From the NCBI GenBank assembly GCA_040880525.1, contig JBBDIG010000038.1, positions 1-57,474 on the forward strand: a stretch of 57,474 nucleotides of DNA, read 5' to 3'. The position numbers and the translations under genes were made by a program. Origin of the DNA: Bacteroidia bacterium. Lineage in GTDB: Bacteria; Bacteroidota; Bacteroidia; CAILMK01; JBBDIG01. Each line of letters opens with the position of its first letter. Position 1 is the stretch's first letter. Under the pieces are notes generated by a model. The model had not been told where the DNA came from, made no database searches, and saw only the letters and a list, made by a program, of their open reading frames with translations. Shown piece after piece: positions 1 to 57,474 of the stretch.

Positions 1-3000
1 GGTAAATCTCGAAGTGGCCGGTGGCGGGCCATTGCTCGTAATCCTGCCACTGGAGGAGGTTCTGGCCGTCTGCGGCAGTGACTTCGGGCATGATGATGCA
101 GCCGGGGTTGGAAAGCGGGCTGTTGTTGCCGCAAGAGTCCTGGGCGGTGACGAGGAAGCACCAGCGCTGGTTGGTGCCTGGCAGTGGAATGATTAAGCTG
201 AATTCATCGGCAGGAAGCGTGGCTGTCAGCGTGGGATCAGTGATTCCCATCGGTTTTTGCCAGATTTGGTATTGCGCCACATCCGTTGCGGGTGACGGTT
301 GCCATAGAAGCTCCACCGTTTCGTTGGGCTGATCAACAGAAGCCGAAACCAGCGCGGGCGCTGCGGGAGAGCGGCTATCGAGCGCACGTTCGGTGGCGTC
401 ATTCGATGATGAAACCAGCGCTACCGTTGAATCCGCCACGGCCTCGATGCGGTAGGTGTGCAGCGAGGTGCAGGTGAGGCCGCTGTCGGTGTAGGTTTGC
501 GCGGTGGTGGAATCGAAAAGTGCTCCATCGCGGAAGATGCGGTAAACGGCCACCGGCCAGCCCTGGTAGGCATTCCAGGCCAGTTCGATGCGCTCGTTGG
601 CGGGTGTGGCCGTGAGCAAAATGGTGCGGTGAATTTGCGAAAATGCACTGGCATTGCCGCAACTGTCAAGCGTTTGCAGCCGGTATTCGTAGCTGGAATC
701 TGTGGTCATTGCCGTCAAATCAGCATAATTCAAATTTGTAATTCCCGAAGCAATGATTTGCCACGAACCTGCGCCTTTTCGCCAAACAATATAAGAAGCG
801 GCATCTGCCGAAACCGAGGCGTTAAACTCAATTAAAACTTCGCCCGTGGGTTCTACTGTAACCCTTGCCAATCCTGGCGCTTCAGGCAAATTGTCTTCAT
901 AGGCACGGACAGTATCTTCATTTGAATAACTGATTAATGCTGTGTCATTATTTAATGTTAAAATGCGATAAAAATAAAGTGTATCGCAAATTATATTGCT
1001 GTCAATAAATGTACTTTCATTTGAATTTAGTAATTGTAAAACATCCCAGTTTCCGGTGGTTTTTCTTTGCAATTCATAGTTCCAATTTTCAAAACCTGAA
1101 TAATGGTTCCAGGCAATGTTATTTGCAGCATTCTGTGCGGTGGCCTGTAGTCGCACCACCGTGTGCGTGTCAGAGGGCGAGCTTTCATTTCCGCAACTGT
1201 CCATTGTTGTAATATAATAGCTGTAATTATTTTGTGAAGGAGCAAGTCCTGTTTTATTAAAATTTAAAACCGGATCAATATTATTAAACAATGAATCTGT
1301 TTTTAAAAAACCGGTTCCGTTTACGTTTTGATATAAATAATAACCCTTTCTATTGTTTTCTAAAACGGGGATAAATTGCACATCAACGGCATCCGGGCCG
1401 CTGACGGAGGCCACCTGCAACTGCGGGGCTGCGGGCGGAATGGTATCGAAGGCGGTGCCCCAAACCGAATCGGACGCGGTAATTAAATTATAGTTGTAAT
1501 TGTGCCCGAAAAGCTGCCAGGCATAGTCATGGCCGCAGCGCAAAGTGGAATCAATAAACGAAGAATCGGTGGGGCCAAATACCGCCAAAGTCTGGTAAGG
1601 TTGCCCGTCAATGCTGCGCCTCAGCTCGTATTGCTGTATCGGAAAGCCTTCATAATAAGACCAATAAATCTCCGCATTTAAATTTCGGTTATTAAACTCT
1701 AAATTAATGGGGCGGTGCGTTTCGCGGTTTTCGCCCTCGGCCACGCACACGTTGTACACCACTATTTTATAATAATGGCGTGTGGAGCGCGTGTCAATTC
1801 CCTGGTGCAAATAATTAGTTTGGTTCAGGTCCGTAACATCGTCCAGCAGCGTGAAAGGCCCGGCAGCACTGAACGTTCCGTGATAAAGGAAATATCCGCG
1901 CACAAAAGTATCGGCCACATTTGCCCGCTCCCATTCCACCAAAATATCGCCCGAAATGTCATCCGTCCGCTCCACCGTGGCGCGCACCATCGTGGCCGTA
2001 TCCGGCTCCGGATATACCCAGGGCGCAATGCAAACCGTATCTGAAAATGCCGAAAACCCGCTTTGCGTGTCCAGCGCTTCTATCCTAAAACAATAATTTG
2101 TATTAATTAAAACATTGCTATCAGTATAATTATTAAAATTTGAATTAATGGTTTCGATTGGAGAAAAACCGCCCGTGTCCATTTTCCAAATTCTGTATGC
2201 ATCCACGCCCTGCGGCAGGTCTGCGTAGGCATTCCAGCTAACGTTTATCAGCGGCACACAGGCTCCGGTGGTGGCTTCCGCGTTCATTGTCCGGTCCGTA
2301 TCCGAGGGCGCTGACTGCATCACGCTGCTGCACGTGTCCGTTTGGATTATGTAATAACTATACGTTTGAATTTTAGGATTAACATTATTATCCACATAAA
2401 AAGAATCGGTTGTGGAATTTAATAACACAAACCCGCTGCCGTCATCTTTCCATATTTCAAAACTATGTGGGTTTTTGGTTTTAGAAGCAAACCAGTTTAA
2501 TTCAATTGTTTGGTTTAATAATACCGAAGCAGATTTTAAAACGGGCGCTACAGGCGGAATGGTGTCTAAGGGGGTGAGCGTAATGGTGTTAGAAAACGAG
2601 GTGTCGCTGCCCGAAATCGCGAATACACGGTAATCGCTGCTCACTTCGCAGGTAATTGGGGTGTCGGTAAAAAAGGTGTCAACGGGCGTGGCGAGGCTTG
2701 TCCAGCCGGTGCCATCTGACTTTTGGAGAACGTAACCGGAAATTGGCAGCCCGCGGTAAGGATGCCAGTTGAGATAATTGGCTGATTGCCCGCCCTCACC
2801 GGTTAAAATAATAATGCAAAAAGTATCGGACGAGGTTTCATTGAGGCAGGAATCGAGGGAAAAAACCGCGTAACAAAGCGGTCCGTTAAAGCTGCTTAAA
2901 GTATCATAAAAAACAAAGGAACCGCCAGGCGCGGTAAACGGAATTTGCCCGGCAGAAACCGTGGTATCATGCTGCATTCGCCTGATGTCATAAGCATAAA

Positions 3001-5986
3001 TATCCAGCGAATCGGCCCCGGAAAAGTCCAGCTTTACAACATTGCTATCAATGAGCGTGGCAAACCCAAGCAGAGGCGCATCGGCCGGAATCGTATCAAG
3101 CGCCTGGTTGGTAGCGGTGTTGGAATAAGAAAAATAAACCGAATCGCTTTCTGCCTTTATTCGATAAGTGACTGCATAATTGCAGGGCGCAGGCATTTTT
3201 GTCCATGTCGTATCGGTGCCCGGAACGGTATCAATATTTATCCAATTGTTTCCCCGCAATTCCTGTATGATATAATGCGTGGTGCTGCGGCCTTGGTAGG
3301 GTGTCCAAGTTAGGTCGTGGATAAGCTGGCCTATGTTGAAGGTGAGGCTAACCGGGGAATAAACAGTGGCAGAATCTGATACTTCGCCACAGGCTAAGAG
3401 GCGCTCTAAATAATAGAAATGTTTTTTATTAGCTGTATTGATATTTTCATGAAGAAACGTGGACTGCGTAAATGGAATGCTGTCAGCCAGTACTAAAAAA
3501 CTAGTGCTATCGTGGTGGCGGTAATAAAGCCGGTAGTGCGAAACAAAGTTATTTTCCAATGAATCGGGAGGCCAGGTGAGCAGAACCTTGCCCTCCGAAG
3601 AAGATGTGGAATCTACGGTTGTATGGAAACTTTGGGGGGAATTATAAAACTCATCCGGGGTAATTTTAATATTCACCGTATCAAAAGCAGCACAGCCACT
3701 TGAGTCCGTAATCCGTACCCAATAATTGCCTTCTTCATGCACCCAGGTTTGCTGTACCGTATCGAAGTTGGACCAGTAATAAACGCTGTGGCCTGTATCT
3801 GCTTTCAGTTGCACACTATCGCCCCGGCAAAAAATGGTGGTGGTATCTGCATCAATTTCTGTCGGGAAAAAACATTCTGTGAACTTTACCAGGAAAGCAT
3901 CAGTAGTTCCTCCCTGCATCACCGTTTGAAAAGCACCTGATGTAACCGGGAAATCATCCCGTGTACTCCCAGTAAGATATAGGCTTTTCATAAGAGGATT
4001 GTAATCAATCCCATACCCATAAGTGCCGTAATAGGCACCAGAATAATAACTTGCATAATGCCGGTTGCCGCTATAATCCAGTTCAAGAATAAATGCTGAA
4101 CTGGATGCAGATAAATTAGTTTGGAACGAATGCTTAGTGACCGGAAATGTGAGTGTGTTAACTACCCCGGTAGCCACCACCTTTCCTCCTTTGGCCTTTA
4201 GATCCCAAAATAGGCCCAACCCAAAATAACTACCCCATAAAAAGGTATGAGAAGTTGAAAATTTAATAACATATAGATTAGAATTATTATTTCCAGGGGT
4301 ACGCAATAACCCATTTTGAGAAACCGGGAAAGAATCATTACGGTAACTGCCAGCATGAAAATATTCCCCATTCTCGTTGACGGAAATATGCGGTAACAAA
4401 CTGGTTGAATAATTTCCTAAAAACGAGCCATAGCGTTGGGCACCCGAGCTATCCAAAATAATTACAAAAGCATTTTGTGTTCCCATTAAGGATGGTTGGT
4501 ATGCATTTGTTGTAACAGGAAAACTACTCCTATTCTGAGTTGAACCTGTTATATAAATATCATCTTCCATTCCTACGTCTAAATCATTGGCAAGCCCTCC
4601 ACCTAAATAAGTAGACCATAACCGACTACCATTATTACTGAACTTGAATGCAATGCCATCACCAGTCCCAGTTATGCTGTCCCTAAAAGCCCCAGTAGAT
4701 ATTGGAAAATTAGGACTGGTTGTTTGACCTGTAACATATACATCGCCCGAATTCCCTACGACTAAACTATAAAGGTGATCATATCCGCTACCTCCCAGGT
4801 AGGTAGCCCATAAACGGGTGCCATTGGCTGTAAATTTCAGCAATACCCCGCTCCTCAGACCTGGATTTGATCCTTGAAAAGCGTTTAAAGTAGGGAAGCC
4901 ATTCCCTGCATAGCCACAGATATATAATTCAGAAGAATTATAAATATCAATATCTAAAAATTGTGTATTATCGGTTGCCCCATAATATGTAGACCATAAT
5001 AAACTGCCTGAGCTGTCAAACCTGGTAATGAATCCATCCCTATCAGGACCAAATATTTTTGAGGTCTGAAATGCACCAGTTGTTGAAGGAAAATCAATAC
5101 TTTGTGTGGATCCAGTAACAAATGCATTGCCCATGGAATCGGATACCACCCCTGCCCCATTCTCCGAGCTCGACCCGCCTATAAAAGTAGCCCATATCCT
5201 TACAAATGGGTCAATGGTCAATGGTGAATCGGGATCAAAATCCCCGACCTTGAATATCAGGACCTCCCCAGCCAATTTAAACAGGCATTCCACCTGATTT
5301 TTACCTTGATAGGCCACAGGAGAGTGCTCAACGATGCTTCCGAGCGTGGTCAAGGCATTCAACCTCCCAGCATCATCAATAAAAATATTTTCTGCACCGG
5401 TATATTTCATCCTGATCTTTCTGATGTCACCACCGGGATGAACGATAAAATCATATTTCAATCCCTGGGCACCGTCTTCTTCTGAAAAATAAAACACCAG
5501 GTCAACGTGTGGATATAGGCCCTTATAAATAATCTTTTTAAAGGAAGGTACCTGCTCGATGCCATCCGGGCAGTGGGGATAATAATAATTGAAATATGGC
5601 CCAGCCAAATCTTCGCCATACACAACCGATCCGGGATTTGCACCCAAAAAGTCCACATCTACCCGGTGGAGTTGCATTTTCACTTTTGGGTTGTCATCCT
5701 CGTCTTTGTAAATGTTATCCCGGTTTGCTTCCTGTGAAGCCATTTCCTCGTAATGCGAGAGCACGTAGCTGATGCCTGTTTTGCGCAGGTATATGGTTTG
5801 GTCATTCAGGTTGGCCTGGAACAGGATGTCAGGGGTGGGCCTGCCATCAGTGTCGGTAAGCTGTCCTTGGTTTTGGATAAAGCCAAGGGAGGAGGTTCCT
5901 TGAAAACCTTGTGCCGCTGCACCCAAAGAACCCGCTAAGACCAGCGAAAGCGAAAAGAAACACAGAAGTTTGAAAAAAAATGGCAT
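1..5986 (-). CDS. Giant secreted SBBP-repeat / fibronectin type III surface protein (3' end outside window)
   Basis: One minus-strand frame stays open from an ATG at 5986 to base 1, about 1995 codons, and the C-terminus lies beyond the window. Residues 1-26 are a signal peptide (MPFFFKLL, hydrophobic, ending GAAAQ). Residues ~35-255 resemble the module that usually precedes SBBP repeats (GFIQNQGQ, GLKYDFIVHPGGD; catalogued as DUF7948, from memory). Residues ~257-695 are SBBP beta-propeller repeats (ATFIGGSSSENG, AFVTGSTQS.DFP, AFQTS, then several degenerate copies). Residues ~700-775 are an Ig/PKD-like domain (FCRGDSVQLKAD). From ~780 to the edge run about 13 fibronectin III-like domains alternating between two types. 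The usual fate of such proteins is T9SS export and surface attachment through a C-terminal sorting domain, which cannot be seen here. Adhesin or matrix protein is inference. Confidence 0.85.
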   Translation of the reverse strand, partial: MPFFFKLLCFFSLSLVLAGSLGAAAQGFQGTSSLGFIQNQGQLTDTDGRPTPDILFQANLNDQTIYLRKTGISYVLSHYEEMASQEANRDNIYKDEDDNPKVKMQLHRVDVDFLGANPGSVVYGEDLAGPYFNYYYPHCPDGIEQVPSFKKIIYKGLYPHVDLVFYFSEEDGAQGLKYDFIVHPGGDIRKIRMKYTGAENIFIDDAGRLNALTTLGSIVEHSPVAYQGKNQVECLFKLAGEVLIFKVGDFDPDSPLTIDPFVRIWATFIGGSSSENGAGVVSDSMGNAFVTGSTQSIDFPSTTGAFQTSKIFGPDRDGFITRFDSSGSLLWSTYYGATDNTQFLDIDIYNSSELYICGYAGNGFPTLNAFQGSNPGLRSGVLLKFTANGTRLWATYLGGSGYDHLYSLVVGNSGDVYVTGQTTSPNFPISTGAFRDSITGTGDGIAFKFSNNGSRLWSTYLGGGLANDLDVGMEDDIYITGSTQNRSSFPVTTNAYQPSLMGTQNAFVIILDSSGAQRYGSFLGNYSTSLLPHISVNENGEYFHAGSYRNDSFPVSQNGLLRTPGNNNSNLYVIKFSTSHTFLWGSYFGLGLFWDLKAKGGKVVATGVVNTLTFPVTKHSFQTNLSASSSAFILELDYSGNRHYASYYSGAYYGTYGYGIDYNPLMKSLYLTGSTRDDFPVTSGAFQTVMQGGTTDAFLVKFTECFFPTEIDADTTTIFCRGDSVQLKADTGHSVYYWSNFDTVQQTWVHEEGNYWVRITDSSGCAAFDTVNIKITPDEFYNSPQSFHTTVDSTSSSEGKVLLTWPPDSLENNFVSHYRLYYRHHDSTSFLVLADSIPFTQSTFLHENINTANKKHFYYLERLLACGEVSDSATVYSPVSLTFNIGQLIHDLTWTPYQGRSTTHYIIQELRGNNWINIDTVPGTDTTWTKMPAPCNYAVTYRIKAESDSVYFSYSNTATNQALDTIPADAPLLGFATLIDSNVVKLDFSGADSLDIYAYDIRRMQHDTTVSAGQIPFTAPGGSFVFYDTLSSFNGPLCYAVFSLDSCLNETSSDTFCIIILTGEGGQSANYLNWHPYRGLPISGYVLQKSDGTGWTSLATPVDTFFTDTPITCEVSSDYRVFAISGSDTSFSNTITLTPLDTIPPVAPVLKSASVLLNQTIELNWFASKTKNPHSFEIWKDDGSGFVLLNSTTDSFYVDNNVNPKIQTYSYYIIQTDTCSSVMQSAPSDTDRTMNAEATTGACVPLINVSWNAYADLPQGVDAYRIWKMDTGGFSPIETINSNFNNYTDSNVLINTNYCFRIEALDTQSGFSAFSDTVCIAPWVYPEPDTATMVRATVERTDDISGDILVEWERANVADTFVRGYFLYHGTFSAAGPFTLLDDVTDLNQTNYLHQGIDTRSTRHYYKIVVYNVCVAEGENRETHRPINLEFNNRNLNAEIYWSYYEGFPIQQYELRRSIDGQPYQTLAVFGPTDSSFIDSTLRCGHDYAWQLFGHNYNYNLITASDSVWGTAFDTIPPAAPQLQVASVSGPDAVDVQFIPVLENNRKGYYLYQNVNGTGFLKTDSLFNNIDPVLNFNKTGLAPSQNNYSYYITTMDSCGNESSPSDTHTVVRLQATAQNAANNIAWNHYSGFENWNYELQRKTTGNWDVLQLLNSNESTFIDSNIICDTLYFYRILTLNNDTALISYSNEDTVRAYEDNLPEAPGLARVTVEPTGEVLIEFNASVSADAASYIVWRKGAGSWQIIASGITNLNYADLTAMTTDSSYEYRLQTLDSCGNASAFSQIHRTILLTATPANERIELAWNAYQGWPVAVYRIFRDGALFDSTTAQTYTDSGLTCTSLHTYRIEAVADSTVALVSSSNDATERALDSRSPAAPALVSASVDQPNETVELLWQPSPATDVAQYQIWQKPMGITDPTLTATLPADEFSLIIPLPGTNQRWCFLVTAQDSCGNNSPLSNPGCIIMPEVTAADGQNLLQWQDYEQWPATGHFEIY

Positions 5987-6221
5987 GAGCAGCAATTGAG
6001 TAAAAGAAACAAGTTCGTCTAATCTAACTACATCAAATTTCTCAAAAAGATTTCATTCTGAGAAACTTTCATTTTTTCCGCACTCCCCATACCCTTTGTT
6101 GAAGCCTGGCAATGGAAGAAAATCCAATTCCGAAAGACGGGGGTAAAAGTGCGGTTTCCGAAACGGCTACTTTCCAGTTGGCGCGATTTATTTTGCCAGG
6201 CGGAAGCCTTGCGTTACAATA

Positions 6222-6278
6222 AACCGTTGAAACGGTTGTGGACGGGCATTTTTTTATACCCCCGGTTGAAACCGGGGG
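6222..6278. repeat. REP-like double hairpin in the 320-bp gap
   Basis: The gap 5987-6306 separates two minus-strand genes and holds no convincing gene. It contains two perfect inverted repeats. Arms 6222-6228/6231-6237 are AACCGTT/AACGGTT, and arms 6259-6267/6270-6278 are CCCCCGGTT/AACCGGGGG; both have the 2-nt loop GA. The stretch TTTTTTTATA lies between them and CTATTGATCAAAATATT follows. Two hairpins with the same GGTTGAAACC core and this flank look like the dispersed REP-type repeats seen in many Bacteroidota genomes. The element may also stop transcription after the EF-G-like gene, though no clean T-run follows on the minus strand. Confidence 0.6.
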
Positions 6279-6306
6279 GCTATTGATCAAAATATTGTAA
6301 GCGCTA

Positions 6307-8439
6307 TTATACGCCCACGGCTTCCTCGTCCTTATATTCCAGCGTCAGCTTTTGCTGAAGGTCAGCCGGTACCGGGCTGTATTCCGCAAATTTACGGGAA
6401 TGGCTGGCGCGGCCCTGCGAGAGCGAGCGCAGAGAGGTAGAGTATTTATACAATTCAGCAAGCGGAACTTTTGCTTTAATTTTTTGATAACTTCCTTCTG
6501 AATCTATGCCCATGATGATGGCCCTGCGACCTTGCAAGTCTGTCATGATCTCACCGGTTACATCTTCCGGAGCCAATACCTCTACATCGTAAACAGGCTC
6601 CAGCAGCTTGGGGTCAGCCTGGTGAAATGCTGCCCTGAACGCCTGCATCCCGGCAATTTTAAATGCCATATCATTAGAATCCACTGCGTGCATTTTTCCG
6701 TCATATACGCCCACTACAATATCGCGCACATAAGAGCCGGTGAGCGGACCTTGCTGCATTTTTTCCATGATGCCTTTTACGATAGAAGGCAGGAAACGAT
6801 TGTCAATTACCCCACCTACAATGCAGTTGTAAAATACCAGCTTTCCGCCCCAGGGTAATTCATGCTCTTCCCTGCCCCTGATGGGATGGCCTGCCGGATC
6901 TTCCATGCCTTCTTCATAAGGCATTATAAACATATTGACCTCAGCAAACTGGCCCGCACCTCCGCTTTGCTTTTTGTGGCGATAATGCGATTCCGTCCGT
7001 TTCTGGATCGTTTCGCGGTAGGGGATTCTGGGGCGTATAAATTCGATCTCAATTTTATGCTCATTTTCCAGCCGCCAGCGCGTTATGGCCAGGTGGAGTT
7101 CTCCCTGGGCATTCAGAATGGTTTGTCTCAGTTCGCTTGAATAATCCACGATAAGTGTCGGATCCTCTATCTGAATGTTGTGCAGGGCCTCAGCCATTTT
7201 TTCCTCCATGTTCTTGTCTTTCGCTTCAATTGCGGTTCGCATCCGTGGCGTAGGAAACTGTATTGGTTTCAACTGTATGTCCTTTCCTTTTTGGGTTAGC
7301 GTATCATTAGTCCGTGCTTCTTTTAACTTTACGGTAGCACCAATATCGCCCGCCATCAGCTTGTCTACCGGGTTACGGTTTTTGCCATCCATCACGAACA
7401 GTTGGTTGATCTTTTCTGAATTTGACGTACGAGGATTCACAAATTCATCTCCTGGCTTTACGTCTCCGCACACCACCTTAAAATAGCTGACGGTTCCGCT
7501 GTGGCTTTCAATAGCTGTTTTAAAAATAAAGAGCGTACCGGGGCCACTTGTGCCGCATTCAATTTCCTGGTCGTCTACGGTTTTTGGAGCGGGCATTTCT
7601 GCTGCATTGGGAGCCACATTATCAATAAATCCCATCATCCGGCCGCTGCCCATGTTGTTTTTTGCGCTCATGCAAAATACCGGGAAAACCTGCCGGTTGA
7701 TGATTCCGGCTTTGAGCCCAGCCCGCATTTCGTCCTCATTCAACTCGCCTTTCTCGAAATACAGTTCCAGCAGTTTGTCATCATTCTCAGCGGCTGCTTC
7801 TACCAGGGTGTTGTGCAGTTCGTTTGCCTTTTCCCGCTCCTCTTCCGGAATGTCCAGTTTTTCAGGCTTTCCGCCATCCTGCCTGAACTTATACATGGTC
7901 ATTTTCAGCAGGTCAATGATGGAATCAAAGCCATTACCACTATTATAAGGATACTGCATGGCCACTACTTTACTTCCGTAATGAGTTCTGGCCTGCTCCA
8001 GCGTAGTCTCAAAATCAGCCTTTTCATGATCCATCTGGTTTATGGCAAAAATTATGGGAAGGTTATATCGTTCAGCATGGTGCCAGAGGATGTCTGTTCC
8101 AACCTCCACACCCTGTGCTGCATTCAGTACCATTACTCCCGTATCTGCTACCCGCAGGCCGGATACTATATCTCCTATGAAATCGTCAAATCCCGGTGTA
8201 TCAATGATGTTGATCTTCTGTCCGCGCCATTCCGTATGCAGCACTGAAGAAAATATGGAATTCTTCCTCTCCTTTTCAATTTCATGATAATCTGAAAGCG
8301 TGTTGCCATCTTCGATTGTGCCCCTGCGTTTGCTCACGCCACCTTCAAATAGCATGGTCTCGGCAAGCGTGCTTTTGCCTGATTTGGGCGCACCAAGCAG
8401 CACAATATTCTTGATCTCATGGGTTTGATAGACTTTCAT
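6307..8439 (-). CDS. fusA2: EF-G2-like elongation factor lacking the catalytic switch-II histidine
   Basis: A 710-residue translational GTPase of the EF-G family, full length and with domains in EF-G order: G domain, domain II, and domains III-V with a recognisable domain IV (RETIQKRTES, SGGAGQFAEV). The P-loop is GAPKSGKST (16-24), not the EF-G AHVDHGKTT. Switch II reads DTPGFDDF, so residue 84 is Phe where canonical EF-G has the catalytic His of DTPGHVDF. G4 is NQMD (134-137) instead of NKMD, and the switch I core has KNSI for GITI. The N-terminus MKVYQT.EIKNI matches, from memory, the Bacteroides EF-G2 paralogue, reported to support translation without GTP hydrolysis. The ATG is at 8439. 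A possible minus-strand promoter lies near 8480-8515. It is not the housekeeping fusA, which should be elsewhere. Confidence 0.9.
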   Translation of the reverse strand: MKVYQTHEIKNIVLLGAPKSGKSTLAETMLFEGGVSKRRGTIEDGNTLSDYHEIEKERKNSIFSSVLHTEWRGQKINIIDTPGFDDFIGDIVSGLRVADTGVMVLNAAQGVEVGTDILWHHAERYNLPIIFAINQMDHEKADFETTLEQARTHYGSKVVAMQYPYNSGNGFDSIIDLLKMTMYKFRQDGGKPEKLDIPEEEREKANELHNTLVEAAAENDDKLLELYFEKGELNEDEMRAGLKAGIINRQVFPVFCMSAKNNMGSGRMMGFIDNVAPNAAEMPAPKTVDDQEIECGTSGPGTLFIFKTAIESHSGTVSYFKVVCGDVKPGDEFVNPRTSNSEKINQLFVMDGKNRNPVDKLMAGDIGATVKLKEARTNDTLTQKGKDIQLKPIQFPTPRMRTAIEAKDKNMEEKMAEALHNIQIEDPTLIVDYSSELRQTILNAQGELHLAITRWRLENEHKIEIEFIRPRIPYRETIQKRTESHYRHKKQSGGAGQFAEVNMFIMPYEEGMEDPAGHPIRGREEHELPWGGKLVFYNCIVGGVIDNRFLPSIVKGIMEKMQQGPLTGSYVRDIVVGVYDGKMHAVDSNDMAFKIAGMQAFRAAFHQADPKLLEPVYDVEVLAPEDVTGEIMTDLQGRRAIIMGIDSEGSYQKIKAKVPLAELYKYSTSLRSLSQGRASHSRKFAEYSPVPADLQQKLTLEYKDEEAVGV

Positions 8440-8575
8440 AATTGTGTTGTTTTAATTCAAATTTTAAATGAAATTGGGGGAGACAATTTATAAAAGATTG
8501 CGACATTGACAAACTTCCGGAACCTTCTTCTGTGCATTCCCACATTTTCCATTCAGCAACTTCCGGCAGTAGTTC

Positions 8576-8583
8576 TAATTTTG
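8576..8583 (+). promoter_or_regulatory. Putative -7 box TAATTTTG for menFD
   Basis: An exact match to the Bacteroidota -7 consensus TAnnTTTG, 39 nt before the ATG at 8623. I see no clear -33 TTTG. It falls inside the open frame that continues upstream of 8623 (to a TTG at 8506), which argues against starting menF at that TTG. Confidence 0.5.
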
Positions 8584-8622
8584 CCGGGAGTTGAAAACCA
8601 GCTATGGTCCCAAAGTTTTTCC

Positions 8623-9663
8623 ATGAATGACGTCAATATTCCCCACGCAGATCAGGGTTTTGCTGCATGGTCTGCACCCGGAGACGAAGGATTGCAACTT
8701 ATGTCCGGGCGAGTAGAACGCATTACCATCAACACAATGGGCTTTAAAGGATTTGTTGTAGCACCTTTTGAGGCCAAAGGAAATGTCTCCCTTATTCAGC
8801 CCCATCATCATTTGTATTTAAATGCAGATGATCTTCATTCGTATTCTACCCGGTTTTCATTTTATCATAAAGAAAGTAATGGCCTTGAAGCCGGTGCAGC
8901 GCAATTTCAAGAACTCGTGGGAAAAGCCCTTTCGGATTTTCGCAATGAAGGTATAATAAAAGTAGTGCTGTCGCGAACCGAGCGGTGGCCGCTGCCTCCC
9001 GGATTTGATCCCTGGAAACTTTTTCTGCAACTAATCAAACGCCACCCTGATGCTTTTGTGGCGCTGATAAGCCTGCCGGAATACGGGACCTGGATTGGCG
9101 CCAGCCCGGAATTGTTGCTCAGGGTGGAGCAACAAGGGCTTGAAACAATGGCGATGGCCGGAACCAAACCGGTGGCTGGTGCCGATACTTTTACGGACAA
9201 GGAAAGAAAGGAACAGCAAATGGTGCTGGATTTTATACTTGAAAAAATGGAAGCGCAAAAAGTAACCGGCAAGGCCACGCTTGCCGAGATCGTGCAGGCA
9301 GGCAACATTCTTCATTTGCGCAGCCGCATTACTTCCGAAACCACAGAGAACTGGCGGCAGCTATTGGAGGCACTGCATCCTACACCGGCTATCTGTGGTA
9401 CTCCTGCCTTTGAAGCAAATGAATACATCCGCCAAAATGAAGGATATGACCGGGAGCTGTATGGCGGATTCTGGGGACCCGTAACGGAGGAAAACCGGGC
9501 AATGTTTTATGTAAATCTGCGTACCATGCAGGTCTTGCAACATGAGGCATGGCTTTATGCCGGGGTAGGTATAATTGATGGTTCAGAACCGGAGAAGGAA
9601 TGGGAAGAGACCGTTGCAAAAATGGAAACAATGAAAAAGGCACTTCAGCAATATGAACAATAA
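8623..9663 (+). CDS. menF: Isochorismate synthase MenF
   Basis: A chorismate-binding enzyme that converts chorismate to isochorismate, the first committed step of menaquinone synthesis, in the cytoplasm. Family motifs run in order: WIGASPELLLR, AMAGTKP, LHPTPAICGTP, GYDRELYGGFWG, and YAGVGIIDGSEPEKEWEE near the C-terminus. From the ATG at 8623 it has 346 residues, close to the short Bacteroidota MenF proteins. The frame is open upstream to a TTG at 8506 (385 residues), but that extension is unlike the family and overlaps a TAnnTTTG promoter box, so I prefer 8623. The stop overlaps menD by 11 bp, so the two are co-transcribed. The neighbour makes MenF more likely than a siderophore or salicylate isochorismate synthase. 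Confidence 0.9.
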   Translation: MNDVNIPHADQGFAAWSAPGDEGLQLMSGRVERITINTMGFKGFVVAPFEAKGNVSLIQPHHHLYLNADDLHSYSTRFSFYHKESNGLEAGAAQFQELVGKALSDFRNEGIIKVVLSRTERWPLPPGFDPWKLFLQLIKRHPDAFVALISLPEYGTWIGASPELLLRVEQQGLETMAMAGTKPVAGADTFTDKERKEQQMVLDFILEKMEAQKVTGKATLAEIVQAGNILHLRSRITSETTENWRQLLEALHPTPAICGTPAFEANEYIRQNEGYDRELYGGFWGPVTEENRAMFYVNLRTMQVLQHEAWLYAGVGIIDGSEPEKEWEETVAKMETMKKALQQYEQ

Positions 9664-11365
9664 TACGATCCGGACTTACCAATTCTGGCAGCAGGCGGTG
9701 CTGGCTTTTACTCAGCTTGGACTTAAGTATGCCGTGCTTTCGCCAGGTTCACGATGCGCACCTATTTCCCTTAGTTTTTTGCGGAACGAAAATATTCAAT
9801 GCTATGTGGTGCCGGATGAGCGGTCTGCGGCCTTTATTGCGCTTGGGCTGGCGCAGCAATCGCAGTGTCCGGTAGCAATGGTTTCCACTTCCGGTACGGC
9901 AGCTTTGAATTATGCCCCTGCCATAACTGAAGCTTTTTTCCAGCGGCAACCGCTCATTTGCATTACGGCTGACCGCCCGCAGGAATGGCTGGGCCAGGCA
10001 GACAACCAGGCAATTTACCAGCAGCAGCTTTTTGCTCCGCATGTCCTGAAAAGCCTGGAAATTCCGACCGACCTCACGCATGACGATGCGGAGTGGTATG
10101 CATTACGGCTTATCTCTGAAGCATGGAACTTTGCTTCAGGAAGACCAAAAGGACCGGTACATCTGAACGTGCCAATGCGCGAACCGCTCTATCTTTCAGA
10201 GCCACTGCCGTCTCATGCCGGTTTGCCGAAAGTATTTACCGTGAATCATAATGAATCAGCGGCAACCGGGCAGGTGGAATATTTAAAGGCGGCACTGGCG
10301 GAAGCAGAAAGTGTTATGGTAGTGGCGGGGCTGTTGCCGCCTTCTAGCCAATTGACTGAGGGAGTTGAAAAACTAGCTGCGCATCACAAGGTGGTTTTTG
10401 TACCGGATGTTGCCGCCAATCTTCTGACGAAACAGGCGATGCTGCATAGCGATCTCTTTCTCAGCAGTAAGAAGCCAACGCGCGAATTTGCACCTGATCT
10501 CTTGTTGACGCTGGGCGGACCGGTGGTAAGCAAAAATCTGAAGCAATTTTTCCGGGATCACCGACCGCAACAGCACATCCATATAGATGCTGCCGGTGCA
10601 ATGCCCGATACTTTTCAAAGCCTGACCAAAGTGATTTCTGCTTCGCCTGCTGCACTGTTTCGGGAATTGCAGATTCAAGATGAGAATATTTCTGCATTCA
10701 AAAACCGGTGGATTAAGGCAGAAGATGAAATAGCCGGTAGAGCCCAGGCTGCCTTAAAAGCTTCTGAATGGAATGACCTGGTGGCAGCTCATATTCTTTG
10801 TAAAAACCTGCCGGAAAATAGTTTCCTGCATCTGGGGAATAGTTTGCCGGTACGTCTGGTAAATTTAGTTGGCCTGCCTCAACTCGGACAGCGCAGGATC
10901 ACTGTTTTCTCTAACAGGGGAACAAGCGGAATAGATGGATGCGTTAGTACTGCCTTAGGAAATGCCCTCAATACAGCCGCAACGGTCACGCTCCTTGTGG
11001 GTGACCTCAGTTTTTTCTATGATCGTAATGGCTTATGGCACCGCCATATTCCCGGCAACCTCCGCATCATTGTGCTGAATAATAATGGCGGAGGTATTTT
11101 TCGCAATATCTCCGGCCCGGCCATGCAGACTGAACTGGAGCCTTTTTTTGCAGCAGGGCAGGAACTGAATTGTGAACTCACGGCTAAGCAGCATAGATTG
11201 GATTATACTTCCGCAAGCGAGAGAAGTGGCTTAGTCACGGCTCTTGAGAAATTTTATTTAGAATCTGAAAAAGCAAGTTTGCTGGAAATAATGCTGCCTG
11301 ACGGAGAAGGCGGAAAATTCTTACAAAAATATTTTGATAATTTAAATGTGAATAATAATAATTAA
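9653..11365 (+). CDS. menD: SEPHCHC synthase MenD
   Basis: A thiamine-diphosphate enzyme of menaquinone synthesis. It joins 2-oxoglutarate and isochorismate to give 2-succinyl-5-enolpyruvyl-6-hydroxy-3-cyclohexene-1-carboxylate. The 570 residues match family length. The N-terminal PYR domain has LSPGSRCAPIS and the cofactor-activating Glu56 (VPDERSAAF), followed by STSGTAALNYAPA and ADRPQEW. The C-terminal ThDP/Mg domain has SNRGTSGIDG, GDLSFFYDRNGLW (~449) and NNNGGGIF (~476-483). The start overlaps the end of menF by 11 bp, consistent with translational coupling. menB, menC and menE are not in this window. The product would feed the quinone pool used by the SdhCAB complex encoded near 17-20 kb. 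Confidence 0.95.
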   Translation: MNNNTIRTYQFWQQAVLAFTQLGLKYAVLSPGSRCAPISLSFLRNENIQCYVVPDERSAAFIALGLAQQSQCPVAMVSTSGTAALNYAPAITEAFFQRQPLICITADRPQEWLGQADNQAIYQQQLFAPHVLKSLEIPTDLTHDDAEWYALRLISEAWNFASGRPKGPVHLNVPMREPLYLSEPLPSHAGLPKVFTVNHNESAATGQVEYLKAALAEAESVMVVAGLLPPSSQLTEGVEKLAAHHKVVFVPDVAANLLTKQAMLHSDLFLSSKKPTREFAPDLLLTLGGPVVSKNLKQFFRDHRPQQHIHIDAAGAMPDTFQSLTKVISASPAALFRELQIQDENISAFKNRWIKAEDEIAGRAQAALKASEWNDLVAAHILCKNLPENSFLHLGNSLPVRLVNLVGLPQLGQRRITVFSNRGTSGIDGCVSTALGNALNTAATVTLLVGDLSFFYDRNGLWHRHIPGNLRIIVLNNNGGGIFRNISGPAMQTELEPFFAAGQELNCELTAKQHRLDYTSASERSGLVTALEKFYLESEKASLLEIMLPDGEGGKFLQKYFDNLNVNNNN

Positions 11366-11648
11366 AGTAAATGAGTCAATTGTTTTTTAGAATTAAACCT
11401 GGAATTTTGAATTTTTTAATGTTTAAACATTTTCATTTTTTCAGTTCATAACATTTTATTATAACAATTAAATTAAAATATTTAAAAAATAATTTCTTAC
11501 CACGGCCTGTTTTCAAATTTCCAATTGAAAATGTACCATAATAAAATGACAGGATGCGCTTCTGCTGACATATTAAAATTTATGATCATCGTTGTCAGAG
11601 GTTTACAAAGAAGGAAATTAGTCAATGCATCTGTCTATTCATTTTATA
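11366..11648. other. AT-rich intergenic region after menD
   Basis: No gene seen. A perfect 14-bp palindrome, AATGTTTAAACATT (11418-11431), is followed by a T-rich run and could be a weak terminator for menFD. A second inverted repeat, TTTTCAA/TTGAAAA, spans 11510-11531. The downstream end leads into the promoter box at 11649. Confidence 0.4.
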
Positions 11649-11656
11649 TATCTTTG
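11649..11656 (+). promoter_or_regulatory. Putative -7 box TATCTTTG
   Basis: An exact TAnnTTTG match followed by C, 38 nt before the ATG at 11695. The -33 element is not obvious. Confidence 0.5.
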
Positions 11657-11694
11657 CGCGGCAATTTTTTCAAAACTATCAAATATTAAGAATC

Positions 11695-12201
11695 ATGAAC
11701 AAAATTTTTGTTTTCTTTATCCTTTCAGTTTGTTTAATAGCCGGATGTAAAAAAGGCAAGATTAAAAAACAAGGTTGCTCTGACGGACCGGTGCATACGA
11801 CTTTTGACGGAGGCTACCTGGCCATGCCTAATATTTTTACTCCAAATGATGACGGCATCAATGACGACCTTCAGGTTTACGGCAGCGGGATCAGTTCCTT
11901 TAAGCTTACCATTTTGGATGGGAAAAAAAGTATATATGAAACCAACGACTACCATGCCTACTGGGGCGGTGCCATAGATGGCGAAAGGAACGATGGTGTA
12001 TTCAATTATGAAATAGAAGTAACCACAGAGAAGGGGCAAAGCCTTTCTTTTGAAGGAAATGTCCTTAGCCTTGTGGAGGCTGGCGAGGACTACTGCATCA
12101 ACAATTCCGGGAAATGTGTTTTCGGAGACCAGTATCTGGTGTTGGAAGGATTCACGTTTCCAACACAGGATCCGGTAGCTTCTAATATTAGCTGTGAATA
12201 A
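11695..12201 (+). CDS. Lipoprotein with a stand-alone CHU_C (gliding-motility-associated C-terminal) type domain
   Basis: 168 residues. A lipoprotein signal peptide ends in the lipobox LIAGC with Cys18 as the predicted lipidation site. Residues ~45-128 look like the CHU_C / T9SS type B sorting domain: MPNIFTPNDDGINDDLQV, then FKLTILDGKKSIYETND, WGG.IDG, and a beta-rich end (FNYEIEV). In most proteins this domain is the extreme C-terminus of a large T9SS cargo. Here it is nearly the whole protein, sits behind a lipobox, and is followed by a ~40-residue tail with three cysteines. It has its own promoter box and lies 150 bp before another secreted protein gene. The function is unknown; a surface lipoprotein is inferred. 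Confidence 0.8.
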   Translation: MNKIFVFFILSVCLIAGCKKGKIKKQGCSDGPVHTTFDGGYLAMPNIFTPNDDGINDDLQVYGSGISSFKLTILDGKKSIYETNDYHAYWGGAIDGERNDGVFNYEIEVTTEKGQSLSFEGNVLSLVEAGEDYCINNSGKCVFGDQYLVLEGFTFPTQDPVASNISCE

Positions 12202-12352
12202 ATTTGTATATTACTGAGAAGTTTGAAACTAAATGTATCCCTCAATCTGTTTGGCGATATGAATGAAACAGATGGCTGTTTTTCTAATAGATTCCCGACA
12301 TCTGTTTGCACATGATTCTTAAACTTTTAAAGTAATTTATTCAATCCAAATT

Positions 12353-13789
12353 ATGAAAAAACACTTACATCTGACCCTGTTTTCTGCTGCGATGTTTCTT
12401 GCCGGTTCCTTATCCGCGCAAGGCAGTTTTGTAGACCGGTTTAATGAACCGGCCTTTTATGCCTGCGATTCAATTATCTATGAGGAGTATACCGGGGGCA
12501 GCACCTGGAATCCCGCCTCTTACATCGCATTTACACCTGACGGGAGCGGCCGGTTTCAGAGCATCCGGTTCTATGATGATCATGGTGTGCTGACCACGGA
12601 ATACCGGGCCAGCCGCAACAGCAATGGCCTGGTGGACGAGCTGGAATATTATGCAAGCCAGGGCGGAACTCCTTCGCTCTTCTCCAAAACAACCTATACT
12701 TACTCAAATGGAAAGCTGGAGACAGAAGTGTTGAAAACCAAGGATTTCTTCAGCGGCCAGTTCGTAAACAGTACAAGGGCCACATACTCGTATGATGGAA
12801 GTGGAAATATGACTGAAATCGTCTATGAATTCTATCTTAATAATGCCTGGGAGCTAAGCTACCGCGACAAGTTTACGTATGATGGAAATGGAGTGTTGGT
12901 TTCAAGCCTGCAGGAAAACTACTTCGGGACAAGCTGGGAGGCAGCGATGCGCTCCACCTATACGCATGACGGACAGGGCCGGATGCTCACAAAAACGGAC
13001 GAATCATGGAACACGGTTTCAAGTACGTGGAGCAACTACAGGCGTACCACAAATTCTTATGGGACAGGCTACAGGACAAACATAGCAGCAGAATGGCAAA
13101 ATGGAAACTGGAAAAATTCCAGGAAGGATTCTGTTTTCCTTGACAGCCAGATGAAGGAGCAATCTAGTAAAACCTATGAATGGAATGCCGGGAGCTGGCA
13201 TATCCGGTTCCGGTCTTATTGCCACAACGCTGTGCCACCCATGCCTCCCGCTTCGCCCACCAACCTACAGGTTGTGGTAGCCGGGAGTGACGCTGCGGAT
13301 CTTACCTGGACCGATAATGCATCAAATGAGTACGGAACAGTAATTTACCGAACCTTTGATACACTGGGTTTCTGGGACGTTGTAGATACGGTAGCTGCCA
13401 ACGTTACTAATTACACTGAGACCGGCCTGGAGCAGGATACTACTTACTACTATGCTTTGGAAGCTTATAATGATGCAGGACTTAGCCTGCCAAGCAATAT
13501 TGACAGCGTATTCATACCCCTCGGTACAGGCATCGCTCAGAGTTTTGGACCTTCTTTCAGGTTTTACCCGAATCCGGCCAATCAGCACCTTACCATTGAA
13601 GGCATTGGATCTGATTCCCGAACCATTGTTTCCGCTACAGATCTGACCGGACGAACCACAATTCTTTCATTACAGCCGGCAGGTGCTTCTGTTACAATAG
13701 ACTTGGGAAGGTTAGCGCCCGGTGCCTATTTGCTGAAAATAGAATCTGATTCAGAGGTACGGCAGGAAAAATTGCTGATCAACCGGTAA
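12353..13789 (+). CDS. T9SS-sorted secreted protein with YD-like repeats and a fibronectin III domain
   Basis: 478 residues. A signal peptide (MKKHLHLTLFSAAMFLAGSLSAQ) is followed by a repeat region at ~50-290 made of units such as YTYSNGKLETEV, YSYDGSGNMTEI, FTYDGNGVLVSS and YTHDGQGRMLTK, which resemble YD/RHS-type beta-hairpin repeats. A fibronectin III domain follows (~303-388, PASPTNLQVVV...DLTWTDNA). The C-terminal ~75 residues form a T9SS type A sorting domain (FRFYPNPANQHLTIEG, ATDLTGR, LAPGAYLLKI, KLLINR at the end). It should be exported by Sec, then T9SS, and anchored or released at the surface. A strong terminator follows. No enzymatic motif is seen, so an adhesive or structural role is inference. 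Confidence 0.88.
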   Translation: MKKHLHLTLFSAAMFLAGSLSAQGSFVDRFNEPAFYACDSIIYEEYTGGSTWNPASYIAFTPDGSGRFQSIRFYDDHGVLTTEYRASRNSNGLVDELEYYASQGGTPSLFSKTTYTYSNGKLETEVLKTKDFFSGQFVNSTRATYSYDGSGNMTEIVYEFYLNNAWELSYRDKFTYDGNGVLVSSLQENYFGTSWEAAMRSTYTHDGQGRMLTKTDESWNTVSSTWSNYRRTTNSYGTGYRTNIAAEWQNGNWKNSRKDSVFLDSQMKEQSSKTYEWNAGSWHIRFRSYCHNAVPPMPPASPTNLQVVVAGSDAADLTWTDNASNEYGTVIYRTFDTLGFWDVVDTVAANVTNYTETGLEQDTTYYYALEAYNDAGLSLPSNIDSVFIPLGTGIAQSFGPSFRFYPNPANQHLTIEGIGSDSRTIVSATDLTGRTTILSLQPAGASVTIDLGRLAPGAYLLKIESDSEVRQEKLLINR

Positions 13790-13807
13790 TTGCATTTTTC
13801 TCTTATA

Positions 13808-13849
13808 ATAAAAGCTCCTGGCCGGTTTGGTACAGGAGCTTTTATTTTT
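13808..13849 (+). terminator. Intrinsic terminator after the T9SS-sorted protein
   Basis: A perfect 13-bp stem (arms 13808-13820 and 13833-13845, core AAAGCTCCTG/CAGGAGCTTT), a 12-nt loop, and a T-rich tail continuing to 13849. The A-run on the 5' side could make it bidirectional, but the neighbours only need the plus direction. Confidence 0.85.
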
Positions 13850-13923
13850 ACTAAGCGATAGTGGAAAATGAGCCGGGCAAAATATATCGGCTGCCTGAAC
13901 CGGAAGGCAGGGCCATGATCCCT

Positions 13924-13931
13924 TACTTTTG
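13924..13931 (+). promoter_or_regulatory. Putative -7 box TACTTTTG for holB-ricT-gldH
   Basis: An exact TAnnTTTG followed by C, 20 nt before the GTG start at 13952, which implies a leader of only about 14 nt. No other promoter-like box is seen between the terminator at 13808-13849 and the gene. Confidence 0.5.
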
Positions 13932-13951
13932 CGGCTGAAAAAAAACCGCAA

Positions 13952-15088
13952 GTGAAGTTTTCTTCTATCACAGGCCAGCGCGCCACAAAGGAAAGACTGC
14001 TGCAAAGTGTGCAGCAGAACAAGGTGAGTCATGCTCAAATCCTCTTTGCTCCTGAAGGTGCCGGAGGTTTGCCATTGGCTATTGCTTATGCACAATATCT
14101 GAATTGCAGTGACAGAGCGGAAAATGATTCATGTGGCCAATGTTCTTCGTGCATTAAAATGCAGAAACTCATTCACCCTGACGTTCATTTCTCTTACCCC
14201 GTGATTCCCAGGAAGCCGGGAGACAAGCCGGTGGCGCTCGATTACATAAATGAATGGCGGAAGGAAATTCTGAACAATCCGTACCTCGGATATCTGGATT
14301 GGATGGCGGCAATTAATGCAGAAAATAAGCAGGGAAATATTACGATCAGCGAGTGTCACAATATCATCAGGAAATTTTCGCTGAAAGCATTTGAAGGCGG
14401 ATACAAAATCCTGATCATGTGGTTGCCGGAATTTCTTGGGAAGGAAGGGAATGCACTGCTCAAGCTGCTGGAGGAACCACCGGAGAGGACTGTTTTTCTC
14501 CTGGTATCGCAGGATCAGGAGAAAATACTCAGCACCATTCTTTCGCGGACGCAGGCGCTTCAAATTCCACGCTTGAAAGATGAGGAAGTGCAGCAATTTC
14601 TTATCCGGGAAAAAGGAATTTCACAGGAAGAGGCAGGCCAACTATCTCATTTGGCAGAAGGCAACCTGAACCAGGCAATGTCACTAAGTTCTGCGGAGAA
14701 AGCTAATTTTTTGGATGACCTGCGCAACTGGATGCGGATCTGCTATACTCTTTCTAAAAGTGGTATTGGCCTACTGAAATGGGTGGATTCAATGGCAGGC
14801 ATCGGGCGGGAAAATCAGAAAAACTTCCTGCGATATGCGACACATCTTTTCCGTGAATGTCTGCTTCAGCAGCATGGACTTGCACAACTCCAGCGGATGA
14901 CATTAGAGGAACAAGACTTTATTGGCAATTTCAGTAAACAACTGGATGATGACAAGATCTCACAACTCACTTTGGAATTCGACCAGGCGCATTACCATGT
15001 TGAGCGAAACGCGAATCCTAAGATTACCTTTTTTAATCTATCTTTGACTGTGTACAGGCTGCTTCGCCAAAAGCCGGTGGCAGCCTGA
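13952..15088 (+). CDS. holB: DNA polymerase III subunit delta' (clamp loader)
   Basis: 378 residues of the clamp-loader AAA+ family: FSSITGQRATKERL at the start, then SHAQILFAPEGAGG. The P-loop region (GAGGLPLA) has no Lys, as expected for the non-ATPase delta' subunit. A zinc-binding set is formed by C52 and CGQCSSC (61, 64, 67). Sensor-type motifs include GNALLKLLEEPPERTVFLL and SRTQ, where many homologues have SRCQ. The start is GTG at 13952; the conserved F..I.GQ begins at residue 3, so no later start fits. ricT and gldH follow on the same strand, an order I recall from other Bacteroidota. The rest of the clamp loader is not encoded here. Confidence 0.9.
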   Translation: MKFSSITGQRATKERLLQSVQQNKVSHAQILFAPEGAGGLPLAIAYAQYLNCSDRAENDSCGQCSSCIKMQKLIHPDVHFSYPVIPRKPGDKPVALDYINEWRKEILNNPYLGYLDWMAAINAENKQGNITISECHNIIRKFSLKAFEGGYKILIMWLPEFLGKEGNALLKLLEEPPERTVFLLVSQDQEKILSTILSRTQALQIPRLKDEEVQQFLIREKGISQEEAGQLSHLAEGNLNQAMSLSSAEKANFLDDLRNWMRICYTLSKSGIGLLKWVDSMAGIGRENQKNFLRYATHLFRECLLQQHGLAQLQRMTLEEQDFIGNFSKQLDDDKISQLTLEFDQAHYHVERNANPKITFFNLSLTVYRLLRQKPVAA

Positions 15089-15157
15089 CTTTCAACTTTT
15101 TCAGTTCAAAAAAACATATTTTATGTTAAACGAACTTTCATATATAAGAATAACAAA

Positions 15158-16351
15158 ATGGGATGTTCAGGATGTGCATCAGGCAAAGATGATTTGCCGA
15201 CAGGGTGCAAGAACAATGGTTGGTGCAGCACAGGCGGCTGCGGAAAGCTCGATACCTACGACTGGCTTTCCAACATTACAACCTTTGATGACCAGAGAAT
15301 TAATGCAGGATTTGTAGAAGTAAAATTTAAAGGAACCCGCAAAGGCTTTTTTAAAAATGTTAAACTTCTGAATATAGAAATCGGAGATGCCGTGGTGGTG
15401 GATTCTCCTTCAGGTTATGACGTGGGATATGTTTCATTAAGAGGTGAGTTAGTGCGTCTGCAAATGAAAAAATACAATGTAGACCCTGATTCTCCGCAGT
15501 TTCTCACCATCCAGCGGATAGCTACGGAGAAGGATATGGAGAAATACGAGGCCGCTAAAAAGGCAGAAACCCGCACCATGATGGAGAGCCGGAAGGTAGC
15601 GCAGGAACTGAAGCTGGTCATGAAGATCAGCGATGTGGAATACCAGGGCGACTTCAGCAAGGCTACCTTTTATTATACGGCAGATGGAAGAGTTGACTTC
15701 CGTGAACTCATAAAGGTGCTGGCCCGAAGTTTCCACGTGCGCATTGAAATGAAGCAGATAGGACTGAGGCAGGAAGCCGGAAGGCTTGGGGGCATTGGTT
15801 CTTGCGGACGCGAACTTTGCTGCTCTACCTGGCTTACAGACTTTGATTCGGTTTCAATAAGTGCTGCGCGCTACCAGAATTTATTCCTCAATCCCCTGAA
15901 ACTCTCCGGCCAGTGCGGGCGGCTGAAATGCTGCCTGAACTACGAACTGGATACTTATCTTGAGGCTTTACAGGAATTCCCGGATGACAATACGGTTTTG
16001 CTCACTAAAAAAGGGAAGGCAAGAATTTTCAAATCTGATGTGCTGAAGAAGTTGATCTGGTTTCATTACATGGATGAAGATCAATTGCGAACGTTTCCTC
16101 TGACCCTTGAAACGGTGAAAAAAATAATGGAGGAAAACAGTAAAAAGCGTTTCCCGGAGGATCTGGAATCTCTTGTTTTCGAAGAAGAAAACCTCGAAGA
16201 AAAGGAATTGGAATTTAAGGATGTAGTAGGCGAAGACAGCATTAACCGCTTTGATTTACAGAAATCCAAAAAGAGATCTAATCCTAAGAAAAGCAGACGA
16301 AAAGGTAAAAAACCGCCACCGCCTAAAACGCAAAACAGGCGAAATAAATGA
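15158..16351 (+). CDS. ricT: PSP1 / RicT (YaaT)-family regulatory iron-sulfur protein
   Basis: 397 residues of the PSP1/RicT family. The N-terminus is Cys-rich (C3, C6, C17, C23, C28). The PSP1 core includes GFVEVKFKGTRKGFF, GDAVVVDSPSGYDVGYV, the family signature GGIGSCGRELCCSTW, and SGQCGRLKCCLNYE. In Bacillus, RicT is part of the RicAFT complex that carries Fe-S clusters and affects RNase Y and development. No RicA or RicF is recognised here, so the role in Bacteroidota is open. The C-terminal ~60 residues are highly basic and low complexity (KKSRRKGKKPPPP), possibly nucleic-acid binding. It ends 16 nt before gldH. Confidence 0.88.
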   Translation: MGCSGCASGKDDLPTGCKNNGWCSTGGCGKLDTYDWLSNITTFDDQRINAGFVEVKFKGTRKGFFKNVKLLNIEIGDAVVVDSPSGYDVGYVSLRGELVRLQMKKYNVDPDSPQFLTIQRIATEKDMEKYEAAKKAETRTMMESRKVAQELKLVMKISDVEYQGDFSKATFYYTADGRVDFRELIKVLARSFHVRIEMKQIGLRQEAGRLGGIGSCGRELCCSTWLTDFDSVSISAARYQNLFLNPLKLSGQCGRLKCCLNYELDTYLEALQEFPDDNTVLLTKKGKARIFKSDVLKKLIWFHYMDEDQLRTFPLTLETVKKIMEENSKKRFPEDLESLVFEEENLEEKELEFKDVVGEDSINRFDLQKSKKRSNPKKSRRKGKKPPPPKTQNRRNK

Positions 16352-16367
16352 ACCCGTTTATTCTGAT

Positions 16368-16847
16368 ATGAAAAAGAACTTCAGGTTTATATTTCTGATT
16401 ATATGGATTCCATTCATTTTCCAAGCTTGTGAAAAGGAGCGGATTTATCAGCAGTATCGTGAGGTAGAGGGCAATGAATGGGCGCTGGAGGATAAAAAAT
16501 CTTTTAAAATAGATGTTGAAGATACCACAGCCCGATACAACCTGCTCGTCCAGATCCGGCACAAAGGAACTTATCCATACAGCAATATATGGATCATGTT
16601 AGCGGAAAAAAATCCTGAAGGCAAAGTATTCCGGACGCGGTACGACTTGCCGTTGGCTGAGAAAAGCGGCAAGTGGAAAGGACAGGGACTCGGAGATATT
16701 ATTGACCATGAATTTCTCGTCAGGCAGGAGATTAAACTGCCCAGGTCCGGCACTTATGTTTTTTCGATAAAACATGATATGCGCATGGATCCCGTCCCGG
16801 ATATTCTGGATATAGGCTTTCGGCTGGATAAAATATCCGGGCGCTGA
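16368..16847 (+). CDS. gldH: Gliding motility lipoprotein GldH
   Basis: 159 residues from the ATG at 16368. The frame is open further upstream inside ricT, but only this start gives a proper lipoprotein signal with lipobox IFQAC (Cys21). The body matches GldH as I know it: NLLVQIRHKGTYPYSNIW, a proline/glycine loop, LAEKSGKWKGQGLGDI, LPRSGTYVFSIKHDMR and DILDIGFRLDK. GldH is required for gliding and for the linked type IX secretion machinery in Flavobacterium. Placement right after holB-ricT supports the call. GldH also occurs in non-gliding T9SS users, so gliding itself cannot be concluded. Confidence 0.9.
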   Translation: MKKNFRFIFLIIWIPFIFQACEKERIYQQYREVEGNEWALEDKKSFKIDVEDTTARYNLLVQIRHKGTYPYSNIWIMLAEKNPEGKVFRTRYDLPLAEKSGKWKGQGLGDIIDHEFLVRQEIKLPRSGTYVFSIKHDMRMDPVPDILDIGFRLDKISGR

Positions 16848-16913
16848 CAAGAAAAATCAGCAGCCGCAGAAAGATGGGCTTATGATCACGAATATATTTA
16901 TCGCTGGCCGGTA

Positions 16914-17681
16914 TTAAACATCCTTTGCCGGAGCGCCAATACCTGAAAATTTGCATGCGATAAACTCCCGGTTCATACGTGCGATATGGGAGATGGATAT
17001 TTCTTTAGGACATTCTGCTTCGCAAGCGCCAATATTGGTGCAATTCCCGAAGCCTTCTTCATCATGCTGATTCAGCATTTTTACCACCCGTGAATAACGC
17101 TCCGGATGGCCCTGTGGCAAAAGTGCGAGGTGGGAGACTTTGGCGGAGGTAAACAGCATAGCCGATCCATTAGGACAAGCCGCAACACAGGCACCGCAAC
17201 CAATACATGCGGCAGCATTGAAAGCTTCGTCAGAATAGTCCTTTGGAACCGGAATAGCGTTGGCATCGGGAGCAGCCCCGGTATTTACAGATATATATCC
17301 GCCCCGCTGTTGTATTCTGTCAAAAGAAGCACGGTCTACTACAAGATCTTTGATGACCGGAAAAGCTGCTGAACGCCACGGTTCCAGCACCAAATGGTCG
17401 CCATCCCTGAACGTGCGCATGTGCAACTGGCAAACCGCTACAGCCTCTTGTGGGCCATGTGCTCTGCCATTTATCATAAATCCACAGCTTCCGCAAATTC
17501 CTTCACGGCAATCGTGTCCAAAAGCCACCGGATCATTATTTTCCTTAATAAGCTTTTCATTCAGCACGTCCAACATTTCCAGAAAAGACATGTCTTCTGA
17601 GACTTCATCAAGGGAATATTTTTCAAATTTTCCTTTCACCCTGGCGTTTCGCTGACGCCATATTTCCATAGAAATTTTCAT
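16914..17681 (-). CDS. sdhB: Succinate dehydrogenase / fumarate reductase iron-sulfur subunit
   Basis: 255 residues. The N-terminal plant-type [2Fe-2S] ligands are C58, C63, C66 and C84 ([10 protein letters not shown]...C). A ferredoxin-like C-terminal domain has [12 protein letters not shown] (C159, C162, C165, C169) and C214...C220...C224 ([15 protein letters not shown]). It passes electrons between SdhA flavin and the membrane haem/quinone subunit. It is last in the order sdhC-sdhA-sdhB, 75 bp after sdhA, and converges on gldH with 66 bp between. The direction (succinate oxidation or fumarate reduction) cannot be told from sequence. Confidence 0.95.
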
Positions 17682-17756
17682 ATTCTGCTTAATTCAACTT
17701 CCATTATCAGGATGAGCCTCAGCCCATCCTTTTTTCATTCTTATTGCCGGTTGGGA

Positions 17757-19697
17757 TTATTTGTAACTCCGTTGTGTCAGTTTCACAAATTCAAATTCGA
17801 GTTTCTCTTTTTTCAGCTTCCAGTGCCCTTCTGAATTCAGGCTTTCGAATTCCCAGGCGGCTGCATAGGTAAATTCGTCATCATTCCGTCTGGCCTCGCC
17901 TTCCTCAGTCTGATGCTCCAGCCGGAAGTGTCCGCCAGCAGATTCATCCCGGTGCAACGCATCCTTCGCCATGAGTTCAGCTAATTCCATAAAGTCAGCA
18001 ACACGATTTGCTTTTTCAAGACTCTCATTAAGTTCATCACCGGTGCCGGCAACTTTCACATTCTCCCAGAACTCCTTACGCAGTTCACGGATCTTTACCA
18101 ATGATACTCCCAGCCCTTCGGCTGTCCTCGCCATTCCTATATGATCCCATACAATCAGTCCAAGTTCCCTGTGAAATTCATCCACGGATTTATTTCCACG
18201 AATGCCTAATAATGTTTCATTTTTTGAAAGAACTCCGGTTATTGCGCTTTTAAAAGCTTCATGGCTGGTATCAATTTTAGAAGTCCCCTCGGTAGCCAGA
18301 TAATCTCCAATGGTATAGGGGAGGATGAAATACCCATCCGCAAGGCCCTGCATCAATGCACTGGCTCCCAACCTGTTTGCGCCATGATCTGAAAAATTCG
18401 CTTCTCCGATGGCATACAACCCTGGAATATTTGTCATTAAATTATAATCAACCCAAAGCCCGCCCATTGTATAGTGAACGGCCGGATAGATTTTCATGGG
18501 CTTTTCATACGGATTGTCGCCAGTAATTTTCTCATACATTTCGAAGAGATTCCCATACCTGGCGCTGATCACATCTTTTCCCAGCCTTGCGATTGCATCC
18601 TTAAAATCCAGGAAACTAGCCTGGCCGGTTTTATTTACGCCTCTTCCGTCATCGCAGGCTTCTTTGATATTTCTTGCTGCAACATCGCGCGGAACCAGAT
18701 TTCCAAATGAAGGATATTTTCTTTCGAGAAAGTAATCGCGGTCTTCTTCGGCAATGTCCTTAGCCGTTTTTTTCCCTTCTTGTATGGCCTTGGCATTTTC
18801 GCGTGATTTAGGGACCCAAACCCTTCCGTCATTCCGCAGGCTCTCGCTCATCAGCGTGAGTTTAGACTGGTAACTTCCGGAAACGGGAATGCAGGTAGGA
18901 TGTATCTGTGTATAGCAGGGATTTGCGAAGAGCGCCCCGCGTTTATGCGCACGCCAGGCCGCAGTAGCATTTGAGCCTTTGGCATTTGTGGAGAGATAGA
19001 ATACGTTGCCATATCCTCCTGTGGCAAGAACCACAGCATCTGCGCTGAAAGGTTTGATTTCTCCTGTTACCAGATCGCGGGCAATAATGCCTTTGGCTTT
19101 ACCATCCACCAATACCAAATCCAGCATTTCATGGCGGGGATAGCTTTTCACCTTTCCGGCATCAATCTGCCGGTTAAGGGCCTGGTAGCAACCCAGCAGC
19201 AGTTGTTGCCCAGTTTGGCCGCGAGAATAAAAAGTCCGACTCACCTGCGCCCCGCCAAATGAGCGGTTATCCAGCAATCCTCCATATTCTCTTGCAAAGG
19301 GCACTCCCTGTGCCACAGCCTGGTCAATAATGTTGACGCTGAGTTCTGCGAGTCTGTACACATTAGCTTCGCGTGAACGGTAGTCGCCACCTTTAATAGT
19401 ATCATAGAAAAGGCGCCAAACGCTGTCGCCATCATTCTGATAATTTTTTGCAGCATTTATACCGCCTTGTGCAGCGATGCTATGCGCTCTGCGCGGGCTG
19501 TCCTGAAAGCAGAAGGAAGTAACATTATATCCAAGTTCTGCAAGGGATGCCGCAGCAGAACCTCCGGCCAGGCCGGTTCCAACCATTATTATGTGAAACT
19601 TGCGCTTATTGGCAGGGTTCACAAGTTTCAGTTGATTCTTATGCAGGGTCCATTTCTCAGCAAGCGGCCCATCTGGTGTTTTTGATTCAAAATTCAT
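17757..19697 (-). CDS. sdhA: Succinate dehydrogenase / fumarate reductase flavoprotein subunit
   Basis: 646 residues. The FAD dinucleotide fold is [17 protein letters not shown] (38-54). The flavin-linking His72 lies in [15 protein letters not shown]. Substrate-site motifs include [28 protein letters not shown] and [18 protein letters not shown]. The extended N-terminus and overall length match the Bacteroidota/Bacillus-type enzyme. It is the catalytic subunit of respiratory complex II. sdhC starts the operon 22 bp upstream and sdhB follows. Confidence 0.95.
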
Positions 19698-19719
19698 GGT
19701 CCTATGAAGATTACCATTT

Positions 19720-20373
19720 TTAAGCTAAAACAAAATGTACATACAATGGCAGGAATGAAAAGCCAACGGTGAAGATTATGGCCAGTGCTAATCCGAAATC
19801 TTTGAGCCAACCGATATATTTATTATTGCTAAGCCCGATGGTCCTGAATGCACTGGAGAAGCCATGATAAATATGAAAACCCAAAAAAACCATTGAGACT
19901 ACATAAAACAGCACCAGCCAAAGCTCAGAGAATGTTGCAACCTCGCGATCATAGAGCGTCATATCTCCTCCAATTAGTTTATGCTGCACAAAGAAGGTAT
20001 TCACATGGAGGATGAAGAAAACCAATAGTACCAGCGCGGACAGTGGCATCCTGCGGGAAGCCCAGGCAACGGATGGCGGCTTTTTGAATTTTTTATATCC
20101 TTCGCTGCCACGTGCCTTACGGTTTTGAAAATACAGCACAATGCCATCAATTATATGTAAAAAGAAGGCGGCAAAAAGAATTACCTCAATTGCCTGTATA
20201 ATTGGATTTGCGGATAAGGTGGCTGCGTAATCATTAAATAAATCACGTCCGCCAAGAATCATCATGTTGCCGAAAAGGTGGATCACCAAATACACCACCA
20301 GGAACAAGCCTGTTAGTGACATCAGGATCTTTTTACTAATGGAATAGAACAGTTTATTATTGGTTGGGGCCAT
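19720..20373 (-). CDS. sdhC: Succinate dehydrogenase cytochrome b subunit (single-polypeptide, b558 type)
   Basis: 217 residues with five predicted membrane helices. Histidines suited to ligate two haems sit in [30 protein letters not shown] and [12 protein letters not shown]. This is the single-subunit diheme anchor used by menaquinone-linked enzymes of Bacillus, Wolinella and Bacteroidota, which agrees with the menF/menD genes in the same window. It is first in the sdhCAB operon, with an exact TAnnTTTG box about 30 nt upstream. Confidence 0.92.
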
Positions 20374-20401
20374 CTCTGAATATCGTTATCGAAACCGGGC
20401 G

Positions 20402-20409
20402 CAAATTTA
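20402..20409 (-). promoter_or_regulatory. Putative -7 box TAAATTTG for sdhCAB
   Basis: The minus strand reads TAAATTTGC, an exact TAnnTTTG match, 29 nt before the sdhC ATG. It lies in the 110-bp gap between sdhC and tatC, so sdhCAB probably has its own transcript. Confidence 0.55.
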
Positions 20410-20483
20410 GAATAATAAACCTGAACGGCAGGGCCTGCCAGCGTGGAAATCTCTTCCGGTGTTTACCTGGCCAAAGGTGGAAA

Positions 20484-21314
20484 TCATGTGCTCCCGGTTT
20501 CCGGTAAATTCGCCATCACCCGTGCCGATACTAAAATGCTCACCTCATATAAAAGGTAGAAAGGGATTGAGAGCAGCAATTGACTGGTGAGATCAGGCGG
20601 GGTAAGAATGGCTGAAATGAGAAGGATCACTATCAGGGAGTGTTTTCGGAATCCCCTCAACATGGCAGGCGTTACCAGTCCGATTTTAGTTAAAAAGTAA
20701 ATAATGATGGGCAATTCAAATACAATTGCCGTAGCAAAGACAACCCCTGAAACGGTAGAGATGTAGCTTCCGAGGTTGATCTGATTGGCTACTTCCATGC
20801 TCACATTATAATTTCCCAGGAACTGGATAGATATTGGGGTGAGAATGAAATAGCCAAAAAGCACTCCGATGAAAAACAGCAAGCTAGTGTAGCCAACGAT
20901 GCCGGTTGCATATTTCCTTTCTCTGGCATGCAAAGCGGGCTTTATGAAGCGCCACATTTCCCACATGATGTATGGAAAGGCGATAATAATTCCGATGGCA
21001 AAAGAAATGATAATATGAGCGGTGAACTGTCCGGCCATATTCAGGTTAAATACCTCAAAGTTGATTTCTGTTACGCAGAGTTGATCTCCGAGATGAAGCT
21101 GGTCAGAAAGCCGGCAAAGCATCCGGTAGCTCCAGAAGTCAGTGTTTTTGGGCGCAAGTATTACCCCATCAAAAAAGAAGGCTTTGTTGACAAAAGCTGC
21201 AATTGAGAAAACGACAACAGCAATGATGGAACGGATGAGGTGCCACCGGAGCGCTTCAAGGTGGTCAAGAAAAGACATTTCTGAATCTTCAGTATTCCTT
21301 TCTGTTTGTGCCAT
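20484..21314 (-). CDS. tatC: Twin-arginine translocase subunit TatC
   Basis: 276 residues. The N-terminal signature is FLDHLEALRWHLIRS, with Glu20 in the position that contacts twin-arginine signals. Six hydrophobic segments follow, with the conserved FPYIMWEMWRFIKPAL (loop/TM3) and SAILTPPDLTSQLLLSIP (TM5). TatC is the signal-recognition subunit of the Tat translocon in the inner membrane. No tatA or tatB is nearby. The start could also be the internal Met13, directly before the signature. Its minus-strand upstream region near 21362-21372 has a one-off promoter box (TATTTTGC). Confidence 0.93.
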   Translation of the reverse strand: MAQTERNTEDSEMSFLDHLEALRWHLIRSIIAVVVFSIAAFVNKAFFFDGVILAPKNTDFWSYRMLCRLSDQLHLGDQLCVTEINFEVFNLNMAGQFTAHIIISFAIGIIIAFPYIMWEMWRFIKPALHARERKYATGIVGYTSLLFFIGVLFGYFILTPISIQFLGNYNVSMEVANQINLGSYISTVSGVVFATAIVFELPIIIYFLTKIGLVTPAMLRGFRKHSLIVILLISAILTPPDLTSQLLLSIPFYLLYEVSILVSARVMANLPETGST

Positions 21315-21379
21315 AAATTTTTGAGTGAAAATTGATAACGGCCGTTTCCGGTAAAGCGGTGCAAAATAATAGCTAACCC

Positions 21380-22036
21380 ATGAGAAAACTTTTGACCTTC
21401 ATTCTTTTCTGTATTCTTTTGCTCCCGGTGCATTTGGCAGCTCAGCAGGAACTCAAATTATTTCGTTTTTTCAGCATTGATCTGGAATGGCAAACCTGGC
21501 AACAAAAGCCGGGAGATGTAGAACTTGAGGATGCATTAGGCAGGGGCGTTTCCATCCATGTTATACAGCCGCTGGTAAGAGGTCAAAAGCGATTTTGGGT
21601 GGTTACCGGCCTTGGCATTTCCAGTACAAATATTTTTAACAACGTAATAATGAATTACAGGCTGGATTTAGATGGACAGTTACCGGTTCTGCCGGATGAT
21701 GTATACAGGAAGAACAAGCTGAGCCTGAATTACCTGGAAGTCCCGCTTCATACGACTTACCGTTTTCGGAAAGATTCAGCGAGGAGCCTGTCAGTTACCC
21801 TGGGCGTAAAGGGCGGCTTCCTCATTGATTCACACACCAAGATGAAAGGCAACAACGGCATGATCTATAAAACAAAAAAGCTGGAGGCACCAAACGATTA
21901 TCGTTACGGAGTTTTTGCCCGCATCGGGAACAGTCGCGTGCATTTATATGGTTATTATGCCCTCAGCACGGTATTTAAGGAAGATTATCCGGATGTAAAT
22001 CTTTTTTCGGTTGGCCTCAGTTATTCGGGCTTTTGA
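21380..22036 (+). CDS. Predicted outer-membrane beta-barrel protein, unknown function
   Basis: 218 residues. A signal peptide ends at LAAQQ (~22). The body alternates short amphipathic strands with turns (FRFFSIDLEWQTW, FWVVTGLGISS, LSLNYLEVPLHTTYRF, LSVTLGVKGGFLIDS, VHLYGYYALSTVF) and ends in aromatic SYSGF, typical of small 8- to 10-strand outer-membrane barrels of the PorT/OMP_b-brl kind. The motif YLEVPL...Y is common in that family. It is divergent from tatC with 65 bp between. No specific function can be named. Confidence 0.75.
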   Translation: MRKLLTFILFCILLLPVHLAAQQELKLFRFFSIDLEWQTWQQKPGDVELEDALGRGVSIHVIQPLVRGQKRFWVVTGLGISSTNIFNNVIMNYRLDLDGQLPVLPDDVYRKNKLSLNYLEVPLHTTYRFRKDSARSLSVTLGVKGGFLIDSHTKMKGNNGMIYKTKKLEAPNDYRYGVFARIGNSRVHLYGYYALSTVFKEDYPDVNLFSVGLSYSGF

Positions 22037-22109
22037 TCGGAATCCAAGTTCTGCTGAGTTTTTGTCCTACAAATTTCTCATCTTTGAGAAAATCTAAAAA
22101 GTTAAAATT

Positions 22110-22388
22110 ATGATGAAATTTAAAGCGATTGCATTCGCAGCCATCTTTGCCTTTTCTTTTTCTGTGGCCGGTGCTACAACTTCTTTTTCAGCGAAGGAAG
22201 GCATTGCCCAGACAGAAATGACAGATGGTGGCGGTAAGAAAAAAGATAAGAAGAGCAAGAAGAAGAAGAATAAAAAAGCAGCCGCAGACAATGCCGAAAA
22301 AAGTGAGGTAAAGTCTAATTGTCCGGCAGCAAAAGCATCAGGCTGCTGTTCTAAAGGCAAAGCAAAGAGCGAAGTCAAGGTTCAGTAA
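22110..22388 (+). CDS. Small secreted Lys-rich, Cys-tailed protein
   Basis: 92 residues. A signal peptide of ~22 residues (MMKFKAIAFAAIFAFSFSVAGA) precedes a stretch dominated by lysine (KKKDKKSKKKKNKKAAA, ~43-60) and a C-terminal segment with three cysteines (NCPAAKASGCCSKGKAK). Starts with ATGATG; the first is taken. I recognise no family. The polybasic region could bind nucleic acid or LPS, and the Cys cluster could bind metal or form disulfides; both are guesses. A near-match promoter box (CATCTTTG) lies at ~22079-22086, and a hairpin follows the stop. Confidence 0.7.
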   Translation: MMKFKAIAFAAIFAFSFSVAGATTSFSAKEGIAQTEMTDGGGKKKDKKSKKKKNKKAAADNAEKSEVKSNCPAAKASGCCSKGKAKSEVKVQ

Positions 22389-22410
22389 TCTTCGTTGCTT
22401 TTAAACAATA

Positions 22411-22452
22411 AAGCCCGTGTTTTCTTAATTGGAAGCATGGGCTTCTCTGTTT
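22411..22452 (+). terminator. Probable terminator after the small Lys-rich gene
   Basis: A 9-bp stem with one G-T pair (AAGCCCGTG at 22411-22419 with CATGGGCTT at 22436-22444) and a moderately T-rich tail. It lies 22 nt after the stop codon. Confidence 0.55.
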
Positions 22453-22623
22453 CCATTGATGGCTGATTTTCTCTAATCTACCTGAAATTAAATGTTTTCT
22501 CGTTGTAGCCAAATCTGAGTTTTCTGGATTAAAACCCAGAAGATCAATATCAATCAACCTATATTTAAAGATAAGAAGGAGATTGACAGAGAAAATCATT
22601 AGCCGCATTCAAAACAATTATAG

Positions 22624-23706
22624 ATGGCATTAAAGGAAAAAATATTGGCGGCACTAGGGGAGGTGGAAGATCCTGACCTGAAGAAAGACCTGGTAACGCT
22701 GGGAATGATCAAGCACCTGGAGATCAACGGCCAAAAGATTAGTTTCACACTGGAACTCACAACTCCGGCTTGTCCTATGAAGGAAATGCTGGAGGCTGCC
22801 TGCCGTACGGCCATTAGCCAATTTGTTGATCCGTCTCTCAAAGTTGAAATTGATATCACCTCTCGCGTTACTACTCAACGAAACAATAATGAGCAGGTGC
22901 TGAAAGGAATAAAGAACATTATTGCGGTGGCTTCAGGCAAGGGGGGCGTAGGGAAAAGCACCATTGCTCTTAATTTGGCGCTTGGTCTGGCACAATCCGG
23001 AGCAAGCGTGGGGTTGCTGGATGCCGATATTCATGGACCTTCATTGCCTGTGATGCTTGGCAGGCGGACGATAAAGCCCGAAACCCGGCAGGTGGAAGGA
23101 TCCGATAAATTCACCATTATTCCGATAGAGCAATTTGGGCTGAAGGCGATGAGCATGGGAATGCTGGTGCCGGAAAACCAGCCAATGATCTGGCGCGGAC
23201 CGATGGTTTCTTCTGCTTTGCGCCAAATGTTCCTGGATGTGGAGTGGGGCGAAATTGATTATATGATCGTGGATCTTCCTCCCGGAACCGGTGACATTCA
23301 TTTAACGCTGATGCAGCATTTTCCTGTGACGGGGGTGGTCATCGTTACCACACCACAACAGGTTTCGCTGGCGGATACGCGCAGAACTATTGAGATGTTC
23401 CGGAATCAACAAGTGCAGGCGCCTGTTTTGGGAATCGTTGAGAACATGAGCTGGTTCTCACCCCTGGATGCCCCTGAGAAACAATATTACCTGTTTGGCA
23501 AAGGAGGTGGGGAACAATTGAGTAAAGAATACAATTTGCCCTTGCTGGCGCAGGTACCCCTTTTTCAGGGTATGGCAGGCGATGCGGATGAGGGTCAACC
23601 GGCTTTGCTCAGTAAAGTCGCAACGGTTCAACGGCCATTTCTTGAAATGACGGCCAGGGTGGCCCAACAGGTTTCAACTGTTAATGCAAGGCTTTCCGGC
23701 CAGTAA
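22624..23706 (+). CDS. mrp: Mrp/ApbC-family Fe-S cluster carrier ATPase
   Basis: 360 residues. The N-terminal MIP18/DUF59 domain (~1-85) has the conserved LELTTPACPMKEML. A ParA-like ATPase domain follows with deviant Walker A GKGGVGKST (105-113), DADIHGPSLPVMLG, WRGPMVSSALRQM and VDLPPGTGDIHLT. Mrp/Nbp35 proteins carry [4Fe-4S] clusters to apo-proteins in the cytoplasm. After ENMSWF the usual cluster-binding CxxC is replaced by SPLDAPEKQYYLFG; I recall the same in other Bacteroidota Mrp proteins. The gene is followed by a NifU-like gene with its own promoter box. Confidence 0.92.
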   Translation: MALKEKILAALGEVEDPDLKKDLVTLGMIKHLEINGQKISFTLELTTPACPMKEMLEAACRTAISQFVDPSLKVEIDITSRVTTQRNNNEQVLKGIKNIIAVASGKGGVGKSTIALNLALGLAQSGASVGLLDADIHGPSLPVMLGRRTIKPETRQVEGSDKFTIIPIEQFGLKAMSMGMLVPENQPMIWRGPMVSSALRQMFLDVEWGEIDYMIVDLPPGTGDIHLTLMQHFPVTGVVIVTTPQQVSLADTRRTIEMFRNQQVQAPVLGIVENMSWFSPLDAPEKQYYLFGKGGGEQLSKEYNLPLLAQVPLFQGMAGDADEGQPALLSKVATVQRPFLEMTARVAQQVSTVNARLSGQ

Positions 23707-23755
23707 CCTTGAAATTCATTCTCCTTTTCTCTCTTCATTCGAATCCATGTTTTTG

Positions 23756-23763
23756 TACTTTTG
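23756..23763 (+). promoter_or_regulatory. Putative -7 box TACTTTTG for the NifU-like gene
   Basis: An exact TAnnTTTG match 32 nt before the ATG at 23796, in the 89-bp gap after mrp. The NifU-like gene may therefore be expressed separately as well as from mrp read-through. Confidence 0.5.
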
Positions 23764-23795
23764 AAAGCTTATATACGTCCTGATCATAAGCTGAA

Positions 23796-24044
23796 ATGAC
23801 AAATAAACCAGAACTTTTAGACCGTGTGAATCAAACACTGGATAAGTTGCGTCCATATCTGAACACGGATGGAGGCGATATTGAATTGATAGATATTAGT
23901 GAGGATTATATCGCCACCGTAAAACTGCTCGGCAGTTGCAGCACCTGCAACATGAGCCACATGACCATGAAGGCTGGCGTAGAAGACGGTATCCGAAAGG
24001 CTGTTCCTGAAATTCAGCGCGTTATCGCATTAGAAGAAAGCTAA
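23796..24044 (+). CDS. NifU-like C-terminal domain Fe-S scaffold protein
   Basis: 82 residues comprising only the NifU C-terminal (Nfu) domain. LRPYLNTDGGDIELI (18-32) is followed by the cluster-binding CSTC (Cys48, Cys51), then SHMTMKAGVEDGIRKAVPEI. Nfu dimers hold a [4Fe-4S] cluster between the two CxxC pairs and donate it to enzymes. The position just after mrp suggests a cytoplasmic Fe-S maturation pair that could serve SdhB and other cluster proteins encoded nearby. No suf or isc genes are in the window. Confidence 0.92.
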   Translation: MTNKPELLDRVNQTLDKLRPYLNTDGGDIELIDISEDYIATVKLLGSCSTCNMSHMTMKAGVEDGIRKAVPEIQRVIALEES

Positions 24045-24196
24045 GCGCTTTTGTCAAGTATTTCTGTATATGTAGTTCCGGTATAGTATTAACAGATATA
24101 CTCTTTAATGCCTCCACTTAAACTATAGGTTTATCATCAGTTCGCGCCACTTCTCTGCGCAATGAAGCATTTTCGTCCGCTGAATATTTTCCATTT

Positions 24197-24204
24197 TACC
24201 TTTG
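24197..24204 (+). promoter_or_regulatory. Putative -7 box TACCTTTG for aspS
   Basis: An exact TAnnTTTG followed by C, 35 nt before the aspS ATG. The 187-bp gap from the NifU-like gene holds nothing else I can identify. Confidence 0.55.
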
Positions 24205-24231
24205 CATTTTCTTTAATAATTCCTTTAAATA

Positions 24232-25998
24232 ATGTACAGATCCCATAATTGCGGAGAACTGAGAGGTGTGAATGCAGGCCAGCCAGTAACACTTGCCGGT
24301 TGGGTGCAGCGCATCAGAAATTTTGGCGGAATGATCTTTATTGATCTCAGGGACAGGTATGGAATCACACAGCTTGTTTTCAGCGAAGAAATTGATCCTT
24401 CCCTAGCCTCACAAGCGGAGGAGTTAGGACGCGAGTTCGTGGTGCAGGCCAGTGGTAAAGTTGCCGAAAGAAGCAATAAGAATAAAGAAATACTAACGGG
24501 AGATATTGAGATCATCGTTGAGAAACTGAATGTGCTGAATAAGAGCAAAACGCCTCCCTTCACCATCGAGGATGAAACGGATGGAGGCGAAGAACTGCGC
24601 ATGAAATATCGCTTTCTCGATCTCAGAAGAAAATCACCCATGCAAAACCTAATGCTCCGCCATCAGATGCTTCAGGAAACGAGAAGGTATCTGACTTCGG
24701 AGCAGTTCATCGAAGTGGAAACTCCATTCCTCATAAAATCCACCCCGGAAGGAGCGCGTGATTTTGTGGTTCCTTCCAGGATGCATCAGGGCAGCTTTTA
24801 TGCGCTTCCGCAATCGCCTCAGACTTTCAAGCAGATCCTGATGGTGGCCGGCTTCGACCGTTATTTCCAGATCGTAAAATGCTTCCGGGATGAGGATTTG
24901 CGGGCAGACCGCCAGCCGGAGTTTACACAGATAGATTGTGAACTTTCGTTCGTTACCTTGAAAGATGTCATTGATGTGTTCTCCGGATTATCAACGCATT
25001 TGTTTCAGCAAATTGGCGGGGTGGAACTGGATAGCAGCCGCATAATGACCTATGATGATGCCATGCGGTTTTACGGTTCTGATAAACCTGACCTGCGCTT
25101 TGAGATGAAATTCCAGTACCTGACTGCACAGGTGGCCGGGACTGATTTTCCGCCCTTTGCGAGTGTAGTTGCTGAAGGGGGGGATGTGATCGGATTTGTC
25201 GTAAAAAATGGAGCCGGGTACAGCCGAAGGCAAATAGATCAGCTCACTGATTTTGTCAGGCAACCGCATCGCGGAATGAAAGGCCTGGTGTGGATAAAAC
25301 TTGAAACAACAGGAGAAGTGAAGTCTCCGGTAGGGAAATTTTTTACTGATGATCAGCTCAAGCAATGGATGTCGGCTTGCGGAGCGGAGAAAGGCGACCT
25401 GCTGTTAATCGTGGCCGGAGAAACTGAAAAAGCCCAACATGCCCTGGGCGGCCTGAGGCTCGAAGTGGCGAAGCAAGAAGGGTTGTCAGACAAAAGAAAG
25501 TTTGTAGCAACCTGGATCACGGAATGGCCGCTTTTCGAGTGGGTAGAAGAGGACCAGAGATGGTATTCGCGCCATCATCCCTTTACGGCACCTAATGAAG
25601 AATTCCTGCATTTGTTAGAAACCGATCCGGGGAAGGTAAAAGCCAATGCCTATGACTTTGTGATTAATGGAGTGGAGATTGGCGGGGGCTCAGTCAGAAT
25701 TCATGACAGACAAATACAGGAGTGGGTATTCAAAACATTGGGACTATCAACCGAAGAGAGCCGCGAAAAATTCGGATTTCTGCTGAGCGCCCTGGATTAT
25801 GGCGCACCACCGCATGGAGGCATTGCCTACGGCTTTGACCGTTGGGTGGCAATGATGGCCGGAGCAGACAGTATTCGGGAGGTTATCGCATTTCCGAAGA
25901 ATAATGCGGGCCGAGATATAATGATTGATGCACCTTCTCCCGTGGATTTTGCGCAGCTTAATGAACTGGGCCTCAAGCTATCAGAAGAAAAGAAGTAG
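24232..25998 (+). CDS. aspS: Aspartyl-tRNA synthetase
   Basis: 588 residues, normal for the bacterial type. The N-terminal OB-fold anticodon-binding domain has [22 protein letters not shown]. The class II core has the motif 2 region [19 protein letters not shown] (~219-237), the aspartate-site [11 protein letters not shown], and motif 3 [10 protein letters not shown] (~529). The bacterial GAD insertion lies at ~300-410. It charges tRNA-Asp in the cytoplasm. Whether it is discriminating (Asp only) or also charges tRNA-Asn cannot be settled here. A hairpin follows 54 nt after the stop. Confidence 0.97.
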
Positions 25999-26052
25999 AG
26001 TGAAGCAGGCGTGATGAGCCGGGGAAGATTGCTGCTGGTAGGGCACAAAAAA

Positions 26053-26086
26053 AATGACCCGGAAGGATCAACCATTCCGGGCCATT
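26053..26086 (+). terminator. Probable terminator after aspS
   Basis: A 12-bp stem with one mismatch (26053-26064 AATGACCCGGAA with 26075-26086 TTCCGGGCCATT) and a 10-nt loop. An A8 run precedes it, but the downstream tail is only weakly T-rich, so it would work best in the minus direction; no minus-strand gene needs it. Confidence 0.5.
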
Positions 26087-26254
26087 ATTGATTGATAGGA
26101 ATTAAACCCTAAGAAACCAAAAGCTTTTTATTAACCCCCCTATCAATCAAACTAAAAACCCTCTAAAACTATGAAACCATTTCTCTTAGTTGCTTCAAAT
26201 ATAAAGTGAGACTTTGATACAAAAAAGAATTTTAGCTAAAAAATTTTTAGAAAA

Positions 26255-26875
26255 ATGAAATTTATTTGGAAATCTTTCAAAATGATGATGTTAGGAAATG
26301 ACCGGGAAGCCTGGTCATTGGAAAATTTCAGAATTAATGTTCTGAAAGGTGTGCTCATAGGAGGTATGCTCATGGTGGTTCCTCATATTTCACTTGCCCA
26401 GGTACATGCTCCCACACAAATGCTGGATACGTTGTTTAAAGAACGGGAGAAGGTTTATAGCAAAGCCAAAGATATTTACGAGCAAAATAATGCGCTCTTT
26501 GGTGGAAAGGCAAAACGTGACCTTATAGAAGCCATAGAAGAACTGAAACGTGTAGTAGCGATCGACAACAAAATTGTACTGGAGGTAGAACGGCTGCGGT
26601 TTACGAATGAGTTTGAACGTTTCAGTGCAGAAGGAGAGATGCTGGAAAGCATGCAGCGTGTAGAGGAACTGGAACAGGCGAACTTGCAGCTTCAGGATAA
26701 ACTTACGGAACAAAAGGCACAGCTTCTGGAAACGCAGAATCAACTGGCTAGCGGGAAGCAGAGTCGCGTGATGCAGGGTTTTCTGATTGTATTGCTATTC
26801 CTGTCAAATGGTGTGTTCATTTATTTGTTCTTTAGAACAAAGAAGCGCCCGGAAGGAGAAGCAGAATTGGAATAA
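26255..26875 (+). CDS. Unknown membrane-anchored coiled-coil protein
   Basis: 206 residues, no family recognised. A hydrophobic segment at ~31-48 (GVLIGGMLMVVPHISLA) ends like a signal peptide cleavage site (SLAQ). Residues ~60-165 are charged and helical with heptad-like spacing (EELEQANLQLQDKLTEQKAQLLETQNQLAS), a likely coiled coil. A second membrane segment lies at ~171-192 (QGFLIVLLFLSNGVFIYLFF), followed by a short basic and acidic tail. The mature protein would have a periplasmic coiled coil anchored at its C-terminus. The gene after it encodes a secreted VWA-like protein on the same strand, 96 bp away. Confidence 0.7.
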   Translation: MKFIWKSFKMMMLGNDREAWSLENFRINVLKGVLIGGMLMVVPHISLAQVHAPTQMLDTLFKEREKVYSKAKDIYEQNNALFGGKAKRDLIEAIEELKRVVAIDNKIVLEVERLRFTNEFERFSAEGEMLESMQRVEELEQANLQLQDKLTEQKAQLLETQNQLASGKQSRVMQGFLIVLLFLSNGVFIYLFFRTKKRPEGEAELE

Positions 26876-26971
26876 TGGCTCAATTATTTTAATAATGTCA
26901 TTATCTTACAGGTATGCACAAATACAATAATTTCCTGGCGTTGCGTTAAAAAACTACAGCGATTATTCCTG

Positions 26972-28120
26972 ATGCGGTTACTTCTCATATTATTCTTCGT
27001 TTTTATAACCTCACAGCTCTGGGCCGCAAAACCCCTGTCCAGCCAGATCAGGGCTAAGGAGGTGCTGGTACCGACTTATCAAATGGGGACGACAGAACAT
27101 GAAGTGGTCCTGAGAATGAGCTATGCCCGGCCTGAGATTCACAATCCGAAGGCTTGGCAAAATGATGATAAACAGAAGGTGGTATACGAGATTGATCTGG
27201 TATTTACCAGGTATCCTCATAAAAAAATGGACTGGATCACGAATTATGATACCCTGCTGGAGGACCGCCTGAAAGCAATCCAGGCCCTTGATCCTACCTT
27301 AGTGCGAAATCGCTTTATCCGTTGGAATTTTGTGCTCCAAACCAGTTGCGAAACAGAACCGAAGGCCATGCAAATGTTTCATGGTGTAGTATTTAAATAT
27401 TTTTTACGTGATGATATGAAGAGGGTTCCGGGAGAGCGAAAGGATATGACTGAAGCACGGGACATCGCCTACGGATATCGTCCGATGAGGGATTCCACCG
27501 CGTTTCATGTTTTTAGCCGGAACAGCCAATGGAAGGATATGGTGGTCGTGAGCGACTGGACGGGAAGTATGTATCAATATGGCTCGCAGATTCTGTCATG
27601 GCACAGGATTAATGAAAAGAGCAGCGGGATAAAATCCTTTATGTTTTTTAATGATGGCGATAAAATGCCGGATTATGAAAAGCGGAATATGAAGATGGTA
27701 GGCGGTATATATACAAGCCAGGGAACTACTGTGGATGCGGTATTGGAAACGATGGCTACCGTCATGAAAAACGGAGATGGTGGCGATTCGCCCGAAAATG
27801 ATATGGAAGCACTGCTGAAGGCGGTAGAGAATAATAAAGATGCTGGCGAAATCGTGCTAATAGCAGATAATAACAGCAGCGTACGGGATATATACCTTGT
27901 GAAAAAGATGAACCGCCCGGTACGGATTATTTTATGCGGCACCAAAGGCCGCTTTATTCACCCTGATTACATGACATTGGCCTACTTTACGAATGGATCT
28001 ATCCATACGATAGATCGCGATCTCAATGAACTTCATGTATTGGCCCAAGGTGAAAACGTACGCTATGGCGGCTATAAATACGTGCTGCAAAGTGGGAAGA
28101 TACTGATGCTAAGGGATTAG
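26972..28120 (+). CDS. Secreted von Willebrand A-like protein
   Basis: 382 residues. A signal peptide (MRLLLILFFVFITSQLWA) precedes ~170 residues of unknown fold, rich in charged and aromatic residues (MSYARPEIHNPKAW, WITNYDTLLEDRL). Residues ~190-330 resemble a VWA domain: a strand into a MIDAS-like DWTGSM (D-x-T-x-S), a second motif IYTSQGTTVDAV, and GDGGDSPENDMEALLKAVE before IVLIADNNSSVRD. VWA domains bind partners through a metal ion. No C-terminal sorting domain is seen, so it is probably periplasmic or outer-membrane associated. Function unknown; it may pair with the coiled-coil gene upstream. Confidence 0.7.
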   Translation: MRLLLILFFVFITSQLWAAKPLSSQIRAKEVLVPTYQMGTTEHEVVLRMSYARPEIHNPKAWQNDDKQKVVYEIDLVFTRYPHKKMDWITNYDTLLEDRLKAIQALDPTLVRNRFIRWNFVLQTSCETEPKAMQMFHGVVFKYFLRDDMKRVPGERKDMTEARDIAYGYRPMRDSTAFHVFSRNSQWKDMVVVSDWTGSMYQYGSQILSWHRINEKSSGIKSFMFFNDGDKMPDYEKRNMKMVGGIYTSQGTTVDAVLETMATVMKNGDGGDSPENDMEALLKAVENNKDAGEIVLIADNNSSVRDIYLVKKMNRPVRIILCGTKGRFIHPDYMTLAYFTNGSIHTIDRDLNELHVLAQGENVRYGGYKYVLQSGKILMLRD

Positions 28121-28199
28121 ATGGCTAAGGGTATTGGATCACAATGCTATTGAGCCGGTTTTAGCTCTTAACCCAATTCTGCTGAAGAACTTATTCAAA

Positions 28200-28778
28200 T
28201 TATAAATTGATTCCACTGCCAATGCTCCAGAAATCACCTGCCATTTCGTGGTCTTCCATTATCTGGTTCTGTTTCTTCATATAGCTGATATCTATAAACA
28301 AATCTCCGTCTAAGAAACTCACACCTAAGCTTATTCGTACAAAAGGCGCAATTAACCGGAAACTACGGATGGTGTGGATTTCTACTTCCTGCCCATGCAG
28401 TTCCAGCTTGTCTGATAGCAAGATAGACAGGCCAAGATCAGCAGAGAGAAAAGGCGCGATCGCTTTTTTGCTGAACGGCAATCTGGAAGAAACATAAAAT
28501 GGAATATCATTTAATTTATAACGAAATGAATCCTGTTCTATAGCCAGCGAACTAAAACCGGCACCCAATCCCGTTGGTGCCCAGCGATTTCTCTTGTAAT
28601 AGCTCATGCTGAATTCAAATCCTGAGAGCAACGGAGATCCGCCTGGATTGAGAACGAGGTTCCCCCGAAAGCTTTGAAAATCCTTAATTTCATTTTTCGG
28701 ATGATTTTCAGAATCCTGAGCCTGAACTCCGGAAGCTAAGAGCATTGCGAAAATGAGTAGTCCTGGGTATAATCTCAT
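28200..28778 (-). CDS. Predicted outer-membrane beta-barrel protein, unknown function
   Basis: 192 residues. A signal peptide ends near SGVQAQ (~21). Strand-turn repeats follow (FEFSMSYYKRNRW, GLGAGFSSLAIE, IPFYVSSRLPF, APFLSADLGLSILLS, FRLIAPFVRISLGVSFLDGDLFIDISYMKK), and the chain ends GSGINL. This is a small barrel of the OMP_b-brl kind. The C-terminal end converges on the VWA-like gene with 79 bp between. It lies 89 bp after the glycosyltransferase gene on the same strand. No specific role can be given. Confidence 0.7.
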   Translation of the reverse strand: MRLYPGLLIFAMLLASGVQAQDSENHPKNEIKDFQSFRGNLVLNPGGSPLLSGFEFSMSYYKRNRWAPTGLGAGFSSLAIEQDSFRYKLNDIPFYVSSRLPFSKKAIAPFLSADLGLSILLSDKLELHGQEVEIHTIRSFRLIAPFVRISLGVSFLDGDLFIDISYMKKQNQIMEDHEMAGDFWSIGSGINL

Positions 28779-28867
28779 TTTTTATAGAATTAATGAATTT
28801 TGGATAAGGCAAGGTATTTATTTTTTTGGACCCGGTTAAAATTTTGGACTTCAAAATCCAGAGATCC

Positions 28868-30529
28868 CTATTCCTGTTTGACCTTTCTTTTATAGAAGAT
28901 AAACCCATTTTTAGAGCTGATCCGCTCGATATTCGGATTTTCCTCTAATGCGCTATTCCTGTTGACCTTGGAAATTACGTACACGTCTTTGTCCACATCT
29001 CCATGCAGGAGCCATTCTTTATCATGGCGATTTGGGTTTTGTCCCGGCTGCAATTGTCCATAGAAATAGTGCGTATAAGTGCGATAGCCGTGCGGAATTA
29101 TATAAGCATCTTCTGCTGCTTTGCTTTCGAGAAATTCAATTGCGGCTCTCTGGGAATAGGCTTCTATGCGGCCAATAAAGAATATCAGCGTGAGCATTAC
29201 AAATACCGGCATTCCACCAAAAAGCAACATGAGGCCACGCCCAATGTAGTCACGGCTAAGGTTCCAGAGCGAGAGCGCCAGCACCAGAAAAAGCAGCACT
29301 CCGGGCAGTATCTCAAAACCGGTCCAGTTAACTGCTGCATCAAGGTTGGCCACCGCAAACGGATCCTTGATGAGCGGCTTGAGTGTTTCTACGTTCATAC
29401 CCAGGAAAGGAAGTGCAATTATTATAATAATGTATAACCCTCCAATGATGCTCAACATAACTTTCATCCAGCGCGCAAACGTAAGCTGCCGCGCCACAAG
29501 CCGCTCTATTACCAGCGCAGCCAGGAAAGTCAGAGGAAAGTAGCTCAGAGAAGAATAATGAACGATCTTGCTTTTAACTATGGTAAACAGGATAAGTACG
29601 ACCCAGAATAATATTTTCATCCATAGGCTGAAATCCTGCTGATAATGGTGGGAAGGAGCCGGCATTTTAAAGAAGCCACGCAACGCAAAAACCGAAGCCG
29701 GGAAGCAGCCAATCAGCAGCACCACGAAATGATAGCCTGGAAAGCCTGCGTGCCCCGCATCAGGTGTGCTAAAAAGCCGGTATTGGTAGCGCACAAATTC
29801 TGTGACATACCAGGGACCGTTCTTCAACGTCTCAATGCCGAACCAGACAAGTGTTACAGCCGCGGCTATTATACTGAATATCAGGAAGTGGTGCGGACCA
29901 ACAAAAAGCCTGAAGCGTTGGAATATCCAGTAAACAATGAAAACCAGGCAAATAATGAGGAAGGCAACCGGTCCTTTGGTAAGAATTGCAAGCCCTGCAA
30001 AAATGCCCGCTGCCATCAGGTAGAGCCATTTATTTTGCAGTAACAGAATCTGCGGCTGGTTTTCCTTTTTCCAGAAGAAGAGGATGAAGAAGTAAATTCC
30101 TAAAAAGATGAAGAGGTTAAATACGGGGTCAATAATTCCGGATTTAAAATAAAGAAATGGGAGAACACTGCCCAGGTAAACTCCGGCCCATATAAATCCG
30201 AATGTTGAACTATAAAGCTTGCTTCCAATGTTGTACAGGATCACCAGCGTAAGGATGCCGCAAACCGCATTAGGAAAACGGGCGGCAAATTCATTAATCC
30301 CGAAAAGCTTCATTGACAGCACCTGGAGCCAAAAGAAGAAAGGCGGCTTTTCCCAGAACGGCTGAAAATTGATGGTAATGTGCAGGTAATCCTCGTTGAT
30401 TATCATTTCACGACTTACCTCAGCAAAGTTTATTTCGTCCCAGTCAAACAGGTGGACACCCCCCAGAAACGGGATAAAAAATATAGCACCCAATGCCGCA
30501 AAGAGAAGTGAATATTTAAGCCGGTTCAT
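28868..30529 (-). CDS. ArnT/PMT-like GT-C glycosyltransferase, membrane-embedded
   Basis: 553 residues with about 11-12 hydrophobic segments. The first extracytoplasmic loop has the GT-C acidic signature FDWDEINFAEVSREM (~29-43), then FQPFWEKPPFFFWLQ and GINEFAARFPNAV, as in GT83/GT39 enzymes. These use polyprenyl-phosphate sugars on the periplasmic side to modify lipid A, other lipids or proteins. The soluble C-terminal part (~455-553) is small. The substrate cannot be told. A promoter box lies about 31 nt upstream of the ATG. The nearest LPS gene, waaA, is 14 kb away. Confidence 0.88.
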   Translation of the reverse strand: MNRLKYSLLFAALGAIFFIPFLGGVHLFDWDEINFAEVSREMIINEDYLHITINFQPFWEKPPFFFWLQVLSMKLFGINEFAARFPNAVCGILTLVILYNIGSKLYSSTFGFIWAGVYLGSVLPFLYFKSGIIDPVFNLFIFLGIYFFILFFWKKENQPQILLLQNKWLYLMAAGIFAGLAILTKGPVAFLIICLVFIVYWIFQRFRLFVGPHHFLIFSIIAAAVTLVWFGIETLKNGPWYVTEFVRYQYRLFSTPDAGHAGFPGYHFVVLLIGCFPASVFALRGFFKMPAPSHHYQQDFSLWMKILFWVVLILFTIVKSKIVHYSSLSYFPLTFLAALVIERLVARQLTFARWMKVMLSIIGGLYIIIIIALPFLGMNVETLKPLIKDPFAVANLDAAVNWTGFEILPGVLLFLVLALSLWNLSRDYIGRGLMLLFGGMPVFVMLTLIFFIGRIEAYSQRAAIEFLESKAAEDAYIIPHGYRTYTHYFYGQLQPGQNPNRHDKEWLLHGDVDKDVYVISKVNRNSALEENPNIERISSKNGFIFYKRKVKQE

Positions 30530-30559
30530 TGTGTTTATAGATTCAAATTACCAACCGCG

Positions 30560-30567
30560 CAAACTTA
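30560..30567 (-). promoter_or_regulatory. Putative -7 box TAAGTTTG for the ArnT-like gene
   Basis: The minus strand reads TAAGTTTGCG, an exact TAnnTTTG match 31 nt before the ATG at 30529, in the divergent gap with the gene at 30680. Confidence 0.5.
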
Positions 30568-30679
30568 CAGAATGAGCAAGGATAGGAAACGCCACTTCAT
30601 TTCTGCGGCAATAATTTCCAGGTAAAAGAGATCACAGATCATTTGGAGAAATTATTGCAAAGTTGAATGCGTCAAGACC

Positions 30680-31129
30680 ATGATACAAACAGTCATTCAC
30701 ATATTTTTAGCACTCCTGATTTTCCTGTCAACCACAGGTGTGGCGGTTATACGCCATTTCTGCCATGACCATCTCAGGACGGTATCCGTAATGGTGGATA
30801 CCGAGGCATGTGAAATGGACAAAACATCAGCGGTGCCCACGTGCCATTCCGGCAAACCGATGAGTTGCTGCGACAAAGCTCAGGATGAACCGCTTCTTAA
30901 AGATCATGATTGCTGCTCCACACAAACCGTTTTTCTTAAACTCCCTGAAGAATTTCAGCTTCAAAAAAGCAATGAAATGCAGGTGCCCGGAGCCGCACTT
31001 TTCAGCCTGCCGGTATTTGTGAGTACTGTTGGCTTCACTGCTGATTTGCATTCACATCTTGCCACATTAATTCATTCCCCACCTCTTTTTACTGATATCC
31101 CGGTTCTTACGGGATCCTTTCTTTTATAG
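30680..31129 (+). CDS. HYC_CC_PP-family small envelope protein (putative metal handling)
   Basis: 149 residues. A hydrophobic N-terminus (IQTVIHIFLALLIFLSTTGVAV) leads into RHFCHDHL, then a Cys/His-rich middle (CEMD, CHSGKPMSCCDK, DHDCCSTQ) and a C-terminal HSPPLF. The order H-x-C, CC, CC, PP is the pattern for which the HYC_CC_PP family is named. In Bacteroidota such genes sit with heavy-metal-associated proteins and TonB receptors, exactly as here. With at least seven Cys and several His outside the membrane it could bind Cu, Zn or another soft metal in the periplasm; that is inference. Confidence 0.8.
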   Translation: MIQTVIHIFLALLIFLSTTGVAVIRHFCHDHLRTVSVMVDTEACEMDKTSAVPTCHSGKPMSCCDKAQDEPLLKDHDCCSTQTVFLKLPEEFQLQKSNEMQVPGAALFSLPVFVSTVGFTADLHSHLATLIHSPPLFTDIPVLTGSFLL

Positions 31130-31232
31130 CATTTAATGATGACCATTACTCAATCTGCACTTGGGTTGAGGATCTCCACGTTGTCCTTAACAGGGACTTC
31201 AAATTTTCGATTCATCATTAAATACTTTAGAA

Positions 31233-31595
31233 ATGAAAAGCATATATCAATTCTTATTTGGCTGCGCAATTTTCGCGTTTAGCCTTTCAGCCTGTAGCGC
31301 CACTAAATCTGGCGGAGGCAAATTCCAACAAGCTCGCTTTGCAGTAAAAGGGATCTGCAAAATGTGTGAAGAGCGAATAGAGGAAGCCGCTCTGGTTCGC
31401 GGAGTGCAAACTGCCGAGTGGAATATCAATACAGATACATTGACCATTCGCTACAATCCCGCGATTATAACGGAAATGGAAATACAGCAAAAGGTAGCTG
31501 ATGCCGGTCATGACACGCAGGACATAAAAGCTTCCAGCGAAAAGTACGAGGAACTTCCTCTTTGCTGCCGTTATCATGAATTAGAAAAACATTGA
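31233..31595 (+). CDS. HMA-domain lipoprotein (metal-binding chaperone)
   Basis: 120 residues. A lipoprotein-like signal has lipobox SLSAC (Cys21). Residues ~32-98 are a heavy-metal-associated domain: FAVKGICKMCEERIEEAA with the metal-binding CxxC, then VQTAEWNINTDTLTIRYNPAIIT and the family's usual AGHDT. The C-terminus carries LPLCCRYHE, a second paired-Cys motif. HMA domains hand over Cu(I) or related ions. Here the protein would face the periplasm on a lipid anchor, between the HYC_CC_PP protein and the TonB receptor. The metal identity is not visible. The stop lies 5 nt before the next start. Confidence 0.88.
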   Translation: MKSIYQFLFGCAIFAFSLSACSATKSGGGKFQQARFAVKGICKMCEERIEEAALVRGVQTAEWNINTDTLTIRYNPAIITEMEIQQKVADAGHDTQDIKASSEKYEELPLCCRYHELEKH

Positions 31596-31600
31596 TAGCG

Positions 31601-33898
31601 ATGACAATATTTAAATATTTCAGAAAGGGCTGTTTGCTCCTCGTGCTGCTTCTCTGGGGAGTCAATGCCCACTCCCAGGAAAAGGTAACCGGCATTGTTC
31701 TCGGCCTCGCGGTAGATGGGACCGAAGAACCATTGCCCGGTGCAAACGTGCATTGGCTAAACACCACGACAGGTACCATTACCGGGACAGATGGAAGCTT
31801 TGGGTTGGAACTGGTTGAGACCACTGATCAATTGGTGATAAGTTACACAGGATATTCTCCCGATACCGTGAAGGCCGTTCCAGGCAAGGAGATGAAAATA
31901 TTGCTGCATCAGGGTCAGCATTTAAAAGCGGCAGAGATTGAGGAAAGCGTAAATGCTACGCGCCTCAGCTATTTCGATGTGCGACAAACGCAGGTAATGT
32001 CAGAACAGGAATTGTTCAAGGCCGCCTGTTGTAATCTCTCAGAAAGTTTTGAGACGAATCCTTCGGTTGACGTTTCATACTCTGATGCTGTGACGGGAAC
32101 CCGGCAGATCCAAATGTTGGGGCTGGCTGGGCCTTATTCACAAGTGATGCAGGAACAAATGCCCGGAGTGCGGGGCCTGCAGCAATACCAGGGAATGTCA
32201 TTCGTACCGGGCTCTTGGATCAGTTCCATCCATGTGGGAAAGGGAACGGGTTCTGTAGTTCACGGATTTGAAAGCATAGCCGGTCAGATCAATGTGGAGT
32301 TGCGGCAACCCTCTGATCCGGACAGGCTCTTCCTCAATGGATATGGAAATCAGGATGGACGGGGTGAATTTAATTTGATTACCACACAAAGGATTTCTCC
32401 TAAAACCGCAACGACAACACTATTGCATGCCAGCGCACGACCTTTTACTATAGATGGCAATAGCGATGGTTTTGCAGATAATCCTACAGGGGAGCAGTTT
32501 AATGCCATCAACCGATGGAAATTTCATGGCAATAAAGGTTGGGAAGGACAATTTGGCGTGCGAGGTTTCTATGACAATAAGATCGCAGGCCAGGTAACCT
32601 TTGATCCTGAGCGGGATGAAGGAACTCTGAATGCCTATGGCGTGGGAATTACTTCCCGGCAGGGCGGCCTTTGGGCCAAAACAGGAAAAGTATTTTCTGC
32701 GAATCCCTTTAAAAGTGTTGGATTTCAGTTTTCCCTAAATCACTTTGACCAGGACGCATATTATGGCCTACGAGAATATACTGCACAGCAGCAAAGTATT
32801 TACGCTAATGTCATTTATCAGAATATTATTTCTTCTTCTGATCACCTCATTCGGGGTGGAGTCAGTTTTATGGGAGATCGTTATGAAGAACAACTGATTT
32901 CTCCCACGCAGGATTCTGTTCAATTTGACCGGAATGAACTCATTCCCGGGGCATTTGCTGAATACACGTGGTCGCGTGATGTACAGACTTCGGTAGTTGC
33001 CGGACTGCGGGCAGATTATCACAACTTGTTCGGCTTGTTCCTGACGCCTCGTTTGCATGCCCGTTATGCTATTACGGAACAGACGGTACTTCGCCTTTCT
33101 GGAGGCAAGGGTTGGCGCGTATCTAATCCGGTTGCAGAGAATCAATCCGTGCTGGCTACCTCCCGTGAACTATATTTTTTGCCATCTAATGAAATGGAAG
33201 CCTGGAATCTGGAGCCGGAAGAAGCCTGGAATGCCGGTATCAGCCTGAGTCGTGATTTCCGGTTCAACTATCAGAATGGTACTGTGGTGCTGGATTATTA
33301 CTACACCTACTTTACCAACCAGGTGATCATGGATTTGGATGCGGATGTACGGAAGGCGATATTTTACAATCTGGATGGGAAAAGTTTCAGCCACAGCCTT
33401 CAGGCGCAGATTGACTATGAACTGGTGAAGAACCTGGACCTGCGGCTTGCCTATCGCTGGCTTGATGTGAAGACAGCATACCGTTGGAACGGCTTGCTGG
33501 ATAAACCATTAATTTCAAACCACCGAGCTTTTGCAAACCTTGCCTATGAAACGAAGAACAGATGGAAGTTTGACTACACGGTAAAATGGGACGGGTCAAA
33601 GCGAATTCCTTCCACAGAAGACAATCCGGCAGCCTATCAGAGAAGCTCTGAGTCGCCTGATTTTTTTACGATGAATGCACAGGTGACTAAGACTTTCAGC
33701 AAAAAATTCGATGCCTATCTTGGTATGGAAAATATCACGAACTTCAGGCAGGAATCACCCATTATTGCGGCTGATCAGCCCTTTAGTCCCTATTTCGACA
33801 GCTCCCTGATTTGGGGACCCGTATTCGGGAGAATGACCTATGTAGGCTTCAGGCTTAGACTTCCCCATCCTGAAATGGCTGATGGCAATAAGCCGTAG
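31601..33898 (+). CDS. TonB-dependent receptor with carboxypeptidase-like domain, paired with the metal module
   Basis: 765 residues from the ATG at 31601; the frame extends to a TTG at 31592 overlapping the previous stop, which I reject. A signal peptide ends at NAHSQ (~25). A carboxypeptidase-regulatory-like domain lies at ~27-105 (VTGIVLGLA, LPGANVHWLNTTTGTITGTDGSF, YTGY). The plug has FKAACCNLSESFETNPSVDV, IQMLGLAGPYSQVM, MPGVRGL, WISSIHVGKGTGSVVHGFESIAGQINVE. A 22-strand barrel ends in an aromatic, Arg-rich strand (TYVGFRLRLP). The CC pair in the plug is notable, given the CC pairs in the two genes before it. It probably moves a metal or metal complex across the outer membrane. Confidence 0.9.
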   Translation: MTIFKYFRKGCLLLVLLLWGVNAHSQEKVTGIVLGLAVDGTEEPLPGANVHWLNTTTGTITGTDGSFGLELVETTDQLVISYTGYSPDTVKAVPGKEMKILLHQGQHLKAAEIEESVNATRLSYFDVRQTQVMSEQELFKAACCNLSESFETNPSVDVSYSDAVTGTRQIQMLGLAGPYSQVMQEQMPGVRGLQQYQGMSFVPGSWISSIHVGKGTGSVVHGFESIAGQINVELRQPSDPDRLFLNGYGNQDGRGEFNLITTQRISPKTATTTLLHASARPFTIDGNSDGFADNPTGEQFNAINRWKFHGNKGWEGQFGVRGFYDNKIAGQVTFDPERDEGTLNAYGVGITSRQGGLWAKTGKVFSANPFKSVGFQFSLNHFDQDAYYGLREYTAQQQSIYANVIYQNIISSSDHLIRGGVSFMGDRYEEQLISPTQDSVQFDRNELIPGAFAEYTWSRDVQTSVVAGLRADYHNLFGLFLTPRLHARYAITEQTVLRLSGGKGWRVSNPVAENQSVLATSRELYFLPSNEMEAWNLEPEEAWNAGISLSRDFRFNYQNGTVVLDYYYTYFTNQVIMDLDADVRKAIFYNLDGKSFSHSLQAQIDYELVKNLDLRLAYRWLDVKTAYRWNGLLDKPLISNHRAFANLAYETKNRWKFDYTVKWDGSKRIPSTEDNPAAYQRSSESPDFFTMNAQVTKTFSKKFDAYLGMENITNFRQESPIIAADQPFSPYFDSSLIWGPVFGRMTYVGFRLRLPHPEMADGNKP

Positions 33899-34021
33899 CG
33901 GTGTATATGAGGTGTCTTTTAATGATGGAAAGAGCTTGTCAATAGCCCTTTTCCTTTGGTTCATTTGGTCCTTGAAGTGAAAAAAAATCTGGGAAATTCT
34001 TTTCTAAACCAATTCTGCCCT

Positions 34022-34029
34022 TATATTTG
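34022..34029 (+). promoter_or_regulatory. Putative -7 box TATATTTG
   Basis: An exact TAnnTTTG match 36 nt before the ATG of the Cys-rich lipoprotein at 34066. TTTTC near 34000 could be a weak -33 element. Confidence 0.55.
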
Positions 34030-34065
34030 GCCGAATAAATCATTTAAAACAAATAAAATTTACCC

Positions 34066-34299
34066 ATGAAAAATTTTGCTAAAGTGCTTATGTGTGCAGC
34101 CGTTTTAAGTTTCGGCCTTTCCTTTACATCTTGTAAAAAGTGTACTAATTGTACTATTCAGGATAGTGATGGCAATATTGTGACTGGTTGGGATGATGCG
34201 GAAGCCTGTGGAAGTAAGGATGAAATTGAAGATTTCGAGGCTAATTGTGAATCCATCAGCACGACTACTGGAGGCGGTTATACCTGCAGCTGCGATTAA
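34066..34299 (+). CDS. Small Cys-rich lipoprotein, unknown function
   Basis: 77 residues. A lipoprotein signal peptide ends in lipobox SFTSC (Cys23), followed at once by KKCTNC (C26, C29). More cysteines follow at AEACGSK, EANCES and the C-terminal TCSCD, giving eight including the lipid anchor, in a 55-residue acidic mature chain. It has its own promoter box and a strong terminator, so it is a monocistronic unit. I do not recognise the family. The cysteines could form disulfides or bind metal; its position after the metal module may be chance. Confidence 0.8.
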   Translation: MKNFAKVLMCAAVLSFGLSFTSCKKCTNCTIQDSDGNIVTGWDDAEACGSKDEIEDFEANCESISTTTGGGYTCSCD

Positions 34300-34319
34300 A
34301 GCATTTTTCTTATTTTTAG

Positions 34320-34355
34320 AAGCCAGTTCCAGATCAGTTTGGACTGGCTTTTTTT
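34320..34355 (+). terminator. Intrinsic terminator after the Cys-rich lipoprotein
   Basis: An 8-bp stem plus a 2-bp extension across a bulge (AAGCCAGT..CC with GGACTGGCTT), a 10-nt loop, and a run of seven T ending at 34355. Lies 20 nt after the stop. Confidence 0.85.
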
Positions 34356-34479
34356 GGTTAAAATCCAGAATGCGTTTCGCTAAATTGGCCGTTTCTGGAC
34401 TGATATGACAGGTATATCAACTGAATGATCTGGTTTAAAACCGGGTTGGGTAATTCTGTAAAAGCTTTAATGCCTTTGT

Positions 34480-35181
34480 ATGTTCATAAAACTTGGACGG
34501 CTTATTAAGCGGATCGTGGTAGGTTTTTTCGTCATTTCCATAGGCTTGGTTGTCATCTATCGTTTTGTACCACCCCCGGTTACACCCTTAATGATCACAA
34601 GGTTATTTGACCAGGCCGCAAATGACCAGCCTCTTCGCCTTTCCAAGGATTGGAAGCCTCTCGAAAAAATGTCGACTGCTTTACCACAGGCGGTTATAGC
34701 CGCAGAAGACCAGCGGTTTCTGGAACATTGGGGGTTTGATATCCAGGCCATTCAAAAGGCTATTGAGGAAAGGGAAAAACGAAAAAGAGTGCGTGGTGCA
34801 AGTACCATCAGCCAGCAGGTCGCCAAAAATGTATTCCTGTGGCAGGGCCGTTCCTGGATCAGGAAGGGATTCGAGGTATACTTCACCGTTTTGATAGAGT
34901 TGATATGGCCCAAACGAAGGATCATTGAAATATATCTGAACGTGGCTGAAATGGGCAATGGGATTTACGGAGCAGAAATGGCCGCCAATACTTATTTCAA
35001 CCGAGCGGCAAAGGATGTCAGCACTGCCCAGGCAGCACTGCTTGCAGCTATTCTTCCCAGCCCCCTGAGATATTCTGCTACGAATCCATCACCCTACATT
35101 CGCGATCGCCAGGCCTGGATCATGGGCCAGATGCGGAACCTCGGTCCGCTGGATCTTGCCGGTGCTTCTGAAAAGAATTAG
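34480..35181 (+). CDS. mtgA: Monofunctional peptidoglycan glycosyltransferase MtgA
   Basis: 233 residues. One N-terminal membrane helix (~11-30) is followed by a GT51 transglycosylase domain. The catalytic Glu76 lies in AAEDQRFLEHWGFD. Other motifs are RGASTISQQVAKNVFLW, RKGFEVYFTVLIELIWPKRRIIEIYLN, EMGNGIYGAEMAA and AALLAAILPSPLRY. It polymerises lipid II into glycan strands in the periplasm and has no transpeptidase domain. A one-off promoter box (TGCCTTTG) ends only 2 nt before the start codon, so it may not be the true promoter. It converges with the gene at 35209. Confidence 0.95.
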   Translation: MFIKLGRLIKRIVVGFFVISIGLVVIYRFVPPPVTPLMITRLFDQAANDQPLRLSKDWKPLEKMSTALPQAVIAAEDQRFLEHWGFDIQAIQKAIEEREKRKRVRGASTISQQVAKNVFLWQGRSWIRKGFEVYFTVLIELIWPKRRIIEIYLNVAEMGNGIYGAEMAANTYFNRAAKDVSTAQAALLAAILPSPLRYSATNPSPYIRDRQAWIMGQMRNLGPLDLAGASEKN

Positions 35182-35208
35182 TAGAAAGGTGGAAGTATTG
35201 CTAAACGA

Positions 35209-35772
35209 TTATTTCTGAAGGGCCAGATGGGATAAACTGACATCTGTATACAGCTTTGATGGGTGAAACATCAGAATAATTTCGATCCCGGAATATCGCC
35301 ACGTTACCGTCTCTTTCATAGAAAAAGACTTTTTGCTTTTAACGGGCCGGGCGTAGAGATTGGTAATTCTGTTTCGCAAGTGCTCAAAATCTTCATACGT
35401 GCTGCCAAATCTCATCTTTACCGCACAGAGTTTATCGTTGCAAAACCCCATTGCAGCAATTTCAGCCCGGTAGCCCATAAATAGCATCCGCCTGGGCTTT
35501 GTATACAGGTACCTGACAAATTTTTCTTCATCTTTCGGCTTTTCAAGTTGCTCCTGAAAAAGGCTGATGTCTTCACCAAACTTTATCATACCGGAGTTCA
35601 CCAGTTCTACCATGTCAAACTCCTGACTTTTTACCTGGCCTGAACTCAGGATCATGAAAAGGAGCAGACTCCCTGAGACAATGCACCTTTTCAGCGTTTT
35701 AGCAAAATGTTTAAACCCCGAAAAAGAAAAATTGACTTCTAATATTCTCCTTTGAAAAAAGTTACCGATCAC
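35209..35772 (-). CDS. Unknown secreted protein downstream of msrA
   Basis: 187 residues, no family recognised. The first ~28 residues are basic and aromatic, followed by a hydrophobic stretch (CIVSGSLLLFMILSSG) and a cleavage-like VKSQ at ~50, so this is an exported protein with a long n-region or a start chosen too far upstream. The mature part is mixed alpha/beta with one CNDKLC pair and a late hydrophobic strand (GIEIILMFHP). It starts 3 nt after msrA ends, so the two are co-transcribed. A link to oxidative stress is only suggested by the neighbour. Confidence 0.65.
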   Translation of the reverse strand: MIGNFFQRRILEVNFSFSGFKHFAKTLKRCIVSGSLLLFMILSSGQVKSQEFDMVELVNSGMIKFGEDISLFQEQLEKPKDEEKFVRYLYTKPRRMLFMGYRAEIAAMGFCNDKLCAVKMRFGSTYEDFEHLRNRITNLYARPVKSKKSFSMKETVTWRYSGIEIILMFHPSKLYTDVSLSHLALQK

Positions 35773-35775
35773 GTA

Positions 35776-36336
35776 TTATTTCTGTTCTTTCAGATTATGA
35801 CTGTAATTCTTTTTTAGTTTTTGGAGTTTGGGGGAAATTACAATATGACAGTATGGCTGCATACTGTTCTGAGCGTAATAATTCTGGTGATAATTTTCAG
35901 CGCGGTAGTAGGAGGTCAGAGGTTCAATTGCCGTAACAATGGGTTTATCGAAGATTATGCGCTCCGTCAGTTCCTGCATTTTTGCTTCGGCTTGCTGCTT
36001 TTGCTGCTCGTTATGGTAAAAAATAACTGAGCGGTATTGCGGTCCGGCATCGGCTCCCTGCCGATTCAGGGTAGTGGGATCGTGCGTGTGCCAAAATATA
36101 TCAAGCAATTCCTCAAAGGTTATCTCTGAAGGATCAAATGCTACCCGCGCAACTTCTGCATGGCCTGTGGCACCGCTGCTTACCTGCTCATAGGTTGGAT
36201 TTTCTTCCTTGCCGCCTGCATAGCCTGCTTCCACGTGCTTCACGCCCCGTAATTGCCGAAGCAATGCATCAATACACCAAAAGCATCCTGCACCTAATGT
36301 GGCCAGCTCTGTTGGGTTTTCTTCCTGTCCGGACAT
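35776..36336 (-). CDS. msrA: Peptide methionine sulfoxide reductase MsrA
   Basis: 186 residues. The catalytic Cys18 lies in LGAGCFWCIDALL. Substrate-site motifs include GYAGGKEENPTYEQVSSGATGHAE, FDPSEITFEELLDIFWHTHDPT, QGADAGPQYRSVIFYH and AENYHQNYY. The enzyme reduces the S-epimer of methionine sulfoxide with thioredoxin. It lacks an MsrB fusion and a signal peptide, so it is cytoplasmic. It lies 84 bp after rfbA on the same strand; I see no exact promoter box in that gap. Confidence 0.95.
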   Translation of the reverse strand: MSGQEENPTELATLGAGCFWCIDALLRQLRGVKHVEAGYAGGKEENPTYEQVSSGATGHAEVARVAFDPSEITFEELLDIFWHTHDPTTLNRQGADAGPQYRSVIFYHNEQQKQQAEAKMQELTERIIFDKPIVTAIEPLTSYYRAENYHQNYYAQNSMQPYCHIVISPKLQKLKKNYSHNLKEQK

Positions 36337-36420
36337 TAATATTAAGTTTAAGCGAAACCTTTAAAATTAAAAAGTAAATAAAAAAGTGGCTGGTGCAGGT
36401 ATGACCTGGATCGGAGAAAA

Positions 36421-37323
36421 TTAACCGATAATATGATCCCGTACCTTGGGACCTGCTTGTCTTTCCTGATCCAGGAGTTTTAGCAGATAGTCGCCATAGC
36501 CGCTGTTTAATAACGGAGTAGCTACTTTGCCCAGTTGTTCGCTGTCAATAAACCCTTTCCTGAAGGCAATTTCCTCAATGCATCCAATCTTAAGTCCCTG
36601 CCGTTCTTCAATTACCTGTACGAACTGGGCGGCCTGCATCAGTGAATCGAAGGTGCCGGTATCGAGCCAGGCGGTTCCGCGGCTGAGTACCTGAACCTTC
36701 AGCTTTTCCTGCTTCAGATATTCCTTATTTACATCCGTGATCTCATATTCTCCACGAGCCGAAGGTTCCAGATTTCTTGCAATATCTATGACGGAATTAT
36801 CATAAAAATATAAGCCTGGAACGGCAAAATTAGATTTAGGCTGCTTCGGTTTTTCTTCAATACTGAGTGCTTTGAATTTCTCATCAAATTCCACAACTCC
36901 ATAGCGCTCTGGGTCCGAAACATGGTAGGCGAAAATAATCCCCCCCTTTGGATCAATATCGCTCAGTACATCAGCCATTCTGAAGCCATAAAAGATATTG
37001 TCGCCTAGTATCAGTGCAGCCTGATCATTTCCGATAAAATCCGCACCGATGGTAAATGCCTGCGCCAGCCCCTTTGGTTCAGGCTGCTCTGCATATTGAA
37101 AGTTCATTCCCAGATGGCTGCCATCCTTCAAAAGTTTTTCAAAATTTGGCAGGTCGTGAGGCGTGGAAATAATCAAAATGTCCCGAATTCCCGCCAGCAT
37201 AAGCGTGGATAGCGGGTAATAGATCATCGGCTTGTCATAAAGCGGCATCAGTTGTTTGCTAATGCTGATCGTCAAAGGATACAGCCTTGTTCCTGAGCCT
37301 CCTGCTAAAATAATCCCCTTCAT
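36421..37323 (-). CDS. rfbA: Glucose-1-phosphate thymidylyltransferase
   Basis: 300 residues. The nucleotidyltransferase signature [16 protein letters not shown] opens the protein, followed by [38 protein letters not shown] and [12 protein letters not shown]. It makes dTDP-glucose from glucose-1-phosphate and dTTP in the cytoplasm. It is the last gene of the nucleotide-sugar operon, 75 bp after rfbB. No rfbC or rfbD accompanies it here. Confidence 0.95.
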
Positions 37324-37398
37324 TTTAGTTTTGATTTTATTATTTTATGTGGTGTTTTAAAATTTTAGATTAAAAAGATCGAATGGGGAAGATGCATT

Positions 37399-38469
37399 TT
37401 ATTTGGACGCGTATTGTTTTTCATAATATTCCTGGTATTTCCCTGATGTTACATGGTTTAACCATTCTTCATTTTTCAAGTACCATTTTACGGTTTTTTC
37501 CAGACCTTCTTCAAAATCCAGGCTTTGGGTCCAGCCCAGTTCACCCTTTAGCTTTCCGCAATCTATGGCGTAGCGCTTATCGTGGCCAGGGCGGTCCGTT
37601 ACGAAAGTGATCAGCTCTGCGGATTCGCCAGGCTTGCGGCCCAGCTTTTCATCCATCACCTCACACAGCATTCTTACGAGCTTAATATTTTTCCATTCAT
37701 TTTCACCTCCAATATTGTAGGTTTCACCGTTTCTGCCTTTGTGAAAAATTACATCAATGGCGCTTACATGGTCTTCCACGTATAGCCAGTCGCGTATATT
37801 TTCACCTTTGCCATAAACCGGTAGTGGCTTTTTATCCCTTATGTTATGTATCATTAATGGAATAAGCTTTTCCGGAAATTGAAAAGGGCCGTAGTTATTA
37901 GAGCAGTTGGAAATAACCACCGGCATGTGAAAAGTATGGTGGTAAGCCCTCACCAAATGATCGCTGCTTGCTTTTGAAGCAGAATAAGGAGAGCGTGGAT
38001 CATAAGCCGTTGTTTCATAAAAATAGCCTTCATCCCCTAGCGATCCGTATACTTCATCTGTAGAAATATGGTAAAAGAGATTTTTTCCGTTAGCTGCGGT
38101 TTTCATGTCCCAGATTTCCCGTGCAGCATTCAGCAGGTTTAATGTTCCTATGATATTGGTATAAATAAATGCATTAGGATCTGAAATACTGCGGTCCACG
38201 TGACTCTCAGCAGCGAGATGAATCACTGAATCAAATTGATGCTCATGGAAAAGCCGCGTAATAAATTCGGCATCCGCAATGTCACCTTTTATAAACTGGT
38301 AATTTTCTTTGTTCTCAATATCCTTCAGATTTTCAAGGTTTCCGGCATAGGTCAGCAGGTCAAGATTAATGATTTGATAGTGAGGAAATTTCTTCACAAA
38401 ATGCCGTACCACATGCGACCCGATAAACCCAGCTCCCCCGGTGATCAATATTTTTCTTTCCAAATTCAT
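37399..38469 (-). CDS. rfbB: dTDP-glucose 4,6-dehydratase
   Basis: 356 residues of the extended SDR family. The NAD-binding motif is ITGGAGFIGSHVVRHF. Also seen: HLAAESHVDRSI, STDEVYGSLG (catalytic Asp/Glu region), YSASKASSDHLV (YxxxK) and NNYGPFQFPEKLIPL. It converts dTDP-glucose to dTDP-4-keto-6-deoxyglucose, the branch point to rhamnose and amino-deoxy sugars. Its start codon overlaps the end of galE by 4 bp, so the two are translationally coupled. Confidence 0.95.
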   Translation of the reverse strand: MNLERKILITGGAGFIGSHVVRHFVKKFPHYQIINLDLLTYAGNLENLKDIENKENYQFIKGDIADAEFITRLFHEHQFDSVIHLAAESHVDRSISDPNAFIYTNIIGTLNLLNAAREIWDMKTAANGKNLFYHISTDEVYGSLGDEGYFYETTAYDPRSPYSASKASSDHLVRAYHHTFHMPVVISNCSNNYGPFQFPEKLIPLMIHNIRDKKPLPVYGKGENIRDWLYVEDHVSAIDVIFHKGRNGETYNIGGENEWKNIKLVRMLCEVMDEKLGRKPGESAELITFVTDRPGHDKRYAIDCGKLKGELGWTQSLDFEEGLEKTVKWYLKNEEWLNHVTSGKYQEYYEKQYASK

Positions 38470-39503
38470 TTTTCTTCTTTTTCAGTTAATGCAAGATGTT
38501 TTTCCCAGTTCCAGGCTGTGGAAACCATGTCGGCCAGATCGAGTTCTGCTTTCCAGCCAAGTTCCTTATTGGCAAACTCTGTATCTGCATATACAGCTAT
38601 CACATCTCCTTTTCTGCGAGTGCCAATTTCGTAGTTCAGTTTTTGGCCGGTCACTTTTTCAAAAGTTTTTATCGTTTCCAATACAGAATATCCTTTTCCA
38701 GTACCAAGATTAAATATTTCATAATTGCTTTTTTGCCGCGCATTGAGCATTCGTTCCAGTGCCACGACATGAGCATTGGCCAGGTCTGCCACGTGAATAT
38801 AATCGCGGATGCAGGTGCCGTCCGGAGTGGGATAATCATCGCCATAAACCGTGATCTTGTTCCGCTTGCCAATCGCAGTCTGCGTAATCAGCGGCATCAG
38901 GTTGTTGGGCGTGCCGATGGGCAATTCGCCAATCAACGCTGAAGGATGGGCCCCGGTGGGGTTAAAGTAGCGGAGCGAAACGCAATTAAGAGCGCTGGCG
39001 CGACAGGTATCGGCCAGAATATCTTCTGCCATTTTCTTCGTATTTCCATAAGGAGATTCCGCTTTTTTTACCGGAGCATTTTCTGAAACCGGCAATGAAT
39101 CCGGTTCTCCATATACGGTGCAGGAGGAGGAGAAGACAATATGCTGAATCTGATTGTCTGCCATTAATTCCAGAAGATTCAACAAGGAAACCAGGTTGTT
39201 GCGATAATACAGCAATGGATTTTCCACTGATTCGCCCACCGCCTTTAACGCAGCAAAGTGGATGACAGCCTTTATATCAGGATGTTCTGCAAATAAAAGG
39301 GCAAGTTCTTCCTTATTCTGCAGATCAGTTTTGGAAAAAAAAGGATTCTTGTGAGTAATGGCTGCAATGCCAGCCAGCACATTCTCATGGCTGTTGCTCA
39401 GGTTATCAGCAATTACCACTTCATAACCGTTATTCAATAATTCCACGGCTGTGTGGGAACCGATAAAACCTGTACCTCCTGTTACTAAAACCTTTATTGT
39501 CAA
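38466..39503 (-). CDS. galE: UDP-glucose 4-epimerase
   Basis: 345 residues. SDR NAD motif VTGGTGFIGSHTAVELL; HFAALKAVGESV; SSSCTVYGEP; YGNTKKMAEDIL (YxxxK); LRYFNPTGAHPS; GTPNNLMPLI; DGTCIRDYIHVADLA. These match GalE closely, including the YFNP.GA region specific to the epimerase. It interconverts UDP-glucose and UDP-galactose. It lies 16 bp after the decarboxylase and overlaps rfbB. Confidence 0.95.
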   Translation of the reverse strand: MTIKVLVTGGTGFIGSHTAVELLNNGYEVVIADNLSNSHENVLAGIAAITHKNPFFSKTDLQNKEELALLFAEHPDIKAVIHFAALKAVGESVENPLLYYRNNLVSLLNLLELMADNQIQHIVFSSSCTVYGEPDSLPVSENAPVKKAESPYGNTKKMAEDILADTCRASALNCVSLRYFNPTGAHPSALIGELPIGTPNNLMPLITQTAIGKRNKITVYGDDYPTPDGTCIRDYIHVADLANAHVVALERMLNARQKSNYEIFNLGTGKGYSVLETIKTFEKVTGQKLNYEIGTRRKGDVIAVYADTEFANKELGWKAELDLADMVSTAWNWEKHLALTEKEEK

Positions 39504-39519
39504 AGCCCCTGATCGTTTT

Positions 39520-40503
39520 TCAGTGCTCTTGCTGCACCTGTGTCAATTTTTCCTTTTTCAACTGCTTCCTGAAATATTCCAGCGTTATGTCAAGCCCTTC
39601 TTTCCTGGATACTGTTGGTTGCCAACCGAAGAGCTTTTGAGCCAGTGTGATGTCAGGCTTGCGTTGTTGGGGATCATTTATCGGCAAGGGTTCATAAATT
39701 AATTTTGAGCCCGCACGGGTCAGTTTCAGAATTTCCTCGGCAAATTCTTTAATTGTAATTTCATCAGGATTTCCAATGTTTACCGGATAAAAGTATTCTG
39801 AATGCAGCAACCGGTAAATGCCTTCAATCATGTCATCCACATAGCAGAAAGAGCGGGTTTGGCTGCCATCGCCATATACGGTAATGGGTTCCTCCCGCAA
39901 AGCCTGGCTGATGAAAGTCGGCAAAGCCCGCCCATCGTCCAGTCGCATTCGGGGTCCATAAACGTTGAATATCCGGATAATGCGCACATCCAGCCCATGA
40001 AAATTATGGTATGCCATGGTCATAGCCTCCTGGAATCTTTTGGCCTCATCATACACTCCGCGCGGCCCGACCGGATTCACGTTGCCCCAATATTCCTCCG
40101 TTTGCGGATGCACTTCCGGATCTCCATACACCTCTGAAGTGGAGGCCACAAGGATCCTGGCTTTCTTTGCTTTGGCAAGGCCCAACAGGTTGTGGGTTCC
40201 CAGGGAGCCGACCTTGAGAGTTTGTATCGGCATCTTCAAATAATCTATGGGGCTGGCCGGAGATGCGAAATGCAGAATGTAATCAAGATCACCCGGCACG
40301 TGTACAAACTTTGAAACATCGTGATGGTAGAACTCGAAGTTTTCCAGTTTGAACAGGTGAGAAATATTTTCGAGGTTTCCGGTGATCAGGTTGTCCATCC
40401 CGATAACTTTATAACCTTCTTTAATGAACCGGTCACTAAGATGCGATCCCAGAAAGCCTGCCGCTCCGGTAATTAATATCCTGGGTTGTGTTGAGTCCTT
40501 CAT
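39520..40503 (-). CDS. uxs: UDP-glucuronate decarboxylase (UDP-xylose synthase)
   Basis: 327 residues of the extended SDR family. Motifs: [62 protein letters not shown] (YxxxK), [14 protein letters not shown] and [13 protein letters not shown]. The SPASP and DEAKR features distinguish UXS from the general epimerase group. It decarboxylates UDP-glucuronate to UDP-xylose, using the product of ugd encoded 6 bp upstream. This suggests xylose in an exported polysaccharide or glycoprotein glycan. Confidence 0.9.
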
Positions 40504-40509
40504 AATTTT

Positions 40510-41838
40510 TTATCTGGATATTTTTTCAGACACATCCATTTTGCGTCCTATGCTCTGATACGTAAAACCATTTTCTTTCATTATTCCAGGTTCGAATAAA
40601 TTGCGACCATCAAAAATCACTTTACCGGCCATCAGGCTGCCCATTTTATCGAAGTCAGGAGTGCGGAAAACCGCCCATTCTGTAGCAATGATGAGAGCAT
40701 CGGCTCCTTCAAGGGCTTCATACTGATTCTCAGCATAAGTGATATCATCGCCCAGCACTCTTTTCACGTTCTCCATCGCTTCAGGGTCAAAGGCCTGGAC
40801 TTTAGCGCCTTCCTTCAATAATTCCTTTATCAGGTACAGAGCCGGGGCTTCCCGGATGTCATCAGTGTTGGGTTTAAAGGCAAGGCCCCAGAGTGCAAAC
40901 GTTTTCCCGCTGAGATGCCCGTCAAAATGCTCACTGATCCTGGGCATCAGGATGGTTTTCTGGCGTTCGTTCACCTCCATCACCGAATTCAGGATCTTAA
41001 AATCGTATTGGTTATCTCTGGCCGTTTTCTCCAGCGCCTGCACGTCTTTTGGAAAGCAGCTTCCGCCATAGCCAATGCCTGAGAAAAGGAAACGGTTTCC
41101 AATGCGATTGTCCGAACCGATCCCGATGCGAATAGCGTCTACATTTGCGCCTACTCGTTCGCAGAGATTGGCTATCTCATTCATAAAAGTAATCTTGGTA
41201 GCGAGAAAAGCATTTGCAGCATATTTTGTCATTTCTGCACTACGTTCATCCATAAAAAGAATGGGGTTTCCCTGCCGCACGAAAGGCTTATAGATCTGCT
41301 CCATAATTTTACGCGCTCGTTCTGAGGTAGTTCCGATCACCACGCGGTCAGGTTTCATAAAGTCATCCACAGCAACGCCTTCGCGCAGGAATTCAGGATT
41401 GGCCACCACGTCAAATTCCACTGTTGCGTTGGCTGCAATGGCATCTCTCACCTTGTCAGCAGTCCCCACAGGAACGGTGCTTTTGTCAACAATCACGGTG
41501 TAGCTCGTCAGCAGATGTCCCAGCTTATTCGCAACATCCAATACATATTGAAGATCGGCAGAGCCATCTTCGCCAGGCGGGGTGGGGAGTGCAAGAAAAA
41601 TGATACTGGCATCTTTAATTCCTTCCTGCAAAGCAGTGGTGAAATTTATACGTCCCTGTTTCAGGTTTCTTTCAAAAAGGAATTCAAGACCCGGTTCATA
41701 GATCGTAAGCTTGCCATTGGTCAGCTTATCAACTTTCTCCTTGTCTATATCTATACAAGTGACATCGTTTCCCATTTCAGAAAAACAGATACCGCTTACC
41801 AGTCCAACATAACCGGTACCGATAATAGTAATCTTCAT
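40510..41838 (-). CDS. ugd: UDP-glucose 6-dehydrogenase
   Basis: 442 residues. The N-terminal NAD fold has MKITIIGTGYVGLVSG. Other motifs are LPTPPGEDGSADL, VDKSTVPVGTADKV, NPEFLREGVAVDDFM, and the catalytic Cys261 in GYGGSCFPKDVQAL. The C-terminal UDP-binding domain has WGLAFKPNTDDIREAPAL. It oxidises UDP-glucose twice to UDP-glucuronate. It sits between the aminotransferase and the decarboxylase with gaps of 12 and 6 bp, clearly one operon. Confidence 0.96.
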   Translation of the reverse strand: MKITIIGTGYVGLVSGICFSEMGNDVTCIDIDKEKVDKLTNGKLTIYEPGLEFLFERNLKQGRINFTTALQEGIKDASIIFLALPTPPGEDGSADLQYVLDVANKLGHLLTSYTVIVDKSTVPVGTADKVRDAIAANATVEFDVVANPEFLREGVAVDDFMKPDRVVIGTTSERARKIMEQIYKPFVRQGNPILFMDERSAEMTKYAANAFLATKITFMNEIANLCERVGANVDAIRIGIGSDNRIGNRFLFSGIGYGGSCFPKDVQALEKTARDNQYDFKILNSVMEVNERQKTILMPRISEHFDGHLSGKTFALWGLAFKPNTDDIREAPALYLIKELLKEGAKVQAFDPEAMENVKRVLGDDITYAENQYEALEGADALIIATEWAVFRTPDFDKMGSLMAGKVIFDGRNLFEPGIMKENGFTYQSIGRKMDVSEKISR

Positions 41839-41850
41839 TTTTTGTAAATC

Positions 41851-42981
41851 TTATTGGTTGAAAAATTTATTAACTGTTTTGGCAATATATTCCAGTTGTT
41901 GCTCACTAAGTTCCGTGTGCATCGGCAGGGAGATCACACTCTGGCAGAGGCTTTTAGATACCTCCAGCTTTTGCGTATCAAACCGGGCATCCTGATAAGG
42001 CTGCTGCTTGTGCAGCGGAAAAGGATAATACACCTTATTTGGAATATTATTTTGATCAAGAAATTTCATCAGCGCGCCCCTGTCCGTATTTTTTAACTTT
42101 AAAGTATACTGATGAAAAATATGAGTTGAATCCTGATTCCTGGCAGGTGTAATCAGTTCAGGAATATTCTTAAATGCTGAATCATAAAAGTCTGCCGCTT
42201 TTCGCCTGGCGGCATTGTAGCGATCCAGGTGTGGCAACTTCACATTCAGGATGGCTGCTTGTATCGTATCCAGGCGGGAGTTCACACCAATCGTATCATA
42301 ATGATAAGCGCTTCCCTGGCCATGATTCGCCATTTGGCTGATTTTCGCTGCAAGTTCCTCATCATCTGTAAAAAGGGCGCCTCCATCTCCGAAGCATCCT
42401 AAATTCTTGGATGGAAAAAAGGAAGTGCAACCAATCTGGCCAATTGTACCTGCTTTTTTCACGGAGCCATCCGCAAGGGTATATTCCGCACCGGTAGCCT
42501 GTGCCGTATCTTCAATTACATAAAGATCATGGCGTTTTGCAATTTCCATGATCGCGTTCATGTCCGCACATTGCCCAAACAGATGGACGGGGATAATGGC
42601 TTTGGTTTTATCTGAAATTGCCTCCTCAATTCGCGCGGGATCAATCGTAAAGGTATCAGGATCCACATCCACAATGACGGGTCTGAAACCCAAAAGCTTC
42701 ACTACTTCTACAGTTGCGATAAAGGTAAAATCCGGAGTGATCACTTCAGCACCCGGAGGCAGTTCAAGCGCCATCAGGGCCAGTTGAAGAGCATCGGTTC
42801 CGTTTGCACACCCGATGGCGTGTTTTGTATTGAGGTATTTTGCGAGTGATCTTTCAAATTCCTTAACATCAGGACCTTTGATAAATGCGGTAGTGTCAAG
42901 AACGTGAGAAATGGCAGTATCTATTTCTCCTTTTATATTGAGGTATTGCCCGTGAAGATCCACCATTGTGAGTGGCTGCAT
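41851..42981 (-). CDS. DegT/DnrJ/EryC1/StrS sugar aminotransferase
   Basis: 376 residues of the PLP-dependent sugar aminotransferase family. GCANGTDALQLALMAL; TPDFTFIATVEVV; PVHLFGQCADM; VIEDTAQATGA; and the PLP lysine Lys192 in SFFPSKNLGCFGDGG. It transfers an amino group to a keto-sugar nucleotide. It resembles WbpE/WlbC-type enzymes that act on UDP-3-keto-GlcNAc-uronate, but dTDP-4-keto-6-deoxyglucose made by RfbB is another possible substrate. First gene of the operon, with a promoter box 54 nt upstream of its ATG. Confidence 0.9.
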   Translation of the reverse strand: MQPLTMVDLHGQYLNIKGEIDTAISHVLDTTAFIKGPDVKEFERSLAKYLNTKHAIGCANGTDALQLALMALELPPGAEVITPDFTFIATVEVVKLLGFRPVIVDVDPDTFTIDPARIEEAISDKTKAIIPVHLFGQCADMNAIMEIAKRHDLYVIEDTAQATGAEYTLADGSVKKAGTIGQIGCTSFFPSKNLGCFGDGGALFTDDEELAAKISQMANHGQGSAYHYDTIGVNSRLDTIQAAILNVKLPHLDRYNAARRKAADFYDSAFKNIPELITPARNQDSTHIFHQYTLKLKNTDRGALMKFLDQNNIPNKVYYPFPLHKQQPYQDARFDTQKLEVSKSLCQSVISLPMHTELSEQQLEYIAKTVNKFFNQ

Positions 42982-43034
42982 ATTATGTCCTGAATAATGA
43001 TTTAAAGTGTAGTAAGCTTCTCAAAAAGAAGTTG

Positions 43035-43042
43035 CAAATATA
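43035..43042 (-). promoter_or_regulatory. Putative -7 box TATATTTG for the nucleotide-sugar operon
   Basis: The minus strand reads TATATTTGC, an exact TAnnTTTG match, predicting a ~47-nt leader to the ATG at 42981. It lies only 3 nt from the divergent box at 43046, so the two promoters are back to back. Confidence 0.55.
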
Positions 43043-43045
43043 AAG

Positions 43046-43053
43046 TAATTTTG
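43046..43053 (+). promoter_or_regulatory. Putative -7 box TAATTTTG for the beta-barrel gene
   Basis: An exact TAnnTTTG followed by CC, 40 nt before the ATG at 43093. It contains the TTG at 43051 that would give a longer reading frame, so that start is rejected. Confidence 0.55.
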
Positions 43054-43071
43054 CCTTCAATACAGGCAAAA
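43049..43071. promoter_or_regulatory. Inverted repeat over the divergent promoter region
   Basis: Arms TTTTGCC (43049-43055) and GGCAAAA (43065-43071) with a 9-nt spacer overlap the predicted plus-strand -7 box and start site, and lie upstream of the minus-strand box. It could be an operator or a 5' hairpin; the arms are short. Confidence 0.35.
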
Positions 43072-43092
43072 ATAGTTTTCAAAAGTATCATT

Positions 43093-43851
43093 ATGTTAAG
43101 AAATTATATTTTTTTCTCCTGGCTGTTTATGGCTGTTTTCTCCCTTCCTGTATTGGCTCAGCGTACAGGTCAGGAATCCCCAATGTCGCTTTCTCTTATT
43201 GGTATTCAGTACACTTATAATTTTCCGTATGAGGATTTGGATGACCGGTTCGGACCCATTTCCGCGATAGGAGGTTCCTATACTTTTAAGCACAACTCTA
43301 ACTTTTATATTTCCGGGGAATATAATTTTTTGTTTAATGGAAACGTCAGGGAAAACCCGGTAAGCAACATCGCTTCACCCTCAACGGGTTTGCTTATTGA
43401 TGGCGATGGGCGTTTCGATTTAATGGAGCTGCAGTTGCGGGGCACAATGGTTCAGGCTAAAATCGGCAAAATATTTCCCGTAGCCGGACCAAATGCGAAT
43501 TCAGGCATTGCAGTAGCAGCCGGTGCCGGATTCATGGAGCATAGGATCCATTTTAATACCCGCAGTGATAAACTGCCGCAACTGGAGGGAGAATACAAAA
43601 AGGGATATGATCGCCTCACCAACGGATGGCTGCTCAGCCAGTCCATCGGCTATTTTCATCTCAGCAATAGTGGCTTCGTGAATTTCCAGGCAAGCATTGA
43701 AATTACGGAAGGTTTTACACAGAACAGACGCGACTGGGACAATCAATTAATGCGCAGGCTGGACGAACCCCGGCTGGACCTGATGGCCGGGCTGAGGCTT
43801 ACGTGGTATATTCCGCTTTATAAACGCTCCGGATCTACTCAGTTCTATTGA
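43093..43851 (+). CDS. Predicted outer-membrane beta-barrel protein, unknown function
   Basis: 252 residues from the ATG at 43093. A signal peptide (MLRNYIFFSWLFMAVFSLPVLAQ) is followed by strand-rich sequence (MSLSLIGIQYTYNFP, AIGGSYTFKHNSNFYISGEYNFLF, LMELQLRGTMVQAKI, NSGIAVAAGAGFMEHRIHF, WLLSQSIGYFHLSNSGFVNFQASIEI, LMAGLRLTWYIPLYKR). This looks like a barrel of 10-12 strands. Divergent from the nucleotide-sugar operon and 96 bp before waaA, so an envelope role is likely. A porin, an assembly factor or a structural barrel are all possible; I cannot choose. Confidence 0.75.
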   Translation: MLRNYIFFSWLFMAVFSLPVLAQRTGQESPMSLSLIGIQYTYNFPYEDLDDRFGPISAIGGSYTFKHNSNFYISGEYNFLFNGNVRENPVSNIASPSTGLLIDGDGRFDLMELQLRGTMVQAKIGKIFPVAGPNANSGIAVAAGAGFMEHRIHFNTRSDKLPQLEGEYKKGYDRLTNGWLLSQSIGYFHLSNSGFVNFQASIEITEGFTQNRRDWDNQLMRRLDEPRLDLMAGLRLTWYIPLYKRSGSTQFY

Positions 43852-43947
43852 TGCTACGTGCAATAGCAATATTTTTTTCCCTGATCCTCAATCAGGCATC
43901 AAACTGAAGTTTTCCCTGCTCAACCTGACATGTGATCAAAGATTCTG

Positions 43948-45183
43948 ATGACTGTTCTCTATCGAATATTTCTGCAACTATATTTATTTGCTATCCGGAT
44001 GGCAGCGCTTCGAAATGAAAAAGCGCGAAAGTGGCTGCGGGGCAAAAAATCATCGTGGCAGGAATTAGTTGATTTCGATGCGTTTGGCGGCAGCTTATGG
44101 GTGCATTGCAGTTCTCTTGGCGAATTTGAGCAGGGCCGTCCGCTTATTGAAAAGCTCAAAATAGCCTATCCTCATCTTCCGCTGGTGCTTACTTTTTTTT
44201 CTCCATCAGGATATGATGTGCGGAAAAATTATCCTTTGGCCGATAGGGTCATCCATCTTCCCCTGGACGCTCCGGGAAATGCCGAAAAGCTGGTTTCACT
44301 TATAAAGCCCAGGTTAGCTCTGTTTATCAAATATGATTTCTGGTATTACTACTTCAGGGAGCTGAGTTCCCGGGGCGTGCCGTTGCTGCTCGTCTCGGCA
44401 GTTTTTCGTCCTTCGCAGCCATTCTTCCGGGTTTATGGCGGGTTGCACAGAAAGATGCTCCGGTATGTACGCCACTTCTTTGTGCAAGATCAAAATTCAG
44501 GTCAATTGCTGCAATCGCTCGGCTACTCCAATTTTACCGTGATTCCTGACACACGAATTGACCGTGTATTTGAAATAGCGCAAACGGTGAAGGAATTTCC
44601 GGAAATTGAAAAATGGACAGGAGGCGAGGCCGTGCTTATTGGCGGCAGTACCTATCAAATGGAAGAAGAGATGATCTTGCGATTGCTGGAAGAAAAAGTC
44701 TGGACAGGAAAAGTGATCATCGCTCCCCACCACACCGGGCAGAAAAACCTGGGAAAGGTGGAAAGTCTCTTTAAAGGTGTGGTAGTTCGTTACAGTCGTT
44801 TGAATCAGGAGCCTGACACCGGTCAGCGAATATTGCTCATTGATAATGTGGGGATGCTTTCTTCTCTGTATAAAATCGCTGCTGTTGCTTTTATCGGTGG
44901 CGGGTTTGGATACAGCATCCACAATATCCTGGAGCCGGCAGCTTTCGGACTGCCCATACTTTTTGGCCCGAATCATCACAGGTTTCATGAAGCCACTACG
45001 CTTATAAAAACCGGTGGCGCATTTGAAGTTAAAACCTATCAGGGTGTTCGGGAAAAAATCCTTTTCCTGAAAACCGAAGAAAACCGCAAAGCAGCAGGAG
45101 AAGCCGCTTTGAATTTTATTATTAAAAACAGGGGAGGAACGGAGCAGGTGATGAGCTTTATCAGGCAACAAATTGAATTGTAG
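43948..45183 (+). CDS. waaA: 3-deoxy-D-manno-octulosonic acid (Kdo) transferase
   Basis: 411 residues. N-terminal anchor helix (LYRIFLQLYLFAIRMAAL), then a GT-B fold: GSLWVHCSSLGEFEQGRPLIEKL with the catalytic-type Glu59, LTFFSPSGYDV, LFIKYDFWYYYFREL, ILIGGSTYQMEEEMIL region, APHHTGQ, and FIGGGFGYSIHNILEPAAFGLPILFGPNHHRF. It adds Kdo to lipid A precursor on the cytoplasmic face of the inner membrane. It converges on the cupin gene with only 17 bp between the stop codons. Confidence 0.95.
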   Translation: MTVLYRIFLQLYLFAIRMAALRNEKARKWLRGKKSSWQELVDFDAFGGSLWVHCSSLGEFEQGRPLIEKLKIAYPHLPLVLTFFSPSGYDVRKNYPLADRVIHLPLDAPGNAEKLVSLIKPRLALFIKYDFWYYYFRELSSRGVPLLLVSAVFRPSQPFFRVYGGLHRKMLRYVRHFFVQDQNSGQLLQSLGYSNFTVIPDTRIDRVFEIAQTVKEFPEIEKWTGGEAVLIGGSTYQMEEEMILRLLEEKVWTGKVIIAPHHTGQKNLGKVESLFKGVVVRYSRLNQEPDTGQRILLIDNVGMLSSLYKIAAVAFIGGGFGYSIHNILEPAAFGLPILFGPNHHRFHEATTLIKTGGAFEVKTYQGVREKILFLKTEENRKAAGEAALNFIIKNRGGTEQVMSFIRQQIEL

Positions 45184-45200
45184 CCTTCTAATTCAAAAGA

Positions 45201-45701
45201 TCAGATTCGTGTCAGTTGCTCAATAATTTGCGCATGTTGAGGAAATGTTGCGGTCAGCTCTCCTCTGTCAGCCAGTTCAAAATCAGCAAAGTCGAAACCG
45301 GGCGATACGGTGCAGCCAGTGAGCGAAAAGGAATCTGCATCTTTTACCGAAGAGGCAAACCAGCAACCGGCAGGCACCACGAATTGAGGAAGCTCGCCAA
45401 CCTCAAAATCCAGCCCTACATCCTGTGGCCGGTACTCACCATTGGGGTAAATAACATGAATGCGAATCGCTGAGCCCTGATAGAAATGCCAAATTTCATC
45501 CTGCTTTATCCGGTGGAAAGCAGAAAAATTTTCGGAAGTGAGCAGAAAGTAAATGCTTGTAGAATAATTCCTGCTGCCGCTGAATTGCGGACCTAAGGCC
45601 TGCTGAGGGATATTTCCCAGGCTGCGATAGACTTCTCGATAAAAACCGCCTTCGGGGTGCGGCAAAAGCTGAAGCCACTCAATAATCGTCCGGATTTCCA
45701 T
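45201..45701 (-). CDS. Cupin_5 (DUF985) family protein
   Basis: 166 residues. The pattern IIEWLQLLPHPEGGFYREVYRS, TSIYFLLTSENFSAFHRIKQDEIWHFYQGSAIRIHVI, FVVPAGCWFASSV and SLTGCTVSPGFDFADFELADR matches the DUF985 cupins. His/Asp/Glu residues placed to bind a metal or a sugar are visible (FHR, DEIWHFY). The function of the family is not settled; sugar-nucleotide or small-acid chemistry has been proposed. Third gene of an operon with the Ldh_2 and LutA-like genes, 14 bp after the former. Confidence 0.88.
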   Translation of the reverse strand: MEIRTIIEWLQLLPHPEGGFYREVYRSLGNIPQQALGPQFSGSRNYSTSIYFLLTSENFSAFHRIKQDEIWHFYQGSAIRIHVIYPNGEYRPQDVGLDFEVGELPQFVVPAGCWFASSVKDADSFSLTGCTVSPGFDFADFELADRGELTATFPQHAQIIEQLTRI

Positions 45702-45715
45702 CAGATATTCAAATT

Positions 45716-46807
45716 TTAAATCGCCAATTCTACTTTGTATTCTTTTGAAAGTTCAGATAAACCTTCCACAACTTTTGGGTGCAGGGGAATTCCCTTTGCC
45801 ATACGTGTTGCTTCATGTGCTGCTTCCGGTTCTCCGGGAATCAGGACCCGTTCCACCCCCGGTGCGGGCTTTGATTTTTTGATATGCTCAATCCATATAT
45901 CCATCGAAGTTTTGAAATCCTCAACCGGCCGGAAAGCATCAATGCGCCAGGCACCCACAAAATGGCCTAATCCCTGGCCCACCTCTTCGCGATGTACATC
46001 AAGAAAAGATACGAAGGGCGGAACCCACTGGCCAAAGTTTGCTCCGGACAATACCCCGCTGAATATATCAACCCAGCCACCCAGTGCATATCCTTTATAG
46101 CTGCTATGCAACAGATCTCCACCCAGCGGCAGCAATGTCCCTCCATCCTTGAGTTCATCAGGATTATTTGATGGCAGGCCCTCCCGCGTCTGAACCCATC
46201 CCTCCGGAATATTTCCGCCCTTGCGCTGCGCAATTTCCAGTTTGCCATTGGCTGCCACAGTGGTGGACATATCTATTATAACAGGTGGAAATTTTCCTGC
46301 GGGAATCGTAACACATACCGGGTTCGTTCCGAACAGGGGTGTGATCCCTCCGGCTGGCGAAACCAACGGACTTGCATTGGTCAGCACAAAGCCAATCATA
46401 TTATGCTTCAGCGCCTTTTCGGCATGGGCTACGGCAACGCCAAAATGCGAGGAATTTTTTACCGCTACCCATCCGGAGCCCACCGCTCTGGCTTTTTCAA
46501 TGGCTATATCCATCGCTTCTCCGGCTATCACGAGGCCAATTCCCTTGTTACCATCGGCCAGAGCGGTGCCAGGCGTTTCGTGCACAATGGCCGTTTCAGC
46601 GTCTGGCAGAATCCGGCCCTGCTTTATCAGCCTTACATATCCCGGCAGCCGTGCTACTCCATGCGAATCAATGCCGCGCAGATCTGCACGCTGAAGCACC
46701 GTGGCTGCGATCGTGGCCTTGTTGTCATTAAATCCGGCAGACAGGAAAATATGACGTGTAAAATCCAGGAGTTTATCAGGATCAGCAAAATATATTTCTG
46801 AGTTCAT
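45716..46807 (-). CDS. Ldh_2 / YlbC-type NAD(P)-dependent 2-hydroxyacid dehydrogenase
   Basis: 363 residues of the Ldh_2 (malate/L-sulfolactate/ureidoglycolate dehydrogenase) family, unrelated to classical Rossmann LDH. Motifs: LRGIDSHGVARLPGYV with the catalytic-type His, ADGNKGIGLVIAGEAMDIAI, VKNSSHFGVAVAHAEKA, LTNASPLVSPAGGITPLFGTNPV, DMSTTVAANGKLEIAQRKGGNIP, and SYKGYALGGWVDIFSGVLSGA. The family reduces or oxidises 2-hydroxyacids such as malate, lactate, ureidoglycolate or 2,3-diketo-gulonate. The substrate is not visible. It lies 33 bp after the LutA-like gene. Confidence 0.9.
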   Translation of the reverse strand: MNSEIYFADPDKLLDFTRHIFLSAGFNDNKATIAATVLQRADLRGIDSHGVARLPGYVRLIKQGRILPDAETAIVHETPGTALADGNKGIGLVIAGEAMDIAIEKARAVGSGWVAVKNSSHFGVAVAHAEKALKHNMIGFVLTNASPLVSPAGGITPLFGTNPVCVTIPAGKFPPVIIDMSTTVAANGKLEIAQRKGGNIPEGWVQTREGLPSNNPDELKDGGTLLPLGGDLLHSSYKGYALGGWVDIFSGVLSGANFGQWVPPFVSFLDVHREEVGQGLGHFVGAWRIDAFRPVEDFKTSMDIWIEHIKKSKPAPGVERVLIPGEPEAAHEATRMAKGIPLHPKVVEGLSELSKEYKVELAI

Positions 46808-46840
46808 TTGAGAAAAATCTAATGGTAGATTGAAAATGCG

Positions 46841-47560
46841 TCACCAACCGGAAGCAAGTACATCCGCAATATGAAGTGATCGCAACTTCAGGTTCTTATT
46901 ACGAATGTAGCCGTCCAGATGCAGCAGGCAGCTATGGTCGGTTGATATCAGATATTCGGCACCGGTTTCAAGGGCGTGGGTTACTTTCTGCTCGGCCATC
47001 GCCACAGAAATGGATTCAAATTTTACGGCAAAGGTGCCTCCGAATCCGCAGCATGTTTCCACCTCATTCATCTCCACAAGTTCCAGTCCTTGCACATTTG
47101 CCAGCAACTTCCGCGGGGCTGCTTTAATTCCGCATTCGCGAAGGGCGCTGCAGGAATCGTGGTAGGTAGCTTTGCCGGGAAGCGAAGCACCGAGATCCTC
47201 CACCTTCAGCACCTTTACCAGGAATTCGGAAAGCTCATAGATGTTGCTCTGCAATTGTTTGCACTGGTTGTGTCTTGATGAATTCTTGAACAGATCAGTA
47301 TAATAGCTCCGTACCATGCCCACGCACGAAGCAGAAGGAGCCACCACAAAATGATTGCTGCTGAATTCTTCGAGAAATTTTAGTGCAACCTCACGTGCTG
47401 CTTTTTTGTGGCCTGCATTGAAAGCGGGTTGTCCACAGCAGGTTTGCTCCGGGTTGTAGTGCGTTTTACAGCCGGCTTTCCGCAAAACCCTGATCATGTT
47501 AAAGGCGGTTTCCGGAAATAATTGATCTACGAAGCACGGGATAAAGATGTTAGCGGTCAC
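46841..47560 (-). CDS. lutA: LutA-like (Fe-S)-binding oxidoreductase, two CCG domains
   Basis: 239 residues made of two cysteine-rich CCG domains. The first has IFIPCFVDQLFPETA and QTCCGQPAFNAGH; the second has TYHDSCSALRECG and ETCCGFGGTFAVK. This is the LutA/YkgE layout, the Fe-S subunit of the three-part L-lactate oxidase LutABC. LutB and LutC are not beside it; an Ldh_2 dehydrogenase and a cupin follow instead. Either lutBC lie elsewhere, or this copy works with a different dehydrogenase. Also related to the heterodisulfide reductase CCG domains. Confidence 0.85.
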   Translation of the reverse strand: MTANIFIPCFVDQLFPETAFNMIRVLRKAGCKTHYNPEQTCCGQPAFNAGHKKAAREVALKFLEEFSSNHFVVAPSASCVGMVRSYYTDLFKNSSRHNQCKQLQSNIYELSEFLVKVLKVEDLGASLPGKATYHDSCSALRECGIKAAPRKLLANVQGLELVEMNEVETCCGFGGTFAVKFESISVAMAEQKVTHALETGAEYLISTDHSCLLHLDGYIRNKNLKLRSLHIADVLASGW

Positions 47561-47977
47561 AAGTACTTTTTATAATGATTCCATATACCGGATACCGTTT
47601 TGAGGCAGCCGGTAAAAACGCTCGCAAAGATGCAAGAATCAATGAAGGATTGAATACACCTGAACAAAGCCCGGGAAATTTTAGCGCTCTTGTGTTTTCC
47701 ACAGTGTTTAGAATAAGACTATTTTTTATCTTTCTAATTTATGGTTCTACTATGAATATTATGGAATGTATATAACCGCCAACTAAATCTCCCAATGGGC
47801 GCTTGTTCAATGCCCTGCTCCGTAGCTAAAAAGCAAAATACCAGAACATTTGAGCGCCTTTCTAATATTATACAGAAGAATCAAATTTAGAATTGAATAC
47901 TAATATTTTAAAATTTAATAAATAAATGCTAATAATTAAAAGAATTAAAAAATCATCCGTTTTGAACAGTTTTAGTT
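47561..47977. other. 417-bp AT-rich gap without a recognisable gene
   Basis: The half nearest 47977 is very AT-rich. A minus-strand TAAATTTG box occurs at 47882-47889, but it is over 320 nt from the lutA start and may be chance. An open frame of 66 codons (47575-47772, plus strand) has low-complexity, non-protein-like sequence and no family signal. Confidence 0.4.
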
Positions 47978-49381
47978 TTAATCATCAATTCCGCTTTCTT
48001 CCTGGTAGGAATCATAATCTGTATTTACTTTCCAAAGGTTATGATTTTTATTATAAATAATATTATCAGCAGCCAGCAATCCCATTAATATACTATGATC
48101 CTGGTTGTTGTATTTAAATGCACCGTACCTGCCAATTACCTGCAAAGGTTTTACATTGTTAATATGATCAATTACGGGCTGGAGAATGGTTTTGTACCCG
48201 GTTAAATAAATTGGATAGCAATTGGGAACGCGCTCAATATGCCAGTCAACCACTTTATTTCCTTTGTTTAGCCCGGTCATGTTCAATTCCTTAATGGCCA
48301 TTTCTGCAATTTTACTGTCATCGCGGCTCCATATCTCATCTTCAAAATTGCACCAATATTCCAGAGAAAGCACGGTTCCTTCCAGGTCTCCGTACAGGCC
48401 GGGCGACCAATTTCTGAAGTTGGTTATGCGTCCTGTATTCAGTTCGGGAGCATGGATATACAGCCAGTTATCGGGAAAAAGAGATTTTCCTTCCACAAGC
48501 AGGTAAACCAGAATCGTGTTGCGGAATTTCAATTTATCAGCAGCCTCCAATGCAGCCTGAGGCGCTCCTGGCAAGGATTTTATAAGCCGCGTCAGAGGCA
48601 TACTGGAAATCACATGATCATATTCTTTCTCCTGATGATCCGCAAATCCTAACTTCATTTTGTCATCATCTACGCTCAATACTTTAGTGAGCGGTTGTCC
48701 TAAATGTATTTTCCCGCCCTGCTCCACAATTTTTGCCGCAATGTTTTTATAGATCATGCCCGTGCCGTGCTGTGGATAGGCAAAATTATCAACGAGGGTT
48801 TTATGCTTGCGTGCATTTACTAGCCCTAATCCATTCTTGATGGCCTCTGCCAGAGAAAATTGTTTAATTCGCTGTGCAGCAAAATCTACATCAATTTCAG
48901 TACACTTCACGCCCCAAAGTTTCTCTGAGTAGGTTTTGAAAAACATCTCAAAAAGTTGCTCTCCAAATTTGTGGCTCACCCATTCTTCAAAATTTTCCGG
49001 GTTTTTATTTGGCTTTATCTGGCCTAATAAAAAACTATTTAAAATAGCAGCCGATTTTATAAAACCCGTTTTTCTGAGCACTTCTAAAATTTTAACAGGA
49101 TAATTATAAAATTGCTTATTATAATATATTCTCGTTAAACGATTGACCAAATGGTAATCATTTCCGGCCATTGAAAACCAGAAGTCATTTACCATTTTGT
49201 TGTTACTGAAAAAACGGTGGGGACCCAGGTCCACTTCATAATCCCAAAGCTTTAGAGTTCTGCACATGCCTCCAACATGTTCGCTGGCTTCATACACATC
49301 CACCGGGTAGCCGGCTTTGGTAAGCCGGCAGGCTGCAGTAAGCCCTGCCGGGCCGGCTCCGATAACGGCAATTTTCTTCAT
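47978..49381 (-). CDS. UGM / protoporphyrinogen-oxidase-like FAD-dependent oxidoreductase
   Basis: 467 residues. The N-terminal FAD fold is KKIAVIGAGPAGLTAACRLTKAGYPVDVYEASEHVGGMCRT. GPHRFFSNNKMVNDFW and YNYPVKILEVL follow, as in UDP-galactopyranose-mutase-like flavoproteins of polysaccharide clusters. EKLWGVKCTEIDVDFAAQRI and the C-terminal QVIGRYGAFKYNNQDHSILMGLLAADNI (FAD-contacting end) support the amine-oxidase/UGM superfamily. True UGM is shorter (~370-390), so the substrate is uncertain. A promoter box lies ~65 nt upstream of the ATG. The surface-polysaccharide role is inferred. Confidence 0.82.
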   Translation of the reverse strand: MKKIAVIGAGPAGLTAACRLTKAGYPVDVYEASEHVGGMCRTLKLWDYEVDLGPHRFFSNNKMVNDFWFSMAGNDYHLVNRLTRIYYNKQFYNYPVKILEVLRKTGFIKSAAILNSFLLGQIKPNKNPENFEEWVSHKFGEQLFEMFFKTYSEKLWGVKCTEIDVDFAAQRIKQFSLAEAIKNGLGLVNARKHKTLVDNFAYPQHGTGMIYKNIAAKIVEQGGKIHLGQPLTKVLSVDDDKMKLGFADHQEKEYDHVISSMPLTRLIKSLPGAPQAALEAADKLKFRNTILVYLLVEGKSLFPDNWLYIHAPELNTGRITNFRNWSPGLYGDLEGTVLSLEYWCNFEDEIWSRDDSKIAEMAIKELNMTGLNKGNKVVDWHIERVPNCYPIYLTGYKTILQPVIDHINNVKPLQVIGRYGAFKYNNQDHSILMGLLAADNIIYNKNHNLWKVNTDYDSYQEESGIDD

Positions 49382-49445
49382 CTTTTATAATCGCTATTTG
49401 ATCAGATAAAATTTTAAATAAATATTTGAAACTTAAAAAAAACGG

Positions 49446-49453
49446 CAAAATTA
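49446..49453 (-). promoter_or_regulatory. Putative -7 box TAATTTTG for the UGM-like gene
   Basis: The minus strand reads TAATTTTGCC, an exact TAnnTTTG match 65 nt before the ATG at 49381. Confidence 0.5.
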
Positions 49454-49614
49454 CAACTTTCCGTCCTTCTATTGATATTTGGCAGACGGTGCATCGGGAA
49501 ATTCAGTGAAAAAATATTTAATGGAAAAGAGCCCTACACACCCCAGGTATCGTTCATTAACCATTTACATCAAATGGATGAGAGGCCGGGGAGACAAATT
49601 GAATGCAAAGCGTG

Positions 49615-49622
49615 TAATTTTG
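49615..49622 (+). promoter_or_regulatory. Putative -7 box TAATTTTG for the S9 peptidase gene
   Basis: An exact TAnnTTTG followed by G, 24 nt before the ATG at 49646. It lies inside the upstream open frame, supporting 49646 as the real start. Confidence 0.55.
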
Positions 49623-49645
49623 GCGCACAACTCAAAAATAAAAGA

Positions 49646-51862
49646 ATGAACCGGTCCTGGATAATTTTACTTGTGCTGTTGATTGCAGTGAACCCTGCCC
49701 GCGCGCAGAAGAAGAAAAAGGATAATGCAAATGAGAATGGTGAAAAAAAGGAACTGACGCTACAGGATATCTGGGCATCAGGGAAGTTTTATCCCAAAGG
49801 AATGACGGGCATAAGGCCTTTGAACGATGGGAAGCATTTTGCCAGGCTGCATAATGACTTCAGTTCTGGCAGCTCATCTCTGCTGCGATACCAATATGAT
49901 GGCGATAAAGTAGATACGCTATTTACGACCGGATGGCTGACCGGAACTGTAGCCGACATTATTTTCGATGACCTTGCCCTTTCTGAATCGGAAAAGACGG
50001 TGATATTGGAAACGGGTACTGTGCCGCTTTACCGGCATTCTTCTAAGGCAATGTATTATCTCTGGAACAAGGACAACCGCCTGGCAAAACCCATTATGGA
50101 GGAGGAACTGGTAATGTATCCGAACCTCTCGGCCCCGGAAGATAAAGTGGCTTTTGTGAAGGACAACAACCTCTACGTCCAGAACCTGGCTGACGACAAA
50201 GTGACGCAGATCACAAAGGATGGCGAAATAAACAAGATCATCAACGGGGCGAGCGACTGGGTTTATGAGGAGGAATTCAAGCTGGTGCAGGCTTATGAAT
50301 GGAACCCTGAAGGAACCCGCATTGCCTACTACAAATTTGACGAGCGTGAGGTGCAGGAATACATGCTGAAAAAGTACACGAACAGTGCTTATCCTGAATC
50401 TTACCGCTACAAATACCCTAAGGTAGGAGCCGTCAACAGCAAGGTGAGCATTTGGATTTACGACTTAAAAACCGGCAAAAACACGCAGGTGGCTCTGGGG
50501 GATGAATACGAATACATTCCCAGGATAAAATGGACCCGCGAGCCGGATGTGCTTTCAATACAACTGATGAACCGTCATCAGAATAAGCAGGAACTGGTTT
50601 TTGCCAATGCCGTCACCGGCACTTCTGAGGTGGTCCTGACCGAGCAAAGCGATACCTATATTGACATTACAGACGATCTTACTTTCCTTCCGGAAAACGA
50701 TTTTTTGTGGACATCTGACCTTAGCGGATACAACCATATTTATTTATATGACAATGAGGGAAACCTGGAACGCCAGATCACGAGCGGTGAATGGGACGTG
50801 ACCGAATTCCTGGGATATGCTGAAAATGATAAAACCCTCTACTATGCAAGTGCTGAGGAATCACCTTTGGAGCGATACATCTACTCCGTGAAGCTGAACG
50901 GAAAAGGCCCGAAAAAGATGACACATAAAAAGGGCTGGAACGATGTGTCCTTCAGCAAAACGTTTGACTATATGATCCACAACTGGAGCGAAGCCACCGA
51001 GCCGCCCGTTGTCGCTATCAGGAAGTCGGGCGGAGCTATGGTAAAAGAGGTGGAGGCGAATAATGAACTCCGCGAAGTGCTTTCAGAATATGACCTGCCG
51101 GAAAAGGAGTTTTTCAGCTTTAAAGGCCCTGACGGGACACTGCTAAACGGCTGGATGATAAAACCTGCTGATTTCAAAGAAAAAAACAAATACCCGGTGT
51201 TGATGACCGTATATGGCGGCCCCGGTTCACAAACAGTGGAAAACCAGTGGAGCAGCTATAATGAAATGTGGTTTCAATACATGGTTTCCAAAGGGTATAT
51301 CGTAGTATCTGTGGATAACCGCGGGACTGGCGCGCGCGGCAGCAATTTCAAGAAGATGACCTACCTGAACCTGGGCAAGTATGAGGTGGAAGATCAAATG
51401 GCGGCAGCCGAATACCTGGGCAACCTTGAATATGTAGACGCCTCGCGGATCGGGATATTTGGCTGGAGCTATGGTGGCTACATGGCTTCCCTTTGCATAA
51501 TGAAAGGAAATGAGCTCTTCAAAACTGCTGTGGCTGTGGCCCCGGTTTCTGACTGGCGTTTTTACGATAATATTTATACTGAGCGGTTTATGCGCACACC
51601 GGAAGAAAATCCTGAAGGGTATAAAGAAAGTTCAGTGCTTACCTATGTAGATCAGTTAAAAGGAAACTACCTGATAGTGCATGGAACTTTTGATGACAAC
51701 GTGCATCCGCAGAACAGCCTGGAACTCATAAAACAATTAATAGCGCGGAACAAAAAGTTCGATTCTGAATTTTACCCTGATAAAAACCACGGGATATATG
51801 GCGGCTATACGAGGCTCCATCTTTTTACGAAAATCACAGATTACCTTCTCTCAAATCTTTAA
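49646..51862 (+). CDS. Dipeptidyl peptidase IV-type S9 family serine peptidase
   Basis: 738 residues from the ATG at 49646, which opens a clear signal peptide (MNRSWIILLVLLIAVNPARAQ). The frame is open 58 codons further upstream, but that part is not protein-like and contains the promoter box. The N-terminal beta-propeller (DPPIV_N, ~80-460) has the substrate-binding pair in YEEEF. The C-terminal alpha/beta hydrolase has Ser608 in GWSYGGYMAS, Asp683 in GTFDDNVHPQ and His715 in KNHGIYGG. It removes dipeptides from the N-terminus of peptides in the periplasm, mainly after Pro. Released dipeptides could be taken up by the POT transporters at 53-57 kb. Two small genes follow at once. Confidence 0.93.
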   Translation: MNRSWIILLVLLIAVNPARAQKKKKDNANENGEKKELTLQDIWASGKFYPKGMTGIRPLNDGKHFARLHNDFSSGSSSLLRYQYDGDKVDTLFTTGWLTGTVADIIFDDLALSESEKTVILETGTVPLYRHSSKAMYYLWNKDNRLAKPIMEEELVMYPNLSAPEDKVAFVKDNNLYVQNLADDKVTQITKDGEINKIINGASDWVYEEEFKLVQAYEWNPEGTRIAYYKFDEREVQEYMLKKYTNSAYPESYRYKYPKVGAVNSKVSIWIYDLKTGKNTQVALGDEYEYIPRIKWTREPDVLSIQLMNRHQNKQELVFANAVTGTSEVVLTEQSDTYIDITDDLTFLPENDFLWTSDLSGYNHIYLYDNEGNLERQITSGEWDVTEFLGYAENDKTLYYASAEESPLERYIYSVKLNGKGPKKMTHKKGWNDVSFSKTFDYMIHNWSEATEPPVVAIRKSGGAMVKEVEANNELREVLSEYDLPEKEFFSFKGPDGTLLNGWMIKPADFKEKNKYPVLMTVYGGPGSQTVENQWSSYNEMWFQYMVSKGYIVVSVDNRGTGARGSNFKKMTYLNLGKYEVEDQMAAAEYLGNLEYVDASRIGIFGWSYGGYMASLCIMKGNELFKTAVAVAPVSDWRFYDNIYTERFMRTPEENPEGYKESSVLTYVDQLKGNYLIVHGTFDDNVHPQNSLELIKQLIARNKKFDSEFYPDKNHGIYGGYTRLHLFTKITDYLLSNL

Positions 51863-51877
51863 GGAAAACCTGGCATA

Positions 51878-52456
51878 ATGGAAGAAAAAACAGAAAGCAA
51901 AAGCAGAAAGTGGATTTGGATTCTGATCTTAATATTGATCATAATCCTGGTGCCCGCAGGTATTTGGGTATTTAAAAATAATGAGATAAAAAATCTTACA
52001 GAAGATTTTGGTCAGGAGCGCCTGGAAATGGAGCGGCAGTTTGAGAGTAAATTCAGGGAAGAGCAAAAGGAACATGCCCGCCTGATGGTGAAGCCACTCA
52101 CCTGGGCCGTTCGGGCTGAGATGATGCGCGATAACCTGGAGCAGGTGAATCAATACCTGTCGCAGTTCGTGAAAGAAAAGAACATACAGCAGGTTATGCT
52201 CGTGGATAATGACGGGCAGATTCTGATCTCTACCGATAAAAAGACTGAGAACGCGGCATTTTCTGAGTGGTATGATGCGGCCTTGCTGCAGGACGGTGAG
52301 ATTACGCTTTCTGAACGTGAAGGAGGAGATGTTGCCATTGTGGCTCCGGTAATGGGTCTCGATACGCGACTGGGAACGCTGGTGGTATTTTACAAGCCTT
52401 CTCAATACGAATCATCATACGAACATTCTGCGGAACCGGAAATTCCAGCAGAATGA
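51878..52456 (+). CDS. Membrane-anchored protein with a Cache-like sensor fold, unknown
   Basis: 192 residues. A single membrane helix (~12-31, WIWILILILIIILVPAGIWVF) is followed by a charged helix (~38-70) and a compact alpha/beta region (~85-175). NIQQVMLVDNDGQILISTDKK and GDVAIVAPVMGLDTRLGTLVVFYKP read like the two strands-plus-turn of a single Cache/PAS-type extracytoplasmic sensor. No kinase, GGDEF or methyl-accepting domain is attached, so any signalling would need a partner. It starts 15 bp after the peptidase gene and overlaps the next gene by 4 bp. I do not recognise a named family. Confidence 0.72.
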   Translation: MEEKTESKSRKWIWILILILIIILVPAGIWVFKNNEIKNLTEDFGQERLEMERQFESKFREEQKEHARLMVKPLTWAVRAEMMRDNLEQVNQYLSQFVKEKNIQQVMLVDNDGQILISTDKKTENAAFSEWYDAALLQDGEITLSEREGGDVAIVAPVMGLDTRLGTLVVFYKPSQYESSYEHSAEPEIPAE

Positions 52457-52947
52457 CGAAAAGCAGTTTTCTTAATGTAGCTAGGATATGGGCTATCCGC
52501 AGGCTTTTGTGGGTGTTGCCTTGCTTCCTTCTCTGCTTTGTCCCGTCCTGCAAAAAAGATCCATTGCTTGGAAACGACATTGAGATTCGCCATGTCTATT
52601 TCCTGAACACCTGTGCAGGTTATTGCACCAGAGAAATCATCCTCAGCCCGGGAACCGTAACCTACATTAAATCAGGACCGAATGACTCGGTTTTTCCTGA
52701 AATACGAATCACGGAGGAGGTGACCGAAGAACAGTGGCAGAGGCTGAGAGCCGCTATTCCCTACAACCACCTAAGCCGGATGCAGGATACTATTGGCTGC
52801 CCCACCTGCGATGACCGGGTAGGTGAGACCCTGCAGGTTACCCGTGGCGATTTCCAAAAATCCGTTTCAATGGAGTTGACTGTCCAACCATCTCCCATCC
52901 AGCCTTTATTGGAAATATTGAGGGAAATTAATTTTTCTTTTCCCTGA
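52453..52947 (+). CDS. Unknown lipoprotein
   Basis: 164 residues. A signal sequence ends in a lipobox-like FVPSC (Cys33). Mature features: FLNTCAGYCTREIILSPGTV, two further Cys in GCPTCDDRVG, and a C-terminal helix (PIQPLLEILREI). The two Cys pairs could form disulfides. The first ATG overlaps the previous stop by 4 bp (ATGA), so it is translationally coupled to the Cache-like gene. I cannot assign a family; the compact C-x3-C and C-x2-C plan recalls small periplasmic DUF6438-type proteins, from memory only. Confidence 0.7.
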   Translation: MTKSSFLNVARIWAIRRLLWVLPCFLLCFVPSCKKDPLLGNDIEIRHVYFLNTCAGYCTREIILSPGTVTYIKSGPNDSVFPEIRITEEVTEEQWQRLRAAIPYNHLSRMQDTIGCPTCDDRVGETLQVTRGDFQKSVSMELTVQPSPIQPLLEILREINFSFP

Positions 52948-52958
52948 GTTGCAGTTCT

Positions 52959-52979
52959 GGGTTCCGGGTTCCGGGTTCC
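52959..52979 (+). repeat. Short tandem repeat, GGGTTCC x3
   Basis: Three perfect copies of a 7-bp unit, followed by a decayed copy (GTGTTCT), 12 nt after the stop of the lipoprotein gene. The 316-bp gap 52948-53263 holds nothing else apart from the promoter box at 53188. Confidence 0.8.
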
Positions 52980-53187
52980 GTGTTCTAGTGATTTGATCAG
53001 GGTATTTGGCTGATGTTTTATCCTTTAACCTTGAGAAAGCCCGCGACCGCTATATTTTATTACCTGTTCAAAATGAATTTTAAAAATTTAAAGAATCATA
53101 GGTTTTAAAAGTTCTGTCTGTATTTTTTCTATTTTTAGCCCCTCAATTTACAATTCACTCAATTGATCGCGATCATCAGCCGATTCA

Positions 53188-53195
53188 TACGTTTG
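53188..53195 (+). promoter_or_regulatory. Putative -7 box TACGTTTG for the first POT transporter
   Basis: An exact TAnnTTTG followed by C, 68 nt before the functional ATG at 53264. ATTG at 53162-53165, 22 nt upstream, could serve as the -33 element. Confidence 0.5.
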
Positions 53196-53263
53196 CGCTT
53201 GCAGCAAGATCTCCTGATCCTCATTGGGTGCTATCCTAACCAATTTTAAATCTATACTTCTTA

Positions 53264-55393
53264 ATGAGCACAGTAAATCAGAATGCCCTGCCAATTGACC
53301 GTTCAGAATTATGGGGCCATCCAAAAGGATTATACATCCTCTTCTTCACAGAGCTATGGGAGCGGTTCAGTTATTATGGAATGCGCGCCATCCTTGTGCT
53401 GTATATCATCAGTTCGGCCGCTGACCAAAATGCCGGGCTCGGCTGGGCCGAAGGCAGAGCTTTGGCGCTATACGGCTGGTATACGATGCTCGTATACGTA
53501 ATGTCCATTCCGGGGGGTATCATAGCAGACAAATGGCTCGGACAGAAAAAGACGGTGCTATTGGGCGGCCTTACTTTATGTGCGGGCCACGGAATACTGG
53601 CGGTAGATGCACCGTGGGCATTCTTCACAGGCCTGGCGCTGATCATCATTGGGGTGGGAGGTTTGAAACCCAATATTTCCACGATGGTGGGCGGCTTATA
53701 CAAGCCCGGAGATGAACGCAGAGACAGCGGCTTTACCATCTTTTATATCGGGATAAACGTGGGTGCATTCCTTTCATCCCTCATCGTAGGATATGTGGGA
53801 GAGAAAATTGGCTGGCACTACGGTTTTGGCCTTGCAGGAATAGGAATGTTGCTGGGGCAGGTGGTTTACATGATGGGCCAGAAATACCTCAGAGGGGTGG
53901 GAGAGGCCCCCGGCAGTGATCCGCATCCAGATGAATCCATCATTCATGCTGACAGGGCCGAAGACACTTCGCTGGGAGAGCTCTTCAGAAGGTTATTCAG
54001 AAGTCCGGTGCAACTGGCCATTACAGCGGTGTTGCTGATAGGGGGAATTCTGATGGGACTCTTTCTTTTTGAAGGATTTGACAGATGGGCTTATGCCGCC
54101 TTGTTCGCATTTCTTGCCATTACGGCTGGTATGCTGATGATGATCTACAAGGATGTAGACTCCAAGGATAAAGACCGGCTGGTTGTGCTGCTGCTTTCAT
54201 TTATCATCGTCATCGTTTTCTGGGGAGCATTCGAACAGGCCGGTGGGCTGATGAATATTTACACAAAGCAGAAAATTGACAGGTTCGTTTCGATCTCTGT
54301 TCTGGACATTCTGTTCTATGCAGGTACAGCGCTGCTGCTGATTCGGGGTGTTATCGGCACCTTGCGCAAGGAAGATACGCAGGTGCTGTATTACGTGATC
54401 GGAGCGTTATTGGGCATTGGCTACACCGTTTTAAGATATTTGGAACTCACAGATCCTTACCTCATTCCTGCATCCGTATTTCAGTCCGTCAACGCGCTGT
54501 TTATCATCATCTTCGGAACCATTGTAGCCGGTTTCTGGCTGTGGTGGAAGCACCGGGGCAAAGAATCCTCATCGCTCTTTAAGATGGCGACAGGAACAAT
54601 CATCATGGGTGCAGGATTCATTTTTATGGCTATGGCCACCAAGCAGGCTGATGATTTTGTGGGCGCTAAGGGAATGTTAATCCTCCTGATCCTCGCTTAT
54701 TTTTTCCACACTATTGGCGAACTCTGCGCCTCTCCGGTAGCCCTTTCATTCATCACAAAGCTGGCACCGGTAAAATATGTTTCCATCATGATGGGACTTT
54801 ATTTTGCCGCGACCGGTTTGGGAAATAAAGTAGCCGGAGCCATAGGCGAAGCAGCCCAGGCCGAACCCGTAAAAGTTGAACTCACCGCCTCCCGCGATCA
54901 GATGCTGGCCTATGTGCCGGATTCCATCATCAATAAATCACAAAATTTTCAAATCGTGGCTGATGTGAAAATTGAAAATGGCCAGGTGATTCTGATGAAG
55001 GACGGCACCGACTTCAACCGGTTTATTGAATGGAAAGATGGCGGCCGTGAGGAACTGACCGGCCGCGCGGTGAAGGCAGAAGAGCCGGAACTTACAGCCA
55101 TCCTGGATTTTGAGCGGGAAAAGGAGATGAAGGAAAAAGCGCCCGGCACAACTGCCGGATACACAGCCCAGGTACAAATATTTGAATTACAGAACCAGCG
55201 CGAATACTGGACTTTCCTTTCCATTTTTCTGCTTACCGCAGTGTTTGGTTTGCTCTTGCTGGCATTCCTGCGCAAGCTGAAAAAACTTACGCATGGCGCT
55301 GAAGAGAAAGAAGGCACCAGCCACGAAGAGCATGAACCTTATGAGATCTCTGACATCCAGGATAAAGACAAGAAGAATCCGGGAGAGATTTAA
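53264..55393 (+). CDS. POT-family proton-dependent oligopeptide transporter with a soluble insertion
   Basis: 709 residues of the POT/PTR2 family of the major facilitator superfamily. The opening ELWERFSYYGMRAILVLYI carries the E-x-x-E-R-F proton-coupling motif. GGIIADKWLGQKKTVLLGG, FYIGINVGAF and GELCASPVALSFITKLAP (family signature) follow. The usual POT length is ~450-550. The extra length is a ~118-residue hydrophilic segment at ~528-645, before the last membrane helix, plus an acidic C-terminal tail. It takes up di- and tripeptides with protons at the inner membrane. A second POT gene follows 148 bp downstream. Confidence 0.93.
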   Translation: MSTVNQNALPIDRSELWGHPKGLYILFFTELWERFSYYGMRAILVLYIISSAADQNAGLGWAEGRALALYGWYTMLVYVMSIPGGIIADKWLGQKKTVLLGGLTLCAGHGILAVDAPWAFFTGLALIIIGVGGLKPNISTMVGGLYKPGDERRDSGFTIFYIGINVGAFLSSLIVGYVGEKIGWHYGFGLAGIGMLLGQVVYMMGQKYLRGVGEAPGSDPHPDESIIHADRAEDTSLGELFRRLFRSPVQLAITAVLLIGGILMGLFLFEGFDRWAYAALFAFLAITAGMLMMIYKDVDSKDKDRLVVLLLSFIIVIVFWGAFEQAGGLMNIYTKQKIDRFVSISVLDILFYAGTALLLIRGVIGTLRKEDTQVLYYVIGALLGIGYTVLRYLELTDPYLIPASVFQSVNALFIIIFGTIVAGFWLWWKHRGKESSSLFKMATGTIIMGAGFIFMAMATKQADDFVGAKGMLILLILAYFFHTIGELCASPVALSFITKLAPVKYVSIMMGLYFAATGLGNKVAGAIGEAAQAEPVKVELTASRDQMLAYVPDSIINKSQNFQIVADVKIENGQVILMKDGTDFNRFIEWKDGGREELTGRAVKAEEPELTAILDFEREKEMKEKAPGTTAGYTAQVQIFELQNQREYWTFLSIFLLTAVFGLLLLAFLRKLKKLTHGAEEKEGTSHEEHEPYEISDIQDKDKKNPGEI

Positions 55394-55462
55394 TAATTCT
55401 TAAAAAAATGGCGCTACCATTTAACCCAATAAAATCAATTAATTAAATTCCTTCATTTATCA

Positions 55463-55513
55463 TTGATTTAATCAAAATAGATAAGGAAGGATTTGCATTA
55501 TAAAATTGCAAAT
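55463..55513. promoter_or_regulatory. Two small inverted repeats upstream of the second POT gene
   Basis: TTGATT-T-AATCAA (55463-55475) is a perfect 13-bp palindrome. ATTTGCA/TGCAAAT (arms 55491-55497 and 55507-55513, 9-nt spacer) lies 28-50 nt before the ATG at 55542. Both look like operator half-sites. There is no exact TAnnTTTG box in this gap, so the promoter is unclear. Confidence 0.3.
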
Positions 55514-55541
55514 TACTGATTGAATTTTAATAATAAGTTCG

Positions 55542-57212
55542 ATGGATTTAGGATTAGGATTGCTCATTTTCGGTTGGATCTTCGTCATTATCTGGGTTCC
55601 GGTGGTTATTTTATCGCAGCGGAAAATTCATCCCAAAGCGTTGTTCGTACTGTTTTTTGCCGAACTGTGGGAGCGCTTTTCATTTTATGGAATGCGCTCG
55701 CTCCTCATGCTTTATATGGTGATGGAATTGTTCTCGGAAATGGACAAGGGCGAGGCCGACACGAAGGCTTACGGAATTTACGGTTCCTATATGGCGCTGG
55801 TTTATGCCACTCCCGTATTGGGAGGAATAATTGCCGACAAAATACTTGGCTTCAGGCGCTCCATAATATTGGGTGGGGTATTTATGGCGCTCGGCCATTT
55901 TGTACTGGGATTTGAAGGCCAGCATTTACTTTTCTACCTGGCGCTGGGTCTCATTATCGTGGGCAATGGTTTTTTCAAACCCAATATTTCCAGCTTCCTC
56001 GGTACATTTTATAAGCAGAACGACCCACGGAAAGACGGAGCCTTTACGATCTTTTATATGGGCGTGAATATCGGGGCATTCCTGGCGCCCCTCACTTGCG
56101 GGTACATCGGGATGGAAGTAAGCTGGTTCTGGGGTTTCAGCCTGGCAGGCTTTGGAATGCTGGTAGGCCTGGTGATGTTCTGGTTCAACATGAAAGGATT
56201 GACCATAGATGAGGACATGAGCGATGAGGACTCGTCCGGCTACGAATCGCAGCCTTCGATGGGTGAAATTCTTGATCAGGATCTGGCCCGTAAACAACAA
56301 CCATCCATAAGCCGGGAAAAGGGCTTGCCTCCAAATCCCGAGGAATTGCACAAGCCTGTGTTCCTGGGAATGAGCCGGAATATTCTGATTATTCTTGGCG
56401 CGGTGGTAAGCGTATTTATAGCAGCCGCTGTGCTCAATGAGAATGACATTATGAAATGGGTGATGATCGGCATCGCAGTTTTGATAATTGGCTATCTGCT
56501 CTTTTACAGCATTAACACTGACAACAAGGTGGAAGGCCAGCGGCTTCAGGTGGTGATCGTGCTCTTCTTTTTCCACATGATGTTCTGGGCATTGTTTGAA
56601 CAGGCAGGTGGATCGCTTACGCTGTTTGCAGAGCGCAATGTAGACCGGAGCATATTCGGTTCGGAACCCATTCCCACACCCATTTTTCAGAGCCTGAATC
56701 CGCTCTTCATTATGCTGCTGGCTCCGGTTTTTTCCTGGATATGGATACAATTGAGCCGGAGAAAGAAAGAACCCACCACGCCCATGAAGTTTGTGCTTGG
56801 GCTGGTACAACTTTGCCTCGGCTTTGTGGTGCTCGTGGCCGGAGCCAAACTTTTTGCGGGAAATGGATTTGTGCCCCTCATTTTTCTGGTATTAATGTAC
56901 ATGCTGCATACGATGGGCGAGTTGAGTCTTTCTCCCGTGGGCCTTTCCATGGTGTCCAAGCTTTCTCCTCCCCGAATTGTGGGTTTTGTAATGGGCGCAT
57001 GGTTTCTTTCCATGGCGCTGGCCCATGAAGTAGCAGCCGAACTGGGAAAACTCACATCGGTGCCCGATGCAGAAACTGCCAATGTTTTTGAGACCCTGAA
57101 TGCATTCAGTGATATGTATGCTGTGTGGGGGATTTTCGGAATCGGGGGTGCTTCATTGCTCCTCTTTTTGCTGACGAAACCACTAAGCAGAATGATGCAC
57201 GGGATCCATTAG
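55542..57212 (+). CDS. POT-family proton-dependent oligopeptide transporter
   Basis: 556 residues. ELWERFSFYGMRSLLMLYM carries the E-x-x-E-R-F motif. GGIIADKILGFRRSIILGG, FYMGVNIGAFLAPL and GELSLSPVGLSMVSKLSP (family signature) follow. A hydrophilic loop lies at ~226-270 (DEDMSDEDSSGYESQPS, then RKQQPS), where POT proteins have two extra helices or a loop between the halves. Unlike its upstream neighbour it has no long insertion before the last helix. An extra N-terminal hydrophobic segment (~5-26) precedes the canonical start of TM1. The pair probably differ in substrate or regulation. Confidence 0.93.
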   Translation: MDLGLGLLIFGWIFVIIWVPVVILSQRKIHPKALFVLFFAELWERFSFYGMRSLLMLYMVMELFSEMDKGEADTKAYGIYGSYMALVYATPVLGGIIADKILGFRRSIILGGVFMALGHFVLGFEGQHLLFYLALGLIIVGNGFFKPNISSFLGTFYKQNDPRKDGAFTIFYMGVNIGAFLAPLTCGYIGMEVSWFWGFSLAGFGMLVGLVMFWFNMKGLTIDEDMSDEDSSGYESQPSMGEILDQDLARKQQPSISREKGLPPNPEELHKPVFLGMSRNILIILGAVVSVFIAAAVLNENDIMKWVMIGIAVLIIGYLLFYSINTDNKVEGQRLQVVIVLFFFHMMFWALFEQAGGSLTLFAERNVDRSIFGSEPIPTPIFQSLNPLFIMLLAPVFSWIWIQLSRRKKEPTTPMKFVLGLVQLCLGFVVLVAGAKLFAGNGFVPLIFLVLMYMLHTMGELSLSPVGLSMVSKLSPPRIVGFVMGAWFLSMALAHEVAAELGKLTSVPDAETANVFETLNAFSDMYAVWGIFGIGGASLLLFLLTKPLSRMMHGIH

Positions 57213-57234
57213 GATAAACGATTTTTAACCACAA

Positions 57235-57474
57235 GGACACAAAGAATATAAAACTTCGTGAACCTTGTGCATCCCTTGTGTCCCTGGTGGTTAATATTTT
57301 TTACCACAATGCACACCAAGGGTTTTCACAATGGACACAAAGAATATAAAACTTCGTGAACCTTGTGCGTTCCTTGTGTCCCTGGTGGTTAATATTTTTT
57401 AACACAATGTACACCAAGGGTTTTCACAATGGACACAAAGAATATAAAACTTCGTGAACCTTGTGCGTTCCTTG
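57235..57474. repeat. 98-bp tandem repeat running off the right edge
   Basis: Unit starts at 57235, 57333 and 57431 (two full copies and 44 bp of a third), period exactly 98 bp. The full copies differ at four positions; the third is identical to the second as far as it goes. Each unit holds GGACACAAAG near its start and CCTTGTGTCC in the middle, so each can fold into a long imperfect hairpin; the flank TTAACCAC (57225-57232) extends the first one with GTGGTTAA. No gene is seen in 57213-57474. Confidence 0.9.

Follow-up and report, generated by a model that had tools for sequence, protein, structure and literature searches.

A Bacteroidota gene module of a TonB-dependent receptor with a plug Cys-Cys pair, an HMA protein and HYC_CC_PP, a proposed copper-sensing leader

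Related copper systems and layout of the locus

CruR is the copper-sensing arrest-peptide leader of Bordetella (PMC9426467), and its arrest has been demonstrated in vitro (PMC12992588). In Bordetella pertussis, this small exported protein precedes the TonB-dependent copper receptor BfrG/CrtA and a PepSY_TM protein (PMC9426467, PMC12914433). CrtA is reported to have no conserved Cys (PMC12914433). CutF of the CutF-CutO-CutG system of Rhodobacter capsulatus, a DUF2946 protein, is also a nascent exported copper sensor, and switches on a multicopper oxidase by making a masked Shine-Dalgarno site accessible (PMC9973294). OprC of Pseudomonas aeruginosa imports copper in a TonB-dependent manner and requires a cysteine in its plug (PMC8610252). 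Copper acquisition by Bacteroidota is little described in the open-access literature searched, and a survey published in 2025 on RAPP/RGPP arrest peptides found copper-gene leader ORFs in many lineages, not in Bacteroidota (PMC12992588).

The locus described here lies in a window of 57,474 nucleotides, which is a contig of a Bacteroidia bacterium (JBBDIG010000038.1). Three ORFs follow one another on its forward strand, as a first-pass annotation had noted. The first ORF (30680..31129) encodes a protein of 149 aa, which matches NCBIfam HYC_CC_PP (NF047658) with 55.4 bits against a cut-off of 28 bits and contains the H-x-C, CC and PP motifs listed in the name of this family. The second ORF (31233..31595) encodes an HMA protein of 120 aa, which matches PF00403 with 31.1 bits (cut-off 24.8 bits). 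The third ORF, from the ATG at 31601 to the stop at 33898, encodes a TonB-dependent receptor of 765 aa with CarboxypepD_reg, plug and barrel, of which Pfam detects CarboxypepD_reg and the plug (PF07715; 25.8 bits against 23.9 bits). The first two genes are separated by 103 nt, and the HMA stop ends at 31595, which confirms the annotated spacing of 5 nt before the receptor ATG. CC is found in each component, at residues 63-64 and 78-79 of HYC_CC_PP (hereafter HYC), at residues 111-112 of the HMA protein and in the receptor plug. This paired-cysteine observation is real and far from chance. It is also true that the module has no P-type ATPase, RND pump or separate regulator beside it at this locus.

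The three-gene neighbourhood is conserved across Bacteroidota. In a sample of 40 loci picked by receptor homology, the HMA gene is adjacent to or fused with the receptor gene in 36 and the HYC gene is located upstream in 31, HYC being undetectable at some of the receptor-HMA loci. In a second set of 110 loci, partly selected with a CC-containing pattern, 97 have full flanks. All three genes are present in 89 of these 97 loci, with HYC upstream of HMA/receptor, and the HMA gene is present in 96, being upstream of the receptor gene in 54, downstream in 20 and fused to it in 22. The survey of co-occurrence of the three families indicates a real metal module, HMA and HYC recurring beside the CC receptor. 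In the open-access subset of the literature, no study of this module was found.

HYC_CC_PP and the RNA around its gene

HYC has a hydrophobic N-terminal export or anchor segment at approximately residues 5-24, followed by H26-x-C28, C44, two CC pairs and PP 134-135. H26, C28, C44, C78, C79 and P135 are shared by all of 64 HYC sequences. Both CC pairs annotated for this protein are thus present, but that at 63-64 is not conserved, whereas that at 78-79 (codons 30911..30916, forward strand) is. The codons of the C-terminal Pro-Pro (31079..31084, forward strand), which is the proposed arrest site, are located 56 residues after CC 78-79, and this copy has SPP there. The spacing between CC and PP is 56.5 +/- 2.0 residues in 104 homologues, while the standard deviation of the HxC-CC spacing is 8.7, and it is 52-61 residues in 94% of 132 HYC proteins when no distance filter is applied. 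The divergent member L171 retains it with 54 residues. PP is present within the last 45 residues of 89% of the HYC proteins, as compared with 29% of shuffled tails, and 16 of 148 HYC proteins have no PP near the end.

A fixed spacing arises in compact folds too. It is nevertheless very unlikely that HYC is an ordinary structural protein whose CC-PP spacing results from a conserved small fold, considering that the stretch between CC and PP has approximately 16% identity and zero conserved residues, and that its pLDDT is about 50-60 in the AlphaFold model, in which this tail is predicted to be disordered. The same model predicts a small beta core in the cysteine region.

HYC resembles CruR in being small and exported, in combining a cysteine metal motif with a C-terminal PP at a fixed spacing and a poorly structured tail, in being encoded before a TonB-dependent receptor, and in having a C>G bubble (PMC9426467, PMC12914433). 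It differs from CruR in that it has H-x-C/C/CC instead of CXXC, [P/S/A]PP instead of RAPP, and about 15 residues after PP instead of 3, and in that the partner gene encodes an HMA protein instead of PepSY_TM. The RAPP/RGPP motif of CruR is absent from most HYC proteins, R[AG]PP being observed in 6 of 132 as compared with about 0.8 expected. HYC proteins would be missed by a search for RAPP/RGPP, because they mostly have [P/S/A]PP. A DUF2946 relationship was considered and rejected, because profile searches found no match between HYC and PF11162, the family of CruR, at E <= 10, which indicates no detectable homology; PF11162 matches nothing anywhere in this genome. The length of the CC-PP ruler is about 56 residues, as compared with 49-53 residues in the DUF2946-like proteins measured, and the CxxC-PP distance of a true DUF2946 protein in Bacteroidota is 53. 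NCBIfam gives the family a name without a function. The leader-ORF reading, the ruler and the C>G bubble are first described in this analysis, and no paper naming HYC_CC_PP was found in the open-access literature searched.

The C>G bubble of this locus, which is a proposed Rho loading region, is located at 31031..31147 on the forward strand, with C of 0.26-0.31 and G of 0.12 in 78-nt windows. The family-wide value is 0.174 as compared with 0.084 (p = 8e-18), or with 0.091 for small genes (p = 2e-11), an excess that arises partly from the amino acids of HYC, third-position and intergenic effects being smaller. A terminator-like hairpin of uncertain function (ATCCCG-loop-CGGGAT with a U-rich tail; 31097..31115, forward strand) is located inside the last HYC codons. 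As a family feature, an intrinsic terminator in the HYC tail is unconvincing, because the enrichment is not significant (10% versus 4%, p = 0.065). HYC is not certain to be the first gene of its operon, because, by simple ORF calls, the distance to a same-strand gene upstream is below 100 nt for 29 of 66 HYC genes; the other 37 have a divergent gene or a gap of at least 100 nt.

The HYC-HMA intergenic RNA (31130..31232, forward strand) is predicted to fold with -29.8 kcal/mol (z = -4.6), and its inverted arms are located at 31131-31141 and 31213-31223. It has no Rfam match, and its stem is not a repeat, as it is present in a single copy in the genome. Across the family, the RNA after HYC also folds more strongly than controls (mean z of -2.1 versus -1.0). 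HYC shares a structured intergenic RNA, a Cys motif and a proline-rich C-terminus with CutF (PMC9973294), and copper-dependent stalling on HYC might, as in that precedent, open a stem in the RNA that otherwise covers the start of the following gene. This possibility is quite improbable, because pairing at the start of the gene after HYC is lower than in controls (0.39 versus 0.50), which speaks against start-codon shielding and distinguishes HYC from CutF, and because the stem arms at this locus end about 9 nt short of the HMA ATG.

The receptor plug and the HMA protein

The receptor has the plug domain and barrel fold of TonB-dependent transporters, and an orthologue is present in 223 of 295 genomes. 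Its Cys-Cys codons (32027..32032, forward strand) are located in KAACCNLSESFETNPSVDV and encode the pair in FKAACCNLSES. The receptor contains 3 cysteines in 768 residues, for which approximately 0.01 CC pairs are expected by composition. The pair is present in 40 of 40 orthologues picked by receptor homology alone and in 110 of 110 loci of the second set, and is invariant across 19 aligned orthologues. The conservation of CC among homologues, on which the first-pass annotation had made its proposal depend, is thus upheld by these surveys. CC is absent from distant paralogous receptors, beside which HMA and HYC are likewise absent, and from five other TonB receptors of the same genome. Two distant paralogues were inspected; both lack CC and are located near DtxR/ZIP-type genes, beside a DtxR-type regulator that Pfam confirms for L172.

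A Foldseek search with a model of a natural HMA-receptor fusion retrieved FepA, BtuB and ZnuD. The confidence of this model is low near CC (pLDDT about 48-50). OprC uses CxxxM in the plug and HxM in the barrel (PMC8610252), whereas the receptor described here has the invariant CC and a dedicated HMA partner; its plug reads CCNLSES, without CxxxM, and no OprC model is found among its NCBIfam matches. It is also set apart from CrtA, as described, by its conserved CC.

The HMA protein has CxxC (C42-x-x-C45) and ends with LPLCCRYHE. C111, C112 and Y114 are 100% conserved in 55 HMA seeds, but this conservation is circular, because the seeds were chosen by the CxxC...CC.Y pattern. In the independent sample, the C-terminal CC is present in 34 of 36 HMA-bearing loci. 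The annotation of this protein as a lipoprotein is correct for this copy, which has the lipobox LSAC at residues 18-21, and does not extend to the family, since only 1 of 55 HMA proteins has it. The protein shares the HMA domain with CxxC with the copper chaperones CopZ and MerP, and differs from them in being exported, in its extra LPxCCxY tail and in its frequent N-terminal fusion to the receptor. It is proposed to be a periplasmic copper acceptor. The 22 loci at which HMA and receptor form a single natural polypeptide make a direct hand-over of metal between them plausible.

Neighbouring genes, metal and proposed mechanism

No constant copper-gene neighbour is found besides the three module genes. 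Most flanking genes are lineage-specific housekeeping genes. Copper genes occur occasionally, namely those for a CopA-type ATPase (L168), a multicopper oxidase and HMA-MauE (L074), MbnP and MauG (L081), HMBD (L107, L112, L115 and L131) and an HMA-AraC regulator (L016). With copper genes among the occasional neighbours, the receptor and HMA protein are best interpreted as serving copper uptake, and the TonB-dependent type of the receptor suggests that the direction is uptake. COX1 is saturated as a marker of copper need, being detected in 282 of 295 genomes, and is therefore uninformative; 8 of the 13 genomes without detected COX1 have the receptor, which is thus not tied to heme-copper oxidases. 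The open-access literature searched reports neither metal binding nor metal transfer for these proteins.

It is unlikely that the metal of the receptor-HMA pair is another soft one, such as zinc, silver, mercury or cobalt, or that the pair serves detoxification instead of copper nutrition. Such a role is consistent with the scores of the HMA proteins with MerP/MerTP models, with CopA beside some loci and RND efflux genes beside HYC, and with the retention of the receptor and CxxC-bearing HMA in genomes without detected COX1. However, the informative neighbours (CopA, multicopper oxidase, MbnP/MauG and HMBD) are of copper type, TonB-dependent receptors import, and the two inspected paralogues near DtxR/ZIP-type genes lack CC.

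In other loci, HYC directly precedes CusA/CzcA RND genes. This position bears on the cysteine relay suggested by the first-pass annotation, here taken as a chain of three proteins in which HYC would be a membrane-anchored or periplasmic copper carrier that receives metal from HMA. The hydrophobic N-terminus of HYC, its invariant H, C, C and CC, its predicted beta core and its usual location beside HMA and receptor genes are compatible with this role. However, a carrier needs neither a fixed distance of 56 residues between CC and PP over an unconserved stretch, nor PP, nor a C>G bubble, and HYC is also located ahead of efflux-pump genes and is undetectable beside some receptor-HMA pairs. Thus, a relay with HYC as the third link is rather doubtful, though its receptor-HMA part is plausible from the natural fusions. 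The ruler, the position before a transporter, the C>G bubble and the CusA-type neighbours fit a leader ORF better, and HYC is proposed to be a Bacteroidota CruR-like leader ORF. If so, the annotation that no regulator accompanies the module, which holds for a separate regulator, is probably wrong, because the leader itself would be the regulator.

The module probably serves copper uptake and contains a copper-sensing leader ORF of its own. The receptor would import free or chelated copper through the outer membrane, and the two adjacent plug cysteines would form a thiolate site in the copper path. HMA, either periplasmic or fused to the periplasmic N-terminus of the receptor, would accept copper from the plug through CxxC and the C-terminal CC. 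HYC would be a regulatory nascent chain rather than a relay partner. At low copper, the ribosome would stall at the C-terminal [P/S/A]PP of HYC and mask the Rho site, and transcription would continue into the HMA and receptor genes. Binding of copper to H-x-C/C/CC, which would already be outside the exit tunnel, may relieve the stall, and transcription would then terminate after HYC.

The chances are about even that all parts of a broader proposal hold together: that HYC proteins are Bacteroidota-wide copper-sensing arrest-peptide leaders without RAPP or detectable CruR/CutF homology, that they control both import by the CC-plug receptor with HMA and CusA-type efflux, and that the import arm is a new type of copper TonB receptor, which passes copper from a plug Cys-Cys to a dedicated, often fused HMA. 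For each of the two gaps in Bacteroidota the module offers a candidate, namely a receptor for copper acquisition, which occurs in approximately three quarters of the class, and HYC as the missing kind of leader ORF. If the proposal is true, copper sensing by nascent chains would appear to have arisen a second time in HYC, whose ruler is of similar length.

Genes of the module and their conservation

The module of the window consists of three genes on the forward strand, encoding the HYC_CC_PP protein (HYC; 30680-31129; NF047658), the HMA protein (31233-31595; PF00403) and a TonB-dependent receptor with Plug and CarboxypepD_reg domains (ATG at 31601, stop at 33898). The HYC and HMA genes are separated by 103 nt and the HMA and receptor genes by 5 nt. 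Every cysteine motif described in the first-pass annotation is found in these genes. The same annotation termed the HMA protein a lipoprotein. This holds for the window copy, which has a lipobox, but appears to be a local feature of this copy, because only one of 55 homologues has a lipobox. The other homologues mostly look like ordinary secreted periplasmic proteins. A small, cysteine-rich putative lipoprotein of 77 aa (34066-34299; CKKCTNCTIQ), whose sole Pfam match (DUF4087) is below threshold, is encoded directly downstream of the receptor and, as far as seen, does not belong to the module at other loci.

Of 295 genomes of the class, 223 have a receptor orthologue at E <= 1e-40. When 40 of these loci are picked by receptor homology alone, from the ranks below the best 30, the Cys-Cys pair in the receptor plug (plug CC) is present in 40/40, an adjacent or fused HMA in 36/40 and an upstream HYC in 31/40. 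A second set of 110 loci comprises the window, 29 loci from the same homology search and 80 found with a sequence pattern; all 110 have plug CC, a feature for which this pattern partly selects. Among the 97 loci of this set with full flanks, HMA is present in 96 (54 upstream, 20 downstream, 22 fused) and all three genes in 89. As a negative control, plug CC, HMA and HYC are all absent from the loci of distant homologous receptors that score below about 205 bits, and CC is likewise absent from five other receptors encoded in this genome. The hosts include Fulvivirga, Winogradskyella, Flavobacterium, Terrimonas and Salibacter, as well as many metagenome bins. The whole module is also present in a bin labelled Ignavibacteriae (L130), which reflects either misbinning or spread beyond Bacteroidota.

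Metal and direction of the receptor and HMA protein

At a number of loci, of which many are from Chitinophagaceae and Saprospiraceae, HMA and the receptor form one open frame; a signal peptide is followed by the CxxC-bearing HMA and its LPxCC tail, then by CarboxypepD_reg, the CC-bearing plug and the barrel. The fusion of one genome (L155) has two HMA units. The N-terminus of a TonB-dependent receptor lies on the periplasmic side, and therefore the HMA of the fusions sits where the plug opens to the periplasm. These fusions are the best evidence for direct hand-over of metal between the receptor and HMA, from which we infer the transfer itself. In the AlphaFold model of one fusion (L061), HMA and the barrel are good and the surroundings of plug CC are poor. 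Structure comparison of a fused orthologue gives matches to FepA, BtuB, ZnuD and further TonB-dependent transporters.

The module usually has no constant neighbour beyond its three genes. Where informative neighbours are present, they are copper genes. In L168, HMA is followed by a CopA-type ATPase; L074 has a multicopper oxidase together with DUF3347 and HMA-MauE proteins, L081 has MbnP with MauG, four loci (L107, L112, L115, L131) have HMBD proteins, and L016 has an AraC-type regulator. In five Flavobacteriaceae-type loci (L133, L136, L138, L142, L147), HYC and the receptor are separated by the gene of an HMA-MauE membrane protein, a candidate inner-membrane partner. Short AraC-type regulators adjoin the module genes at two loci, possibly as a second layer of metal control; that of L016 has an HMA-like domain at its N-terminus, and that of L169 looks similar at the N-terminus but does not match the Pfam HMA model. 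Two distant paralogous receptors without CC adjoin DtxR/MntR-type genes (L172 by Pfam, L173 by eye), and probably belong to this receptor group as its manganese, iron or zinc branch. A ZIP-type transporter, read by eye, lies near that of L173.

Because TonB-dependent receptors import, uptake is taken as the default direction. The receptor is present in 8 of 13 genomes without detected COX1, some of which are incomplete, and the module is thus not tied to heme-copper oxidases. In four COX1-less genomes examined closely, plug CC and an adjacent CxxC-bearing HMA-type gene are kept, and HMA lacks its C-terminal CC. From the sequences, it is likely that the CC-plug receptor imports copper and that HMA is its acceptor.

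HYC as a candidate copper-sensing leader

The first-pass annotation placed HYC in a relay of cysteines with the other two proteins. HYC is also found ahead of CusA-type RND genes, which is unexpected for a dedicated import relay, but as expected for a sensor serving several copper operons. An alignment of 64 HYC sequences has a mean column identity of 21%, and six residues are invariant in it (H26, C28, C44, C78, C79, P135), with P134 above 90%. The distance from C78-C79 to the C-terminal P134-P135 (CC-PP) is 56.5 +/- 2.0 residues in 104 homologues when CC pairs are counted only 40-75 residues before PP, and falls in 52-61 in 94% of 132 without this filter. It is exactly 56 in the window and 54 in a divergent member missed by HYC profiles (L171). 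The HxC-CC distance spans only 34 residues and yet has an sd of 8.7. Between CC and PP, the median pairwise identity is 16% and no position is conserved. In the predicted structure, the cysteines lie in a small core, and the tail is not confidently structured. In 89% of HYC, PP is among the final 45 residues, as compared to 29% of shuffled tails, and it is preceded by P, S or A in 101/132. The strong arrest motifs RAPP/RGPP occur in 6 of 132, as compared to about 0.8 expected. Taken together, HYC is somewhat favoured as a copper-sensing leader ORF.

CruR of Bordetella, a copper-sensing arrest-peptide leader, belongs to DUF2946. This short exported protein has CXXC and RAPP, the distance between which is nearly fixed, and heads the operon of a TonB-dependent copper receptor (PMC9426467). 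Its gene has a stretch of cytosine over guanine (C>G bubble) and is followed by a long intergenic region, and its product is poorly structured; the arrest is relieved by copper, upon which Rho terminates transcription ahead of the receptor (PMC9426467). Later work demonstrated the arrest at RAPP in vitro (PMC12992588).

Over the last part of HYC and up to the gene that follows, C over G is 0.174 as compared to 0.084 for other gene pairs at these loci (p = 8e-18) and 0.091 for small genes (p = 2e-11), p-values that, like the others for C over G and RNA folding, overstate independence because the loci are related by descent. The value in the window is 0.23. C over G at codon third positions is 0.051 in HYC and -0.003 in the receptor (p = 3e-6), and is weakly raised in intergenic DNA alone (p = 0.001). 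RNA downstream of HYC folds with a mean z of -2.1 as compared to -1.0 for controls (p = 7e-5), and with z = -4.6 in the window. A Rho mechanism of the CruR type fits better than a mask of the type of CutF, a DUF2946 leader of R. capsulatus, because pairing at the start codon of the following gene is lower than in controls. HYC ORFs are generally T-rich over their last 24 nt (0.43 as compared to 0.27). In the last HYC codons of the window, a terminator-like hairpin with a U-rich tail lies at 31097-31115, 12 nt after the PP codons; such hairpins are not significantly enriched in HYC tails across the family.

HYC resembles CruR in every sequence-level feature measured, except for homology (no PF11162 match) and the RAPP motif. 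HYC is therefore regarded as a candidate that works like CruR, and not as a CruR. RAPP/RGPP leader ORFs of copper genes have been stated to be lacking in Bacteroidota (PMC12992588). In other genomes of the class (L217, L221, L222), small His/Cys-bearing ORFs have CxxC followed 49-53 residues later by a C-terminal RGPP/RAPP; that of L217 matches DUF2946 (27.2 bits) and precedes a different outer-membrane receptor. These ORFs suggest that true CruR-family leader ORFs exist in Bacteroidota.
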